A DNA stretch of 53,390 nt from the NCBI GenBank assembly GCA_900319975.1, contig ONQP01000005.1:1-53390 (forward strand). The letters run 5' to 3'. The translations under genes and the position numbers were made by a program. Shown here one piece after another: positions 1 through 53,390 of the stretch; the first letter of the stretch is position 1, and each line of letters starts with the position of its first letter. The stretch comes from an uncultured Bacteroidales bacterium (GTDB taxonomy: Bacteria; Bacteroidota; Bacteroidia; Bacteroidales; UBA932). The notes under the pieces were generated by a model, which saw only the letters and a list, made by a program, of their open reading frames with translations, did not search any database and had not been told where the DNA came from.

Positions 1-616
<616 letters not shown>

Positions 617-633
617 TTATAGGAGACTAAATT

Positions 634-1617
634 ATGAAACGGAGCGCGACACTTCTTCTGCCCATCTTCATCATGATGTTGGCATCATGCGGTACGCCTG
701 CGCAGTATGCGCAGCAGCGGTACCCGGACAGTATCTATCTGGCTCCCGGCGAGGAAACCGAAACCGTCCGCCTGTATTCCGAAGAGGATTTCGAGCGGAT
801 GGCGGCCGCCAACATCGCGCGCAAATACGGTCGTGACACGCTTGTGGTCATCCTGGACGACCCCTGGGACTATCCCTGGTACAGCCGCTATGACTACTAT
901 TATTATTCCCCGTACTACGGATTCGGCTACAGGCCTTATTACTGGAACTACCGCTACTATGGCGGCTTGTATGATCCCTGGTACTACGGCTTCGGCAGAT
1001 ACGGCTGGTACTCCGGCTGGTATGATCCGTGGTACTACGATCCCTGGTATTATGGCTATGGCTACGGCTACCGGTACGGCTGGTATGACCATCCCCACTA
1101 TCCCGGCGGCTACTGGGGTGGCGGCAACCACAGCTTCACCGAGCGCGTCTATACGCCGCGCTACATGACGGAGTCCGGCGGCAGCCGCGAGCGCCGTCCG
1201 GGCAGCGGCAGCAACCTCCGTCCCGGCACGGCCGGCTCGTCCGGCAGCAGCGTCCTGGGCGGCAGCCGTTCTTCCTCTACCCGCTCCACCCTGCGTTCCC
1301 AGTCCGACCGCTACAACGGTCCGGCCTCTTCCGGCTCGTCCGTATCCGGGCGTCAGGGCACGACCCGTTCCACCACCCGCGGCACGACGTCCAGCATGAG
1401 CGGCTCCCGCAGCGGCTCCTCCAGCAGCAACACCCGCAGCTACAGCTCTTCCAGCAGCAGCAATTCACGCACGTCGAGCGTCTCCAGCAGCTCCAGCAGC
1501 TCTTCCCGCAGCTACAGCGGCGGCAGCAGCTACAGCGGTGGCGGCAGCAGCCACAGCAGCGGCAGCTCCTCGCACAGCGGCGGTGGCGGCAGCCACAGCG
1601 GCGGCGGACGCAGATAA
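634..1617 (+). CDS. Tyr/Trp/Gly-rich and Ser-rich low-complexity lipoprotein
   Basis: A 327-residue predicted lipoprotein with no recognised enzymatic domain. The N-terminus is a signal peptide ending in the lipobox LASC, with Cys19 as lipidation site. Residues 20-85 form an ordinary acidic/basic segment. Residues about 86-170 are dominated by repeats of the type WYDPWYYG and YGYGYRYG. Residues about 180-327 are almost entirely Ser, Gly, Arg and Thr with runs of Ser, and the chain ends in Gly/His/Ser repeats. An AGGAG sequence lies about 9 bases before the ATG at 634. Similar low-complexity lipoproteins occur in Bacteroidota without assigned function. The aromatic-rich centre could mediate surface or glycan contact, but that is a guess. 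Confidence 0.85.
   Translation: MKRSATLLLPIFIMMLASCGTPAQYAQQRYPDSIYLAPGEETETVRLYSEEDFERMAAANIARKYGRDTLVVILDDPWDYPWYSRYDYYYYSPYYGFGYRPYYWNYRYYGGLYDPWYYGFGRYGWYSGWYDPWYYDPWYYGYGYGYRYGWYDHPHYPGGYWGGGNHSFTERVYTPRYMTESGGSRERRPGSGSNLRPGTAGSSGSSVLGGSRSSSTRSTLRSQSDRYNGPASSGSSVSGRQGTTRSTTRGTTSSMSGSRSGSSSSNTRSYSSSSSSNSRTSSVSSSSSSSSRSYSGGSSYSGGGSSHSSGSSSHSGGGGSHSGGGRR
1405..1612 (+). repeat. Imperfect AGC/GGC triplet-repeat tract coding poly-Ser/Gly
   Basis: The 3' end of the lipoprotein gene consists of short runs of AGC, TCC and GGC triplets encoding Ser and Gly, with recurring units such as AGCTACAGCGGCGGCAGC. Because the unit is three bases, slippage would change length without a frameshift. Confidence 0.6.
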
Positions 1618-1632
1618 TTCCGGATAACCTTC

Positions 1633-1677
1633 GCCCCGCTTGCGGGGCTTACCGATATCCCGGACCGCGGTCCGGGA
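1633..1677. terminator. Two GC-rich hairpins between lipoprotein and porin genes
   Basis: A 7-bp stem lies at 1633-1639 with 1642-1648 (GCCCCGC/GCGGGGC). It is followed by a perfect 20-base palindrome at 1658-1677, each half being TCCCGGACCG or its complement. No long T-run follows, so a terminator, an RNA stabiliser and a small palindromic repeat are all possible. Confidence 0.45.
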
Positions 1678-1716
1678 ATTATGAAAAACTGTAACTAACA
1701 TTTCAAGAAGACCAAA

Positions 1717-3423
1717 ATGAAAAAGATTGTCCTTTCAGCAGGCTTGTTCCTCGCAGCGGTGCTTGCCGCCGGTGCGCAGAATATGTACGACGCCATCACC
1801 TTCAGCCAGAACCAGTATTTTGGCACGGCCCGGAGCATGTCCCTGGGCAACGCGATGACCGCTCTGGGCGGTGACCTCGGCTCCGTCGGGATCAACCCGG
1901 CCGGTTCGGCCGTGGCGCCCTACGGACAGTTCGTCGTCACGCCCGGATTTACCGTCTCCGCGGTTACGTCCGCCTATTCTCCGGAAGGAGAGGAGGGCTA
2001 CGGCCTGTCCGGCAAGCTCACCAACGGCCGGATGAATCTCCCGAACATCGGCATGACGTTCAACTGCAACACCGGCAACCGCTACGGCCTCCGGAGCGTC
2101 TCCTTCGGGTTCCTGAGCAACCAGACGAACAATTTCAACTTCGCGGCGGAAGGCTTCGGCAGCAATGACCGCTCTTCGCGTTTCGGGGAGTTTGCCTGGT
2201 CTGCCTTCGGCTATCAGCCGGAGATGCTCGACGACAGACGGTCGTTCGACAATACCGACATCCCCTGGGACCTCCTCACCGCCTATCAGGCCGGTATGTT
2301 CGGACAGTATGCCTCGGACAATGGCGCTCCCGTGCATGTGGGCATCACGGAGTCCATCGCTCCGGACGGGACCCATACCTTTGTCCCCGGCACCCTGGCG
2401 CAGACTTCCTACCGCACCAAGACCGGCAGCAAGAACGACCTGGTCCTGAACGTCGGCTTCAATTTCTCCGACAAGCTGTATTTCGGCTTCAACCTGGGCC
2501 TGCCTACGGGACGCTACCGCTATGGCGAGAGCTACTATGAGGCTGCGGGCGATCCCGCCCAGTTCCCGATCACCTACGACGACGGGCCCGCCAATTTCAA
2601 GCGCGCGGCTTTCAACTATCAGTATACGGCCGACGTGACCGGCATCTATGCCAAGGTGGGCGTCATCGCCCGTCCCGTCAAGGGCCTCCGCCTCGGCGCC
2701 TCCTTCCAGACTCCGACCGCATATACCATCTCCGAGACCTGGCAGTATTCGGCCAGCACCACGCTGGTCAACCATGTCGGCGCCGAAGCCAATTCTCCGC
2801 TGGGCGAGTACGCCTACTCGCTCCGCTCGCCGTACATCGCCACCTTCGGCGCTGCCTTCACGTTCGGCAAGTCCGGCTTCATCTCCGCTGACTACGAGCT
2901 CGCGGACTACAGCGTCATGCGCTTCCGCGACCTCCACTCGCGCGGATACTCCGACGGCTTCCAGGCTCAGAACCAGGCCAACAGATATTTCGCGGGCGTC
3001 TCCCGCTCCTTCCGCCTGGGCGGCGAGATGCGCCTGAGCTCCGAGTGGTCCGTCCGCGCCGGTTATACCGTGACCACCTCTCCGGAGCGCTACTGGATCG
3101 ACGCCAAGGGCGAGGAGGTGACGGCCGATTCCTTCCTCCGGAATTATGACGATTACGTCGGTATGACGAACAATCTGGTGTCCTCGCACTACTATGGCGA
3201 CAAGACGCGCAGCTGGTCCGTGGGTATCGGTTACTCTTCCCCCGGCTCCTTCTTCATGGATCTCGCCCTGCGGAAGACCCGCTATCCGGACAGCACCTTC
3301 TCTCCGTACTACGACTACGAGGGCTTCGACAAATACGGCAACGCGCAGTACATGGTGTCGCCCAAGATCCTGAACCACTACGACCTCTGGAGCGCAGCCC
3401 TGACCCTGGGCTGGCGGTTCTAA
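1717..3423 (+). CDS. OmpP1/FadL-family outer-membrane porin-like protein
   Basis: A 568-residue outer-membrane beta-barrel of the OMPP1/FadL/TodX type, a family that takes up hydrophobic compounds. The signal peptide covers about the first 20 residues and is cleaved near AAGAQ. The mature N-terminus carries the family hallmark region ARSMSLGNAMTALGGDLGSVGINPAG (residues 38-63 approx.), which resembles the FadL hatch segment with its Asn-Pro-Ala motif. The rest is alternating polar/aromatic strands, and the chain ends in WRF, a typical barrel C-terminus. Bacteroidota annotations often call such proteins 'hemin receptor', but nothing here shows haem binding. It precedes lpxD by 40 bases on the same strand, so it may be co-transcribed with the lipid A genes. 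Confidence 0.8.
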   Translation: MKKIVLSAGLFLAAVLAAGAQNMYDAITFSQNQYFGTARSMSLGNAMTALGGDLGSVGINPAGSAVAPYGQFVVTPGFTVSAVTSAYSPEGEEGYGLSGKLTNGRMNLPNIGMTFNCNTGNRYGLRSVSFGFLSNQTNNFNFAAEGFGSNDRSSRFGEFAWSAFGYQPEMLDDRRSFDNTDIPWDLLTAYQAGMFGQYASDNGAPVHVGITESIAPDGTHTFVPGTLAQTSYRTKTGSKNDLVLNVGFNFSDKLYFGFNLGLPTGRYRYGESYYEAAGDPAQFPITYDDGPANFKRAAFNYQYTADVTGIYAKVGVIARPVKGLRLGASFQTPTAYTISETWQYSASTTLVNHVGAEANSPLGEYAYSLRSPYIATFGAAFTFGKSGFISADYELADYSVMRFRDLHSRGYSDGFQAQNQANRYFAGVSRSFRLGGEMRLSSEWSVRAGYTVTTSPERYWIDAKGEEVTADSFLRNYDDYVGMTNNLVSSHYYGDKTRSWSVGIGYSSPGSFFMDLALRKTRYPDSTFSPYYDYEGFDKYGNAQYMVSPKILNHYDLWSAALTLGWRF

Positions 3424-3463
3424 GCCAAGACGGGCATCCGGCCCGGAACCAAACCTATCATTG

Positions 3464-4456
3464 ATGGAACTGACAGCAAAACAACTGGCCGAAATCCTCC
3501 ACGGGTCCGTAGAAGGAGACCCTACCGCCAAAGTGACGGCCTTCGCGAAGATCGAGCACGGCAAGCCCGGACAGCTCTCTTTCTACGCCAACCCGAAATA
3601 CGAACAATATGTGTATACCAGCAAGGCTTCGGTCTTGCTGGTTAATTCTGATTTTACGCCCAGGCAGGCGGTCACGCCGACGCTCGTCCGCGTGGAGAAC
3701 GCCTACAGCGCCCTGGCGGACCTGCTCAAGTATATGTCCGAGCAGCGCAAGAAATACCGCCGCCGCCGTTCGCTGCGCTCCCGCATCGCCTGGAGCGCCA
3801 AGCTGGGCAAGAAAGTCAACGTGGGCGACTTCGTGACGATCGGCAAGGACTGCCGGATCGGCGAGGGGACCATCATCCACGACAACGTGACGATTGGGGC
3901 CGGGACGAAGATCGGCTCCTACTGCATCATCTATCCGGGCGTCCATATCTTCCCGGGGATGGTGATCGGCGACCGCGTGATCCTGCACGCCGGCTGCATC
4001 ATCGGCGACGACGGGTTCGGCAACGCCCCGCAGCCTGACGGCACCTGGCGCAAGATCGAGCACCTGGGCAACGTAGTCATCGGCAACGACGTGGAGATCG
4101 GCTCCAACACGACGGTCGACCGCGCACCGATGGAATCTACCATCATCGCGGACGGCGTCCGGATCGACAACCTGTGCCAGATCGCGCACAACGTCGTCGT
4201 GGGCAAGAACACGGTGATGGCCGCGCAGACCGGCATTGCCGGCTCCACGCAGATCGGCGAGAGCTGCATCCTGGCGGGGCAGGTGGGCATCGTCGGCCAC
4301 ATCAAGCTGGCCGACAAGACCACGGTCGCCGCCCAGAGCGGCGTCATCGGCAATGTCCGCAAGCCCGGCGAGACCCTCTGGGGGACCCCGGCCATCGCCC
4401 ACAGGACTTACCTGAAAGCATTTGCCAAGTTCAAGCGCGCTGGCGAAGAGGAATAA
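3464..4456 (+). CDS. lpxD: UDP-3-O-(3-hydroxyacyl)glucosamine N-acyltransferase
   Basis: LpxD transfers the second 3-hydroxyacyl chain, from acyl-ACP to the amino group of UDP-3-O-acylglucosamine, in lipid A synthesis. The 330-residue protein has an N-terminal uridine-binding domain (about 1-95, with SFYANPKY) and then a left-handed beta-helix of hexapeptide repeats (about 105-310). The candidate catalytic His is residue 242 in the segment CQIAHNVV. The ATG at 3464 is preferred over the TTG one codon earlier. The gene is followed by lpxC and lpxA in the order usual for Bacteroidota. The lpxC promoter box lies just past its stop codon. Confidence 0.95.
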   Translation: MELTAKQLAEILHGSVEGDPTAKVTAFAKIEHGKPGQLSFYANPKYEQYVYTSKASVLLVNSDFTPRQAVTPTLVRVENAYSALADLLKYMSEQRKKYRRRRSLRSRIAWSAKLGKKVNVGDFVTIGKDCRIGEGTIIHDNVTIGAGTKIGSYCIIYPGVHIFPGMVIGDRVILHAGCIIGDDGFGNAPQPDGTWRKIEHLGNVVIGNDVEIGSNTTVDRAPMESTIIADGVRIDNLCQIAHNVVVGKNTVMAAQTGIAGSTQIGESCILAGQVGIVGHIKLADKTTVAAQSGVIGNVRKPGETLWGTPAIAHRTYLKAFAKFKRAGEEE

Positions 4457-4471
4457 ATATAAAAATATTCG

Positions 4472-4479
4472 TATCTTTG
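4472..4479 (+). promoter_or_regulatory. -7 promoter box for lpxC
   Basis: TATCTTTG matches TAnnTTTG exactly and ends 8 bases before the lpxC ATG. A transcript from here would have almost no leader. No good -33 TTTG is seen upstream, so lpxC may also be read through from lpxD. Confidence 0.55.
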
Positions 4480-4487
4480 CCGCCCGA

Positions 4488-5387
4488 ATGAATCAGCAGA
4501 CACTGACCCGCGAATACAGTTTTGAAGGACGCGGCCTTCACACGGGCAAATATGCCCATTTGACGATACAACCAGCCCCGGCCAATTTCGGCATCCGTTT
4601 CGTCCGCACGGACGTAGGAGTCGAAGTCCCTGCCGTCGCGTCTGCCATTACGCGCACCGACCGCAGCACCACGGTTTCCTCCGGTGAGGTCAACGTGGTT
4701 ACGATAGAACATGTGATGTCGGCCCTGACGGGCCTGGGCGTGGACAACGCCCGCATCGAGATAGACAACGAAGAAGTCCCCATCCTGGACGGCAGCGCCG
4801 AGCGCTACGTCCGTGCCATCGCTCCGGACGGCCTGCAGGTGCAGGACGCGGAGCGCGTGTGGCTCGAATTCGCGGAGCCTTTCGAGGTGACCGACGAGCG
4901 GACGGGGTCGTGGGTACGGGTCGAACCGGCCGAGGAGATGTCCTTCGAGGTCACGGTCGACTTCGGATCCCGCGTGCTGGGCGTGCAGAAGGCGCGCTGG
5001 ACCGAGAACTCCGACTATGTCGGCCAGATCGCTCCCTGCCGCACTTTCGTGTTCATGCACGAGCTCGAGTTCCTGGCCGCCCGCGGCCTGGTCAAGGGCG
5101 GCGACGTGGACAACGCCATTGTGATTGTCGAGCATCCGGTCACGCCGGAGCAGATCGACAACATGTGTGTCCTCTTCGGTATGCCGCACCTCTCCGTGAC
5201 GGAGTCCGGCTACCTGAGCAACATCAAACTTCACTTCCCGGACGAGTGCGGGCGCCACAAGCTGCTCGACCTGATCGGGGACATGCGCCTGGCGGGAGGT
5301 TTCCCGAAGGCGAGAATTACAGCCTACAAACCCGGCCACACGATCAATAGCCTGGCGAGTCGTGCGGCCCTAGCCAAGATCAAGTAA
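4488..5387 (+). CDS. lpxC: UDP-3-O-acyl-N-acetylglucosamine deacetylase, not fused to FabZ
   Basis: LpxC is the zinc-dependent deacetylase that makes the committed step of lipid A synthesis. The zinc ligands are visible: His75 in TIEHVMSAL, and His257 and Asp261 in RHKLLDLIGD. The catalytic His is residue 284 in KPGHTIN. At 299 residues this is a complete stand-alone enzyme. In Bacteroides and relatives LpxC is commonly a fusion of about 460 residues with the dehydratase FabZ, and that C-terminal half is absent here, because lpxA starts 2 bases after the stop. The start at 4488 (MNQQTLTREY) is chosen over an upstream in-frame start inside lpxD, because the family begins at this point and a promoter box lies immediately before it. 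Confidence 0.95.
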   Translation: MNQQTLTREYSFEGRGLHTGKYAHLTIQPAPANFGIRFVRTDVGVEVPAVASAITRTDRSTTVSSGEVNVVTIEHVMSALTGLGVDNARIEIDNEEVPILDGSAERYVRAIAPDGLQVQDAERVWLEFAEPFEVTDERTGSWVRVEPAEEMSFEVTVDFGSRVLGVQKARWTENSDYVGQIAPCRTFVFMHELEFLAARGLVKGGDVDNAIVIVEHPVTPEQIDNMCVLFGMPHLSVTESGYLSNIKLHFPDECGRHKLLDLIGDMRLAGGFPKARITAYKPGHTINSLASRAALAKIK

Positions 5388-5389
5388 TT

Positions 5390-6202
5390 ATGACGAACAT
5401 CCATCCCCTGGCCACCGTACATCCCGGCGCCAAGCTCGGCGAGAACGTCGAGGTGGGCCCGTACGCTTATATCGACGACAACGTAGAGATCGGCGACAAC
5501 TGCAAGATCCTGCCGCACGCCACCATCTTCCCCTATGTCAAGATGGGCAGCAACTGCCAGGTCTTCCCGGGCGCCGTCGTCGGCGCCGTCCCCCAGGACC
5601 TCAAGTTTGACGGAGAGGTCACCTATGTCGAGATCGGCGACCGCGTGACCATCCGCGAATGCGCCACCATCAACCGCGGCACCAAGGCCAGCGGCAAGGG
5701 CGTCACCCGCGTGGGCAGCGACACCCTCATCATGTCCTACGTGCACGTCGCGCACGACTGCCGCGTGGGCAACCACTGCATCCTCGTGAGCTATGTCGGC
5801 ATCGCCGGCGAGACGGACGTGGACGACTGGGCGATCATCGGCGGCAGCACCGTCGTGCACCAGTTCTCCCACATCGGCACGCACGCGATGGTGGGCGGCG
5901 GCTCCGCCGTCAACAAGGACATCCCGCCTTACTCCATCTGCGGCCGCAACCCGATCTGCTACTCCGGCATCAACATCGTCGGCCTGCGCCGCCGCGGTTT
6001 CGACACCGACGTGATCCGCAACATCAAGGACATCTACGACACCATCTACTACCAGGGCTACAACACCTCCGACGGCTGCGCCAAGGTCGAAGCCGGCTTC
6101 CCGCAGTCCGTGGAGCGTGACACCATCCTGGAGTTCATCCGCAATTCCAAGCGCGGCATCGTCCGCGGCATGGAGATCGGTTCCAAGGGCGAAATCGAAT
6201 AG
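5390..6202 (+). CDS. lpxA: Acyl-ACP--UDP-N-acetylglucosamine O-acyltransferase
   Basis: LpxA performs the first reaction of lipid A synthesis, placing a 3-hydroxyacyl group on the 3-hydroxyl of UDP-GlcNAc. The 270-residue protein is a left-handed beta-helix over about residues 5-190, with repeats such as VEIGDN. The expected catalytic His lies in the segment SYVHVAHDCRVG (His122), and the C-terminal helical domain carries GLRRRGFD. It starts 2 bases after lpxC and ends 3 bases before the WbqC-family gene, which points to one transcript. The length is a little above the usual 255-262 residues because of a short C-terminal extension. Confidence 0.95.
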   Translation: MTNIHPLATVHPGAKLGENVEVGPYAYIDDNVEIGDNCKILPHATIFPYVKMGSNCQVFPGAVVGAVPQDLKFDGEVTYVEIGDRVTIRECATINRGTKASGKGVTRVGSDTLIMSYVHVAHDCRVGNHCILVSYVGIAGETDVDDWAIIGGSTVVHQFSHIGTHAMVGGGSAVNKDIPPYSICGRNPICYSGINIVGLRRRGFDTDVIRNIKDIYDTIYYQGYNTSDGCAKVEAGFPQSVERDTILEFIRNSKRGIVRGMEIGSKGEIE

Positions 6203-6205
6203 GCT

Positions 6206-6802
6206 GTGCCTACGCTGACCATCGCCTGGTTCCCCCCGGTAGAATACTTTGCGATCCTCGCAAAGTATTCTTCGGTTTATGTGGAGGCCTGTGAGAATTA
6301 TCAGAAGCAGTCCTACCGCAACCGCTGCCGCATCTATGCGGCGGACGGCGTGCAGATGCTCAATTTCCCGGTCAGGCACCGGGACGGGAGCTTCTCCCTG
6401 CCGATCCGGGAGATCGAGGTGGATTATTCCACCCCCTGGGTGGAGAAGGCGGAGCGCTGCATCGAGACGGCCTACCGCTCGTCCGCCTATTTCGAGTATT
6501 ATCGCGACGAGCTTTTCGCCATTCTGGACGAGCATCCCCGGACGCTCTGGGAGCTCGACCTGCGCATCATCCGGTTCTTCATGCAGAAGATCGGCCTGCG
6601 GACGGAGCTCGTGCCCACGACGGAATTCGCGCCGGACGCGCTGGACATCCATCCGAAAAGGCCGAACGGCATCCTGCGTGAGCTGGGCGTCGATCGGCCT
6701 TATTATCAGGTATTTTCGGAGCGCCACGGGTTCATCCCGGGCCTTTCCGTGATGGATCTGCTCTTCAACGAAGGTCCCGCTTCGCTGGAGTATCTGCTGT
6801 AG
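6206..6802 (+). CDS. WbqC-family protein
   Basis: A 198-residue protein of the WbqC-like family. These proteins are found near polysaccharide and LPS genes, and their biochemical role is poorly defined. The family look is clear in the N-terminal PPVEYFAILAKY, the central ENYQKQSYRNRCRI (about residues 30-43) and a C-terminal GLSVMDLLFNEGP, characteristic of this family. The GTG at 6206 is used as start because it follows lpxA by 3 bases and gives the family-typical N-terminus. There is no signal peptide. Its position as last gene of the lpx block suggests an envelope glycan function. A perfect 14-bp hairpin lies at 6241-6271 in the coding sequence. Confidence 0.85.
   Translation: MPTLTIAWFPPVEYFAILAKYSSVYVEACENYQKQSYRNRCRIYAADGVQMLNFPVRHRDGSFSLPIREIEVDYSTPWVEKAERCIETAYRSSAYFEYYRDELFAILDEHPRTLWELDLRIIRFFMQKIGLRTELVPTTEFAPDALDIHPKRPNGILRELGVDRPYYQVFSERHGFIPGLSVMDLLFNEGPASLEYLL
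6241..6271. repeat. Perfect 14-bp inverted repeat inside the WbqC-family gene
   Basis: AGAATACTTTGCGA at 6241-6254 is the exact reverse complement of 6258-6271, with a 3-base loop (TCC). It lies 35 bases after the start codon. All bases are used as codons of a conserved protein segment. Confidence 0.85.
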
Positions 6803-6805
6803 GGA

Positions 6806-7216
6806 TTATTCTTCGGACGGGGTCTTCTCGGCCAGGTCCTCGAGGCGCCAGACGCGGGTGCCGACCCACTCCTTGTTCTTGTCCGTAGCCATGCTCGCCA
6901 TGACGGCGGCGTAGTCCGTGTCTTTCTTGAGGTGGCTGTAGATGAAGTCCTTGTCGAAGGTCTTCTCCTGCTCCACGAAGTAGTTGATGAAGTGGACCAG
7001 GCATTCGTTGTTGTCGCCGTAGTACTTGGGCTGCGTCTTGTCGAGATAGTTGGTCTTGAAATACTCCTGGAGGGCCTTGCTGTCGTTCTCGTCCTCGACG
7101 GAGACCTGGACGTCGTAGCCGTAGGTGTATTCGTATTTCCTGTCGAGGAAGTTGCACGAAGTAAGGGCGCCCAGGAAGAAGGCGCAGACGATGGAAAGGA
7201 GTGTAAGTCTCTTCAT
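6806..7216 (-). CDS. Small predicted lipoprotein, unknown function
   Basis: A 136-residue protein with a signal peptide ending in the lipobox LTSC (Cys21). The mature part is mixed alpha/beta and acidic, with the segments YGYDVQVSVEDEND and EYFKTNYLDKTQPKYYG. The C-terminal WVGTRVWRLEDLAEKTPSEE is charged. No family is recognised. It converges on the WbqC-family gene with a 3-base gap and is divergent from rimP. The ATG at 7216 is chosen because the signal peptide begins there; the longer open reading upstream has no signal and covers the rimP promoter. Confidence 0.75.
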   Translation of the reverse strand: MKRLTLLSIVCAFFLGALTSCNFLDRKYEYTYGYDVQVSVEDENDSKALQEYFKTNYLDKTQPKYYGDNNECLVHFINYFVEQEKTFDKDFIYSHLKKDTDYAAVMASMATDKNKEWVGTRVWRLEDLAEKTPSEE

Positions 7217-7232
7217 AATCACAAAGTTTTGG

Positions 7233-7240
7233 CGAATATA
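7233..7240 (-). promoter_or_regulatory. Possible -7 box for the small lipoprotein gene
   Basis: On the minus strand this reads TATATTCG, seven of eight bases of TAnnTTTG, 16 bases upstream of the start codon. The same octamer occurs before the hydrolase gene at 14102-14109. Confidence 0.35.
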
Positions 7241-7252
7241 CAAAAAAATACT

Positions 7253-7260
7253 TATCTTTG
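7253..7260 (+). promoter_or_regulatory. -7 promoter box for the rimP-nusA-infB operon
   Basis: TATCTTTG is an exact TAnnTTTG match. A TTTG at 7228-7231 lies 21 bases upstream and can serve as -33 element. An in-frame GTG at 7266 begins only 5 bases after the box, so the transcript may be nearly leaderless, or may instead begin translation at the ATG at 7275 or 7311. Confidence 0.65.
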
Positions 7261-7310
7261 CATTCGTGAACGAGATGGAAGGCCCGGTTGAGGTCTTCTT
7301 TTTTATTACT

Positions 7311-7583
7311 ATGGACAGGACAGAATTCGAAAAAGTGGTGGAGAAGGCCGTCGCGGAGCGCGGCTGCTCCCTGGTTGACATCATGTTCAACGACGACGAC
7401 AACGTGTTCGAGGTCACGATCGACAAGGCGGACGCCGACGTCGAACTGGCCGACTGCGAATACGTGCACCGGGCCGTGCTGACCGCCTTCGACCGCAATA
7501 TCGAGGACTATGCCCTCACCGTCGGTTCTGTGGGGATCGACGCCGCGGAAGCGGATGAAATGTTGCAAACAATCAAAGACTAA
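7311..7583 (+). CDS. rimP: RimP-like protein reduced to the N-terminal domain
   Basis: RimP assists maturation of the 30S ribosomal subunit. The family is usually about 150 residues: an N-terminal alpha/beta domain and a C-terminal SH3-like domain. This reading of 90 residues contains the N-terminal domain, with EVTIDK for the usual beta strand, ADCEYVHRAV for the conserved helix, and YALTVGSVGI at the place where Bacteroidota homologues have a similar EVGSAGI segment. It then stops, so the C-terminal domain is missing. A frameshift is unlikely because nusA begins 8 bases later. Starts at 7266 (GTG) or 7275 (ATG) would add 15 or 12 residues. The identification rests on the N-terminal motifs and on the classic position before nusA-infB. 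Confidence 0.75.
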   Translation: MDRTEFEKVVEKAVAERGCSLVDIMFNDDDNVFEVTIDKADADVELADCEYVHRAVLTAFDRNIEDYALTVGSVGIDAAEADEMLQTIKD

Positions 7584-7591
7584 CGACAATA

Positions 7592-8860
7592 ATGGAAAAA
7601 GAAAAAGTTATTACGCTTATCGACGCCTTCAAGGACTTCAAGGAGGAGAAGAACATCGACCGTCCTGTGATGATGCAGGTCCTCAAAGACGTCTTCCTGA
7701 CCCAGATTGCCAAGACCTATGGCTCGTCTGACAACTTCGACGTGATCGTCAACGTGGACAAGGGTACCTGCGAGATCTACCAGAACTTCGACGTGGTGGA
7801 GGAAGTGGAGAACCCGTACGCCGAGATCACCATCGAGGGCATCCGCGAGGATGGCGGCGATGCCGACGACTATGAGATCGGTGACCAGTACACCAAGAAA
7901 CTGCCGCTGGCTGCCTTCGGCCGCCGCGGTATCCTCAATATCCGCCAGAACCTTCAGGGCCGCATCATGGACATCGAGAAGGCCAACGTCTTCAAGAAAT
8001 ATTCCGAGAAGGTGGGCGAGCTCTTCTACGGCGAGGTCTACCAGACCTGGTCCAAGGAGGTGCTCATCCTCGACGAGGACGGCAACGAGCTGCACATCCC
8101 GAAGAGCGAGCAGATTCCCGGCGAGCGCTTCAAGAAGAGCGATTCCGTCCGCGCCGTCATCAAGAGCGTGGAGATGAAGAACAACACCACGCCGTACATC
8201 ACGCTCAGCCGCGTGTCCAACGAATTCCTGGAGCGCCTCTTCGAGCAGGAGGTCCCGGAGATCGCCGACGGCCTGATCACCGTCAAGAAGGTGGTCCGCG
8301 TGCCGGGCGAGCGTGCCAAGGTGGCCGTGGAGTCCTACGACGACCGCATCGACCCGATCGGCGCCTGCATTGGCGTCAAGGGCGGCCGTATCATGGGCAT
8401 CGTCCGCGAGCTGCGCAATGAGAACATCGACGTGATCCAGTGGTCGCAGAACCCCAAGCTGATGATCCAGCGCGCCCTCAATCCCGCCGTCGTCTCCTAC
8501 ATCGAGATGGGCGAGGGCCCGGACGACAAGGTGAAGGTGTTCATGCAGCCCGACCAGGTCAGCAAGGGTATCGGCCGCCACGGCGTCAACATCCAGCTGG
8601 CCGGCATGCTGGTCGACCGTGAGATCGAAGTCTACCGCGAGCTCCCGAAGGGCGAGAGCAGCGATGAGGAGGACGTGCTCCTGAGCGAATTCTCCGATGT
8701 CATCGACCAGTGGATCATCGACCGCCTCGAGGCGATCGGCTGCGACACCGCCAAAGGCGTGCTGGCCCTCTCTCCGGAGGATATCGCCAAGCGTGCCGAC
8801 CTCGAGGATGAGACCGTCGAGGAAGTCCTTAACATCCTTAAAGCAGAATTCGAAGACTAG
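7592..8860 (+). CDS. nusA: Transcription termination/antitermination factor NusA
   Basis: NusA binds RNA polymerase and RNA to control pausing, termination and antitermination. The 422-residue protein has an N-terminal polymerase-binding domain (about 1-130), an S1 domain (about 135-205, with [10 protein letters not shown]), and KH domains (about 210-350, with [11 protein letters not shown] and [12 protein letters not shown]). The C-terminal extension (about 360-422) is acidic. It lies in the rimP-nusA-infB order common across bacteria, 8 bases after rimP and 5 before infB. Length and domain order are normal for Bacteroidota. Confidence 0.96.
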
Positions 8861-8865
8861 ACAGA

Positions 8866-11589
8866 ATGGCAGATATCAGAATAAGCAAATTACTCAGACA
8901 ATTCAACATCGGTCTCGCCGACCTGGTGGATTTCCTCCAGAAACAGGGCGTCGAGGTCGATGCGGACCCCAATGCGAAAGTCTCTGACGAGTACCTTCCC
9001 GTGCTCAACAAGCAGTTCGGCAAGGATCTCGAGCTGAAGCAGGCCGCCGACAAGGTCGAGGTCAAGATCACCGAGATCCTGGAGAAGAGCGGCCACCGCT
9101 CCGCCCGCGAGCAGGTTGAAGAGGAGGAGGAACCCGAGCAGGAGACGATCATCAAGAGCAATACGTTCATCAACGCCAAGAAGGAAGTCCCTCTGCCCGA
9201 GGAGGCGCCCGCTCCGCAGCCGGAGCCGGAAGCCGAGCCGGAGGAGCCCGTGATTCCGCAGGCCCCGGCCGTCGAGCCGGAGCCGGAAGTCTCCGAGCCC
9301 GAGCCCGAAGAGGAGCCCGAGGCCCCGGCCGTCGAGCCGGAGCCGGAGATCTCCGAGCCGGAACCCGAAGAGGAGCCCGCGGAGCCGGCCGCGGAGCCGG
9401 AGCCGGAGGCCCAGGAGGAAGGCGGCGACTCGCCCGCCCTCAAGGTGGTCGGCAAGATCGACCTCAGCCAGTTCGACCGCAAGCCCAAGAAGCGCGAGCG
9501 CATCAGCAAGGGCACGCAGAAGGTCGACGTGGCCAAGGCCGGCGCCAACATCGAGAAGAATCCCAAGAAGGACAACAACCGCCAGCAGCAGAACCAGCAG
9601 AACCAGCAGGCGGGCAAGGGCCGCAAGCGCGACCGCGACCGCTTCAAGCCGCAGCTCACCGAGGCCCAGCAGGAGGAGCTCCAGAAGGAGATCCAGAAGC
9701 AGGTCAAGGAGACCTACGCCAAGATGAACGAGGGCAAGAAGAACAACTTCGGCGCCAAGTACCGCAAGGAGAAGCGCGAAGCTGCAGCCCAGCGTACGCA
9801 GGAGGAGATGGCGGAGGCGATGGCCGAGCAGAAGGTGCTGAAAGTCACCGAGTTCGTGACCGTCAACGATCTCGCTACCCTGATGAACAACACGCCGGTG
9901 GTCAAGGTCATCGGCGCCTGCATGAGCCTGGGCCTGATGGTGTCCATCAACCAGCGTCTCGACGCCGAGACCCTCGTGCTCGTGGCCGAGGAGTTCGGCT
10001 ACCAGGTCGAGTTCGTCACCGCCGAGATCTCCGAGGAGATCAGCAGCAACGAGGAGGCCGACAAGCCCGAGGACCTGCAGCCGCGTCCGCCGATCATCAC
10101 TGTGATGGGCCACGTCGACCACGGTAAGACCTCCTTGCTCGACTACATCCGCAAGTCCAACGTCATCGCCGGTGAGGCGGGCGGTATCACGCAGCACATC
10201 GGCGCCTACAACGTCAAGCTGCCCGACGGCCGCCGCATCACCTTCCTGGATACCCCTGGCCACGAGGCGTTCACCGCCATGCGTGCCCGCGGCGCCCAGC
10301 TCACCGACCTCGCGATCATCATCGTGGCGGCCGACGACGCCGTGATGCCGCAGACCATCGAGGCCATCAACCACGCCCAGGCCGCCAACGTTCCGATGGT
10401 GTTCGCCATCAACAAGATCGACAAGCCGGGCGCCAACCCCGACACCATCCGCCGCCAGCTCTCCGAGATGAACATCCTCGTGGAGGACTGGGGTGGCAAA
10501 TACCAGTGCCAGGAGATCTCCGCCAAGCAGGGCATCAACGTCGACAAGCTCCTGGAGAAGGTGCTTCTCGAGACCGACCTGCTCGAGCTCAAGGCCAATC
10601 CGAACAAGAAGGCCGTGGGCGCCGTGATCGAGTCTTCGCTCGACAAGGGCCGCGGCTACCTCGCCACCGTCCTCGTGCAGGAGGGTACCCTCCGTCCGGG
10701 CGACGTGGTGCTGTGCGGTAGCTATTACGGTCGCGTCAAGTCGATGTTCAACGAGCGTGGCCAGAAGATCACCGAGGCCGGTCCTTCGACGCCGGTGTCC
10801 GTGCTCGGCCTGAACGGCGCTCCCGCCGCAGGTGAGAAGTTCAACGTGATGGCCGACGAGCGCGAAGCCAAGAACATCGCCACCAAGCGCGAGCAGCTGC
10901 TCCGCATCCAGGGCATCAAGACCCAGAAGCACATGACCCTCGAGGAGATCGGCCGGCGCATCGCCATCGGCAACTTCAAGGAGCTCAACATCATCGTCAA
11001 GGGCGATGTGGACGGTTCCGTGGAGGCCCTGTCCGACTCCCTCATCAAGCTGTCCACCGAGGAGGTGAAGGTGAACGTCATCCACAAGGCCGTGGGTGGC
11101 ATCTCCGAGTCCGACGTGCTGCTTGCCGAGGCCTCCGACGCCGTGATCGTCGGCTTCCAGGTGCGTCCTACGCCGGAAGCCCGCAAGGCCGCCGACCGCG
11201 AAGGCATCGAAATCCGCCTCTACTCCGTCATCTACGACTGTATCAACGAAGTCAAGGACGGTATCGAGGGTATGCTCGAGCCGGAGAAGAAGGAGGAGGT
11301 CATCGCCACCGCCGAGGTCAAGCAGACCTTCCGCATCAGCAAGGTCGGCACCATCGCCGGCTGTATCATGCGCGACGGCAAGATGGTCCAGAAGTCCAAG
11401 GTCCGCCTCATCCGCGACGGCATCGTGATCTATACCGGCGAGCTCGGGTCCCTGCAGATCGGCAAGGACACCGTCAAGGAGGTCGTCTCCGGCAAGGAGT
11501 GCGGTATGTCCATCGCGGGCTACAACGACATCAAGGAAGGCGATATGATCGAGGGCTTCCAGATTGTTGAAATCAAACGGACGCTGTAA
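8866..11589 (+). CDS. infB: Translation initiation factor IF-2
   Basis: IF-2 is the GTPase that brings initiator tRNA to the 30S subunit and promotes subunit joining. The 907-residue protein has an N-terminal segment resembling the IF2 N-domain (about 1-55), then a long acidic Pro/Glu linker (about 85-190) with a 20-residue tandem repeat, a basic Gln-rich linker (about 210-310), and the GTPase domain. G-motifs are GHVDHGKTS (about 415), DTPGHE (about 462) and NKID (about 516). Domains II, III and C2 follow. Its stop codon TAA shares one base with the ATG of the next gene (TAATG), so translation of the two is probably coupled. Confidence 0.97.
9262..9381 (+). repeat. Two tandem 60-bp repeats in infB
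   Basis: Copies at 9262-9321 and 9322-9381 differ at only a few bases and encode [20 protein letters not shown] and then the same with Ile for Val and Ala for the last Glu. A degenerate third copy follows. The unit is a multiple of three, so copy-number change would keep the frame. Confidence 0.85.
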
Positions 11590-12596
11590 TGGAGGAACTG
11601 CACAAGATCCTCTCAGCATCCACACTGGCGGGACTGTATGACGCCGAAACAGCATTCCTGGCCGCGAACAGCGGCTGGGAACCTGTTTTCAAACGCTACT
11701 TCCTGAATGACTGCGCCCTCCGGCCGGAAGCGATCCGGCCGGAGCCCGGCGCGGTCTCTCATATCGGGCAGGCGCCGCTCGACGGCAACGGAGCGGCCGT
11801 GTGGCTCTATCTGGTGCGCGGCGCGAAGGTGCAGCGCACGCCGGGCCTGACCGTCGTCGAGGCGGACGGCCTGCGGCACTTCTGGACCGGCGACGGCATC
11901 GCCGCGGGCCCCGATTCCTATGCCCAGACGGAGCGCATCCTGCACGATTATATTGATTTCCTGGCCTCCAGGGGCCTGAACCTGCCGGAGCAGTGCATCC
12001 GCACGTGGTTCTTCGTCCGCGACATCGACGACAACTACGCCGGCCTGGTGAAGTCCCGCCGCGAGATCTTCGAGACGCAGGGGCTCACCCCGCAGACGCA
12101 TTACATCGCCAGCACGGGCATCAACGGCTCGCCGGTCGATCCGGCCGCCCTGGTGCAGCTGGACGCGTATGCGGTCGAAGGCCTCCCGGAAGGCGCGCAG
12201 CGCTATCTCTATGCGCCCACGCACCTGAGTCCGACGAGCATCTACGGCGTCACCTTCGAGCGGGGCGTCCGCGTGGAATACAGCGGCGCCGCGCATGCGA
12301 TCATTTCCGGCACGGCCTCCATCGACAACCGCGGGGAGGTGCTGCACGTCGGAGACGTCGTCAAGCAGGCGGAGCGGATGATCGAGAACGTGGGCAAGCT
12401 GCTGGAGGAATCCGGCGCCGCTTTCTCCGACCTCAAGATGGCGATCGTCTATCTGCGCCGGCCGGAGGACTATCCGCTGGTCAAGGACCGCATCGCGGCC
12501 CTGCTCGGCACGACGCCCTACGTTGTCGTCCGCGGCCCCGTCTGCCGCCCCACCTGGCTCATCGAGATGGAATGCATCGCCATCCGTCCCTGTTAG
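11589..12596 (+). CDS. RidA/YjgF-fold protein resembling chorismatases (FkbO/Hyg5-like)
   Basis: A 335-residue protein with a C-terminal RidA-like half. The final segment CRPTWLIEMECIAI resembles the RidA C-terminal LVEIE motif that carries the acidic catalytic residue. The middle part, with FWTGDGIA, RTWFFVRDIDDNYAGLV and HYIASTGINGS, is like that of the chorismatase group, in which two RidA-type folds are joined and chorismate is hydrolysed. Bacteroidota also encode such proteins of unknown substrate, so neither enamine deaminase nor chorismatase activity is proven. The gene overlaps infB by one base and is the last of the rimP operon. A rho-independent-like hairpin follows at 12619. Confidence 0.7.
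   Translation: MEELHKILSASTLAGLYDAETAFLAANSGWEPVFKRYFLNDCALRPEAIRPEPGAVSHIGQAPLDGNGAAVWLYLVRGAKVQRTPGLTVVEADGLRHFWTGDGIAAGPDSYAQTERILHDYIDFLASRGLNLPEQCIRTWFFVRDIDDNYAGLVKSRREIFETQGLTPQTHYIASTGINGSPVDPAALVQLDAYAVEGLPEGAQRYLYAPTHLSPTSIYGVTFERGVRVEYSGAAHAIISGTASIDNRGEVLHVGDVVKQAERMIENVGKLLEESGAAFSDLKMAIVYLRRPEDYPLVKDRIAALLGTTPYVVVRGPVCRPTWLIEMECIAIRPC
11718..11744. repeat. Perfect 11-bp palindromic hairpin in the RidA-like gene
   Basis: CTCCGGCCGGA at 11718-11728 is the reverse complement of 11734-11744, with a 5-base loop. It encodes a repeated Arg-Pro-Glu, so it may be a by-product of the peptide repeat. Confidence 0.7.
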
Positions 12597-12618
12597 GACG
12601 AAGTGGGATACCGAAACG

Positions 12619-12648
12619 AAAATAGCTGGCAGGAATGCCAGCTATTTT
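12619..12648. terminator. Bidirectional hairpin terminator between the infB operon and tRNA-Gln
   Basis: A 12-bp perfect stem (AAAATAGCTGGC at 12619-12630 with 12637-12648) and a 6-base loop. T-rich arms occur on both strands, so it can end the infB operon and also the tRNA-Gln transcript that comes from the right. Confidence 0.85.
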
Positions 12649-12722
12649 TGGTTGAGGTATCCGGATTCGAACCAGAACAGACAGAACCAAAATCTGTAGT
12701 GCTACCATTACACCATACCTCA
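12649..12722 (-). tRNA. tRNA-Gln (anticodon UUG)
   Basis: The reverse strand folds as a cloverleaf. The acceptor stem is TGAGGTA with TACCTCA, the anticodon stem ACAGA with TCTGT encloses TTTTGGT (anticodon TTG), and the T-arm holds GGTTCGAATCC. The D-arm is GGTGTAATGGTAGCAC-like. The 3' CCA is encoded (12649-12651). It is transcribed from its own promoter box at 12733-12740. Confidence 0.93.
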
Positions 12723-12732
12723 ATTCCGGGTG

Positions 12733-12740
12733 CAAAGATA
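12733..12740 (-). promoter_or_regulatory. -7 promoter box for tRNA-Gln
   Basis: Reads TATCTTTG on the minus strand, 10 bases before the mature tRNA 5' end. This is the expected spacing for a transcript beginning just upstream of the tRNA. The box lies after the tadA stop codon. Confidence 0.65.
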
Positions 12741-12745
12741 GCAAA

Positions 12746-13183
12746 TTATCGTTTGCTTTTGAAATAATCTTTTACCAGGCCGCCGCATTCTTCGGCGAGC
12801 AGGCCGGAGGCCACTTCCGTGCGCGGATGCAGCAGGGTAGGGGTGAAGCGGGTATAGCCGCGGCGCTCGTCGCCGGCGCCCCAGACGAGGCGGCCGAGCT
12901 GCGCCCAGCAGAGCGCCGCCGCGCACATCGGGCAGGGCTCGACGGTCACGTATAAAGTGCAGTCGTCCAAGTATTTGCCGCCCAGGGCTTCCGTGGCGGC
13001 GGTCAGCGCGATCATCTCGGCGTGGGCCGTGGGATCGTGCAGGCGCTCGGTCATGTTGTGCCCGCGCGCGATCACGCGCCCGCGGCACACGACCACGGCG
13101 CCGATAGGCACTTCGTCCTCGGCTCCGGCGGCCTGCGCCTCGCGCAGGGCCTCCCGCATATAACGCTCGTCCGGATCCATCAT
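12746..13183 (-). CDS. tadA: tRNA adenosine deaminase-like nucleoside deaminase
   Basis: A zinc-dependent deaminase of the TadA type, which converts adenosine 34 of tRNA-Arg(ACG) to inosine. The 145-residue protein shows the zinc/catalytic motif HAEM (His54, Glu56) and PCPMC (Cys84, Cys87), the usual TadA signature. The C-terminal residues LVKDYFKSKR fit the family. Its ATG at 13183 overlaps the stop of the upstream hydrolase gene (ATGA), so translation is likely coupled. Guanine deaminase-like relatives share the motif, but length and sequence favour TadA. Confidence 0.87.
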   Translation of the reverse strand: MMDPDERYMREALREAQAAGAEDEVPIGAVVVCRGRVIARGHNMTERLHDPTAHAEMIALTAATEALGGKYLDDCTLYVTVEPCPMCAAALCWAQLGRLVWGAGDERRGYTRFTPTLLHPRTEVASGLLAEECGGLVKDYFKSKR

Positions 13184-14094
13184 TGCTGTTCGATTTGGGC
13201 CAGGACATCGTCCCAGACCTGCTGGCGGTCGGTTTCGTTGAGGATTTCGTGCCGCATGTGCGGATAGAGCTTCAGGTCGGCATTGGTGTAGCCGATCCGG
13301 CGCATCAGCTCCACGGCCCGGGCGAGGGCGGCGTCGGAGGTCCGGCAGGGGTCCTCGGCGCCGGAGATGAAGTGCACCGGCAGCTGCGGGCGGGACACCT
13401 TCCAGCCTTTGGCGGAATAGCAGTCCTGCATCAGGCCCATCAGGCCGTAGAAGCCGTTGGCGGTGAACTGGTATGCGCAGAGCGGGTCGTTGTGGTAGGC
13501 CTCCAGCGTGGCGGGATCGGAGCAGACCCAGGCAGCGGGCCAGCCCTCCTGCGCGAAGGGTTTGTTGAACGTGCCGAAGGACATCTGCTGCAGCAACTTG
13601 GGGCGGTAGTGCCAGCCGCGCAGCCGCCCGAACAGGGCCGCGAGCGCCTTGCCGGCGCCCTTGGCAGGATTGTCAGACGGGCAGCCGCACACGAAGAGGC
13701 GGTCCAGGCGGTCGTCGTAGCGCTTGGCGAACGAACGGACGACCATCGAGCCCATGCTGTGGCCGAAAAGCGTATAGTCCAGCCCCGGCCACTGCTCCCG
13801 GATCCAGTCCGACACCACGCGGACATCCTCCACCAGGGCCTGCCAGCCACCGTCGTAGAGGTAGCCGAGGTCGTCGGCGCTCTTGACGGAAGCGCCGTGG
13901 CCGCGGTGGTCGTGGATGACGCAGACATAGCCGCGGGCGGTCAGCCACTCCATGAAGGGGATATAGCGCTCCTTGTGCTCGCACATTCCGTGCACGAACT
14001 GGACGATGCCCCGGGGCGCTTCATCCGGGACGCTGACAAGCATCGCGAGCGACAGGCCGTCGGCCGATGCGGGAAGGGTCATCGCTTTCATCAT
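13180..14094 (-). CDS. Alpha/beta hydrolase, lysophospholipase-like (Hydrolase_4)
   Basis: A 304-residue alpha/beta hydrolase similar to monoacylglycerol lipase/lysophospholipase L2 proteins. The nucleophile elbow is GHSMGS (Ser113), the acid is likely Asp248 in SGAEDPC, and the base is His282 in PHMRHEIL. An oxyanion-type HG lies at residues 35-36 (VHGMCEH), and HDHRGHG is at 61-67. There is no signal peptide, so it is cytoplasmic. The start at 14094 (MMKAMTLP) is preferred, because the upstream extension has no family similarity and crosses the promoter region. It is co-transcribed with tadA through a 4-base overlap. The substrate is unknown. Confidence 0.85.
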   Translation of the reverse strand: MMKAMTLPASADGLSLAMLVSVPDEAPRGIVQFVHGMCEHKERYIPFMEWLTARGYVCVIHDHRGHGASVKSADDLGYLYDGGWQALVEDVRVVSDWIREQWPGLDYTLFGHSMGSMVVRSFAKRYDDRLDRLFVCGCPSDNPAKGAGKALAALFGRLRGWHYRPKLLQQMSFGTFNKPFAQEGWPAAWVCSDPATLEAYHNDPLCAYQFTANGFYGLMGLMQDCYSAKGWKVSRPQLPVHFISGAEDPCRTSDAALARAVELMRRIGYTNADLKLYPHMRHEILNETDRQQVWDDVLAQIEQQ

Positions 14095-14101
14095 AGTATC
14101 G

Positions 14102-14109
14102 CGAATATA
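14102..14109 (-). promoter_or_regulatory. Possible -7 box for the hydrolase-tadA operon
   Basis: On the minus strand TATATTCG, one mismatch to TAnnTTTG, 7 bases before the start codon at 14094. This would give a near-leaderless transcript. Confidence 0.35.
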
Positions 14110-14122
14110 CGATATTTTTTCG

Positions 14123-14130
14123 CATATTTG
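14123..14130 (+). promoter_or_regulatory. Possible -7 box for the membrane/TPR-like protein gene
   Basis: CATATTTG matches seven of eight bases of TAnnTTTG and lies 16 bases before the ATG at 14147, in the divergent intergenic region. Confidence 0.4.
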
Positions 14131-14146
14131 TATTACACATAACGAT

Positions 14147-15565
14147 ATGGCACGTCTGAACAAAAAGCGCACAGAATCCTTCCCTGGCCGGTGTGCGGCC
14201 GCCCTGGCTTTCCTGGCCGCATTCGGCTTTTTCCAATTCGCATACCCCTACCATCTGATCCGCAGGGAGCAGATGACGCTGTTCGTCTATGACTGGGACT
14301 ACCTCCGGCAGACCTACGGCGGAGACGGCTGGCTGGCGCGTCTGGTCAGCGATTTCCTGGAGCAGTTCTTCCATCTGCCCGTCGTGGGCCCGCTCGTCGT
14401 GGCGCTGCTGCTGACGGGCATCGGTGCCGTCGCCTACAAGATTTCCCGCAAATTCCTCGGTCGCTGGCCCTCGCTCGCCATCGGCGCGGCCTTCTATGTC
14501 TGGTCGTTCTTCCGTGAGACCGGCAACCTCTACATCACCCGCTACACGGTCGTGATGCTGGCCTATCTGGCCCTCGTCCTGCTGGCGCTGCAGCTGCGGC
14601 GCGCGTGGCTGCGTCCCGTCGCCGCCGCGGCGCTCCTCGCCGCGGGCGCCTGGGCGCTCGGCGCGCCCTTCCACCACCACTACGGCAAGCCCTGGAGCGT
14701 GCCCAAGATCGAATACGACCGCGTGATCGGCCTCGACGACGAGACGGCGCGGGAGCATTGGGACCAGGTCCTGAAGCTGTCGCGGAAAGACCTCCATATG
14801 CAGGAGGCGAGCTACTGCTACAACCTCGCGCACGCGATGAAGGGCGACCTGGGCGAAGCCCTCTTCAACCATTCGCAGGACCACCACTGGACCCTGCTCT
14901 TCCAGGTCTCCGGCGACCAGACCGTGTTCACCAACGGTCTGGCGGGCGAAGCGTGGTTCCACGTCGGGGACATGACGGTGGCCGAACAGAGTGCGATCAC
15001 GTCGCTGCAGGCGTCGCCCAAGCACACCGGCGCGCGCTATCTCGTGCGCCTGGCCCGCGTGAACCTCATCTCGGGGGAGGACGCCGCTGCGCAGAAATAC
15101 CTCGACCTGCTCGGCAAGACCCTTTTCTATGGGAAATGGGCCCGCAGCATGATGCCCGGCCGCCAGGACGAGGCCACGCGCGCGCAGCTGGACGCCGCCC
15201 GGGCGAACCTGGTCCGGACGGACTTCGTCCACCATTCGGACGTGCCCCGTTCCGTCCTGCTGTCGCTGCTGGAGGCCAATCCGTCCAACCGCGTCGCACG
15301 CAACTACCTGCTCTGCTTCGACCTGATGCGCTATGACCTCGAAGAATTCATGCAGGACTATGCACCGGACATGATCCCGGCGCGCATCTACCACGAGGCC
15401 GTCCTGATCTGGCTCAGCCAGCACGACCGGCTGACGGACGCGGAGCTTGCCCGCTACGGGGTGGACGCCGCCACCGTGGACCGGATGAACCGTTTCGGCC
15501 GCGCTCCCGGCAAATACAGGAATACCTACTGGTATTACTACATGCAGGCCCTGGAAGGCCGCTAG
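14147..15565 (+). CDS. Membrane protein with C-terminal helical repeat region (DUF6057-like)
   Basis: A 472-residue protein of unknown function, resembling the Bacteroidota family DUF6057. About residues 15-35 form a first hydrophobic helix. Further hydrophobic segments lie at about 80-100 (VVGPLVVALLLTGIGAVAY), 105-125 and 128-180, so four or five membrane passes are likely. From about residue 200 the protein is soluble and rich in paired helices (for example EASYCYNLAHAMKGDLGEAL), which look like tetratricopeptide units. The ATG at 14147 is chosen because the upstream reading covers the divergent promoter. No partner gene hints at its job; the neighbours are a divergent hydrolase and the SusD gene that converges from the right. 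Confidence 0.65.
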   Translation: MARLNKKRTESFPGRCAAALAFLAAFGFFQFAYPYHLIRREQMTLFVYDWDYLRQTYGGDGWLARLVSDFLEQFFHLPVVGPLVVALLLTGIGAVAYKISRKFLGRWPSLAIGAAFYVWSFFRETGNLYITRYTVVMLAYLALVLLALQLRRAWLRPVAAAALLAAGAWALGAPFHHHYGKPWSVPKIEYDRVIGLDDETAREHWDQVLKLSRKDLHMQEASYCYNLAHAMKGDLGEALFNHSQDHHWTLLFQVSGDQTVFTNGLAGEAWFHVGDMTVAEQSAITSLQASPKHTGARYLVRLARVNLISGEDAAAQKYLDLLGKTLFYGKWARSMMPGRQDEATRAQLDAARANLVRTDFVHHSDVPRSVLLSLLEANPSNRVARNYLLCFDLMRYDLEEFMQDYAPDMIPARIYHEAVLIWLSQHDRLTDAELARYGVDAATVDRMNRFGRAPGKYRNTYWYYYMQALEGR

Positions 15566-15599
15566 GATCTCCTTGCATTTTCCGAACAGACACAAAAAA

Positions 15600-15624
15600 G
15601 GGAGGCGCCCTCTCGGCGCCTCCC
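15600..15624 (-). terminator. Rho-independent terminator of the first susCD pair
   Basis: A perfect 10-bp GC-rich stem (GGGAGGCGCC at 15600-15609 with 15615-15624) and a 5-base loop. On the minus strand it is followed by six T residues, so it ends the transcript of the SusD gene at 15690-17486. It may also stop the convergent gene. Confidence 0.88.
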
Positions 15625-15689
15625 ACCCACTAATCAAAATCATTCGTATTTAAGCGAACAATCGACTTGTATCGTTTCGGATGCAGGCC

Positions 15690-17486
15690 TTATTCAGCCC
15701 AACCCAAAACATTCTTGAGTTCCGGATTCGCGCCCATGATGTCGCGCGGGAACGGGAAGTATTCGTGCAGGCCGACCTGGAAGTTGTTGTAGTGAGCCTT
15801 GGTGTACTGCGTATAGAAGCGGTGCTTGGCTTCACCGTTGGTGAAGAAGGCGTCGTACACGGTCGGGATGCGCTCGTGGATACCGGACTGGTTGAAGACC
15901 TTGTCAAGGTTGACCTTGTCAGGGTGCGTCTTGCTCCAGCGGACGAGGTCGTGGAAGCGGCAGTTCTCGAACCACATCTCGTACTGCTTCTCCTCCATCA
16001 CGTCGTCGAAGGTGAGCTTGGAGCTGATCTTGCCGGAACCGGAACGGCGCTGGACCTCGTTGAGGGCATCCAGACCTTTCTGCTCGTCACCGGAGCCGAT
16101 GCAGGCCTCAGCGTAGAGCAGGAGGGCCTCAGCATAGCGGGCGACACCGTAGTTGGTCTGGTTGGAGTTGGAACCCAGGTCGTTGATGTTGTCGGCAGGG
16201 TACTCGTTGTCGCCGGCGAGGATCTTCGGAACCTTGTGGTAGACCATGTGCTTCCACTCGAAGTAAGGACCATGGCTGTAGATACCGCTGGTGTTCTTGA
16301 TACCGCGGTTGGGATCGGCTTCCTTCTCGGCACGCGTTCCGTTGTTGACAGCGGAACCGCTCCAGTCCATCTCATAGAGGAACTCCTCCTCGGTGAGGAA
16401 GCAGGCGCGACGACGCGGGGAGTCACCGTCGTGCTCGACGAACTTCTTGGCGAAGTCTTCCTGGACGGCACCGCCGTTCCAGCCACCACCGGAAGTGGTG
16501 ATCTTCTCGCAGACGGTCGGCACGGAGGCGAGGTTGCTGGTACGCCAGCAGAGGGTGTTGGCAACCATCCAGCGGCCACGGAACATGGCGGTGAAACCGC
16601 TGCTCGTGAAGGCGGGATCCTCGATGAAGTTCGGCTCGAAGATGGTCTCCTCGTTGCCGTCACCGGCACGGTGGAAGTTGGTCCAGAAATCTTCGGACTT
16701 GACCAGTTTGTACTTGCCTTCTTCGCGCAGGGCGCCGAGATACTTGCGGGCGGTGGCCATGTCGTTGTTGAACACGGCGGCCTTGCCGGCCACGAACTGG
16801 GCGAAACCGCGGGTCATGATGGCGGTGCTGTTCTTGTCATTGATGTCCTTGCGGACCGGCAGGAACTTGCAGTCGAGGGCCTTCTGGCATTCGGAGATGA
16901 CCCATTCGAGCACCTCGGACTGGCTGGTCGCCTGGCGGGGGAGCTCGTCGGCCTCAAGCAGACGGTCGACGATGTTCGGGCAGTTCCAGGAGAGGGCCAT
17001 CATCAGGTGGCAGTATGCGCGCATCACGCGGGCTTCGGCCACGTACTGCTCCGTATAGTCACTGTGCCACTTGGGCTCGGTGCCGTTGCGGTTCTCCGTG
17101 GTGAAGTTGGAGATCACCAGGTTGGAGTGGAAGATGGCCGTGATGTAGTTGTTGTAGAAATTCTTGAGCGCACCCGCCGCGGCGTCGTAGCGGAATTCGC
17201 AGAAGATACGGAAGTCACCGTGGTCTTCGCTGTTGCCACCGGCGGCGAGGATGTCGTCAGCCGAGTAGTTGAGGATCATCAGCTCCGGATTGTAGATACC
17301 GGACGTTCCTGCCACGCTGCCGACGAAGTTGACGTACATATCCGTGCGGGCAGCCAGGGCGTCAGCATCGGACTGATAGAAATTGTCCATGCTGGAGACA
17401 CCCTTCTGGGGATTCTCAAGCGCCTGCGAGCAGGAGACTGCAAGGAGAGCGGCGCCAAAAAGTATGGGGATAAGAATCTTTTTCAT
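15690..17486 (-). CDS. SusD/RagB-family outer-membrane nutrient-binding lipoprotein (pair 1)
   Basis: A 598-residue surface lipoprotein that forms a lid over its partner SusC transporter and binds the substrate, usually a glycan or peptide. The signal peptide ends in AVSC (Cys19). The N-terminal region with NFYQSDADALAARTDMY is the SusD-like helical domain. The C-terminal part carries RYAEALLLYAEA and NEVQRRSG, typical of the RagB/SusD domain, and ends with LHEYFPFPRDIMGANPELKNV. The start MKKILIP at 17486 is chosen as the true signal peptide start; an in-frame ATG four codons earlier is possible. It follows its SusC gene by 16 bases. The ligand cannot be told from sequence. Confidence 0.93.
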   Translation of the reverse strand: MKKILIPILFGAALLAVSCSQALENPQKGVSSMDNFYQSDADALAARTDMYVNFVGSVAGTSGIYNPELMILNYSADDILAAGGNSEDHGDFRIFCEFRYDAAAGALKNFYNNYITAIFHSNLVISNFTTENRNGTEPKWHSDYTEQYVAEARVMRAYCHLMMALSWNCPNIVDRLLEADELPRQATSQSEVLEWVISECQKALDCKFLPVRKDINDKNSTAIMTRGFAQFVAGKAAVFNNDMATARKYLGALREEGKYKLVKSEDFWTNFHRAGDGNEETIFEPNFIEDPAFTSSGFTAMFRGRWMVANTLCWRTSNLASVPTVCEKITTSGGGWNGGAVQEDFAKKFVEHDGDSPRRRACFLTEEEFLYEMDWSGSAVNNGTRAEKEADPNRGIKNTSGIYSHGPYFEWKHMVYHKVPKILAGDNEYPADNINDLGSNSNQTNYGVARYAEALLLYAEACIGSGDEQKGLDALNEVQRRSGSGKISSKLTFDDVMEEKQYEMWFENCRFHDLVRWSKTHPDKVNLDKVFNQSGIHERIPTVYDAFFTNGEAKHRFYTQYTKAHYNNFQVGLHEYFPFPRDIMGANPELKNVLGWAE

Positions 17487-17502
17487 TGTGTGGAGCATTG
17501 GG

Positions 17503-20500
17503 TTAGAAGGTAAGGTTGATACCCAGGATCATCTTCTGCATCGTCGGGTAGGAACCCCAGTCGATACCTGCACCGGAGCCGCTGCTGACGGAGGCCGTCT
17601 CAGGATCGAGACCCGGATAGCTGGTGAAGGTGAAGAAGTCGTCAAGCGACACGTAGAAGCGGAGGCTGCTGATGGCCGCCTTCTTCGTAAGCTTGGAAGG
17701 CAGGGTGTAACCGAGCTGCAGCTGCTTGATGCGGAAGAAGTCGCCCTTGAAGAGGTTGCCCGTGGAGGACCAGAAGGCCTCGTCGGCGGCAATCGTCTTC
17801 TCCGGGTGCGGCAGACGACCGTTGGGGTTCTCCGGCGTACGGGCGTTGTCCAGATAGTACTTCATGGAGTTCTTGAGACCGGTACGGTGGAGGACCGGCA
17901 TGATGACGTTTCCGCCCTGGCCAGCACCGACCATGGTGAAGTCAATGCCCTTCCAGCTGCAGTTGATCGTGATACCGTAGGTCAACGGAGCGGCGCCCAT
18001 ACCGATGTAGGTCATATCGTTGTCCGCGATCTTGCCGTCGTAGTTCGTATCCTGGATGATGGCGTCACCCGGGTTGAACAGGACCTTCTTCTCACCCTTG
18101 TCGTCAAGGAGGAAATTGCCGTCCTTGTCTTTGGCATAGATGGTCTCTTCTGCGACACCACCGTAGACAAAGCCCAGGATGTAGTGGAGCGGGTAACCCT
18201 GCTCGTTGGCCGTGCGGACACGGAAGTTGGTACCGCTGGCCGGGTTGCTCTCGTCGCGGCCCGTCCACTGGAGGACCTTGTTCCAGTTGTAGGTAAGGTT
18301 ACCGTTGATGCTGTAGTTGAATTCACCGATGTGGTCTCTCCAACCGAGCTCGAATTCCATACCGCGGTTGCGGATGAGACCGCCGTTGATGGTGGTGGTA
18401 CCGGCACCCAGCTCAGGCGGGATGTTGGTCGAGAAGAGCATGTCCTTCGTCAGCTTGTTGTAGTAGCCACCTTCGAAGTTCAGGCGGTTGTTGAGGAAGC
18501 GGGCGACGATACCGCAGTCGAACTGCTCGGAGACTTCCCAGCGGAGGTTCGGGTTAGGAAGGCCGGAGTCGAGTTTCGGGGAAGAACCGAAGGTGGAACC
18601 CATCTCGTCCACGCCGTACTGATACCAGCCGCTACCGTGGGCGATGGAGGTCGCATACTTGTACTGACCCTTGATGGAGTTGATGTTACCGTTGTGTCCC
18701 CAGCTGCCGCGGAGTTTCAGGAAGGAGATGGCGTCACGGGAGACGTTCTCCTTGAAGAAGCGCTCGTTGCTGATGGTCCAGCCGCCGGAGAAGGAAGGGA
18801 AGTAACCCCAACGGGCATCTCTCGGGAGGGTGGAGGTATCATAGGCGTCCGCGCGGAAGTTGACCTGCAGGTTGTAGCGGTCGTCGTAGTTCCAGATCAC
18901 ACGGCCGAAGTAGGCGATGTTCGTGCTCTGGCCGGGAAGGTTGCCGATGCTCTTGGTCGCATCGCCCTTCACGTAGTTCAGGAACAGATACGCAGGCTCA
19001 TAGGCGCTGAGGATGTCGCCACCCTTGGCGCTGGCGCTCACGTTGTCGGAGGAGCTGCGATAGAAACCGAAACCAGCCATGGCGGTGAAGTTGTGCTTGC
19101 CGACCTTGAAGAGGTAGTTGGCAAAGTTCTCCCACTGGTAGTTGAAGGACAGGCTGGAGTTGGCGGAGATGTTGTAGTTGTCTTCAGAGCCGCGGCCGAC
19201 ATAGTACGGGGCGGTATAGCTGTGAGAGACACCGGTGCCGAGGCTGTAGCCGAAACGGGAAGTGAGGGTCAGGCCCTTGATCGGAATCAGGTCGACAGCG
19301 ATGTTACCTCTGACATTGAAACCACCGTTGGAGGAGTCCGTAGCGTCGCGCTTGGCGAGCGGGCTACCTTCCACATCGGAGTACTGGGTGTTGGCGAAGA
19401 AGCCGTTCGCGTCGCCGAGGAAGCGGTACGGAGCGTAATCAGGGTTACCCTTCTGGACCTCGTCGTAGAGATCACGCACGGTCTTGGGCATATCATCGAT
19501 GGTCTTCCAATAGACCGGCGTGAAAGGATCCATGAGGAGCATGTTCTCGAAGGAGGAGGAGTAACCACGCTGGGAAACGCTCTTGGTCGACCATCTCTCG
19601 AGGGAGGTGTTGGACGAGAACTTCAACCATTTGAAGAACTGGTAGTCGGCGTTGAGCTGGGCGGTGATGCGCTCGTGCACATCCTTGTTGCCACGGACGA
19701 CACCATTGTTGTAGGCGTAGTTGAGACCGGCGAAGAAGTGGCCGTTCTTGTTACCGCCGGAGAAGCTGAGGCCATGCTGCTGGCTCCACGTAGGCTCCGT
19801 ATAGGCGCTGATCCAATCCTGGTCGATGACGCCGCCGGGGTAGTCGTTGTTCGGGCGATCCTTGTCTTTGAGCTCGCTCTCGACCATCGTGGAACCGTAC
19901 TCGTAGGTGAGATACCGGAGCAGGTCGCTGCGGTTCATCATCGGACGCTGGGTGAAGCTCTGGAGGACGGCGCGGCCCGTGTAGGAAACGGAGGCCTTGC
20001 CTTCGGCACCGCTCTTCGTCGTCACGAGGATGACACCGTTACCAGCCTGGGAACCATAGATGGCGGCGGAGGCGGCGTCCTTCAGGACCTCGATGGACTC
20101 GATGAGGGTCGGATCCAGATACTGGATGCTGGACACCAGGAGACCGTCCACCACATAGAGCGGGCCCTGGCCGGAGCTGTTGGAGGAAGTACCACGGACG
20201 CGGACCGAGGTGCTTTCACCCGGGGCGCCGTTGGTGATGATACGGACACCGGAAGCGCGGCCCTGGAGGGCGGCGGCAGCATCCGTAGTGGACTGGTTGC
20301 GGAGGGATTCGGAGCGGACGGACGACACGGAACCGGTCAGGTCACTCTTTTTGACCACACCGTAACCGATGACCACGGTCTCTTCGAGCATCTCCGCGTC
20401 TTCTTCGAGGATGATGTTGAATACGGTTTGGTTGCCGATCGGGAAGACCTGCGTCTTGTAGCCGATACTCTCGACGGAGATGTTGGCTCCTGCAGGGACG

Positions 20501-20706
20501 GACAGCGAGAATGCGCCGTTAAGGTCCGTTGCTGCGCCGATTCGGGAATTGCCGACCACGGTGACTGCTGCGCCGATGACCGGCTCTCCGCCGGTATCCA
20601 CGACTTTGCCGCTGATGGTTCGGTTCTGGGCGGAAGCAGAGAAGCTTCCGAGCGAAGTGAGAAGTATCATAGCGATACTCGCCACCTTCATCAGATGTTT
20701 TAGCAT
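17503..20706 (-). CDS. SusC/RagA-family TonB-linked outer-membrane transporter (pair 1)
   Basis: A 1067-residue TonB-dependent transporter that imports the ligand captured by its SusD partner. The order is: signal peptide (about 1-26, ending SASAQ), a carboxypeptidase-like regulatory domain (about 30-105, with ISGKVVDTGGEPVIGAAV), a TonB-box-like segment EETVVIGYG (about 108-116), the plug (about 120-240, with PLYVVDGLLV and VLKDAASAAIYGS), and the 22-strand barrel ending in GINLTF. Its N-terminal 250 residues are close to those of pair 2, which suggests duplication. A -7-like box lies at 20777-20784. No regulator or enzyme is adjacent. Confidence 0.96.
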   Translation of the reverse strand: MLKHLMKVASIAMILLTSLGSFSASAQNRTISGKVVDTGGEPVIGAAVTVVGNSRIGAATDLNGAFSLSVPAGANISVESIGYKTQVFPIGNQTVFNIILEEDAEMLEETVVIGYGVVKKSDLTGSVSSVRSESLRNQSTTDAAAALQGRASGVRIITNGAPGESTSVRVRGTSSNSSGQGPLYVVDGLLVSSIQYLDPTLIESIEVLKDAASAAIYGSQAGNGVILVTTKSGAEGKASVSYTGRAVLQSFTQRPMMNRSDLLRYLTYEYGSTMVESELKDKDRPNNDYPGGVIDQDWISAYTEPTWSQQHGLSFSGGNKNGHFFAGLNYAYNNGVVRGNKDVHERITAQLNADYQFFKWLKFSSNTSLERWSTKSVSQRGYSSSFENMLLMDPFTPVYWKTIDDMPKTVRDLYDEVQKGNPDYAPYRFLGDANGFFANTQYSDVEGSPLAKRDATDSSNGGFNVRGNIAVDLIPIKGLTLTSRFGYSLGTGVSHSYTAPYYVGRGSEDNYNISANSSLSFNYQWENFANYLFKVGKHNFTAMAGFGFYRSSSDNVSASAKGGDILSAYEPAYLFLNYVKGDATKSIGNLPGQSTNIAYFGRVIWNYDDRYNLQVNFRADAYDTSTLPRDARWGYFPSFSGGWTISNERFFKENVSRDAISFLKLRGSWGHNGNINSIKGQYKYATSIAHGSGWYQYGVDEMGSTFGSSPKLDSGLPNPNLRWEVSEQFDCGIVARFLNNRLNFEGGYYNKLTKDMLFSTNIPPELGAGTTTINGGLIRNRGMEFELGWRDHIGEFNYSINGNLTYNWNKVLQWTGRDESNPASGTNFRVRTANEQGYPLHYILGFVYGGVAEETIYAKDKDGNFLLDDKGEKKVLFNPGDAIIQDTNYDGKIADNDMTYIGMGAAPLTYGITINCSWKGIDFTMVGAGQGGNVIMPVLHRTGLKNSMKYYLDNARTPENPNGRLPHPEKTIAADEAFWSSTGNLFKGDFFRIKQLQLGYTLPSKLTKKAAISSLRFYVSLDDFFTFTSYPGLDPETASVSSGSGAGIDWGSYPTMQKMILGINLTF

Positions 20707-20776
20707 GTGCGTTTTAATTAAGGATTAATTATAGGATTGGTGGTAATAGTTTTTTTTGCGTGGCATCTGGTTGTGG

Positions 20777-20784
20777 CAAAAATA
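20777..20784 (-). promoter_or_regulatory. Probable -7 box for susCD pair 1
   Basis: TATTTTTG on the minus strand matches TAnnTTTG exactly and lies 70 bases before the SusC start. The rest of the gap between this gene and pair 2 (about 275 bases) is AT-rich and shows no other gene. Confidence 0.45.
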
Positions 20785-20900
20785 GGAGAATCGCGCGCTT
20801 GCGGCATTCAAAAATCAACAAAAGAGTTTCAAAAACAGACTAATGCGTGATGAAAATCAACAAGTGAATCATTTTTGAAGAGAAATGAATAAAAAAAGAA

Positions 20901-20922
20901 AGAGCCCCGTCAAAGAGGCTCT
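20901..20922 (-). terminator. Rho-independent terminator of the second susCD pair
   Basis: On the minus strand an 8-bp stem (one T-G pair) with a 6-base loop is followed by TTCTTTTTTT. It lies about 60 bases after the SusD stop at 20982. Confidence 0.85.
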
Positions 20923-20981
20923 CTCACAAAAGAAATTGAAGTATATGGAATATTACAGAGTGTTTCGGTAGTGCTGGGGGA

Positions 20982-22775
20982 TTATTCCCAGCCCGGGTTC
21001 TGCTTCAGGCCGACGCCCTTTTCCTCGTTCCAGGGGTTCAGTTCGATCACGTCGAACGGGAAGGGATAGAGGCTGTGCTTGTCGGCGCGGAAGCCGCCGC
21101 CGGATGCTCCCCAGCCGTCGTCCTTGAAGATGACCTTGGCCTTGTGCGGCTTGCCGCTCATCTCCTTGCCCTTCGTGCCGTGCACGTAGAACTCGTCGAA
21201 GAGGTAGGGCGTCTCGTCGTGGGCGCGGAAGGCGAGCTTGTCAGCGGCGTCGCCCCAGCGGACGAGGTCGAGGAAGCGGGTGCCTTCCCAGGCCAGCTCG
21301 AACCATTTCTCCTGCTTGACGTTCTCCATCGTCAGGGCATCGTAGAGCGGTGCGCCGGCGCGCTGGGCGACACGGTTGAGCTCGATCAGACCCTTGTCGA
21401 GGTCGGAGCCGCTCATGACGCAGGCCTCGGCGTAGAGGAGCAGGACCTCGGCGTAGCGCATCACGATGCGGTTCTCCTCGGTCACGGTGGAGTTGTTGGG
21501 GATCAGGTCGCTGGCGCGCGGCATGAACTTCATGAAGAAGTAGCCGTAGTTGGCGTAGAGCTCGTCATACTTGTTGAAGTCGAGACCGCGGTTCGGGTCC
21601 ATCAGCTTCTGTTCGCGGGTCATCGGGGTGCCGTCGCTGTTGGCGTCGACGTTCTTGCCCTTGAAGTTGGTGTAGCTGTAGTCGGTCAGCATCTCTTCAT
21701 AGGAGGCGAACCAGGCCTTGCGGCGCAGGGAGTTCGGCTCGTGGGCCATCATCGCGTCGACGAACGGCTTGGTCGGAGCGCAGTTGTTGCCCCAGCCCTC
21801 TTCCTTGATGAGCACGTCCGGATAGGCCTTGAACATACGGAGGAACAGGGCTTGGTTGCGCTGGTAGTGGAACTTGCCGGCGCCGTACTTGCCGAAGCTG
21901 TCGTTGTAGACGTAGTTCATCTCGAGCACCTTCTCCGAGCAGCCGTCACCGGCCACGTGGAAGAGGTCTGCAATCTGCTCGCCGGGAACCAGCGCGTAGA
22001 AGTTGGAGTCGATGACCTTCTTGAGGCTCTCCTTGGCGCCGGCCCAGTCCTTATTGAAGACCTGGGCCTTGCCGAGCAGGGCGTAGGCGTTCAGCGGGTT
22101 GATCTTGTAGGAGTCGGTCGTCTTCTTGTCGCCCTTGATCGGATCCAGGTCGGGAATGGCTTCTTTGTACTCCTTGATGACCCAGTCCATCAGCACCTGA
22201 TGGTCGCAGTTGGTCGGGCAGGCATCGCCGGGGAGGACGTGGTCCTCGAGGGGCGGGGTGCCCCAGTAGGAGGCCAGGATGAAGTGCGCCCAGGCGCGGA
22301 TGACGCGGGCCTCGGCCACGCAGTGCTTCTTGATCTCGGAATCGCCGAGCAACTCGCCGTTCTCGCCGTAGAAGTTGTCAATGACCAGGTTGCACTTGTA
22401 GATCAGGGTATACAGCTGCTTGTAGGTGGTCTTGATGTGCTTGATGGTGCTGTCGTAGGTGTTGCGGAACTCGTTCATGTCCTGGGCACCTTCGCTACTG
22501 CCGTTCTTTTTGCCGCCACCCCAGTAGAGTTCGTCGCCGCAGGCGTTGGCAACCACGTTCCAGGAAGGGTTGTTGACACCGCCGGAGTTGTTGAACGTGT
22601 TGATGAATTCAGCATAGACAGCGGTCAGGGCAGACTTGGCATCCTCGTCCGTCTGATAGAAATCTTCGTAGGCGATGACACCTTTCTGCTGGATGTTCAG
22701 CAGGTTCTGGTCGCACGACGTGGCGAAAAGCAGCGCCAGTGCGGCGGATAATCCCAAAATGATATTCTTTTTCAT
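20982..22775 (-). CDS. SusD/RagB-family outer-membrane nutrient-binding lipoprotein (pair 2)
   Basis: A 597-residue SusD-family lipoprotein. The lipobox is FATSC (Cys21). The N-terminal domain contains DFYQTDEDAKSALTAVYAEF, and the C-terminal RagB/SusD domain contains MRYAEVLLLYAEACVMSG and NRVAQRAGAP. The C-terminus has SLYPFPFDVIELNPW, the typical SusD ending. The start MKKNIILG at 22775 begins a good signal peptide and lies 12 bases after the SusC stop. Opening residues such as LLNIQQKGV are like those of pair 1 (ENPQKGVS), which agrees with a common origin of the two pairs. The substrate is unknown. Confidence 0.93.
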   Translation of the reverse strand: MKKNIILGLSAALALLFATSCDQNLLNIQQKGVIAYEDFYQTDEDAKSALTAVYAEFINTFNNSGGVNNPSWNVVANACGDELYWGGGKKNGSSEGAQDMNEFRNTYDSTIKHIKTTYKQLYTLIYKCNLVIDNFYGENGELLGDSEIKKHCVAEARVIRAWAHFILASYWGTPPLEDHVLPGDACPTNCDHQVLMDWVIKEYKEAIPDLDPIKGDKKTTDSYKINPLNAYALLGKAQVFNKDWAGAKESLKKVIDSNFYALVPGEQIADLFHVAGDGCSEKVLEMNYVYNDSFGKYGAGKFHYQRNQALFLRMFKAYPDVLIKEEGWGNNCAPTKPFVDAMMAHEPNSLRRKAWFASYEEMLTDYSYTNFKGKNVDANSDGTPMTREQKLMDPNRGLDFNKYDELYANYGYFFMKFMPRASDLIPNNSTVTEENRIVMRYAEVLLLYAEACVMSGSDLDKGLIELNRVAQRAGAPLYDALTMENVKQEKWFELAWEGTRFLDLVRWGDAADKLAFRAHDETPYLFDEFYVHGTKGKEMSGKPHKAKVIFKDDGWGASGGGFRADKHSLYPFPFDVIELNPWNEEKGVGLKQNPGWE

Positions 22776-22787
22776 GATTCGCTCGGA

Positions 22788-25700
22788 TTAGAAGGTGATG
22801 TTGACGCCGAAGAGCATACGCTTGGCATTCGGATAGGAACCCTTGTCCAGGCCGCGGCCGGACGTGCCGCCGGTGGAAGCGGTCTCCGGATCGAAGCCGG
22901 GATAATTCGTGAGGACGAACCAGTCGTCCAGGGAAGCGTAGATACGCATGCTGCTGATGAAGGCCTTGTTGAGCCACTTCTTGGGCAGGGAGTAACCGAG
23001 CTGGATCTGCTTGATCTTGAAGTAGTCGCCCTTGAATACGGTGGCGGAGGAGCTCCAGAAGTCGGTCTGGTCCCAGATCTTGTCGATGGTCGGGATGGAT
23101 TTGCCGGCTTCCTTATAGAAGTAGGTCAGGGAGTTGACGTTCATGTGCTGGGTACGGTACACGCAAGGGACGAGGTCGTTGCCGCTTGCACCGGTTCCGA
23201 ACATGGTGAAGTCCAGACCCTTCCATTCCAGACGGACGGTCAGACCGTAGGTGAGCGTCGGCAGGGTGTTGCCGATGTACTGGAGGTCGTTGTCGGTCGG
23301 GGACTGGGTGATGTTGCCGTTGATGTCGTAGAAGTTGGCCTTGCCGTTCTCGCCGATGCCCGCATATTTGAAGCCGCGGAGATACCACACGGGATAGCCG
23401 GTCTCAAAATAAGTCTTGAGCTTGTAGTTGGCGAAGCCGGTACCGCTCTGGTGGCCGACGGACGGCTCCAGGTAGGTAACCTTGTTCTCAAGCGTAGAAA
23501 GGTTGGCGTTGACGCTGTAGTGCAGGTCGCCGATGGTGTCCTGCCAGCCGAGTTCGAATTCGAAACCGCGGTTGTTGACGGCGCCGGCATTGACGGTGGT
23601 GCTGCTGATACCTACTTCAGCTTTCGGGGAGATGTTCACGAGCAGGCCCTCGGTGTTCTTGTTGTACCAGTCGAAGCCGAAGGTCAGGCGGTTGTTGAAC
23701 ATGCGCAGGTCGAGACCGAGGTCGGTCTGGACGGAGGTCTCCCAGGTCAGGTCGGGATTGGCGAGGCCGTCAGGAATGGATCCGAGGCTCAGCTCTTCGG
23801 TGTCGCCGAACTGGTAGCTCTGGCTGTTGTAGGAGATGGAAGTGGAGTACGGATAGCCGGAGAGAACGGCGATGTTACCGTTGATACCCCAGGAACCGCG
23901 GAACTTCAGGAAGCTGATCAGGTTGCGGTTGATGTTGTCCTTGAAGAAACGCTCGTTGCTGATGTTCCAGAAACCGGAGACGGAAGGGAAGTAACCCCAG
24001 CGGTTCTTCGGGGAAAGCCTGGAGGAGTCGTAAGCATCCGCGCGGAAGTTGGTCTGGATGTTATAACGGTTGTCGTAGGTGTAGCCGAGACGACCGAAGT
24101 AGGAAATCTGGGCGGACTGGCTCGGAGCGCCGCCGCTGATGCCCTTGGTACCGGAACCGTTGTCCTGGGTGAGGTAGCGGAAGTTCTCGGCATAACCCTT
24201 CAGCGGGTTCTCGCCCTCGAGGCTGGCGCCCACGCTGCGGCGGTCGCGGTAAATATAGGACATACCGGCCATGGCGGCGATGCTGTGCTTGCCGAAGCTC
24301 TTGTTGTAGTTGGCGAAGTTCTCCCACTGATAGTTGTAGCTCTGGGAAGAAGTCGCGCTGATCTTGTAGACGGTGGAGTAAGCCTTCGCGTTGACGTAGA
24401 ACGGCTCCTCGAAGTTGCTGCTGTAACCCTGGGCGATGGTGAAGCCGAGGCGGGAGGTGATCACCAGGCCCTTGATCGGGGTGAGGTTGGCGAAGACGGT
24501 GCCACGGATGTTCCAGCCTTCTTCCTTGTTCTCGTTGCGGTCGCGGTAGATGAGCGGGTTGATGCCGTCGCCTTCCAGGATCTTGGAGGTGGAATACCAC
24601 CAGTCGGGGTGTTCGGCCGGGCGGTAGACTTTCTGCACGCCGGCGTCGACGGCGCGCTGCATGCCGGAGCTCAGCTCGTCATAGGACTTGAAGTACACCG
24701 GGGTGAGCGGGTCGATGATGAGGGTACCGAGCAGGCCGGCGCCGCTGCCGGCGTATTCGGAGTGCTCGCCGAGCATCTGCTTCTCGTAGCGCTCGATGGA
24801 GGTGTTGGTGCCGACGGTGAACCAGGACTTGACCTTATAGTCGGCGTTGATCTGCGCGGTGAAGCGCTTGTAGACATCCTTGCTGCCGCGGGCCATACCA
24901 TCCTGGTCCACGTAGTTGAGAGAGAGGAAGTAGGAACCACGGTCGTTGCCGCCCTGGGCGCCGAAGGTGTGGTTGTGCGTATAGCCCACGCCGTAGAGGA
25001 CGTCGGCCCAGTTGGTGTCGGTCACGCCGTCCCAGGTACCGTTGGCGATGAGTTCCTCGGCGGTGCCGAGCAGGCCGGCGGTGTGCTGCCAGTCGATGTA
25101 CTGCGCCGCGTTCATGACCTGGGCGTGGTGGCCGAGGCGGTCGACGGAGAGCTTATAATTATAGAAGATGGAACCGTCCTTGCTCTTGGCGCCGCTCTTG
25201 GTGGTGATGAGCACGACACCGTTGCCGGCCTGCGCGCCGTAGATGGCGGCGGAGGCGGCGTCCTTCAGGACTTCCATGGACTCGATCATCGAAGGATCGA
25301 GGTAGTTGATGTTCTCAACCTGCAGGCCGTCCACGATGAGGAGCGGGCCGAGGCCGGAGCCGCTGTTGGAGGAGATACCGCGGACGCGGATCGAGGAACC
25401 CTCGCCCGGGGCGCCGGAAGCGTTGAAGATCTGGACGCCGGCAGCCTTGCCCTGGAGGGCGGCGGCGGCGTCGGAGGTGGAACGGTCAGCCAGGTCGGCG
25501 GACTTGACGGATGCCACGGCTCCCGAGAGGTCGCTCTTCTTCTGGACGCCGTAGCCGATTACGACCGTCTCTTCCAGCATCTCGGCATCCTCTTCGAGGA
25601 CGATGTTGAAGGTGGTCTTGTCGCCCACCGCGATCGTCTGGCTCTTGTAGCCGATACTTTCGATGGTGAGGGTGGCGCCGGCAGGGACGTTCAGCGTGAA

Positions 25701-25895
25701 CGTACCGTTGATGTCGGTGGCCGCACCGATCTGCGTGTTGCCCACGACCATGACGGCGGCGCCGATGACCGGCAGTCCGCCGGTGTCAACGATCGTACCG
25801 CTGATGGAGCGGGTCTGTGCGAGTGCCTGAGGGCCTCCGCACAGGGTGAGGAGCAGCATCAGGACACCTGACAAGTTCATCAGTTTCTTGAACAT
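22788..25895 (-). CDS. SusC/RagA-family TonB-linked outer-membrane transporter (pair 2)
   Basis: A 1035-residue SusC homologue. The start MFKKLMNLSGV at 25895 is chosen; an in-frame ATG 17 codons earlier gives no signal peptide. The signal ends near ALAQ. A carboxypeptidase-like domain (about 28-100) shows ISGTIVDTGGLPVIGAAV, then EETVVIGYGVQKKSD as TonB-box region, the plug with LLIVDGLQV and VLKDAASAAIYGAQ, and a barrel ending in FGVNITF. It resembles pair 1 closely in the N-terminal third. It differs more in the barrel region, as expected for a transporter with a different or diverged ligand. Confidence 0.96.
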   Translation of the reverse strand: MFKKLMNLSGVLMLLLTLCGGPQALAQTRSISGTIVDTGGLPVIGAAVMVVGNTQIGAATDINGTFTLNVPAGATLTIESIGYKSQTIAVGDKTTFNIVLEEDAEMLEETVVIGYGVQKKSDLSGAVASVKSADLADRSTSDAAAALQGKAAGVQIFNASGAPGEGSSIRVRGISSNSGSGLGPLLIVDGLQVENINYLDPSMIESMEVLKDAASAAIYGAQAGNGVVLITTKSGAKSKDGSIFYNYKLSVDRLGHHAQVMNAAQYIDWQHTAGLLGTAEELIANGTWDGVTDTNWADVLYGVGYTHNHTFGAQGGNDRGSYFLSLNYVDQDGMARGSKDVYKRFTAQINADYKVKSWFTVGTNTSIERYEKQMLGEHSEYAGSGAGLLGTLIIDPLTPVYFKSYDELSSGMQRAVDAGVQKVYRPAEHPDWWYSTSKILEGDGINPLIYRDRNENKEEGWNIRGTVFANLTPIKGLVITSRLGFTIAQGYSSNFEEPFYVNAKAYSTVYKISATSSQSYNYQWENFANYNKSFGKHSIAAMAGMSYIYRDRRSVGASLEGENPLKGYAENFRYLTQDNGSGTKGISGGAPSQSAQISYFGRLGYTYDNRYNIQTNFRADAYDSSRLSPKNRWGYFPSVSGFWNISNERFFKDNINRNLISFLKFRGSWGINGNIAVLSGYPYSTSISYNSQSYQFGDTEELSLGSIPDGLANPDLTWETSVQTDLGLDLRMFNNRLTFGFDWYNKNTEGLLVNISPKAEVGISSTTVNAGAVNNRGFEFELGWQDTIGDLHYSVNANLSTLENKVTYLEPSVGHQSGTGFANYKLKTYFETGYPVWYLRGFKYAGIGENGKANFYDINGNITQSPTDNDLQYIGNTLPTLTYGLTVRLEWKGLDFTMFGTGASGNDLVPCVYRTQHMNVNSLTYFYKEAGKSIPTIDKIWDQTDFWSSSATVFKGDYFKIKQIQLGYSLPKKWLNKAFISSMRIYASLDDWFVLTNYPGFDPETASTGGTSGRGLDKGSYPNAKRMLFGVNITF

Positions 25896-25980
25896 TTTTC
25901 GTTGGTTTTTAGTTATAAGAGAGATTGTGTTGGGTAAAAACTTCAAGCTGTTATGTGGTGTCTCCTTGCGGAGCGCGATG

Positions 25981-25988
25981 CAAGATTA
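25981..25988 (-). promoter_or_regulatory. Possible -7 box for susCD pair 2
   Basis: TAATCTTG on the minus strand, seven of eight bases of TAnnTTTG, about 86 bases before the SusC start. The intergenic stretch 25896-26082 also holds a small CTCC/GGAG hairpin near 25966 and no gene. Confidence 0.3.
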
Positions 25989-26082
25989 CTTCTTTTATAG
26001 GGGAAAGGCTTGCAGGAAACCATAAAAGAATTTTGATATTCCGCCACGATACCGGAGTGAAAACAATTGGCCGAAAACGAAA

Positions 26083-26113
26083 GAAAGCGCCTCCCGCGAT
26101 GGGAGGCGCTTTC
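26083..26113 (-). terminator. Rho-independent terminator of the third susCD pair
   Basis: A perfect 13-bp stem (GAAAGCGCCTCCC at 26083-26095 with 26101-26113) and a 5-base loop. On the minus strand it runs into TTTCG-type T-rich sequence, 22 bases after the SusD stop at 26135. Confidence 0.88.
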
Positions 26114-26134
26114 ATATTTAGACCGAAAAACGGC

Positions 26135-27883
26135 TTATTTCTTAAAGTAAGGGAGGTCGCCCTTGGCCCAGTTGGTGCCGGGACCCCAGCCGGGATTCTG
26201 CTCCAGGGTGCCTTCGGTCAGGACAACCTGGTCCTCCGGAATCTTGAAGAAGCCGCCACCAGTCTCGGTGTAACGCTGCATGTAGTCGTTGGTGAACTGG
26301 TAGGTGCCTTCGTACTTCTCGTTGAGGACCTTGTTGCCTTCCTGGTTCTTGACGATCTGGTCGACATCGCCCCAGCGGCGCAGGTCGTTCCAGCGGATCG
26401 CTTCGAAGCAGAGCTCGTAGCGGCGCTCCTTCTTGAGGGCCTCGAGGCTGTAGGCCACGTCGGGCAGGCCGGCACGGGCGCGGACGGCGTTCATGCCGCT
26501 CTTGCCGTTGTAGACGACGGCGCCGTCGGTCAGCTCGGAGTGCATCAGCAGCACGTCGGCGAAGCGGAGCCACACCAGGGACTGGGTCAGACCGGTCTGG
26601 CGGTTGTTCTCACTGCCGTAGTACTTGGCATAGCTGAGGTAGCGGGCGGTGTGGTCTTCGTTCCAGGCCTCGCAGCCGGCGTATTTCTTGGCGAGGAGGT
26701 TGGTGTTCTCCACTTCCTTGGCCTTGTCGCCCGGATAGTCAGGGATTTCGACGAGACGGTCGCAGATGGAACCCGTGCGGCGGTAGTCGCCGGCGTAGTC
26801 GGGATCCTCGGCCCAGTCGGTCCACAGCTTCTCGCAGACGGGACCGTTGGAGTAGCCCTGCACGGAGAACGGGAAGGCCGCTTCGGTGGTCTTGCGGAGG
26901 CCGTAGAACTCCACGATGCGGTTGTGGCGGATGGTCTTCTCGTCATAGCTGGCCTTGTTGCCCATCTTGACGGCGAACATGCTCTCGACGTTCTCGTCGG
27001 ACTCCCAGTTCAGGTTGTTGTCCTGGTCGTATTTGTAGTCCTTGGCGGTGTAGGGGTTGGTGTAGGGCCAGAGGTTGCGCTGGTCGCTGACCAGGGCGTG
27101 ACCGCTGTTCTTGATGCAGTCCTCGAGCCAGGAGACGACCTGGGACTTGGAGACGCTGCCACCCTCGGCGAGCGGGAGCTCGCTCTTTTTGTAGAAGCCG
27201 GTGTAGAACAGCCACACGCGGGCCATCATGCCCTCGGCAACCCACTTGGAGGCGTGGCCGATGCCGCAGTCGGGATACTTCGTGTTGGGCGCGACTTCGA
27301 TGGCGGCCTTGAGGTCGGAAGCGATCTGGGCATAGATCTCGTCAGGCGTGTTGCGCGGCGTGTGGGTCTCGGAATGATCCGCGGTGGCGGTCATGAGGGG
27401 CACACCGTTGAAGACCTGGGCCAGGTTGAAGTAGTACCAGGCGCGGAGGAAATAGACCTCGCAGAGCAGCTGGTTCTTCTTGTCGGGTGAGCTCCAGTTC
27501 TCGATCTTGTCCATATTCTCCAGAGCGAAGTTGGCGCGGTAGATACCGCGGTAGCGCTGTTTCCAGCACGGCAGCATCCAGTTGGTATAGGAGTTCATCA
27601 GACGGTCCACACCCTGGGCGCCGATGTTGCTCTGGCTGCCACCACCCAGACGGTCGTCGGAAGCGATGTCGAAGATGAAGAACGGGTCCTCTTCCGGATC
27701 GGAGAGGTTGCTGTTCATGATGACGTAGATACCGTTCACCATCTGGACGGCATCCGTCTCGTTGACCGGGAAGTTCGAGGTGTCCTTCTTGGTCAGGCTG
27801 ACCGTGTCAAGGAAACCGTCGCAACCCCCGAGCATAAGCAGGCACAAGGCGCTGGCTAAAGTATATATGATTGTCTTTTTCAT
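26135..27883 (-). CDS. SusD/RagB-family outer-membrane nutrient-binding lipoprotein (pair 3)
   Basis: A 582-residue SusD-family lipoprotein with lipobox MLGGC (Cys21). The first mature residues are CDGFLDTVSLTKKDTSNF, a common SusD opening. The N-terminal domain shows VQMVNGIYVIMN and YRANFALENMDKI. The C-terminal domain has WLRFADVLLMHSEL, NAVRARAGLPDV and LKKERRYELCFEAIRWNDLRRWG, all typical. It lies 12 bases after its SusC gene. It is less like the SusD proteins of pairs 1 and 2 than those are to each other. The substrate is unknown. Confidence 0.93.
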   Translation of the reverse strand: MKKTIIYTLASALCLLMLGGCDGFLDTVSLTKKDTSNFPVNETDAVQMVNGIYVIMNSNLSDPEEDPFFIFDIASDDRLGGGSQSNIGAQGVDRLMNSYTNWMLPCWKQRYRGIYRANFALENMDKIENWSSPDKKNQLLCEVYFLRAWYYFNLAQVFNGVPLMTATADHSETHTPRNTPDEIYAQIASDLKAAIEVAPNTKYPDCGIGHASKWVAEGMMARVWLFYTGFYKKSELPLAEGGSVSKSQVVSWLEDCIKNSGHALVSDQRNLWPYTNPYTAKDYKYDQDNNLNWESDENVESMFAVKMGNKASYDEKTIRHNRIVEFYGLRKTTEAAFPFSVQGYSNGPVCEKLWTDWAEDPDYAGDYRRTGSICDRLVEIPDYPGDKAKEVENTNLLAKKYAGCEAWNEDHTARYLSYAKYYGSENNRQTGLTQSLVWLRFADVLLMHSELTDGAVVYNGKSGMNAVRARAGLPDVAYSLEALKKERRYELCFEAIRWNDLRRWGDVDQIVKNQEGNKVLNEKYEGTYQFTNDYMQRYTETGGGFFKIPEDQVVLTEGTLEQNPGWGPGTNWAKGDLPYFKK

Positions 27884-27895
27884 GGCTTTCAGGGA

Positions 27896-30800
27896 TTAAA
27901 AGGTGACGTTCACGCCGACCCGCCAGGAGCGGGCGGAAGGATAGTAACCGTTGTCGATACCGGACGCCCAGCTGGTGCCGTTGCCGAAACCGACCTCAGG
28001 ATCCATACCGGAGTAGCCGGTGAAGGTGAACATGTTGGCGGCGTTCACGAACAGGCGGCAACGGGCCACCGGCAGGTTCTTGATGAGGCGCTTGAAGTCA
28101 TAGCCGACGGTGATGTCGGTGATCTTGAAGAAGTCGGCATCCTCGAGCCAGACGCGGGAAAGCTCGGACATGTTGACGTGCTTGCCGTGGGTGAAGCGCG
28201 GGTAGTGGTTGGTGCTGCCCTCGCCGTTCCAGTACTTGGTGTACACGTCGGTGCAGTAGTTGTCGTCCGGGTGGTCGGAGAACTGGCGGTAGCTCTTGGC
28301 GACCTGCTGGCCGAAGGCGCCGTGGCCGCTGAGCGAGAAGTCGAAGCCCTTGTAGCCGAGGTTGATGGACAGACCCACGGTGACGTCCGGGTTCGGGTCG
28401 CCGATCATGGTCTTGTCGGACTCGTCGATCTTGCCGTCGCCGTTGAGGTCGACGAACATCACGTCGCCGGGCTGGATGGAACTGCCCTGGAGGCTCTTGG
28501 AGGCGTCGCCGCCGAAATACTTGTCGAGGTAGGCCTGCTTCTCGGCCTCGTTCTGGATGATGCCGTCCATCTTGTAGCCCCAGAAGTAACCGATCGGGAA
28601 GCCGACCTGGGCGCGGTAGAGCTCGGCGGTGTTCTGCGCGATGGCGTTGGAGCCGCCGTGGATGATGCCTTCGGTATTACCGATCTCGGTAACCCTGTTC
28701 TGGTTGTAGGAGAAGGTGGTGTTGATGCCGTAGGAGAAGTCGCGGTTGACGTTGTCGTTCCAGGAGAGGAGGAGTTCGACACCACGGTTCTGGACGGCAC
28801 CGGCATTCTTGTAAGCGGCGTCGGCACCAGCGGTTTCCGGTCCCGGAACACGGAGGAGCCAGTCTTTGGTGGTCTTGTTGTACCAGTCGAAGGTCACGCC
28901 GAGGCGGCTGCGGAAGAAGCGGGCGTCGAAACCGACGTTGAGCTGCTCGGAAGTCTCCCAGGCAAGGACCGGGTTGGCGACGTTCTCAGGATAGGCACCG
29001 AGACCGGGCGTGTCCTTGTTGTCGAAGTAGTAGTCGGAGCCGAAGGCGATATTGGTAATGTAGGCGAATTCCTGGACGCTGCAGTTGCCGTTCTGGCCCC
29101 AGCCGCCGCGCAGCTTGAAGAAGCTGAGCCAGCCCTTGCTGAACTCCATGAAAGGCTCGTTGGACATCACCCAGCCGGCGGACACGGAGGGGAAGTAGCT
29201 CCAGCGGTGACCGCGGGCGAAGTTGGACGAACCGTCGGCGCGGAACACGGCCGTGAACAGGTAGGTCTCGTTGTAGTTGTAGTTGACACGGCCGAAGAAA
29301 GAAGCAAGGGCGCCCTGGCTGTTAGGACGGCCGCTGATGCTGGTGTAGGCCGGATCGACGATCTTGGCGTTCTCGATGTAGGCGTGCAGGAAGGAGCCCG
29401 GGAACAGGGAGTTGGAGTTGCCCACGCCGACGCTGCTGCCGTAGCCCCATCTCTCCAGGGACTGGCCGATGAGGGCGTCGATGTTGTGGTTGCCGAAGGA
29501 CTTCACCCAGTTGACGGTGTTGTCCCAGCTCCAACGCATGCTGTAGGACTGGTCCTGACGGACGTCGTCCTCCGGGTTGGAGGTCTTGGTGCTCAGCTGA
29601 TACACCGGGACGTAGCTGCGGCTCTCGCTGTGGTTGTAGAGCCAGCCGAAGCTGGAGCGGAAGGTCAGGCCCTTGATGGGAGCGACCTCCAGGAAGAAGT
29701 TGCTCTGCAGGCGGAAGCCCTTGTTGTAGCGGTTGTTGCGCTTGTAGTAGACTTCGGCGAGCGGGTTGGCCATCTCGGAGCTGAAGTCCCAGTTGTCGCG
29801 CACGATGTCGTCGTACTCATACCAGTTGCCTTCTTCGTCGCGGATCGGCATCAGCGGACTCATGGAGAGCATGTTGCGGATGTTGTTGTCGTAGATGCCG
29901 CCGATGGAGAGGCCCTTCTTGTTGGTGTAGGTGAAGGTGACGTTCTCGCCGAACTTGATGACGTCCCGGTTGTTCTTGCGGAGCAGGGAGTAGTCGGAGT
30001 TGAGGCGGACGGTGGTACGGTCATACTTCGGCGTGGCCGGATAACCGATGGTACCCGTCTGGGAGAACTGGCTGAAGCCGAGGGCGAAGCGGGAAACGTC
30101 GCTGCCGCCGCGGATGTTGATGGAGGCGTTGCTGGTCGGCGCGTTGTGGACGAGGGTCTCCTCGAGCCAGTTGGTGCCGTTCCAGGTACCGGCCTGGATC
30201 TGGGCGTACTGCTTGGGGATGAGGGCCGCCCAGTCGTACTTGTTGACGCCCTGGATGTCGTAGGCCTTGTCGTTGATCTCCATATATTGCTTGGCGTTCA
30301 GCGGGGTGACGCCGTTGGTGTTGGCGTTCTGCCAGCCCATGTAGCCGTCGAAGGTGACCTGGATGTTGCCGGCCTTGCCCTTCTTGGTGGTCACGAGGAT
30401 GACGCCGTTGGCGGCACGGGAACCGTAGATGGCGCTGGACGCGGCGTCCTTGAGGACGTCGATGGACTCGATGTCGTCCGGGGAGAGGGCGGTGATGGAG
30501 CCGCCCGGCACGCCGTCGACGACGTAGAGCGGATCGGCGTTACCGATGGTACCCAGACCACGGATCGTCACCTTGAAGCTCTCGCCCGGCTGGCCGGAGT
30601 TCTGGGTGATGGTCACGCCGGCGGCCTGGCTCTGCAGGGCGCCGAAGGCATCGACGGCGTGCGTCGCGGCGAGCTGTTCGCCGGACACGCTGACCGTCGA
30701 ACCGGTCACGAGTTTCTTGCGCTGGACACCGTAACCGATGACCACGGTCTCTTCGAGCATCTCGGCGTCTTCCTGCAGGGTGACGGTCATGTTGTCCGCA

Positions 30801-31066
30801 GCGGCGACGCGGCGGGTCACATAGCCGAGGCAGGAAATCTCGAGGGTGGTGCCGGGGGCGACGCGGAGGTTGAAATTACCGTCGATGTCCGTGACGGTAC
30901 CATTGGTAGTTCCGGGTACTGCGATGCCGGCCCCGATGAGCGGTTGTCCGTTCGGATCGATGACCTTGCCGAAGAGTGCCCGAGGCTGGGCGGAGGCCAC
31001 GACAGACCCCGCCAAAGTGAGGAGTATCGTCAGGATACCCGTCACTTTCATTAGTTTTTTCAGCAT
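27896..31066 (-). CDS. SusC/RagA-family TonB-linked outer-membrane transporter (pair 3)
   Basis: A 1056-residue SusC homologue. The signal peptide ends near SVVASAQ, then comes a carboxypeptidase-like domain (about 28-100, LFGKVIDPNGQPLIGAGI), TonB-box region EETVVIGYGVQRKK, plug with PLYVVDGVPGG and VLKDAASSAIYGSRAANGV, and a barrel ending in VGVNVTF. The plug differs from pairs 1 and 2 (FGALQSQAAGVTITQNSG), so this pair is not a recent copy of them. A TATACTTG box precedes it at 31119-31126. polA begins on the other strand 164 bases upstream. Confidence 0.96.
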   Translation of the reverse strand: MLKKLMKVTGILTILLTLAGSVVASAQPRALFGKVIDPNGQPLIGAGIAVPGTTNGTVTDIDGNFNLRVAPGTTLEISCLGYVTRRVAAADNMTVTLQEDAEMLEETVVIGYGVQRKKLVTGSTVSVSGEQLAATHAVDAFGALQSQAAGVTITQNSGQPGESFKVTIRGLGTIGNADPLYVVDGVPGGSITALSPDDIESIDVLKDAASSAIYGSRAANGVILVTTKKGKAGNIQVTFDGYMGWQNANTNGVTPLNAKQYMEINDKAYDIQGVNKYDWAALIPKQYAQIQAGTWNGTNWLEETLVHNAPTSNASINIRGGSDVSRFALGFSQFSQTGTIGYPATPKYDRTTVRLNSDYSLLRKNNRDVIKFGENVTFTYTNKKGLSIGGIYDNNIRNMLSMSPLMPIRDEEGNWYEYDDIVRDNWDFSSEMANPLAEVYYKRNNRYNKGFRLQSNFFLEVAPIKGLTFRSSFGWLYNHSESRSYVPVYQLSTKTSNPEDDVRQDQSYSMRWSWDNTVNWVKSFGNHNIDALIGQSLERWGYGSSVGVGNSNSLFPGSFLHAYIENAKIVDPAYTSISGRPNSQGALASFFGRVNYNYNETYLFTAVFRADGSSNFARGHRWSYFPSVSAGWVMSNEPFMEFSKGWLSFFKLRGGWGQNGNCSVQEFAYITNIAFGSDYYFDNKDTPGLGAYPENVANPVLAWETSEQLNVGFDARFFRSRLGVTFDWYNKTTKDWLLRVPGPETAGADAAYKNAGAVQNRGVELLLSWNDNVNRDFSYGINTTFSYNQNRVTEIGNTEGIIHGGSNAIAQNTAELYRAQVGFPIGYFWGYKMDGIIQNEAEKQAYLDKYFGGDASKSLQGSSIQPGDVMFVDLNGDGKIDESDKTMIGDPNPDVTVGLSINLGYKGFDFSLSGHGAFGQQVAKSYRQFSDHPDDNYCTDVYTKYWNGEGSTNHYPRFTHGKHVNMSELSRVWLEDADFFKITDITVGYDFKRLIKNLPVARCRLFVNAANMFTFTGYSGMDPEVGFGNGTSWASGIDNGYYPSARSWRVGVNVTF

Positions 31067-31118
31067 GTTTTAATGGTTTTTTTGATGGTTATAGTTGGGT
31101 ATAGTATTATCTTGGATG

Positions 31119-31126
31119 CAAGTATA
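31119..31126 (-). promoter_or_regulatory. Possible -7 box for susCD pair 3
   Basis: TATACTTG on the minus strand, one mismatch to TAnnTTTG, 52 bases before the SusC start. Confidence 0.35.
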
Positions 31127-31218
31127 CGAAAAAAATGAATCAAATCGTCTTATAATCATACCATTTTGCGTATTCTGAACCTCAAATTACGCCTCTTGAA
31201 ACTTTCGAAAAAAAGTTT

Positions 31219-31226
31219 CATCTTTG
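31219..31226 (+). promoter_or_regulatory. -7 promoter box for polA
   Basis: CATCTTTG, seven of eight bases of TAnnTTTG, ends only 4 bases before the polA ATG. A CTTG at 31195-31198 lies 20 bases upstream as possible -33. The transcript would start at or next to the start codon. Confidence 0.5.
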
Positions 31227-31230
31227 CTTT

Positions 31231-34008
31231 ATGAAACTTTTCCTCATCGACGGCCACGCGCTCATCTTCAAGATGTATTACGCCTTCCTGGGGCGCCCGA
31301 TGGTCAACTCGCAGGGGGTCGACACCTCCATCCTGTTCGGATTCACGAAATACCTGCTCGAACTGATCGACCGGGAGCGGCCGACGCACATCGCCGTGAG
31401 TTTCGATCCGCCGGGCGGGACGTTCCGCAACGAGCTGTATCCTGCCTACAAGGCCAACCGCGGGGAGACGCCCGCGCTGGTGATCGCCGCGCTGGAGCCG
31501 CTGACGCAGATCGTGGAGGCGCTGGACATCCCGGTGCTGATGATCCCGGGCTTCGAGGCGGACGACGTGATCGGCTCCGCCGCGCGGCGCTTCGAGGCGG
31601 AGGGTTTCGAGGTGTGGATGGTCACGCCCGACAAGGACTACGGCCAGCTGGTCTCGCCGCATGTCCGGCAGCTCAAGCCGGGCAAGAGCGGCGGCGAGAA
31701 CGAGCTGCTGGGCGTGGCGGAGGTCTGCGACAAATGGAAGATCTCCGCGCCCGCGCAGGTCATTGATATATTGGCGCTCTGCGGCGACGCCTCGGACAAC
31801 GTCCCGGGCGTGCAGGGCGTGGGGCCGGTCGGCGCAGCGAAGCTGCTGGGCAAGTACGGCTCCGTCGAGGGGATCTACGAGCACCTCGGCGAGCTGACCG
31901 CGCGCCAGCAGGAGCAGTTCCGCGCGGCGGAGGACCACATCGCCCTGTCCAAGCGGCTGGTCACCATCAAGACCGACATCCCGCTGGACGTGACGGCGGA
32001 GCAGCTCGTCTACGACACCGTCGAGACGCCCGAGCTGACCGCCCTGTTCGACCGCTACGAGATGCCCTCCCTGAAGCGCCTCCTCAAGAAAGTCTCCGTT
32101 TCAAACGCTGCTGATTCGGATTCTGCCGGAAGGCCTGCTGCCTCCGAAAACGTCCTGCTGCGCAGGACCCCTCCCACTTCCTGCGGAAGCGGGCCCCTCC
32201 CTCTTACGGAGCCGACTCGAAGAGGAAATATCCCCTGGAAGGGGATCACAGGGGTTAGAGAACAAGCCAGCTTGCTGGCTACGGTTTCCGGAGGCAGCAG
32301 CCTTCCGGACAATGAATCCGAATTAAAGCTTGATAAGCTGACGATTAAAGAGATTAAAGGGAAGAAGATAGCGATTAACCTGCAAGGGGAGAAACTGTAT
32401 GTGGCGACGGAGGCGGGGGTGGCAGAAGGGGCGCCGGAAGACTTCCGGGTGCTGCTGGAGGACGCCGCCGTCGTGAAGGCCGGCGCCGACCTCAAGGCGC
32501 AGGCCAACGCCCTGGCCGCCCGCGGCATCCGCCTGGCCGGCCGCCTCGAAGACATCGCCCTGATGCACTATCTCCTCGGCCCCGAACGCAGCCACAAGAC
32601 CGACGTCCTGGCCCGCAGCTACCTCGGCGTGGAGCTGGAAGCCGCCGGCCCCGCCGACACCGGCTCCCTCTTCGACGAACTCCCCGACGACAACGGTCCC
32701 GACCGCGTCCTGGAGACCGCCGCCATCCTCCGCCTGTCGGACATCCTCCTGCAGGAAATGGCCGCCACCGAAGGCATGCAACACCTCTATGACGACATCG
32801 AAGAGCCCCTCATCGGCGTCCTGGCCCGGATGGAACAGACCGGCGTCAAGGTCGACCTCGGGTCGCTCCGCGACTTCGCCGACGGCCTCCGCCGCAAGAT
32901 GGTCGAACGCGAAGCCGAAGTCCGCCGCCTCGCCGACGATCCGACGCTCAACATCCTGTCACCCAAGCAGATCGGCGTCGTCCTCTTCGAGAAACTCAAC
33001 CTCGACCCCAAGGCCCGCAAGCCCAAGTCCGGCAACTGGCCCACCGACGAACAGACCCTCTCGCACCTCGCCGACCGCAGCCCCATCATCGACGCCATCC
33101 TCGACTACCGCGGCCTGCGCAAGCTCCTTTCCACCTACATCGAACCCTTCGCCGGCTACATCTCCCCGAAAGACGGCCGCGTCCATACCACCTTCAACCA
33201 GGCCCTCACCTCCACCGGCCGCCTGTCCTCCTCCAACCCCAACCTCCAGAACATCCCGGTCCGCACCGAAGAAGGCCGCGAGATCCGCAAGGCCTTCGTG
33301 GCGGGCGAAGAAGGCTGGGTGATGATGTCGGCCGACTACTCCCAGATCGAGCTGCGCCTGATGGCCCACCTGAGCGGCGACGCCCACCTCGTGGACGCCT
33401 TCCGCCATGGCCTGGACGTCCACGCCGCCACCGCTGCCAAGATCTTCCGCATCCCGCTCGAAGAAGTCACGGCCGACCAGCGCCGCATCGCCAAGACGGC
33501 CAACTTCGGCATCATGTACGGCATCTCCTCCTTCGGCCTGGCCGAGCGCCTGCGCTGCCCGCGCAGCGAGGCCAAGCAGATCATCGACGACTATTTCGCC
33601 TCCTTCCCCTCCATCCGCGGCTTCATCGACGCCACCGTGGCGCAGGCCCGCGAGCGGGGCTATGTAGAGACGCTCTTCGGGCGTCGCCGGTATATCGCCG
33701 ACATCGGCGCCGGCAACGCCGCCCTCCGCGCGCTCGCCGAGCGCAACGCCGTCAACGCTCCCATCCAGGGCACGGCGGCCGACATTATCAAACTGGCGAT
33801 GATCGCCGTGGACCGGCGCCTGCGCGAAGGCGGCTTCCGGGCCCGGATGGTCCTCCAGATCCACGACGAACTCCTCCTCGAGGTCCCGCAGGACGAAATC
33901 GCGCCCGTACGCGACCTGCTGGTCCACGAAATGGAAAACGTCATCACCCTGTCCGTCCCCCTGACCGTAGAATGCAATGATGGAAAAACCTGGCTTGAAG
34001 CCCATTGA
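31231..34008 (+). CDS. polA: DNA polymerase I with an in-frame palindromic insert and degenerate 3'-5' exonuclease domain
   Basis: DNA polymerase I, used in repair and Okazaki fragment processing; 925 residues. Residues 1-285 are the 5'-3' exonuclease, with FEADDVIG, TPDKDYG and GDASDNVPGVQGVG. Residues about 295-364 are an unusual linker encoded by a structured inverted-repeat DNA segment. Residues about 370-520 are the 3'-5' exonuclease fold, but the usual DTE-type motif is replaced by IAINLQG and the KYD motif by LKAQ, so proofreading is probably lost. The polymerase domain is intact: motif A DYSQIELR (Asp702), motif B RRIAKTANFGIMYG, and motif C QIHDE (His878, Asp879). Codon preference shifts from GAG/CCG to GAA/CCC after the linker. 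It overlaps the following sigma factor gene. Confidence 0.95.
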   Translation: MKLFLIDGHALIFKMYYAFLGRPMVNSQGVDTSILFGFTKYLLELIDRERPTHIAVSFDPPGGTFRNELYPAYKANRGETPALVIAALEPLTQIVEALDIPVLMIPGFEADDVIGSAARRFEAEGFEVWMVTPDKDYGQLVSPHVRQLKPGKSGGENELLGVAEVCDKWKISAPAQVIDILALCGDASDNVPGVQGVGPVGAAKLLGKYGSVEGIYEHLGELTARQQEQFRAAEDHIALSKRLVTIKTDIPLDVTAEQLVYDTVETPELTALFDRYEMPSLKRLLKKVSVSNAADSDSAGRPAASENVLLRRTPPTSCGSGPLPLTEPTRRGNIPWKGITGVREQASLLATVSGGSSLPDNESELKLDKLTIKEIKGKKIAINLQGEKLYVATEAGVAEGAPEDFRVLLEDAAVVKAGADLKAQANALAARGIRLAGRLEDIALMHYLLGPERSHKTDVLARSYLGVELEAAGPADTGSLFDELPDDNGPDRVLETAAILRLSDILLQEMAATEGMQHLYDDIEEPLIGVLARMEQTGVKVDLGSLRDFADGLRRKMVEREAEVRRLADDPTLNILSPKQIGVVLFEKLNLDPKARKPKSGNWPTDEQTLSHLADRSPIIDAILDYRGLRKLLSTYIEPFAGYISPKDGRVHTTFNQALTSTGRLSSSNPNLQNIPVRTEEGREIRKAFVAGEEGWVMMSADYSQIELRLMAHLSGDAHLVDAFRHGLDVHAATAAKIFRIPLEEVTADQRRIAKTANFGIMYGISSFGLAERLRCPRSEAKQIIDDYFASFPSIRGFIDATVAQARERGYVETLFGRRRYIADIGAGNAALRALAERNAVNAPIQGTAADIIKLAMIAVDRRLREGGFRARMVLQIHDELLLEVPQDEIAPVRDLLVHEMENVITLSVPLTVECNDGKTWLEAH
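32113..32322. repeat. Palindromic, multi-hairpin element inserted in frame in polA
   Basis: The outer arms are 32113-32152 and 32282-32322. The reverse complement of one matches the other through the blocks GGAGGCAGCAG, CCTTCCGG and GAATCCGAAT, with small gaps. Between them lie five further stems: 32152-32157 with 32163-32168, 32077-like CTTCC at 32177-32181 with 32185-32189, 32200-32205 with 32220-32225, 32230-32236 with 32240-32246, and 32265-32271 with 32274-32280. Length is about 210 bases, exactly 70 codons, with no stop in the polA frame. The segment looks like a mobile palindromic element or the footprint of one. Confidence 0.75.
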
Positions 34009-34573
34009 CGAACTCGTCCGCCGGGCGATCATCGGCGACGGCACCGCCTTCACCGAACTCTGGGACACCCACATCGGGGGGCTGCGCGCCTACCTGAAGG
34101 GCGCGATGAAGCACCTGGACGACTTCTACATCGACGACATCTGCTCGCGCAGCTTCGAGAAGGCGTTCCGGCAGATCCGCACCTTCGACCCCACCAAGAG
34201 CCAGTTCTCCACCTGGCTCCGCAAGATCGCGCACAACACCGCGCTCGACACCATCGACAGCGAATCGCGCGCGCAGAGCCGCCTGGTCTCGCTGGACAAG
34301 GAGAACGACCACAGCGGCGCCATCATCGACGTGATCGGCGACGAGACGGCCACGCCGCTCGAGCAGATCGTCGAGGAAGAAGACGCCGAGAAACTCGAAG
34401 GCTACATCTCCGGCCTGCCCGACCTCTACCGCACCATCGCGCGGATGCGCCTGGTGGACGGCCTGCAGTACAAGGAAATCGCGGAAGAACTCGGAATGGA
34501 ACTCAATACCATCCGGACACGCATCCGCCGCGCCAAGTCGATGATCGAGGCGATGAAGGCAGGGGAGGAATGA
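33977..34573 (+). CDS. ECF-type RNA polymerase sigma factor
   Basis: A 198-residue sigma-70 family protein of the extracytoplasmic-function type. Region 2 lies at about 10-95, with DDICSRSFEKAFRQI and FSTWLRKIAHNTALD. Region 4 lies at about 145-195, with LYRTIARMRLVDGLQYKEIAEEL and TIRTRIRRAKSMI as helix-turn-helix. It starts 32 bases before the polA stop in another frame, so it is translated from the polA message. Two ATG codons are adjacent at 33977 and 33980. No FecR-like or other anti-sigma gene follows; the next gene is a convergent lipoprotein. Its target genes cannot be read from the sequence. Confidence 0.9.
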   Translation: MMEKPGLKPIDELVRRAIIGDGTAFTELWDTHIGGLRAYLKGAMKHLDDFYIDDICSRSFEKAFRQIRTFDPTKSQFSTWLRKIAHNTALDTIDSESRAQSRLVSLDKENDHSGAIIDVIGDETATPLEQIVEEEDAEKLEGYISGLPDLYRTIARMRLVDGLQYKEIAEELGMELNTIRTRIRRAKSMIEAMKAGEE

Positions 34574-34579
34574 CGCCTC

Positions 34580-34975
34580 CTATCTCTTCTCGTGGACGTC
34601 GAGCCGGAGTTTCTTCTCGGAGATGTCGTCGTAGAGCCGCAGCGTGATGTAGGCTTGCGAGCTGTAGCGCTTCAGGTCATAGATGGAGACGGTCATGTTG
34701 GACCGGTTGAGCTCGACCGTCGGCGCCATGCCGACGTTGGTTCCGAGCTCCATCTCGAGCTTCTCCACGTCGTAGCACTTGAAACGGAATTTGACGCTCA
34801 GCGCCTTGGTGGCCTCGATGGTCGTGTCGATGGCGGCGCGGTCGACCTGGATGGGGAAGGGCTCCTTCACCTTCGGCGGGTCGGGCGTCTCGGTCTTGTT
34901 GTCGGCGGGATCGCAGGCTGCGAAGAGGACGGCCGCAAGCACGGCTGCGGACGCCAGGAAGAACAATTTTTTCAT
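34580..34975 (-). CDS. Small predicted lipoprotein, unknown function
   Basis: A 131-residue protein with signal peptide and lipobox FAAC (Cys21). A short linker rich in Thr/Pro/Lys (about 22-40) is followed by a beta-rich domain with QVDRAAIDTTIEATKALSVKFRFKCYDVEKLEME. It may be a small Ig-like or beta-sandwich domain, but no family is recognised. The start MKKLFFLA at 34975 is preferred over an in-frame ATG 17 codons earlier, which would disrupt the signal peptide. A TATCTTTG box precedes it. It converges on the sigma factor gene. Confidence 0.75.
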   Translation of the reverse strand: MKKLFFLASAAVLAAVLFAACDPADNKTETPDPPKVKEPFPIQVDRAAIDTTIEATKALSVKFRFKCYDVEKLEMELGTNVGMAPTVELNRSNMTVSIYDLKRYSSQAYITLRLYDDISEKKLRLDVHEKR

Positions 34976-35000
34976 GACGAGGTATGGTTGGTTATATCCG

Positions 35001-35008
35001 CAAAGATA
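35001..35008 (-). promoter_or_regulatory. -7 promoter box for the small lipoprotein gene
   Basis: TATCTTTG on the minus strand, exact match, 25 bases before the start codon. A TTAG lies 19 bases upstream as a weak -33. Confidence 0.6.
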
Positions 35009-35047
35009 GGATTTTTTGCGGGACAACCTAACTTTTTCTCCTAAAAA

Positions 35048-35473
35048 TCAGGATTTTCCGGCGCATTCGGGGCAGATCCCGTGCGCCAGGTAGTCGACGC
35101 TCTGGACGCTGAAGCCGTCCGGACAGCGGACGGCGGGGATGGGCACGTCCTCCAGGCAGAAAGTCCGCCCGCACGACTCGCAGTGGAAATGGACGTGGCG
35201 GTCGTCGTCCTCCTCCTCGTCGGTGCAGTGGCAGACCTCGTAGCGCACGCTGTCCTCGTCGGACAGGGTGTGGAGCAGGTGGTGCTCCCGGAAGATTGCC
35301 AGGTTGCGGGAGATGATGGACTTGTCCACCGACTCCAGGGCGGTCTCGATCTCGGTCAGCGAGAGCGGACGCCCGGCCTGGAGCAGGGTCTTCAGGATCA
35401 GGATGCGGTTGGCCGTGGCCTTGACGCCATGCTCCTGCATCAGAACTTCCGGATCTTCGTGGTGCGCATGCAT
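35048..35473 (-). CDS. Fur-family transcriptional regulator with zinc-binding CxxC pairs
   Basis: A 141-residue metal-sensing repressor of the Fur/Zur/PerR family. The N-terminal winged helix (about 1-82) contains ANRILILKTLL and SLTEIETALESVDKSIISRNLAIF. The C-terminal metal-binding domain has HVHFHCESCGRTF (Cys98, Cys101) and GICPECAGKS (Cys134, Cys137), the structural zinc site. An acidic stretch DEEEDDD separates the domains. The sequence around FHCESCGRTFCLEDV is more like Zur than Fur, but the metal is not certain. The start at 35473 is 4 bases after a -7 box, so the message is probably leaderless. Confidence 0.88.
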   Translation of the reverse strand: MHAHHEDPEVLMQEHGVKATANRILILKTLLQAGRPLSLTEIETALESVDKSIISRNLAIFREHHLLHTLSDEDSVRYEVCHCTDEEEDDDRHVHFHCESCGRTFCLEDVPIPAVRCPDGFSVQSVDYLAHGICPECAGKS

Positions 35474-35477
35474 AAGG

Positions 35478-35485
35478 CAAAGATA
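35478..35485 (-). promoter_or_regulatory. -7 promoter box for the Fur-family gene
   Basis: TATCTTTG on the minus strand, exact match, with only four bases (CCTT) between it and the ATG. Confidence 0.65.
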
Positions 35486-35500
35486 AAGATTATTTCCGAC

Positions 35501-36187
35501 TTATGCGCGGTACATGCGGTCGTCGGCGAAGGAGAAGCAGCAGTCGTCGGCCACCACGACGTGGTCCAGCAGCTTCAGGCCGACGGCCGAGACGCCCTGG
35601 CGCAGCTCCTCCGTCCGGCGGATGTCCGCCGGCCCCGGCGTCGGATTGCCGCTGGGGTGGTTGTGGACGAGGATCAGCGCGCCGGCGTTCTTGTCGAGGG
35701 CCATCCGGATGATCTGCCGGATGTCGAAAGTGGTCGAATTCGACCCGCCCGTGCTCACGCGCTCCTGCCCGACCAGATACTGGTGGTCGTTGAGGAAGAG
35801 GACCCAGCATTCTTCGTGCGGCAGGCCCTTGAGGCGGGGGAGCAGCAGTTCGTGGACCTGGCGCGCCGTGAGGATGGGGCGCCGGACCACGGACGACTGC
35901 TCCTGCAGGAAGCGGCGCCCCAGCTCGAGGGCCGCCAGCACGCTCGCGGCCTTGCCCGGCCCGATGCCGGACAGCGAGAGCATCTTGTCTCGCGGGAGGT
36001 TGAACAGGACGCTGAGGCGTCCGTCGGCAAGGTCCAGCAGGCGGCGGGCCAGGTCGAGCACGTTGCCCTCCGGGCCGCCGCTGCGCAGCAGGACGGCGAG
36101 CAGTTCGCCGTCGCTCAGGCTCCCCGCACCGCGGGCGAGCAGCTTTTCGCGCGGCCTTTCATCCGCGCGGAGATCTTTGATTCCCAT
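35501..36187 (-). CDS. radC: RadC-family JAB domain protein
   Basis: A 228-residue RadC/YicR-type protein. The N-terminal UPF0758 region has a helix-hairpin-helix (LSGIGPGKAASVLA, about 72-85). The C-terminal JAB/MPN metalloprotease-like domain carries HNHPSG (His175, His177) and further metal ligands downstream (ADIRRTEEL). The name comes from an old mapping to DNA repair; its true role is unresolved. It is separated from miaB by a hairpin region and lies 27 bases from the Fur-family gene. A TATCCTTG box precedes it. Confidence 0.93.
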   Translation of the reverse strand: MGIKDLRADERPREKLLARGAGSLSDGELLAVLLRSGGPEGNVLDLARRLLDLADGRLSVLFNLPRDKMLSLSGIGPGKAASVLAALELGRRFLQEQSSVVRRPILTARQVHELLLPRLKGLPHEECWVLFLNDHQYLVGQERVSTGGSNSTTFDIRQIIRMALDKNAGALILVHNHPSGNPTPGPADIRRTEELRQGVSAVGLKLLDHVVVADDCCFSFADDRMYRA

Positions 36188-36194
36188 AGCGCGG

Positions 36195-36202
36195 CAAGGA
36201 TA
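36195..36202 (-). promoter_or_regulatory. Possible -7 box for radC
   Basis: TATCCTTG on the minus strand, one mismatch to TAnnTTTG, 7 bases before the radC start codon. Confidence 0.45.
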
Positions 36203-36207
36203 AGGAC

Positions 36208-36263
36208 AAAAATCGTATCAAACGGAAAGATTCGTTTCCGCCTGACTTAAAAATACGATTTTT
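36208..36263 (-). terminator. Nested hairpin between miaB and radC
   Basis: The outer arms AAAAATCGTAT (36208-36218) and 36253-36263 pair over 11 bp. An inner pair CGGAAA (36223-36228) with 36235-36240 lies within. On the minus strand the outer arm ends in TTTTTG, so it can terminate miaB transcription just before the radC promoter. Confidence 0.6.
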
Positions 36264-36277
36264 ACGGGTTCCGGGGC

Positions 36278-37582
36278 CTAGGCGGGCTCGCAGAGCAGCG
36301 TGGCCTGGGTGCAGTCCTTCACCTTCACGTCCACGAAGTCGCCCGCGCGGTGCGCCGTGTCGGGCCAGATGCACATCTTGTTCTGGCTGTTGCGGCCGCA
36401 GAGCTCGGCGGCGTTGCGCTTGGACGGGCCCTCGACGAGGACCCGGAAGGTCTTGCCGACGTCGCGGCGGTTGCTCTCCAGCGAGAGGCGGTTCTGCACG
36501 GCGATGATCTCCTCGAGGCGGCGCGTCTTGACGTCCGGCGCCACGTCGTCGGGGTATTTCTTCGCGGCGAGCGTGCCCGGCCGCTCGGAATACTGGAACA
36601 TGAAGGCGGCGTCGAAGCCGACCTGCTCGAAAATGTCGAGCGTGTCGCGGTGGTCCTCCTCGGTCTCGGAGCAGAAGCCCGCGATGACGTCGGTGGTGAT
36701 GGCGCAGTCCGGCATCAGGGCGCGGATCTTCGCCACGCGGTCCAGATACCAGGCGCGCGTGTAGCGGCGGCGCATCTTCTCCAGGATGCGGTCCGAACCG
36801 GACTGGACGGGGAGATGGATGTGGCGGCAGATGTTGGCGTGCGTGGCCATCGTCTCGATCACAGCGTCGGAGATGTCCTGCGGGTTGGAGGTGGAGAAAC
36901 GGATGCGCAGGTCGGGCACCGATTCTGCCACCAGCGCGAGCAGGCGGGCGAAATCGTATTCCCCGAAGTGGTACGAATCGACGTTCTGTCCCAGCAGCGT
37001 GATCTCCTTGTAGCCGCGCTCCGCGCAGTCGCAGGCCTCGCGGACGATGGTGTGGTAGTCGCGGCTCCGCTCCGCGCCGCGGGTGTAGGGCACCACACAG
37101 TAGGAGCAGACGTTGTTGCAGCCGCGCATGATGGAGATGAAGGCGGAGACGCCGTTCTTGTCCACGCGCACCGGCGCGATGTCGGCGTAGGTCTCCTCGC
37201 GGGAAAGGATCACGTCGATCTGCGGGTGGCCCTGCGAGGCGGCGGCGAGCAGCTCGGGCAGCCTGCGGTAGGCGTCCGGGCCGGCGACGACGTCGACCTT
37301 GCCGGACTCCAGCAGCGTCTCTTTCATCCGTTCGGCCATGCAGCCGAGGATGCCCACGATCACGTCGGGGCGGGCTTTGCGGTAGATGTTGAACTGGCCG
37401 ATGCGACCCAGGATGCGTTGCTCGGCGTTGTCGCGGATCGAACAGGTGTTGGCCAGGATCACGTCGGCCTCGCCGATCTCTTCGGTGCGGATATAACCTT
37501 CGCGGCCCAGGATGGAGAAGACCACTTCCGTGTCCGCTACGTTCATCTGGCAGCCGTATGTCTCAATGTAAACCTTTCTCAT
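36278..37582 (-). CDS. miaB: tRNA-2-methylthio-N6-dimethylallyladenosine synthase
   Basis: MiaB is a radical SAM methylthiotransferase that adds a methylthio group to i6A37 of tRNAs reading U-starting codons. The 434-residue protein has an N-terminal UPF0004 domain with the second iron-sulfur cluster ligands Cys11, Cys47 and Cys81. The radical SAM motif is CNNVCSYC (Cys155, Cys159, Cys162) in GCNNVCSYCVVPYTRG. A C-terminal TRAM domain (about 370-434) binds tRNA. The RGAERSRD segment is typical of MiaB rather than MtaB or RimO. Its promoter box TATCTTTG lies at 37596-37603, in a divergent region with the next gene. Confidence 0.95.
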   Translation of the reverse strand: MRKVYIETYGCQMNVADTEVVFSILGREGYIRTEEIGEADVILANTCSIRDNAEQRILGRIGQFNIYRKARPDVIVGILGCMAERMKETLLESGKVDVVAGPDAYRRLPELLAAASQGHPQIDVILSREETYADIAPVRVDKNGVSAFISIMRGCNNVCSYCVVPYTRGAERSRDYHTIVREACDCAERGYKEITLLGQNVDSYHFGEYDFARLLALVAESVPDLRIRFSTSNPQDISDAVIETMATHANICRHIHLPVQSGSDRILEKMRRRYTRAWYLDRVAKIRALMPDCAITTDVIAGFCSETEEDHRDTLDIFEQVGFDAAFMFQYSERPGTLAAKKYPDDVAPDVKTRRLEEIIAVQNRLSLESNRRDVGKTFRVLVEGPSKRNAAELCGRNSQNKMCIWPDTAHRAGDFVDVKVKDCTQATLLCEPA

Positions 37583-37595
37583 ATGAATCGATGCG

Positions 37596-37603
37596 CAAAG
37601 ATA
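37596..37603 (-). promoter_or_regulatory. -7 promoter box for miaB
   Basis: TATCTTTG on the minus strand, exact match, 13 bases before the miaB start. It faces an equal box on the other strand 13 bases away. Confidence 0.6.
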
Positions 37604-37616
37604 GAGAGTTTTTTCT

Positions 37617-37624
37617 TATCTTTG
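37617..37624 (+). promoter_or_regulatory. -7 promoter box for the LEA-like lipoprotein operon
   Basis: TATCTTTG, exact match, 27 bases before the ATG at 37652. It probably drives the lipoprotein, SPOR protein, rpoN and Fur-like genes. Confidence 0.6.
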
Positions 37625-37651
37625 TAAGTTAGTATAAAAGCAAAAGACCAA

Positions 37652-38158
37652 ATGAAGCTGTTTGCCCGGATCCTCCTGCTGACCCTTCTCCTGCCGTTGC
37701 TGCTTTCCAGCTGCAAGAGCAGGGGTTTCCAGGACATTGAGATTACCTCCGTCCGGCTCGTCTCGATCGTGCCGGAGGGCTTCAGTAACGTGACCGCGGT
37801 GGTCGAGGTCGGCGTGCGCAACCCTACCGTCGCCTTCGAGTTGTCGCAGGTGGAGGCGCAGGCCCGCTTCCAGGGCGAGCCCGCCCTGACGGCGACCTCC
37901 GAGACGATCACGATCCCCAAGCACAGCGATGCGGTCTACCAGATCCCGCTCCAGGGCCGGCTCGCCGAGGGTTTCAACCCGTTCCGGCTGCTCCGGCTGC
38001 TGGGCGACGAAGCCAGTTTCGACGACATCACCTTCGATGTCCGTTGCCGCGCTTCGCTGCGCAGCGGTTTTGGCAGGAATATTGAATTGTTGGATATCCC
38101 GCTGAGCGCGCTGCTCCGCGGAATGCAAACGAAAAATGATGAACAAATCCTTGAATAA
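37652..38158 (+). CDS. LEA-type-2-like lipoprotein
   Basis: A 168-residue lipoprotein with signal peptide and lipobox LSSC (Cys21). The mature part is beta-rich, with IEITSVRLVSIVPEGFSNVTAVVEVGVRNPT, the pattern of late-embryogenesis-abundant type 2 (Why) domains, where a beta sandwich carries a conserved N-P segment. Such proteins in Bacteroidota are placed in the envelope without proven role. It overlaps the next gene by 23 bases, so both are read from one message. Confidence 0.7.
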   Translation: MKLFARILLLTLLLPLLLSSCKSRGFQDIEITSVRLVSIVPEGFSNVTAVVEVGVRNPTVAFELSQVEAQARFQGEPALTATSETITIPKHSDAVYQIPLQGRLAEGFNPFRLLRLLGDEASFDDITFDVRCRASLRSGFGRNIELLDIPLSALLRGMQTKNDEQILE

Positions 38159-38687
38159 AGTACTTCTGTTGCTGGCCCTGCTGGTTTTGGCCGTTCCCGC
38201 CCTGCGGGCGCAGAGCCTCGAGACGGAAGAGATGTCGGAGATCGAACACGCCGGCGACGAGGTCCAGGTGGACTCCACGCTGGTGGGCCGTGACATTTTT
38301 TCAGCCCTGCCCGAGGGGGTGGTCGTGCGCCAGACGCCGGCCGTGCGCGCGGCGCTGAACCGCCAGGTGAGCGCCAACGCCGGCAAGAGCTACAGCGGCT
38401 TCCGCATCCGTCTCTTCTTCGCCAGCAACCGCACCGCCCGGGAAGAATCCGCGACGGTGATCCGCCGTTTCAACGAGCTCTATCCCCATATCGAGGCCTA
38501 CCGTTCCTTCTCTTCGCCCAATTTCAAGGTGACGGTCGGCAATTTCCGCACGCGCATCGAGGCCGAGGCCTTCCTGCGCAAGGTCAAGGGGGATTTCCCG
38601 GACGCCTTCATCGTCCGGGAGCGCTTCAAGTACCCGTCGATCGGGCGCCCGGACACCAGCCCGGCCGACATTCCTGACGAATTGTAA
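38136..38687 (+). CDS. SPOR-domain secreted protein
   Basis: A 183-residue secreted protein. The signal peptide covers about residues 1-25, ending ALRAQ. A linker (about 26-85) is followed by a SPOR-like domain (about 86-165), with YSGFRIRLFFASNRTAREES, FKVTVGNFRTRIEAEAFLRKVKG and DAFIVRERFKYP. SPOR domains bind peptidoglycan stripped of stem peptides, often at the division site. Two ATG codons are adjacent at 38136 and 38139. It ends 3 bases before rpoN. Confidence 0.8.
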   Translation: MMNKSLNKVLLLLALLVLAVPALRAQSLETEEMSEIEHAGDEVQVDSTLVGRDIFSALPEGVVVRQTPAVRAALNRQVSANAGKSYSGFRIRLFFASNRTAREESATVIRRFNELYPHIEAYRSFSSPNFKVTVGNFRTRIEAEAFLRKVKGDFPDAFIVRERFKYPSIGRPDTSPADIPDEL

Positions 38688-38690
38688 GCG

Positions 38691-40094
38691 ATGATCAAGC
38701 AGGGCCTCGAACTCAAGCAGCAGCAGAAACTCTCCCCGCTGCAGATCCAGACGATCAAGCTGATCGAACTCCCGATCCAGGAGCTCGAGCAGCGGATCCG
38801 CACGGAGCTGGAGGAGAATCCCGTGCTGGACGATACGCCGGACCCTGAGAAGGCCGAGGACGCCAAGGACGTGTCCCTGGACGAGATCACGGACGAGGGA
38901 GACATCCCTTCCTACAAGACCCGGGTCAACAACTGGGGCAAGGACCCCCGGCCCGAATACAACACGTTCTCCGTGCGGCAGAGCTTCACCCAGACCCTGA
39001 TGGACCAGCTGGGCTACCGCAACCTCACGCCCGAGCAGTACAGCGTGGCGGCCTTCATCATCGGCTCGCTCGACGCCGACGGCTACCTGCGCCGCGACGT
39101 CGACTCGCTGGTGGACGACATGGCCTTCCGCGCCGGGATCAGCACTACCACGGAGGAGGTGCTGGAGATGCTCGCGGTGATCCAGGAGTTCGACCCCGCC
39201 GGGGTGGGTGCGCGCGACCTGCGCGAATGCCTGCTCCTGCAGCTGCAGGCCAAGAAGCAGACGCCTGACGTGATCAACGCCGAGCGCATCCTGGAGGACT
39301 ATTTCGCAGAGTTCTCCAACAAGCATTTCCAGAAGATCATGTCCCGCCTGAACCTCTCCGAGGACGACCTCAAGCGGGCGATGGGACGCATCGTCAAGCT
39401 CAATCCCGCACCGGGCGGCGAGGTGGACTACACCTACACCGACCAGGCCCAGCAGATCGTGCCGGACTTCGTGCTGGAGGAGCACGACGGCGAGCTGTCC
39501 TTCACGATGCCGCGTTTCTCCGTGCCGGAGCTGCGCGTCAACAAGAAATACGCGGACCTGCTCATCGAGGCGAAGGGCTCTTCGGAGCGCGCCCAGAAGG
39601 AGGCCGCGACCTTCGTGCGCCAGAAGCTCGACTCGGCCAAATGGTTCGTGGAGGCGCTCAAGCAGCGCCAGAACACGCTCAACAAGACGATGTCCGCCAT
39701 CCTGGAGTACCAGCACGACTATTTCGTGTCCGGCGACGAAGCCGACCTCAAGCCGATGGTCCTCAAGGACATCGCCGAGAAGACCGGCTTCGACATCTCC
39801 ACCATCTCGCGCGTGGTCAACAGCAAGTACATCGAGACGCATTTCGGCATCTTCGCGCTGAAATATTTCTTCTCCGAAGGCATGGAGAACAAGGAGGGCG
39901 AGGAGGTGTCCACCCGCGAGCTGAAGAAGGCCCTGCAGGAATGCGTGGACGCCGAGAACAAGAAGAAACCGCTCACCGACGAGCAGCTGGTGGAAGAGAT
40001 GGAGCGCCGCGGCTACAAGGTCGCGCGCCGCACCATCGCCAAATACCGCGGCCAGCTCGGCATTCCGCTGGCCCGCTGGCGCAAGGAGCTGTAG
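38691..40094 (+). CDS. rpoN: RNA polymerase sigma-54 factor
   Basis: Sigma-54, which recruits polymerase to -24/-12 promoters activated by AAA+ enhancer-binding proteins. The 467-residue protein has a Gln/Leu-rich region I (about 1-50, LKQQQKLSPLQIQTIKLIELPIQELEQ), an acidic region II, a core-binding region (about 95-280), and a DNA-binding region with a helix-turn-helix (about 360-400) and the RpoN box ARRTIAKYR (about 445-453). All domains are present. No enhancer-binding protein is in the window. The gene is in the middle of an operon and is followed after 2 bases by a Fur-like gene. Confidence 0.96.
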   Translation: MIKQGLELKQQQKLSPLQIQTIKLIELPIQELEQRIRTELEENPVLDDTPDPEKAEDAKDVSLDEITDEGDIPSYKTRVNNWGKDPRPEYNTFSVRQSFTQTLMDQLGYRNLTPEQYSVAAFIIGSLDADGYLRRDVDSLVDDMAFRAGISTTTEEVLEMLAVIQEFDPAGVGARDLRECLLLQLQAKKQTPDVINAERILEDYFAEFSNKHFQKIMSRLNLSEDDLKRAMGRIVKLNPAPGGEVDYTYTDQAQQIVPDFVLEEHDGELSFTMPRFSVPELRVNKKYADLLIEAKGSSERAQKEAATFVRQKLDSAKWFVEALKQRQNTLNKTMSAILEYQHDYFVSGDEADLKPMVLKDIAEKTGFDISTISRVVNSKYIETHFGIFALKYFFSEGMENKEGEEVSTRELKKALQECVDAENKKKPLTDEQLVEEMERRGYKVARRTIAKYRGQLGIPLARWRKEL

Positions 40095-40096
40095 GC

Positions 40097-40552
40097 ATGA
40101 AGGGGACAGGCATTCCGGACATCATCCAGTTCAAGCGCCTGCTGCGCGACCGCGGCCTCAAGGCCACGCCGCAGCGGACGGCGGTCCACGAGGCGATGTG
40201 CGCCCTCGTGCACGCCGGCGCGGACGACGTGGCGGCCTGGATTGCCGGACAGGACGGTACGCGCATTTCCGTCGCTTCGGTATACAACATCCTCACGCTC
40301 CTGGCGGACCTGGGGATCTACGGACGCCGGTCCGGCCGCGGCGGCAAGATGGTCTTCGACGTGCGCACCGGACGCCACCTGCATCTCTACGATACGCAGA
40401 GCGGGACCTGGCGCGACCTGGAGGACGAAGCGCTCCTGACCTGGATGGAAGCCCACTTCAAGGGCCGCCGTTTCCGCGGCTACAAGATCGACGGCTTCGA
40501 GGTGCAGCTGCTCTGCCACCCGACCCGCAAGGGCCCGGGCCGCAAAGCGTAA
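40097..40552 (+). CDS. Fur-family-like regulator without CxxC zinc motifs
   Basis: A 151-residue Fur-family protein. The winged-helix part (about 8-90) has LKATPQRTAVHEAMC and RISVASVYNILTLLADLG. The C-terminal domain carries RHLHLYDTQSG in place of the usual His-rich CxxC segment, and only two Cys remain (near residues 36 and 141), neither in a CxxC pair. This is the pattern of Irr/PerR-like members that do not use structural zinc. It is located directly after rpoN and before trxB, which fits a peroxide or iron sensor, though no ligand is proven. The real start is the ATG at 40097; the longer reading overlaps rpoN. Confidence 0.8.
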   Translation: MKGTGIPDIIQFKRLLRDRGLKATPQRTAVHEAMCALVHAGADDVAAWIAGQDGTRISVASVYNILTLLADLGIYGRRSGRGGKMVFDVRTGRHLHLYDTQSGTWRDLEDEALLTWMEAHFKGRRFRGYKIDGFEVQLLCHPTRKGPGRKA

Positions 40553-40559
40553 TTTTGTG

Positions 40560-40567
40560 TATATTTG
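40560..40567 (+). promoter_or_regulatory. -7 promoter box for trxB
   Basis: TATATTTG, exact TAnnTTTG match, 9 bases before the trxB ATG. The transcript would have a leader of a few bases. Confidence 0.6.
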
Positions 40568-40576
40568 TAAGCTACT

Positions 40577-41503
40577 ATGGATATCGAACACATCAAATGT
40601 CTGATCGTCGGCGGCGGCCCTGCGGGCTACACCGCCGCGATATATGCCTCCCGGGCCGCGCTCGCGCCCGTCCTCTACGAGGGCAACGCCCCCGGCGGCC
40701 AGCTCACCACGACCACGGTCGTGGAGAATTTCCCGGGCTATCCCAACGGGGTGGACGCCAACCAGCTGATGTCCGACATGCGTGCGCAGGCCGTCAACCT
40801 CGGCGCGGACATCCGCCGCGGGGTGGTGACGGCCGTAGACCTGGGCGTCCGTCCGTTCCGCCTGACCGTGGACGGGGAGAAGACGCTGGAGGCCGACGCG
40901 CTGATCGTCGCGACCGGCGCCACGGCCCGCTATCTCGGCCTGCCGTCCGAGAAGAAATACCTCGGCATGGGCGTCTCCGCCTGCGCGACCTGCGACGGTT
41001 TCTTCTACCGCAAGAAGGACGTGGCGGTGGTGGGCGGCGGCGACACCGCCTGCGAGGAGGCCTCCTACCTGGCCGGCCTCTGCCGCAAGGTCTACATGAT
41101 TGTCCGGCGCGATGTCCTGCGGGCCTCCGTGGCCATGCAGGAGCGTGTCAAGAATACCCCCAACATCGAGATCCTCTGGAACTGCAACACGCAGGAAGTG
41201 CTCGGTGACGCCTCCGGCGTGACCGGCGCGCGCCTGATGCGCAAGGATGGCGAGGTTTTTGATATACAGGTGGACGGCTTCTTCCTGGCCATCGGCCACC
41301 ACCCGGCTTCCGAGCTTTTCGCGCCGTGGGTGGCGACCGATCCCAACGGATACATCCTCACCGATGGCGGCAGCAGCCGCACCAACGTCGAGGGCGTGTT
41401 CGCCGCCGGGGACGTGCAGGATCCGGTCTACCGGCAGGCGGTCAACGCCGCCGCGTCGGGCTGCCGGGCCGCGCTGGATGCCGAAAAATATTTGAAGCGA
41501 TGA
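40577..41503 (+). CDS. trxB: Thioredoxin reductase
   Basis: NADPH-dependent thioredoxin reductase, 308 residues. FAD-binding GGGPAGYTAAIYASRA is at about 12-27, the redox pair CATC at 136-139 (SACATCDGFF), and the NADPH-binding GGGDTACEEA at about 155-164. The C-terminal FAD segment FAAGDVQDPVYRQAVNAA is typical. Its stop overlaps the bamD start (ATGA), so the two are translationally coupled. A nearby Fur-like gene upstream hints at stress control. Confidence 0.95.
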   Translation: MDIEHIKCLIVGGGPAGYTAAIYASRAALAPVLYEGNAPGGQLTTTTVVENFPGYPNGVDANQLMSDMRAQAVNLGADIRRGVVTAVDLGVRPFRLTVDGEKTLEADALIVATGATARYLGLPSEKKYLGMGVSACATCDGFFYRKKDVAVVGGGDTACEEASYLAGLCRKVYMIVRRDVLRASVAMQERVKNTPNIEILWNCNTQEVLGDASGVTGARLMRKDGEVFDIQVDGFFLAIGHHPASELFAPWVATDPNGYILTDGGSSRTNVEGVFAAGDVQDPVYRQAVNAAASGCRAALDAEKYLKR

Positions 41504-42300
41504 AAAGATCCACTCTCCTTACAGCTTTCGCCGTGCTTCTGGTCGCGGCTTCCGGCCTGCAGTCCTGCAAGTCGCAGTATGACATCGTCCTCGAAAGCAC
41601 CGACCTCGAGCTCAAGTACAAGGCCGCCTTCGATTATTTCAACGCCGGCAAGTATGCCCGTTCCGCCGCGGTCTTCGAGTCGCTGACCCTGCTGACCAAC
41701 GGCACGGAGCGGCACGACACCGTGTTGTACTACCTGGGCCTGAGCAACTATTCCTTCAAGGACTACTATACCGCGGAGACCAACTTCGACCAGTATCTCT
41801 CCAACTATCCGCAGGGGTCCTTCGCGGAGGAGGCGCAGTTCCTGCGCATCGACTGTCTCTACCGGAGCACGCTCCGCTATGAGCTGGACCAGACCCCGAC
41901 CTACACGGCCATCACGGCGATGGGCGACTATCTGCGCGAGCACCCGGAGGGGGCCAACGCCGACATCCTCCGCCACCGGATGGAGGAGCTGGGCGAGCGC
42001 CTGGACCGCAAGGCTTTCGAGAGCGCCAAGCTGTACTACAAGATGGAGGACTACAAGGCCGCCCGCGTGGCGCTGCGCAACGTCCTCAAGGACGACGCCG
42101 ACAATGTCTACCGCGAGGACATCCTCTACTACACGGCGATGGCGTCCTACAAGTTCGCCGAGATGAGCATCCCGTCCAAGCGCAAGGAGCGTTTCCTCGT
42201 GTTCCAGGACGACTACCTCAATTTCATCGGCGAATATCCCGAATCCTCCTACCGCAAGGAGCTGGACGGACTCTACAATAAAGTGAAAGAAAATTATTGA
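41500..42300 (+). CDS. bamD: Outer-membrane protein assembly factor BamD
   Basis: BamD is a lipoprotein of the BAM complex that inserts outer-membrane barrels. The 266-residue protein has a signal peptide with lipobox LQSC (Cys23) and a series of helix pairs of the tetratricopeptide type, with YLGLSNYSFKDYYTAETNFDQYLSNYPQGSFAEEAQF being characteristic of YfiO/BamD. The ATG at 41500 overlaps the trxB stop by 4 bases. The longer in-frame reading upstream lacks the signal peptide. BamA is encoded far downstream at 50046. Confidence 0.88.
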   Translation: MKRSTLLTAFAVLLVAASGLQSCKSQYDIVLESTDLELKYKAAFDYFNAGKYARSAAVFESLTLLTNGTERHDTVLYYLGLSNYSFKDYYTAETNFDQYLSNYPQGSFAEEAQFLRIDCLYRSTLRYELDQTPTYTAITAMGDYLREHPEGANADILRHRMEELGERLDRKAFESAKLYYKMEDYKAARVALRNVLKDDADNVYREDILYYTAMASYKFAEMSIPSKRKERFLVFQDDYLNFIGEYPESSYRKELDGLYNKVKENY

Positions 42301-42334
42301 AACTTTCGCGACGGCCCCGGCCGTACATAAGAGT

Positions 42335-42655
42335 ATGGAAAAGAAAATACCTACCAATACCATCACGCGGGACATCAAGGATCTCGCCGCCCCCACGGGC
42401 AACATTTATGAGACTGTCGTCATCCTCGCCAAGCGCGCCAACCAGATCGCCCTGGCCGAGAAGAAGGAGCTGGCCAAGAAGCTGGAAGATTTCCGCGGCG
42501 AGCGCGACACGATGGACGAGGTCTTCGAGAACAAGGAGCAGATCGAAATCTCCAAGTACTACGAGCGCCAGCCCAAGCCGGACCTCGTGGCCATCTCGGA
42601 GTTCGAAGACGGCGACCTCTACTACCGGGTAGCCCAGGAAGACAGTGCTGCGTAG
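42335..42655 (+). CDS. rpoZ: RNA polymerase omega subunit, Rpb6/RpoZ-like (Bacteroidota type)
   Basis: A 106-residue protein that corresponds to the omega subunit, which helps assemble RNA polymerase. Motifs are TITRDIKDLAAPTGNIYETVVILAKRANQIA (about 8-38), resembling the conserved omega/Rpb6 segment. The Bacteroidota protein is divergent and often annotated simply as Rpb6-like. It follows bamD by 34 bases and overlaps recN by 11, a position usual for omega near DNA repair or tRNA genes in this phylum. Confidence 0.8.
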   Translation: MEKKIPTNTITRDIKDLAAPTGNIYETVVILAKRANQIALAEKKELAKKLEDFRGERDTMDEVFENKEQIEISKYYERQPKPDLVAISEFEDGDLYYRVAQEDSAA

Positions 42656-44309
42656 TCTCCATATCAGGAATTACATACTGATAGACGCCCTGGATATCGA
42701 ATTTCCGGAGGGTCTAGTCATCATTACGGGCCAGACGGGCGCCGGCAAGTCGATCTTGCTGGGCGCCCTTTCCCTGCTTTCAGGGGCAAAGGCGGACGCG
42801 TCGCTGATCCAGGAGGGAGCTGATTCCTGCGTGGTCGAGGCGGAGTTCGCCGGCCAGGACGAAGCCCTGGACGCCTTGCTGGCCGAGGCGGACGTGGAAG
42901 CGGACGGCGGCATGCTGCTGATCCGCCGCGTGGTGTCCCGTTCGGGACGTTCGCGCAGCTTCATCAACGACTGTCCGGTCCAGGTCGGTCTGCTGCAGCA
43001 GGTGGCGGAGCGCCTGGTGGACATCCATTCGCAGCACAAGAGCCTGCTGCTGACCGACCCGCATTTCCAGCTTTCGGTGCTGGACCATTTCGCCGGCAAC
43101 GGCGCGCGGCTGACCTCCTGCCGGGAGGCCTGGCGTTCGCTGCAGGACCTGCGCGCGCAGCTCGCCGCGGAGCGGGAGCGCCTGGCGCGCTTGCAGGCGG
43201 ACCGCGACTACAACGAAGCGCAGTGGCGCCAGCTGGACGAGGCGAAGCTCGTCCCGGGCGAGCTCGAGTCCCTGGAGGAGGAGCAGCGCGGCCTGGCCCA
43301 TGCGGAGCAGATCAAGGAGGCGCTGGAACGCGCCCTGTCCCTGCTGGAGCCGGAAGGGGAGAGCCCCGGCGTGGTGGCCGCGCTCAAGGAGTCGGCCCGC
43401 CAGCTGGAACGCATCGCGAGTTTCCTGCCGTCCGTGTCGGACCTGCAGGCCCGCCTGGAGTCCGCCCGGATCGAGCTCGACGACATCACGTCCGAGATCG
43501 GGACACTGGACGCCCGCGTGGATCTTTCGCCCGGGCGGCTGGAGCAGGTGGAAGAGCGGATGTCGCTGCTCTATACTTTGTTGAAGAAACACAGCTGTTC
43601 GTCCATCGACGAACTGGTCGCCGTGCGGGAGCGCTACAACGAAGCGCTCTTCGACGCGACCGCGGCCGACGACCGCATCCACGACCTGGAACAGGCCGTG
43701 GGCGAGGCGGAGGGCCGCTACCGCGCCGTGTGCGCGGAACTGACGGCGTCGCGCTGCCAGGCTGCGCCCGGCTTCGCCGCCGCCATCACGGAGTCGCTCC
43801 GCTTCCTGGAGCTGGACCGCGCCGTCTTCGACGTGGCGGTCGCCGCCGCCCCGGAGAGCGCCACGGGCACCGACAAGGTGTCCTACCTGTTCTCCGCCAC
43901 GGGGCGCGAACCGGCGGATGTCGCCAAGTGCGCGTCCGGCGGCGAGCTGTCCCGCATCATGCTGTCCCTCAAGGCGATGATGGCCCGTTTCATCGGAATG
44001 CCCACGCTGATCTTCGACGAGATCGACACCGGCGTGAGCGGCAGCGTCGCCGACAAGATGGGCCGGATGATCTGCGAGATGGGCCGCGACATGCAGGTCT
44101 TCTCCATCACCCACCTCCCGCAGGTGGCCGCCAAGGGCGACGCCCACTTCGTGGTGTCCAAGTCCGTCCAGGCCGACGGCCGGACGGTCTCGACCATCCG
44201 CGAGGTGCAGGGCGACGAGCGCACGATGGAGATCGCGCGCCTGCTTTCCGGCGCCACCATCTCCGATGCCGCCGTCGCCAACGCCCGTGCCCTTCTGGCA
44301 GAGAGCTGA
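42645..44309 (+). CDS. recN: DNA repair protein RecN
   Basis: RecN is an SMC-like ATPase active in double-strand break repair, 554 residues. It has Walker A GQTGAGKS (about 29-36), a central coiled coil (about 160-370), the ABC signature CASGGELSRIMLSLK (about 427-441), and Walker B LIFDEIDTGVSG. The GTG at 42645 is the start, within the last codons of the omega gene, so translation is coupled. The C-terminus is complete. It converges on the Dabb gene with an 11-base gap. Confidence 0.95.
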   Translation: MLRSLHIRNYILIDALDIEFPEGLVIITGQTGAGKSILLGALSLLSGAKADASLIQEGADSCVVEAEFAGQDEALDALLAEADVEADGGMLLIRRVVSRSGRSRSFINDCPVQVGLLQQVAERLVDIHSQHKSLLLTDPHFQLSVLDHFAGNGARLTSCREAWRSLQDLRAQLAAERERLARLQADRDYNEAQWRQLDEAKLVPGELESLEEEQRGLAHAEQIKEALERALSLLEPEGESPGVVAALKESARQLERIASFLPSVSDLQARLESARIELDDITSEIGTLDARVDLSPGRLEQVEERMSLLYTLLKKHSCSSIDELVAVRERYNEALFDATAADDRIHDLEQAVGEAEGRYRAVCAELTASRCQAAPGFAAAITESLRFLELDRAVFDVAVAAAPESATGTDKVSYLFSATGREPADVAKCASGGELSRIMLSLKAMMARFIGMPTLIFDEIDTGVSGSVADKMGRMICEMGRDMQVFSITHLPQVAAKGDAHFVVSKSVQADGRTVSTIREVQGDERTMEIARLLSGATISDAAVANARALLAES

Positions 44310-44320
44310 TATTCAGGGAA

Positions 44321-44626
44321 TTATTCTTCGAAATCCAGACAGGAACGCTGCACCGTGTAGGGGCGTACCTTGCCGTTGGCCACGGCGACGTGCGCCGGAT
44401 GCACGGCATACCCCTTCAGGGCTTCTACGCTCTCCAGCGTGCTGTCCAGCATCAGGTCGGCGTTGGATGAAGGCAGCCGTCCGCCGATATGGACCTTGGC
44501 GGAGATCAGTCCCGGCACCTTGCCGACGAGACCTTCCAGGCCTTCCTTGATGCCGGCCTTGATGGTTTCTTTCTCTTCTTCCGGGAGATCCGGATTCAAT
44601 GTCCACAGGATGATGTGCTTGACCAT
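44321..44626 (-). CDS. Dabb (stress-responsive A/B barrel) domain protein
   Basis: A 101-residue protein of the Dabb family, small dimeric alpha/beta barrels of varied function. The N-terminal MVKHIILWTLN and central VHIGGRLPSSNADLMLDS, with AVHPAHVAVANG, are family marks. There is no signal peptide. It is the last gene of an operon with an envelope lipoprotein, a glycosyltransferase and an OmpH-like protein, but it gives no clear hint of a substrate. Confidence 0.85.
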   Translation of the reverse strand: MVKHIILWTLNPDLPEEEKETIKAGIKEGLEGLVGKVPGLISAKVHIGGRLPSSNADLMLDSTLESVEALKGYAVHPAHVAVANGKVRPYTVQRSCLDFEE

Positions 44627-44638
44627 GGCGGAAATGGA

Positions 44639-45883
44639 TTATTGCTTCACGGTGGTGAGGTCGGGGCGGTAGACGATGCGGCGGGCGGCCTGGTTGACGC
44701 GGACGGGATCGTCGCTGAAGCGGAAGTCCGCCTGCAGGCCCGTCTCGCTGTACGCGGTCAGCTTCTTGTGCCACCTGCGGCCATAGCGGGAGCACATGGT
44801 GACGAAGTAGTGCATCGTGTCGTAGCCCTGGAAGGCGAAGGAGCCGGGCTCGTTCTTGTAGAGGGCCCGGTAGGCCAGGATGAAGCGCTTCACGGCCGGG
44901 TCGTCGTAGTCGACGAAGTAGGAAACCGTCAGGTGGGCCTCCGTGTTGTGGAGGTCGGTCTGGTTGACGCCGTTGGTCCGCAGGCGGGAGGTGCCGTAGA
45001 GGACGACGCCGTTGTTGCGCGCGCCTTCGATGCTCAGCGCGCGGACGGTGCTGGTGATGAAATTCTCCGCGTCGGAGGCGATGGCCACGCGGACCTTCTC
45101 GCCCTTGCGGAACGGGATGTCCTGCGCGGACAGGACGCTCTGGTAGCGGACGCCGCGCTCCTGCAGCAATGTCAGGAAATAGGCGCTCTGCTCGCCCAGG
45201 ACGCGGGCGGAGGTGTCGCGGATGACATAGAGGGCGTCGCCGTAAGGCAGCTCCTCGCGGATCCAGCGGACGAGTTCGTCGTTCTGGGCGCTGGTCGCGG
45301 CCGGGGCCTGCACCACGCGGTTGTGGGCGGCCAGTGCGGCGGCCTTGGGCTCCAGCGGGGAGATGAGGACCTTGCGCCCGCAATGATGGGCGCTGCTCTC
45401 CAGCTCTTCGTAGCTGACGGGGCCGATGATGACGTCGCTCTCGTCGATCAGCGACTGCGGCACCGGCGACTTGCTGTCGGCGGTGTCGAAGACCTGCAGG
45501 TCGACGTGGAGGCCGGCCTGGCCGAGGTCACGCAGCGCCAGCAGGGCGCCGCTGTAGAAATCCAGGAAATTCTCGCTGGGCCGCTGGGCGGAAGCCTGCA
45601 GCGGCAGCGCCAGGCCGATGTGGATCACATCGGGCCGGTCCAGCACATAAGGCTCGTCGAACTCATCGGGAACCGTCACGGCGGCGCTGTCCGCGTTGGC
45701 GACGCCCAGCGTATCGGCGGCGGGCCGTACCCGGGCCGTGTCCGGCCGGGCGTTGCGGACGGTATCCGCGGCGGTCTTGGGCGGATCGGCCTGTTTCTTC
45801 TTGCCGGGGAACAGATACCACTGCGCGCAGGCGTCGAGCGAAACGGTGCAGATGAGGATGAGCAGGATGCTGGCTTTCTTCAT
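44639..45883 (-). CDS. Periplasmic-binding-fold lipoprotein (LpoA/LivK-like)
   Basis: A 414-residue predicted lipoprotein with signal peptide and lipobox LDAC (Cys19). A low-complexity linker rich in Asp, Ala and Thr (about 30-70) precedes a type I periplasmic binding fold (about 90-400), with HIGLALPLQ, VIIGPVSYEELESSAHH and FAFQGYDTMHYFVTM. The fold is shared by leucine-type ABC transporter receptors and by LpoA-type activators of penicillin-binding proteins. No transporter gene is next to it, so an LpoA-like or other envelope role is possible. Related Bacteroidota proteins often carry a LysM domain, which is absent here. Confidence 0.7.
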   Translation of the reverse strand: MKKASILLILICTVSLDACAQWYLFPGKKKQADPPKTAADTVRNARPDTARVRPAADTLGVANADSAAVTVPDEFDEPYVLDRPDVIHIGLALPLQASAQRPSENFLDFYSGALLALRDLGQAGLHVDLQVFDTADSKSPVPQSLIDESDVIIGPVSYEELESSAHHCGRKVLISPLEPKAAALAAHNRVVQAPAATSAQNDELVRWIREELPYGDALYVIRDTSARVLGEQSAYFLTLLQERGVRYQSVLSAQDIPFRKGEKVRVAIASDAENFITSTVRALSIEGARNNGVVLYGTSRLRTNGVNQTDLHNTEAHLTVSYFVDYDDPAVKRFILAYRALYKNEPGSFAFQGYDTMHYFVTMCSRYGRRWHKKLTAYSETGLQADFRFSDDPVRVNQAARRIVYRPDLTTVKQ

Positions 45884-45890
45884 AATTGTC

Positions 45891-47015
45891 TTATTGTAAA
45901 CTTTCGACAAAGTCGGTCAGGTCGTCGGCGAAGCGGCTCCAGCTGAGGCGCTGCTTCTCGGCGATGATGCCCGCGAGCAGGCGCTCCTGCAGGGCAGGAT
46001 CGTCGAAATAGCGGGTGATGGCGGCCGCAACGCATTGCGGCGTGCCCTCTTCGCAGACAAGTCCCGTGCCGCGATCGCCGACGGTCTCCCTGAGCCCGCC
46101 CACGTCCGTGACCACCATCGGGACTTCGAAGTGGTTGGAGACGGAGCTGATGCCGCTTTGGGTGGCGCTCCGGTAGGGGAGGACGGTCAGGTCAGCCGCG
46201 GAGAAGTAGTTCTTGACCTCGTCGTCCCGGATGTAGTCGGGGAAGAGGTGGATGCTGCCGGGGTCGCGGCTGGCGTCGATCAGGCGCTGATACTTGTCGA
46301 AGGAGCCGTAGGGCTCTCCGGCAATGACCAGCTGGTATCTTTCGTCCAGCAGGTCGAAGGCCTGCAGCAGGATGTCCAGTCCCTTGTACTCGCGGATGAG
46401 TCCGAAGAAGAGGAGCGTCCGGCGGCCGGCCGGCAGGCCGAGCAGGCGCTCCGCGTCGGTGCGGGGCAGCTTCGGCCCGAAATGGGTGTAGATGGGGTGC
46501 GGCAGGACCACGTGCGGGACGTCCGGCCGGAGGGCCTTCAGGTCGCGGCCGACCTCTTCGCAGAGGGTCACCGCGCCGTCGAGCGTGCTCAGGAACAGGC
46601 GCGTGAGCGGCTTGTCGAACCAGTGGCGCTCGTGGGGGATGACGTTGTCCAGGATGCCGATCACCTTGCAGCGCGGGCCACAGTGCTTGGCGACGTGGCC
46701 CAGCGAGAGGGCGAACCAGGACATCCAGTAACGGACGATCAGGACGTCGGGACCCCAGCGGCGGATGGCGCGGGCGGTCCGGCCCCAGGAGAAAGGATCA
46801 GCCGTATCCAGCAAGGCTTCCGCCTCGATGGGTACGGCTGTATCTTGTGGCGTCACGTATTGGGTCTTGCCCGGGAAGAGCAGATCCGGATACTGGCGGC
46901 TGAAATTGAACGCACGTACGTCGTGTTCTTTGCCCAGCTCTTCAAAAAGGTTGGCGTTGAACTGGGCGATCCCTCCTCGAAAAGGGTAGAAGCAGGACAG
47001 TATGGCGATCTTCAA
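45891..47015 (-). CDS. Glycosyltransferase, GT4 family
   Basis: A 374-residue retaining glycosyltransferase of the GT4 type. The N-terminal domain starts MKIAILSCFYPFRGGIAQF, with the usual Gly-Gly loop. The C-terminal Rossmann domain has TLLFFGLIREYKGLDILLQAF (about 195-215) and the donor-binding region SGISSVSNHFEVPMVVTDVGGL. There is no membrane segment, so it acts in the cytoplasm or at the inner face of the membrane. Sugar donor and acceptor are unknown. It follows the OmpH-like gene by 3 bases and precedes the binding-fold lipoprotein by 7. Confidence 0.9.
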   Translation of the reverse strand: MKIAILSCFYPFRGGIAQFNANLFEELGKEHDVRAFNFSRQYPDLLFPGKTQYVTPQDTAVPIEAEALLDTADPFSWGRTARAIRRWGPDVLIVRYWMSWFALSLGHVAKHCGPRCKVIGILDNVIPHERHWFDKPLTRLFLSTLDGAVTLCEEVGRDLKALRPDVPHVVLPHPIYTHFGPKLPRTDAERLLGLPAGRRTLLFFGLIREYKGLDILLQAFDLLDERYQLVIAGEPYGSFDKYQRLIDASRDPGSIHLFPDYIRDDEVKNYFSAADLTVLPYRSATQSGISSVSNHFEVPMVVTDVGGLRETVGDRGTGLVCEEGTPQCVAAAITRYFDDPALQERLLAGIIAEKQRLSWSRFADDLTDFVESLQ

Positions 47016-47018
47016 TCC

Positions 47019-47630
47019 TTATTCCTTTTTGCCCTTCTCCTTGACGTAGGCGGCGTTGAGCCCCTCGATCAATTCGTCGGTGATGTCGCGGTCGATGGCG
47101 GTGACGACCGGCATCGGCAGGATGTCTCCCTGCGTGGCGATGATCATCGCATAGCCCTTCTCGGCGTTGTACTCGTCCACGAAGGTCTTGATGGCGTCGG
47201 AAATCTGGTTCAGCATGACCTGCTGCTCCTCGAGGATCTCCTGCTGCTTCTGCTGCGCGTAGCTGTTGAAGCTGGCTTCCTGCTCCTGGAGCTTCTGGTA
47301 CTGGACCTGGGCGGAGGACTGGGTCATCAGGCCCTTGTTCATCTTGTCGGAGAAGGCGTTGGCGTCCTTCTGGAGCTTGTTCTGACGGCGGGTGACCTCC
47401 TGGTTGATGCTGTTGACCTTGGTTTCGACGACGCTGCGCAGATCGTTGGCGCGGTCATACTCCTGCAGGACACGGTCCATGTTGAAGTAGACGACCTCTC
47501 CCTGCAGGGCGGGGGCGTCGGCGCTCTCGACGGCGGCGGGTTTCTTGCTGCCGCGGGTGAAGTCGACGACGGCGAGTGCGATCACGCCGGCGAGGGCGAT
47601 GATGCTGAAAATAAGGGGTAATTTCTTCAT
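47019..47630 (-). CDS. OmpH/Skp-family periplasmic chaperone-like protein
   Basis: A 203-residue protein of the OmpH/Skp family, chaperones for outer-membrane proteins. The N-terminus (about 5-23) is a hydrophobic helix that may be a membrane anchor or signal peptide without a clear cleavage site. A coiled-coil region (about 70-160, QKLQEQEASFNSYAQQKQQEILEEQQ) follows, and the C-terminal part ends in charged residues. It differs from the second OmpH-like protein at 52684 in its anchor and longer length. A TACTTTTG box lies upstream at 47668-47675. Confidence 0.82.
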   Translation of the reverse strand: MKKLPLIFSIIALAGVIALAVVDFTRGSKKPAAVESADAPALQGEVVYFNMDRVLQEYDRANDLRSVVETKVNSINQEVTRRQNKLQKDANAFSDKMNKGLMTQSSAQVQYQKLQEQEASFNSYAQQKQQEILEEQQVMLNQISDAIKTFVDEYNAEKGYAMIIATQGDILPMPVVTAIDRDITDELIEGLNAAYVKEKGKKE

Positions 47631-47667
47631 TTTTATCAGTTATAGTTTAATTCTCGTGCATGAATTG

Positions 47668-47675
47668 CAAAAGTA
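47668..47675 (-). promoter_or_regulatory. -7 promoter box for the OmpH-glycosyltransferase operon
   Basis: TACTTTTG on the minus strand, exact TAnnTTTG match, 37 bases before the OmpH-like start. Confidence 0.55.
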
Positions 47676-47676
47676 G

Positions 47677-48396
47677 TTAAAAATTCCGAATCTGCGACAA
47701 ATATTCCTTGATAGTTGTTTCCAGTCCCATATAGAGTGCATCGCAGATCAGCGCGTGCCCGATGCTCACCTCATCCGTCCACGGAATCGTGTGGATGAAG
47801 TAGGACAGATTTTCCAGCGAAAGGTCGTGTCCGGCGTTGAGGCCGAGCCCCAGGTCGCGGGCCGCCTGCGCGGTCGCGAGATAGGGGGCGATGGCCGCCT
47901 CGCGGTCCTGCGCGTAACCGGCGGCGTAGGCGGCGGTATAGAGCTCGACGCGGTCGGCGCCGCACTTGAAGGCGCCCTCCGCCATCCGGGGATCGGGGTC
48001 GATGAAGATGGAGGTGCGGATGCCGCGCTCCTTGAAGGAAGCGCACATCCGCTTGAGGAACGAATGGTTGCGGACGGTGTCCCAGCCGGCGTTGGACGTC
48101 AGGGCGTCCGGGGCGTCCGGCACGAGGGTGACCTGGTCGGGGACGACCTCGCAGACCAGGGCGGTAAAGCTGCCGGTAGGATTGCCCTCTATGTTGAATT
48201 CCGTGGCCACGGCGGGGCGGAGCGTGCGGACATCGCTGTAGCGGATGTGGCGCTCGTCCGGACGGGGGTGCACGGTGATGCCCTCGGCGCCGAAACGCTC
48301 GCAGTCCAGCGCGCATTTCAGCACGTCGGGCATATTGCCGCCGCGGGCGTTGCGGATCAGGGCAACCTTGTTGATGTTAACACTCAATCGGGTCAT
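47677..48396 (-). CDS. pdxJ: Pyridoxine 5'-phosphate synthase
   Basis: PdxJ joins 1-deoxyxylulose 5-phosphate and 3-amino-2-oxopropyl phosphate to give pyridoxine 5'-phosphate, the last ring-forming step of vitamin B6 synthesis. The 239-residue TIM barrel has [17 protein letters not shown] (active-site Asn and Arg), [14 protein letters not shown] (His and Arg) and [13 protein letters not shown], with [11 protein letters not shown] near the C-terminus. Length is normal. It is divergent from nadK, as in other Bacteroidota. A -7 box is at 48419-48426. Confidence 0.96.
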
Positions 48397-48418
48397 TTCA
48401 GTGCCTATTTTTATAACA

Positions 48419-48426
48419 CAAAAGTA
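48419..48426 (-). promoter_or_regulatory. -7 promoter box for pdxJ
   Basis: TACTTTTG on the minus strand, exact TAnnTTTG match, 22 bases before the pdxJ start codon. Confidence 0.55.
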
Positions 48427-48459
48427 AGCATTTCTATATAATTATTGTAAACAATTTGT

Positions 48460-48467
48460 TAAATTTG
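48460..48467 (+). promoter_or_regulatory. -7 promoter box for nadK
   Basis: TAAATTTG, exact TAnnTTTG match, 9 bases before the ATG at 48477. It favours that start over an in-frame ATG at 48456, which would lie upstream of the transcript. Confidence 0.55.
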
Positions 48468-48476
48468 GCGTTCAAA

Positions 48477-49301
48477 ATGAGACTGGCCTATTACATCAAG
48501 AAAGACCGGCTCAGGGGGGACGCCCGCGTGGAGGCCCTCCTGACCCGTCTGCGTGCCGCCGGGCATACGCTGTATGCCGTGGCGCAGCCGTCCGACCTCC
48601 AGCCGGAGACGGACATGCTGCTGAGCCTGGGCGGCGACGGCACCTTCCTGCTGGGCGCGCGGCTTGCCGTGCACGCCGGCGTCCCAGTGCTGGGGGTCAA
48701 TTTCGGCCGGCTGGGCTTCCTGTCGGAAAACGACCCGGAGCGGGTGCCCGACGCACTGTCGCGCGGCGACTACCGCGTCGAGGAGCGGGAGCTGCTGCAG
48801 GTCCGCTGCGGCGACCTCCCCGCCGAGGAGTTCTGGCCTTATGCGCTCAACGAGATCAGCGTCTCGCGCGTGAGCCCTTCGATGCTCGGCGTGGACGTCA
48901 ACGTGGACGGAGAGGACCTGCCGACCTACTGGGCGGACGGCCTGCTGGTCGCCACGAGCTCCGGCTCCACGGCCTACAGCCTCAGCGTGGGCGGCCCGAT
49001 CTGCCTGCCCGAGACCAAGGTCTTCATCGTGGCCCCGATCTCGCCGCACAACCTCAATGTCCGCCCGCTGATCGTGCCGGAGACGTCCCGGCTCGCGATC
49101 ACGCTGCGCTCGCGCGACGCCCACGCGGTCCTGTCGATGGACAACCGCCACTACACGGTCCCGGCCGGGGCCCGGATCGAGGTAGGCGCCGCCCCGATGC
49201 GCCTGCGCCGCATCCGGCTGCGCGAATCCAATTTCATCAATGCGCTCCGTTCCCGCCTGCTTTGGGGTGAGGACGTCCGGAACGGCGGCACCCAAGACTG
49301 A
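48477..49301 (+). CDS. nadK: NAD kinase
   Basis: NAD kinase phosphorylates NAD to NADP, using ATP or polyphosphate. The 274-residue protein has the catalytic GGDGTFLLGARL (about 52-63), the NEIS motif (about 130) and the SSGSTAYSLSVGGPI segment (about 160-175). The ATG at 48477 (MRLAYYIKKDR) is preferred over the ATG seven codons earlier, because the -7 box lies between them. It is the first gene of the nadK-uppS-bamA-ompH block, which is common in Bacteroidota. Confidence 0.95.
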   Translation: MRLAYYIKKDRLRGDARVEALLTRLRAAGHTLYAVAQPSDLQPETDMLLSLGGDGTFLLGARLAVHAGVPVLGVNFGRLGFLSENDPERVPDALSRGDYRVEERELLQVRCGDLPAEEFWPYALNEISVSRVSPSMLGVDVNVDGEDLPTYWADGLLVATSSGSTAYSLSVGGPICLPETKVFIVAPISPHNLNVRPLIVPETSRLAITLRSRDAHAVLSMDNRHYTVPAGARIEVGAAPMRLRRIRLRESNFINALRSRLLWGEDVRNGGTQD

Positions 49302-49312
49302 TCGACCTGAGT

Positions 49313-50020
49313 ATGCAGATACCCGACAGACTCCCGCAACACGTGTCCTTTATCATGGACGGCAACGGCCGTTGGGCCCAGGCCCGTGGCAAAGAGCGCG
49401 TGCAGGGACATTTCGAGGGCGTGGAGAGCGTCCGCGCCGTGATGGAGGCCTCCGTGGAGTGGGGCATCCCGTATGTTTCCTTCTTCGCTTTCTCCGAAGA
49501 GAACTGGGGCCGCCCGGAAGAGGAGGTCAGGACGCTGATGGAACTGATGGGACGCGCGATGCTGGCCGAGCTCGACAATTTCCGGCGCCACGACATCCGT
49601 TTCATCGTGCTGGGCAACCGCGCCCGGCTGTCGGACGCGCTCAACGCCGACATCGACCGCGCGATGGCCGACACGGCCGCCAACCGGCGCCTCACGATGG
49701 TCCTGTTCCTGAGCTACAGCGGCCGTTGGGATATTCTGCAGGCAGCCGAGAAAATGGCACACGATTTGATTGACCATCCCGGGCAACGGCCGCGTCCCGA
49801 AGACATGGAACGCTACCTTGTTACCGCAGGCATCCCGGATCCGGACTTGCTGATCCGTACTTCGGGCGAAAAGAGAATCAGCAATTATTTACTTTGGCAG
49901 ACGGCATACACCGAATTTGTATTTACCGACACGCTCTGGCCCGACTTCCGCAGGGAAGCGTACCTGAAGGCCCTGGAGGAGTTCGCTTCGCGGGACCGGC
50001 GGTTCGGAAAAATCAAATAA
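49313..50020 (+). CDS. uppS: Isoprenyl transferase (undecaprenyl diphosphate synthase)
   Basis: A cis-prenyltransferase that makes undecaprenyl diphosphate, the lipid carrier for peptidoglycan and O-antigen. The 235-residue protein has MDGNGRWAQ (about 15-23, catalytic Asp16), the SFFAFSEENW region, and the C-terminal GIPDPDLLIRTSGEKRISNYLLWQ with the conserved Arg/Ser/Asn residues. It starts 11 bases after nadK and ends 25 bases before bamA. Confidence 0.96.
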   Translation: MQIPDRLPQHVSFIMDGNGRWAQARGKERVQGHFEGVESVRAVMEASVEWGIPYVSFFAFSEENWGRPEEEVRTLMELMGRAMLAELDNFRRHDIRFIVLGNRARLSDALNADIDRAMADTAANRRLTMVLFLSYSGRWDILQAAEKMAHDLIDHPGQRPRPEDMERYLVTAGIPDPDLLIRTSGEKRISNYLLWQTAYTEFVFTDTLWPDFRREAYLKALEEFASRDRRFGKIK

Positions 50021-50025
50021 ATGGG

Positions 50026-50033
50026 TATATTTG
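50026..50033 (+). promoter_or_regulatory. -7 promoter box for bamA
   Basis: TATATTTG, exact TAnnTTTG match, beginning 6 bases after the uppS stop and 12 bases before the ATG at 50046. It gives bamA its own promoter within the block. Confidence 0.55.
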
Positions 50034-50045
50034 TACATTTATCGA

Positions 50046-52646
50046 ATGGAAATGAGAATTGGACGGATTTTGACGCTTCTGGCTCTGCTCCTCGCACCGG
50101 CCCTGGTCCGGGCGCAGGAAGGCGGGGTTGAGGTGGATTACAACCATCCGCAGAAATACGTTATCGCGGGGATTTCGGTCGAGGGCAACACGGTTTTCGG
50201 TTCGCAGCAGATCATCAACCAGACAGGCATGCACAAGGGCATGACCGTCACTGTTCCGGGCGACGACATCTCCAACGTCGTCCGCCGCCTGTATCTGCAG
50301 CGCTACTTCGAGGACGTGTCCGTCGAGGTGGACAGCCTCAACGCCCAGCGCGATTCCGCCTGGTTCGTGATCCGCATCAAGGAGCGTCCGCGCGTGTCGC
50401 GCTGGACCTTCTCCGGCGTCAAGACCAGCGAGCGCAAGGACATCGAGGAGCGGCTCAACCTCCGCCGCGGCGGTGAGTTCTCAGAGTATGTCGAGAAGAC
50501 CTCCGCCGACATCATCAAGCGCTACTTCGCCGAGAAGGGCTTCCTGCTCTGCGACGTCAAGGCCGAGGTGCAGCGCGATTCCGTCATCAAGAACGCCATC
50601 CGGGTCAATTTCGCCATCGACAAGGGCCAGAAGGTCCGCATCAAGGAGATCAACTTCATCGGCAACGAGCACGTCAAGGAATTCAAGCTCGCCCGCGCGA
50701 TGAAGAAGACCAAGTCCAACAAGATCTACAACTTCTTCCACAGCAAGAAGTTCAACGAGAAGGAATATCTCAACGACAAGCGCGCGATCCTGAGCGCCTT
50801 CAACGAGCAGGGCTACCGCGACGCGCGGCTCGTCCGCGACTCCGTCTATTTCATCGAGCCGGGCCGCCTGGCCATCGACATGGAGTTCGAGGAGGGCGAC
50901 AAATACTACTTCCGCGACGTGACCTGGACCGGCAACTCCGTCTACAGCACCGACGTGCTCAACGAGATCCTCGGCGTCAAGAAAGGCGACGTCTATGACA
51001 TGGTCACGCTCGACCATCGTCTCCGGGGCGGCGGCAAGCAGAACGAGATGGACGTCCGCAAGCTCTACAGCGACAACGGCTTCCTCTTCTTCGACGTCAA
51101 CGCCGTCGAGACCAACATCCAGAACGATTCCGTGGACATCGAACTCCGCCTCCGCGAGGGCAAGCAGGCCACGCTCAACAATATCATCATCAACGGCAAC
51201 GACCTGACCAGCGAGAAGGTCGTCCGGCGCCAGCTCTTCACGCGTCCGGGCTACCTCTTCAGCCAGTCCGACTTCGAGCGGTCCGTCCGTGAGATCGCGT
51301 CCCTGGGCCAGTTCGACCCGGAGGTCGCCATGTCCGAGGCCGGCTGGTCCATCATCCCGAACCCGCTCGACAACACGGTGGACATCGTCTACAACGTGAC
51401 CGAGAAGCCTTCCTCCACGCTGGAGGTCTCCGGCGGCTGGGGCGGCCGCAGCTTCGTGGGCACCGTCGGCGTGGCGTTCAACAACTTCTCCACGCACCGG
51501 ATGTTCGAGAAGGGCGCCTGGCGCCCGGTCCCGCTCGGCGACGCGCAGACCCTGTCGTTCCGTTTCCAGACCAACGGCGCTTACTATACGTCCCTCAACG
51601 CGAGCTTCACGGAGCCCTGGCTCTTCGGCAAGAAGCCGACTTCGCTCAACCTGGGCGTCTACTATACCCGTCAGACCAGCGCGTATGCTTCGATGTCCTC
51701 GCTGGACCCTGCGGCCTACAACTTCTTCTCCAGCAGCCGCTCGATGGAGATCTTCGGATTCTCCGCCTCGCTCGGTTCCCGCCTGAAGTGGCCGGACAAC
51801 TATTTCGTCATGTACCACGGCATCAACTGGCAGACCTACAAGCTCAACGACTGGTATGCCGGCACGTTCATCTTCAACAACGGCATGACGCACAATATCA
51901 ACTACACGCTCAATATCGTGCGCAACTCCACCGACCAGCAGATCTACCCGCGTACCGGATCGGAGTTCTCCTTCTCGCTGCAGCTGACCCCGCCGTTCTC
52001 GCTGTTCCGCAAGCACGACTACGACGCCAACGGCAACAAGGTGGCCGTCAAGAGCTATAAGGACATCAACTACGACAACTGGTCCGCCGACAAGCGCTAC
52101 CGTTGGATCGAATACCATAAGTGGAAGTTCTCCGCCGCTACGTACAGCCGTCTCATCGGCGACCTCGTCCTGATGACGCGCGCGCAGTTCGGCTACCTGG
52201 GCTACTACAACCGCAACTGGGGCTATTCCCCGTTCGAGGGCTTCCTCGTGGGCGGCGACGGTATGATGGGCTACATGACCTACGGTTCCGAGCTGGTCGC
52301 CCTGCGTGGCTACGAGAACAGCTCGCTGACCCCGCGCCTCCCTTCGCCGTACAGTTCCGATCCGGTGTATACCGGCAACGTATATGACAAGTTCACGGTC
52401 GAACTCCGCTACCCGGTGATGCTGCAGCCGCAATCCACCATCTACGCCCTGGCGTTTTTGGAGGGTGGTAACTGCTGGGCTGACATCAAGGATTTCAATC
52501 CTTTCCAGATCAAACGCAGCGCTGGCGTCGGTGTTCGCATCTTCTTACCGATGGTTGGTCTGATCGGGTGTGACTGGGGCTACGGATTTGACGGTCCTGC
52601 CGGTTCCCGGAGCCACTTCCACTTCGTTCTCGGCCAGCAGTTCTAA
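50046..52646 (+). CDS. bamA: Outer-membrane protein assembly factor BamA
   Basis: BamA is the central Omp85 protein that folds beta-barrels into the outer membrane. The 866-residue protein has a signal peptide (about 1-25, ending VRAQ), five POTRA domains (about 35-440, the first starting IAGISVEGNTVFGS), and the 16-strand barrel (about 470-866), with GVGVRIFLPMVGLIGCDWGYGFD as the VRGF-like lid region near the C-terminus. The C-terminus ends GQQF, with the terminal Phe expected. The start at 50046 is chosen because the -7 box precedes it. It is followed after 37 bases by an OmpH-like gene. Confidence 0.94.
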   Translation: MEMRIGRILTLLALLLAPALVRAQEGGVEVDYNHPQKYVIAGISVEGNTVFGSQQIINQTGMHKGMTVTVPGDDISNVVRRLYLQRYFEDVSVEVDSLNAQRDSAWFVIRIKERPRVSRWTFSGVKTSERKDIEERLNLRRGGEFSEYVEKTSADIIKRYFAEKGFLLCDVKAEVQRDSVIKNAIRVNFAIDKGQKVRIKEINFIGNEHVKEFKLARAMKKTKSNKIYNFFHSKKFNEKEYLNDKRAILSAFNEQGYRDARLVRDSVYFIEPGRLAIDMEFEEGDKYYFRDVTWTGNSVYSTDVLNEILGVKKGDVYDMVTLDHRLRGGGKQNEMDVRKLYSDNGFLFFDVNAVETNIQNDSVDIELRLREGKQATLNNIIINGNDLTSEKVVRRQLFTRPGYLFSQSDFERSVREIASLGQFDPEVAMSEAGWSIIPNPLDNTVDIVYNVTEKPSSTLEVSGGWGGRSFVGTVGVAFNNFSTHRMFEKGAWRPVPLGDAQTLSFRFQTNGAYYTSLNASFTEPWLFGKKPTSLNLGVYYTRQTSAYASMSSLDPAAYNFFSSSRSMEIFGFSASLGSRLKWPDNYFVMYHGINWQTYKLNDWYAGTFIFNNGMTHNINYTLNIVRNSTDQQIYPRTGSEFSFSLQLTPPFSLFRKHDYDANGNKVAVKSYKDINYDNWSADKRYRWIEYHKWKFSAATYSRLIGDLVLMTRAQFGYLGYYNRNWGYSPFEGFLVGGDGMMGYMTYGSELVALRGYENSSLTPRLPSPYSSDPVYTGNVYDKFTVELRYPVMLQPQSTIYALAFLEGGNCWADIKDFNPFQIKRSAGVGVRIFLPMVGLIGCDWGYGFDGPAGSRSHFHFVLGQQF

Positions 52647-52683
52647 AAAAGAAATTGAAAACACATTAAAATTAATTACAGAA

Positions 52684-53247
52684 ATGAAAAAGATTGTTTT
52701 GATTGTCGCTACTGCCTTTGCTGCAGTGACCGCTTTCGCCCAGCCGAAATTCGCGCACGTGAATACCACCGAGCTGGTCCAGCTCTGCCCTGAGATGGCC
52801 AAGGCCCGCGAGACGATGACGGCCGCGAGCAACGATGCCCAGGAGACTTTCAACGATATGCAGGCGGAGTTCAACTCCAAGCTCCAGACCTATCAGTCCA
52901 AGGGTTCCACCTGGACCCAGGCTGTCCGTGAGAGCAAGGAGCGCGAGCTGACCGAGATCCAGCAGCGTCTCCAGGAGTTCTCCCAGAGCGTGCAGGCCGA
53001 GCTCCAGCAGCAGGAGCAGCAGCTCATGGCTCCGATCTACCAGAAGGTCAACGAGACCGTCCAGGATCTGGCCAAGAAGGGTGGTTACATCTATGTGTTC
53101 GACGTCCAGTCCCTGGTGTATTTCGACGCCACCCAGAGTGTTGACCTCACTCCGGAGGCCCGCAAAGTCCTGGGAATCCCGGAAGACCGGACACTCGAGT
53201 CCCTCGCCGCGGAGCTTCAGGCTCAGCAGGCAGCGGCCCAGCAGTAA
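52684..53247 (+). CDS. OmpH/Skp-family periplasmic chaperone
   Basis: A 187-residue Skp-like chaperone, expected to carry unfolded outer-membrane proteins to the BAM complex. The signal peptide (1-20) ends AFAQ, cleaved before PKFAHVNTTELVQ, which is the family N-terminus. A coiled-coil stretch follows (about 35-125, for example FNSKLQTYQSKGSTW and LQEFSQSVQAELQQQEQQ). The C-terminal Gln/Ala-rich end (AAELQAQQAAAQQ) is of low complexity. It follows bamA, as in many bacteria. A strong terminator lies 13 bases after the stop codon. Confidence 0.9.
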   Translation: MKKIVLIVATAFAAVTAFAQPKFAHVNTTELVQLCPEMAKARETMTAASNDAQETFNDMQAEFNSKLQTYQSKGSTWTQAVRESKERELTEIQQRLQEFSQSVQAELQQQEQQLMAPIYQKVNETVQDLAKKGGYIYVFDVQSLVYFDATQSVDLTPEARKVLGIPEDRTLESLAAELQAQQAAAQQ

Positions 53248-53260
53248 GCCGAATCATGCG

Positions 53261-53291
53261 ATCCCATCCCCCAGGCGGGGATGGGATTTTT
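53261..53291 (+). terminator. Rho-independent terminator after ompH
   Basis: An 11-bp perfect stem (ATCCCATCCCC at 53261-53271 with 53277-53287), a 5-base loop and a following run of T (53288-53291). Confidence 0.93.
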
Positions 53292-53343
53292 CTTCCTACC
53301 TGAACCACTACAACCACACAATTATCTACACTGTACATACGCG

Positions 53344-53390
53344 ATGCAACACAAAGTCATTGACGCCAAAGATGTTGTAATCAGATTCGC
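53344..53390 (+). CDS. Possible 2-oxoacid:acceptor oxidoreductase alpha subunit (first 15 codons)
   Basis: An ATG at 53344 opens MQHKVIDAKDVVIRF, which runs off the window. The segment KDVVIRF is like the start of alpha subunits of 2-oxoglutarate/2-oxoacid ferredoxin oxidoreductases in Bacteroidota, which continue with a GDSGDGM motif. Only 47 bases are visible, so this is a tentative name. No promoter box is obvious directly upstream. Confidence 0.45.
   Translation, partial: MQHKVIDAKDVVIRF

Follow-up and report, generated by a model that had tools for sequence, protein, structure and literature searches.

The question raised by this locus is why the gene for DNA polymerase I in an uncultured Bacteroidales bacterium contains a palindrome that is read through in frame. 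In the window, by which we mean the whole stretch of 53,390 nucleotides analysed here, a sequence-only reading had placed a palindromic element of about 210 bases in frame within polA, between the 5'-3' exonuclease and an exonuclease-like domain. The frame and the position were both borne out, as the segment lies inside the open reading frame of polA and the Pfam domains 5_3_exonuc (residues 173-264) and DNA_polI_exo1 (residues 380-456, a match below the curated cut-off) fall on either side of residues 291-368, which are therefore a linker. Using an alignment that included 23 relatives, AlphaFold2 gave pLDDT values below 50 for residues 293-362 with high values flanking them; values below 50 were also obtained at 473-487, 660-663 and 920-925.

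The palindrome itself also held up, although its size had to be revised to about 233 nt. The ungapped inverted arms are 32124-32151/32284-32311 (28 nt, 79%), 32114-32123/32314-32323 (10 nt, 100%) and 32126-32134/32300-32308 (9 nt, 100%), and when gaps are allowed they merge into the single pair listed in the table, the score of which was equalled at none of 2000 random window positions tested with the same spacing. The predicted RNA fold of 32104-32330 has an energy of -124.2 kcal/mol, whereas 200 dinucleotide-shuffled versions average -79.8 (sd 4.75) and none is as low (z -9.35); the DNA fold of the same segment gives z -10.1. The stems at 32230-32246 and 32265-32280 that had been noticed in the sequence-only reading are both present in the predicted RNA fold.

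Features of the palindromic element and its host gene in the window
Feature	Coordinates	Strand	Basis
polA, DNA polymerase I, 925 aa, host gene	31231..34008	+	ORF; Pfam 5_3_exonuc_N, 5_3_exonuc, DNA_pol_A
Whole palindromic element (PolA residues 291-368)	32101..32333	+	gapped arm alignment; RNA/DNA folds of 32104-32330; AlphaFold2 pLDDT <50 at 293-362
5' arm of palindrome	32101..32151	+	inverted-repeat search; gapped arm alignment
Core hairpin 1 (GTCCTGC/GCAGGAC)	32152..32168	+	fold; stem covaries among seven copies
Core hairpin 2 with two conserved CCCCTCCC blocks	32169..32201	+	conserved in copies; stem covaries
CCCTC, pseudoknot 5' strand conserved in other copies	32199..32203	+	covariation in 67 other copies; window sequence
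Hairpin 3 (AGCC/GGCT), loop enlarged in window copy	32210..32280	+	read from sequence
61-nt extra segment in hairpin 3 loop, with own small stems	32216..32276	+	no listed own-genome match within
3' arm of palindrome	32284..32333	+	inverted-repeat search; gapped arm alignment

If the palindrome were an ordinary low-complexity linker, it should be confined to this gene and shared by its relatives. That explanation is ruled out by the presence of dispersed copies in the same genome together with the linkers of relatives, which differ whether or not they contain the element. Sixteen places in the genome besides polA matched a covariance model built on the core, one of them being a second version of the site in trmH (on contig C124); the polA copy itself was unmatched. 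At least six genes carry a copy, namely polA, a PmbA/TldD metallopeptidase gene (tldD), ribF (FAD synthetase/riboflavin kinase), dsbD, a gene for a SpoU-type methyltransferase that we take to be trmH-like, and a further gene that matched no Pfam family at a threshold of 1e-5. The core lies in the sense direction in all six, as read from the sequences, and the gene copies sit close to domain borders defined by Pfam; the tldD copy may cut into the second domain, because the match to that domain starts at profile position 28. Judged from ORF lists, two of the eight copies fetched first are intergenic. Most copies are about 100-150 bp long. The additional length of the window copy comes from the extra segment in the loop of hairpin 3, which amounts to a net gain of 57 nt relative to other copies, a multiple of three. 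In a BLAST search of 32113-32322 against its own genome the strong matches span query positions 26-103 and others resume at 164, so the other copies are without the middle part of the window copy. The GAGGG partner of CCCTC is interrupted in polA, as read from the sequence, and because the extra segment splits this pseudoknot partner the window copy looks like a fossil, judging from its sequence. Enlarged hairpin 3 loops were also seen in a ribF copy (L070) and a tldD copy (L090).

By BLAST the element was found in 27 of 61 genomes, all belonging to one genus of Cryptobacteroides-like Bacteroidales (27 of 37 genomes there and 0 of 24 elsewhere); the relatives that bear names are uncultured bacteria of the rumen or gut, some of them called Candidatus Cryptobacteroides. 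The covariance model, applied with stricter filters than BLAST, was positive in 5 of 393 genomes of the order, our own included; the other four belong to one more genus of the family and to three other families, and the model-found copies outside the genus have paired flanking arms in most cases. Under the same stricter filters, the model found none in two genomes of the same genus and two of the same family. Copies were observed at contig ends (G004:C7, G004:C73, G011:C41, G023:C11 and G023:C20), as expected because near-identical repeats or strain variants break assemblies, and copy numbers are probably underestimated. Smaller repeats whose CCTTCCC core is related occur three times in near-identical form within one 18.6-kb locus (L198; at 3456, 5018 and 18372), and upstream of a tldD copy (L003, about 1440-1485) there is by eye an S2-like 5' half (CCCCTGCAAAACTTCGCTTC) that is perhaps the remnant of an older insert. 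Our literature search found no published description of the element.

The best conserved part of the element is its centre. In the seven copies compared first, at least one compensated change affects 23 of the 43 pairs that were predicted. For a larger alignment we used 67 of 94 sequences, which had been collected by a pattern fixing the pseudoknot CCC/GGG and part of hairpin 3. In all 67 distinct copies the hairpin 3 loop contains an NNGGG that can pair with a CCCNN strand, and three of these five pairs are invariant, forced by the collecting pattern; because the pattern fixes CCC and GGG, only the two variable pairs count as evidence for the pseudoknot. One of them occurs as UA in 42 copies, GC in 15, AU in 9 and CG in 1, and the next as CG in 43 and UA in 24. 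For the whole structure, 97.2% of cells are paired compared with 83.4% in shuffled alignments, and the covariation score is 0.391 compared with 0.128 (0 of 500 shuffles as high) and with at most 0.098 in slid versions. The number of pairs changed on both sides (6) and the number of further pair types (12) were not above the shuffles, 83 and 472 of 500 of which, respectively, were as high. On the strength of this covariation the core comprises two hairpins followed by a third that is pseudoknotted.

Whether this structure has been inserted into its host sites can be judged from orthologous loci. The linker of trmH measures 57-96 nt in six short orthologues and 152-276 nt in ten filled ones (18 loci, L137 without a row), and that of ribF measures 90-102 nt in seven orthologues and 222 and 276 nt in the filled ones (11 loci, with L079, which holds the element in an open frame, without a row). 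In tldD the element is present in L086-L088, another variant occupies L090, and L089 and L095 are empty. These comparisons cover the loci that carry the anchor motif, which is absent from 6 of 17 ribF and 9 of 17 tldD loci, and two more tldD rows were not comparable; for dsbD the comparison is less clear. Outside genes, one site lies between a pair of divergently oriented genes, of which we take the right-hand one to be epimerase-like from its N-terminal motif. This site is filled in 4 of 30 fetched loci (one of them, L334, missed by the script and read by eye), and the same gene pair has by eye neither core nor these arms in 9 loci. Two loci at this site (L336 and L344) have short unrelated inverted repeats. 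A second intergenic site is filled in 2 of 30 loci, the query genome included; among the relatives that are empty here, L376 retains 10 bp identical to the inner arm found where the site is occupied, so that loss is possible in that case. Since relatives without the element exist at trmH, ribF, tldD and two intergenic sites, the element is an insert. Insertion into a pre-existing hairpin, or the copying of an arm from the flank, is not supported at the two intergenic sites and is possible elsewhere.

The trmH site of our own genome is informative in a different way. Contigs C97 (L002/L036/L121) and C124 (L405) overlap by about 470 bp at this site, where their flanks agree at about 130 of 130 bases on one side and over about 218 bases with about six differences on the other. 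C97 holds an S1 core and C124 an S2 core, and the arms are different as well. Most likely the sampled population contained both versions, or a close strain had entered the bin; misassembly is the lesser reading. The occupation of one site by two different elements implies that turnover is fast. Another repeat type (TCATTCCGAGC...GAAGGAATC) was seen in the same linkers, in L132 (trmH, 183 nt), L080 (ribF, 159 nt) and L052 (polA), and in genome G006. The linkers of these genes behave as though they accept any in-frame repeat.

Comparison of the loci thus establishes, at the level of sequence, a dispersed palindrome that some orthologous sites have and others lack, and that usually keeps the frame when it lies in a gene. 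The explanation that we regard as probable is a small, non-autonomous, MITE-like mobile element with no gene of its own. The sequence-only reading had proposed that the in-frame palindrome might be mobile, and this proposal is supported by the dispersal, the presence and absence at orthologous sites and the replacement at trmH, rather than by an observed event or a known enzyme. Its movement would depend on factors acting in trans, and the form that moves would probably be single-stranded DNA or RNA, folded and recognised through the core. Insertions into genes would survive if their length were a multiple of three, their frame open and the site a tolerant linker, and PolA would therefore carry a disordered insert. 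Where the element lies in the joint between two domains, it is probably read straight through and adds no more than a floppy stretch to the linker.

Near-identical cores can have unrelated arms, which is not what one would expect if the whole unit simply transposed, and this observation counts against the favoured explanation. Over 108 copies the arms have a mean length of 24.8 nt and are 93% self-complementary, yet among 92 copies from 11 genomes with at least three copies each, the identity between copies is 59% for arms compared with 51% for shuffled arms and 72% for cores. Among 39 within-genome pairs of cores that are at least 95% identical, 15 have an arm identity below 0.6, and two copies in G007 that are both perfectly paired (self-complementarity 1.0) have arms that are only 22% identical. 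Conversely, polA arms that are identical at 21 of 23 positions hold either an S1 core (L148) or an S2 core (L150), and arms equally alike hold S2 in opposite orientations (L150 and L155). Because similar cores have unlike arms and near-identical polA arms hold different cores, core and arms are partly uncoupled. Fast compensatory drift of the arms is not seen, since among 143 arm pairs in four close orthologous pairs, one-sided changes (12) outnumber compensated ones (3), with 119 pairs unchanged, 2 broken by changes on both sides and 7 with gaps. Capture of arms from elsewhere in the genome likewise found no support in the one arm searched in G007 (61% complete), for which only the partner arm was found in full.

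A possible, though in our view rather doubtful, alternative is that the unit that moves or is exchanged is the core of about 70 nt. It would enter or be swapped at the apex of a hairpin, or recombine between copies, and the arms would either belong to the locus or arise afresh with each insertion through fold-back (template-switch) synthesis. Besides the arm and core combinations and the mostly one-sided arm changes given above, this alternative draws on the hairpins with small loops and no core that occur, beside others with a core, among the 41 long inverted repeats in 1.28 Mb around polA loci (1 was found in one Markov null). However, the empty relatives at the two intergenic sites are by eye without arms too, and at the trmH site of our own genome core and arms changed together, so that the whole element was exchanged there. 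In addition, an inner consensus is recognisable by eye in the arms of the window's clade, the within-genome arm identity slightly exceeds that of shuffled arms, and gene conversion among old elements could account for some of these combinations. In its fullest form, in which the pseudoknotted core would be an independently moving cassette that acquires newly made, perfectly paired arms with each copy, and genes would offer fixed docking sites at which elements are swapped within a population, we give this idea a similarly small chance. If it were true, the inverted repeats would be a product of insertion and not an inherited part, which would be a distinct mode of transposition. In template-switch evolution of hairpins, as described in one report, a single event can create or repair perfect stems (PMC8794818); that is a mutation process, and the Bacteroidales palindrome differs from it in being an element.

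It is unlikely that the palindrome is instead a functional regulatory RNA, such as a terminator, attenuator or mRNA-stability hairpin, that is kept by selection and occasionally captured in genes. The strong covariation would be expected of such an RNA, and many copies lie outside genes: a crude codon score placed 61 of 98 scored elements (of 108) in the category other, with 18 in the same frame and open, 12 in the same frame with a stop and 7 in a different frame with a stop, although this score mixes adjacent with interrupted genes, labels dsbD as antisense and was left unused for the claim about frame. The unrelated hosts, the two orientations, the presence and absence at orthologous sites and the copies in coding sequence all argue against selection for one regulatory role, and two Rfam covariance-model scans of 16 loci gave no match to the element. 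The three Rfam matches in these loci, all outside the cores, were two weak snoRNA matches and a TPP riboswitch, which directly adjoins an element copy (L275, 1120-1216).

Membership in a REP/RAYT system we judge to be improbable also. With PF01797, HUH/Y1-like matches were obtained in 18 of the 37 genomes searched in this genus, in 16 of 27 with the element and in 2 of 10 without it (Fisher p 0.06), and intragenic REPs, including some in DNA polymerase I, have been described (PMC3733652). Nevertheless, 11 of the 27 element-bearing genomes, our own among them, have no HUH match at threshold (the genomes are incomplete), and none of 20 fetched HUH places (2.6-5.0 kb each; the ORF shown for L327 is not HUH-like) holds the core. 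With no physical link between the two at these places, an HUH transposase is an improbable partner of the core, and the search for an autonomous parent element, made with PF01797 alone, found no link to the element. Two HUH places have their own short palindromes on either side (L313, 1324-1371 and 2478-2521; L332, 1826-1863 and 2927-2964), and these may possibly represent a separate REP/RAYT system. Size and tag differ as well: GTAG/CGTC REPs are 20-40 bp long and carry a GTAG or CGTC tag (PMC3733652), whereas the element, mostly 100-150 bp, has no constant tetranucleotide tag. By eye, CGTC adjoins hairpin 1 in S1 copies (L002, L003) and is absent there in S2 copies (L028, L032). What the two have in common is that both are palindromes with intergenic as well as intragenic copies, the latter also in the gene for DNA polymerase I.

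The remaining evidence concerns how the insert is read. Fourteen of 80 named polA loci have a detected core; in 13 of these the frame stays open as far as the polymerase motif, and the remaining one lies on a contig that ends within the ORF. Of the 66 loci without a detected core, 59 are open, five are on contigs that end in the ORF and two are broken. The broken ones are L144, with a degenerate element missed by the core pattern, and the fragment L203. The pattern also missed L141, L143 and L157, the first two of which hold the element, and L157 shares flank matches with the element-bearing L043. L203 and L183 both bear the name Tb.RUG.525, and in the second contig the polA frame ends near a hairpin and runs into another gene; we note in passing that recombination or misassembly at a palindrome could account for the break. 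The frame is open in 10 of 11 filled trmH loci, the exception being the C97 version of our own genome, in which the two halves of the gene do not share a frame (in C124 they do), and it is kept in both measured filled ribF loci. The out-of-frame C97 version and the broken L144 count against the keeping of the frame. The element itself is read in at least two frames in our own genome and in both orientations, the reverse one in polA of relatives. Of the three sense frames, an average of 2.12 are open in the 32 copies of the window's clade compared with 1.41 in resampled sequences, and 1.82 compared with 1.46 in 76 other copies, seven of which have no open sense frame. The simplest reading of these sequences is that the insert is probably translated and not removed, because removal from the message would not require the frame to be kept. 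Removal as an intron or bypass by the ribosome, for which the C97 version of trmH could be cited, is accordingly very improbable and is ruled out as a general explanation by the frames kept in 10 of 11 trmH, 13 of 13 assessable polA and 2 of 2 ribF loci.

Palindromes that encode protein are best known from Rickettsia and Wolbachia. The comparison with the Rickettsia palindromic elements (RPE) that the sequence-only reading had drawn is sound as to the kind of element and fails as to membership, as no single peptide is kept. Three reports describe RPE palindromes as about 105-150 bp long, located in frame in unrelated protein genes and also between genes (PMC2229807, PMC10969869, PMC4224334). 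Most copies of the Bacteroidales element resemble RPE in forming a palindrome of about 100-150 bp with a long stem-loop (the window copy is longer), and the element resembles both RPE and Wolbachia palindromic elements (WPE) in being a palindrome that lies in frame within genes as unrelated as those listed above. Unlike RPE, they use more than one frame and both orientations and encode no constant peptide. Set against published descriptions of RPE and WPE, they also differ in belonging to another phylum, in their often copy-specific arms and in having a covarying pseudoknot as their core. Bacterial MITEs such as Correia, ERIC and RUP are likewise small, non-autonomous and dispersed, with terminal inverted repeats and known in-frame fusions (PMC2229807). 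In these respects of size, dispersal and lack of autonomy the MITE-like mobile element that we favour agrees with them. The terminal repeats of a MITE are as a rule common to its copies, whereas here the centre is best conserved and the arms are little alike between copies. We know of no MITE or REP in which a conserved pseudoknotted core is divided in this manner from arms that are often specific to the copy.

A comparable protein-coding palindrome is now at hand in gut Bacteroidales, a group with hundreds of sequenced species, so that its gain, loss and replacement can be traced site by site, even where two versions of one genome have been assembled together. Because core and arms are divided in this way, the question of how palindromic arms originate can be put to the test. 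The element also shows how the linkers of housekeeping proteins can grow and change through the insertion of repeats.
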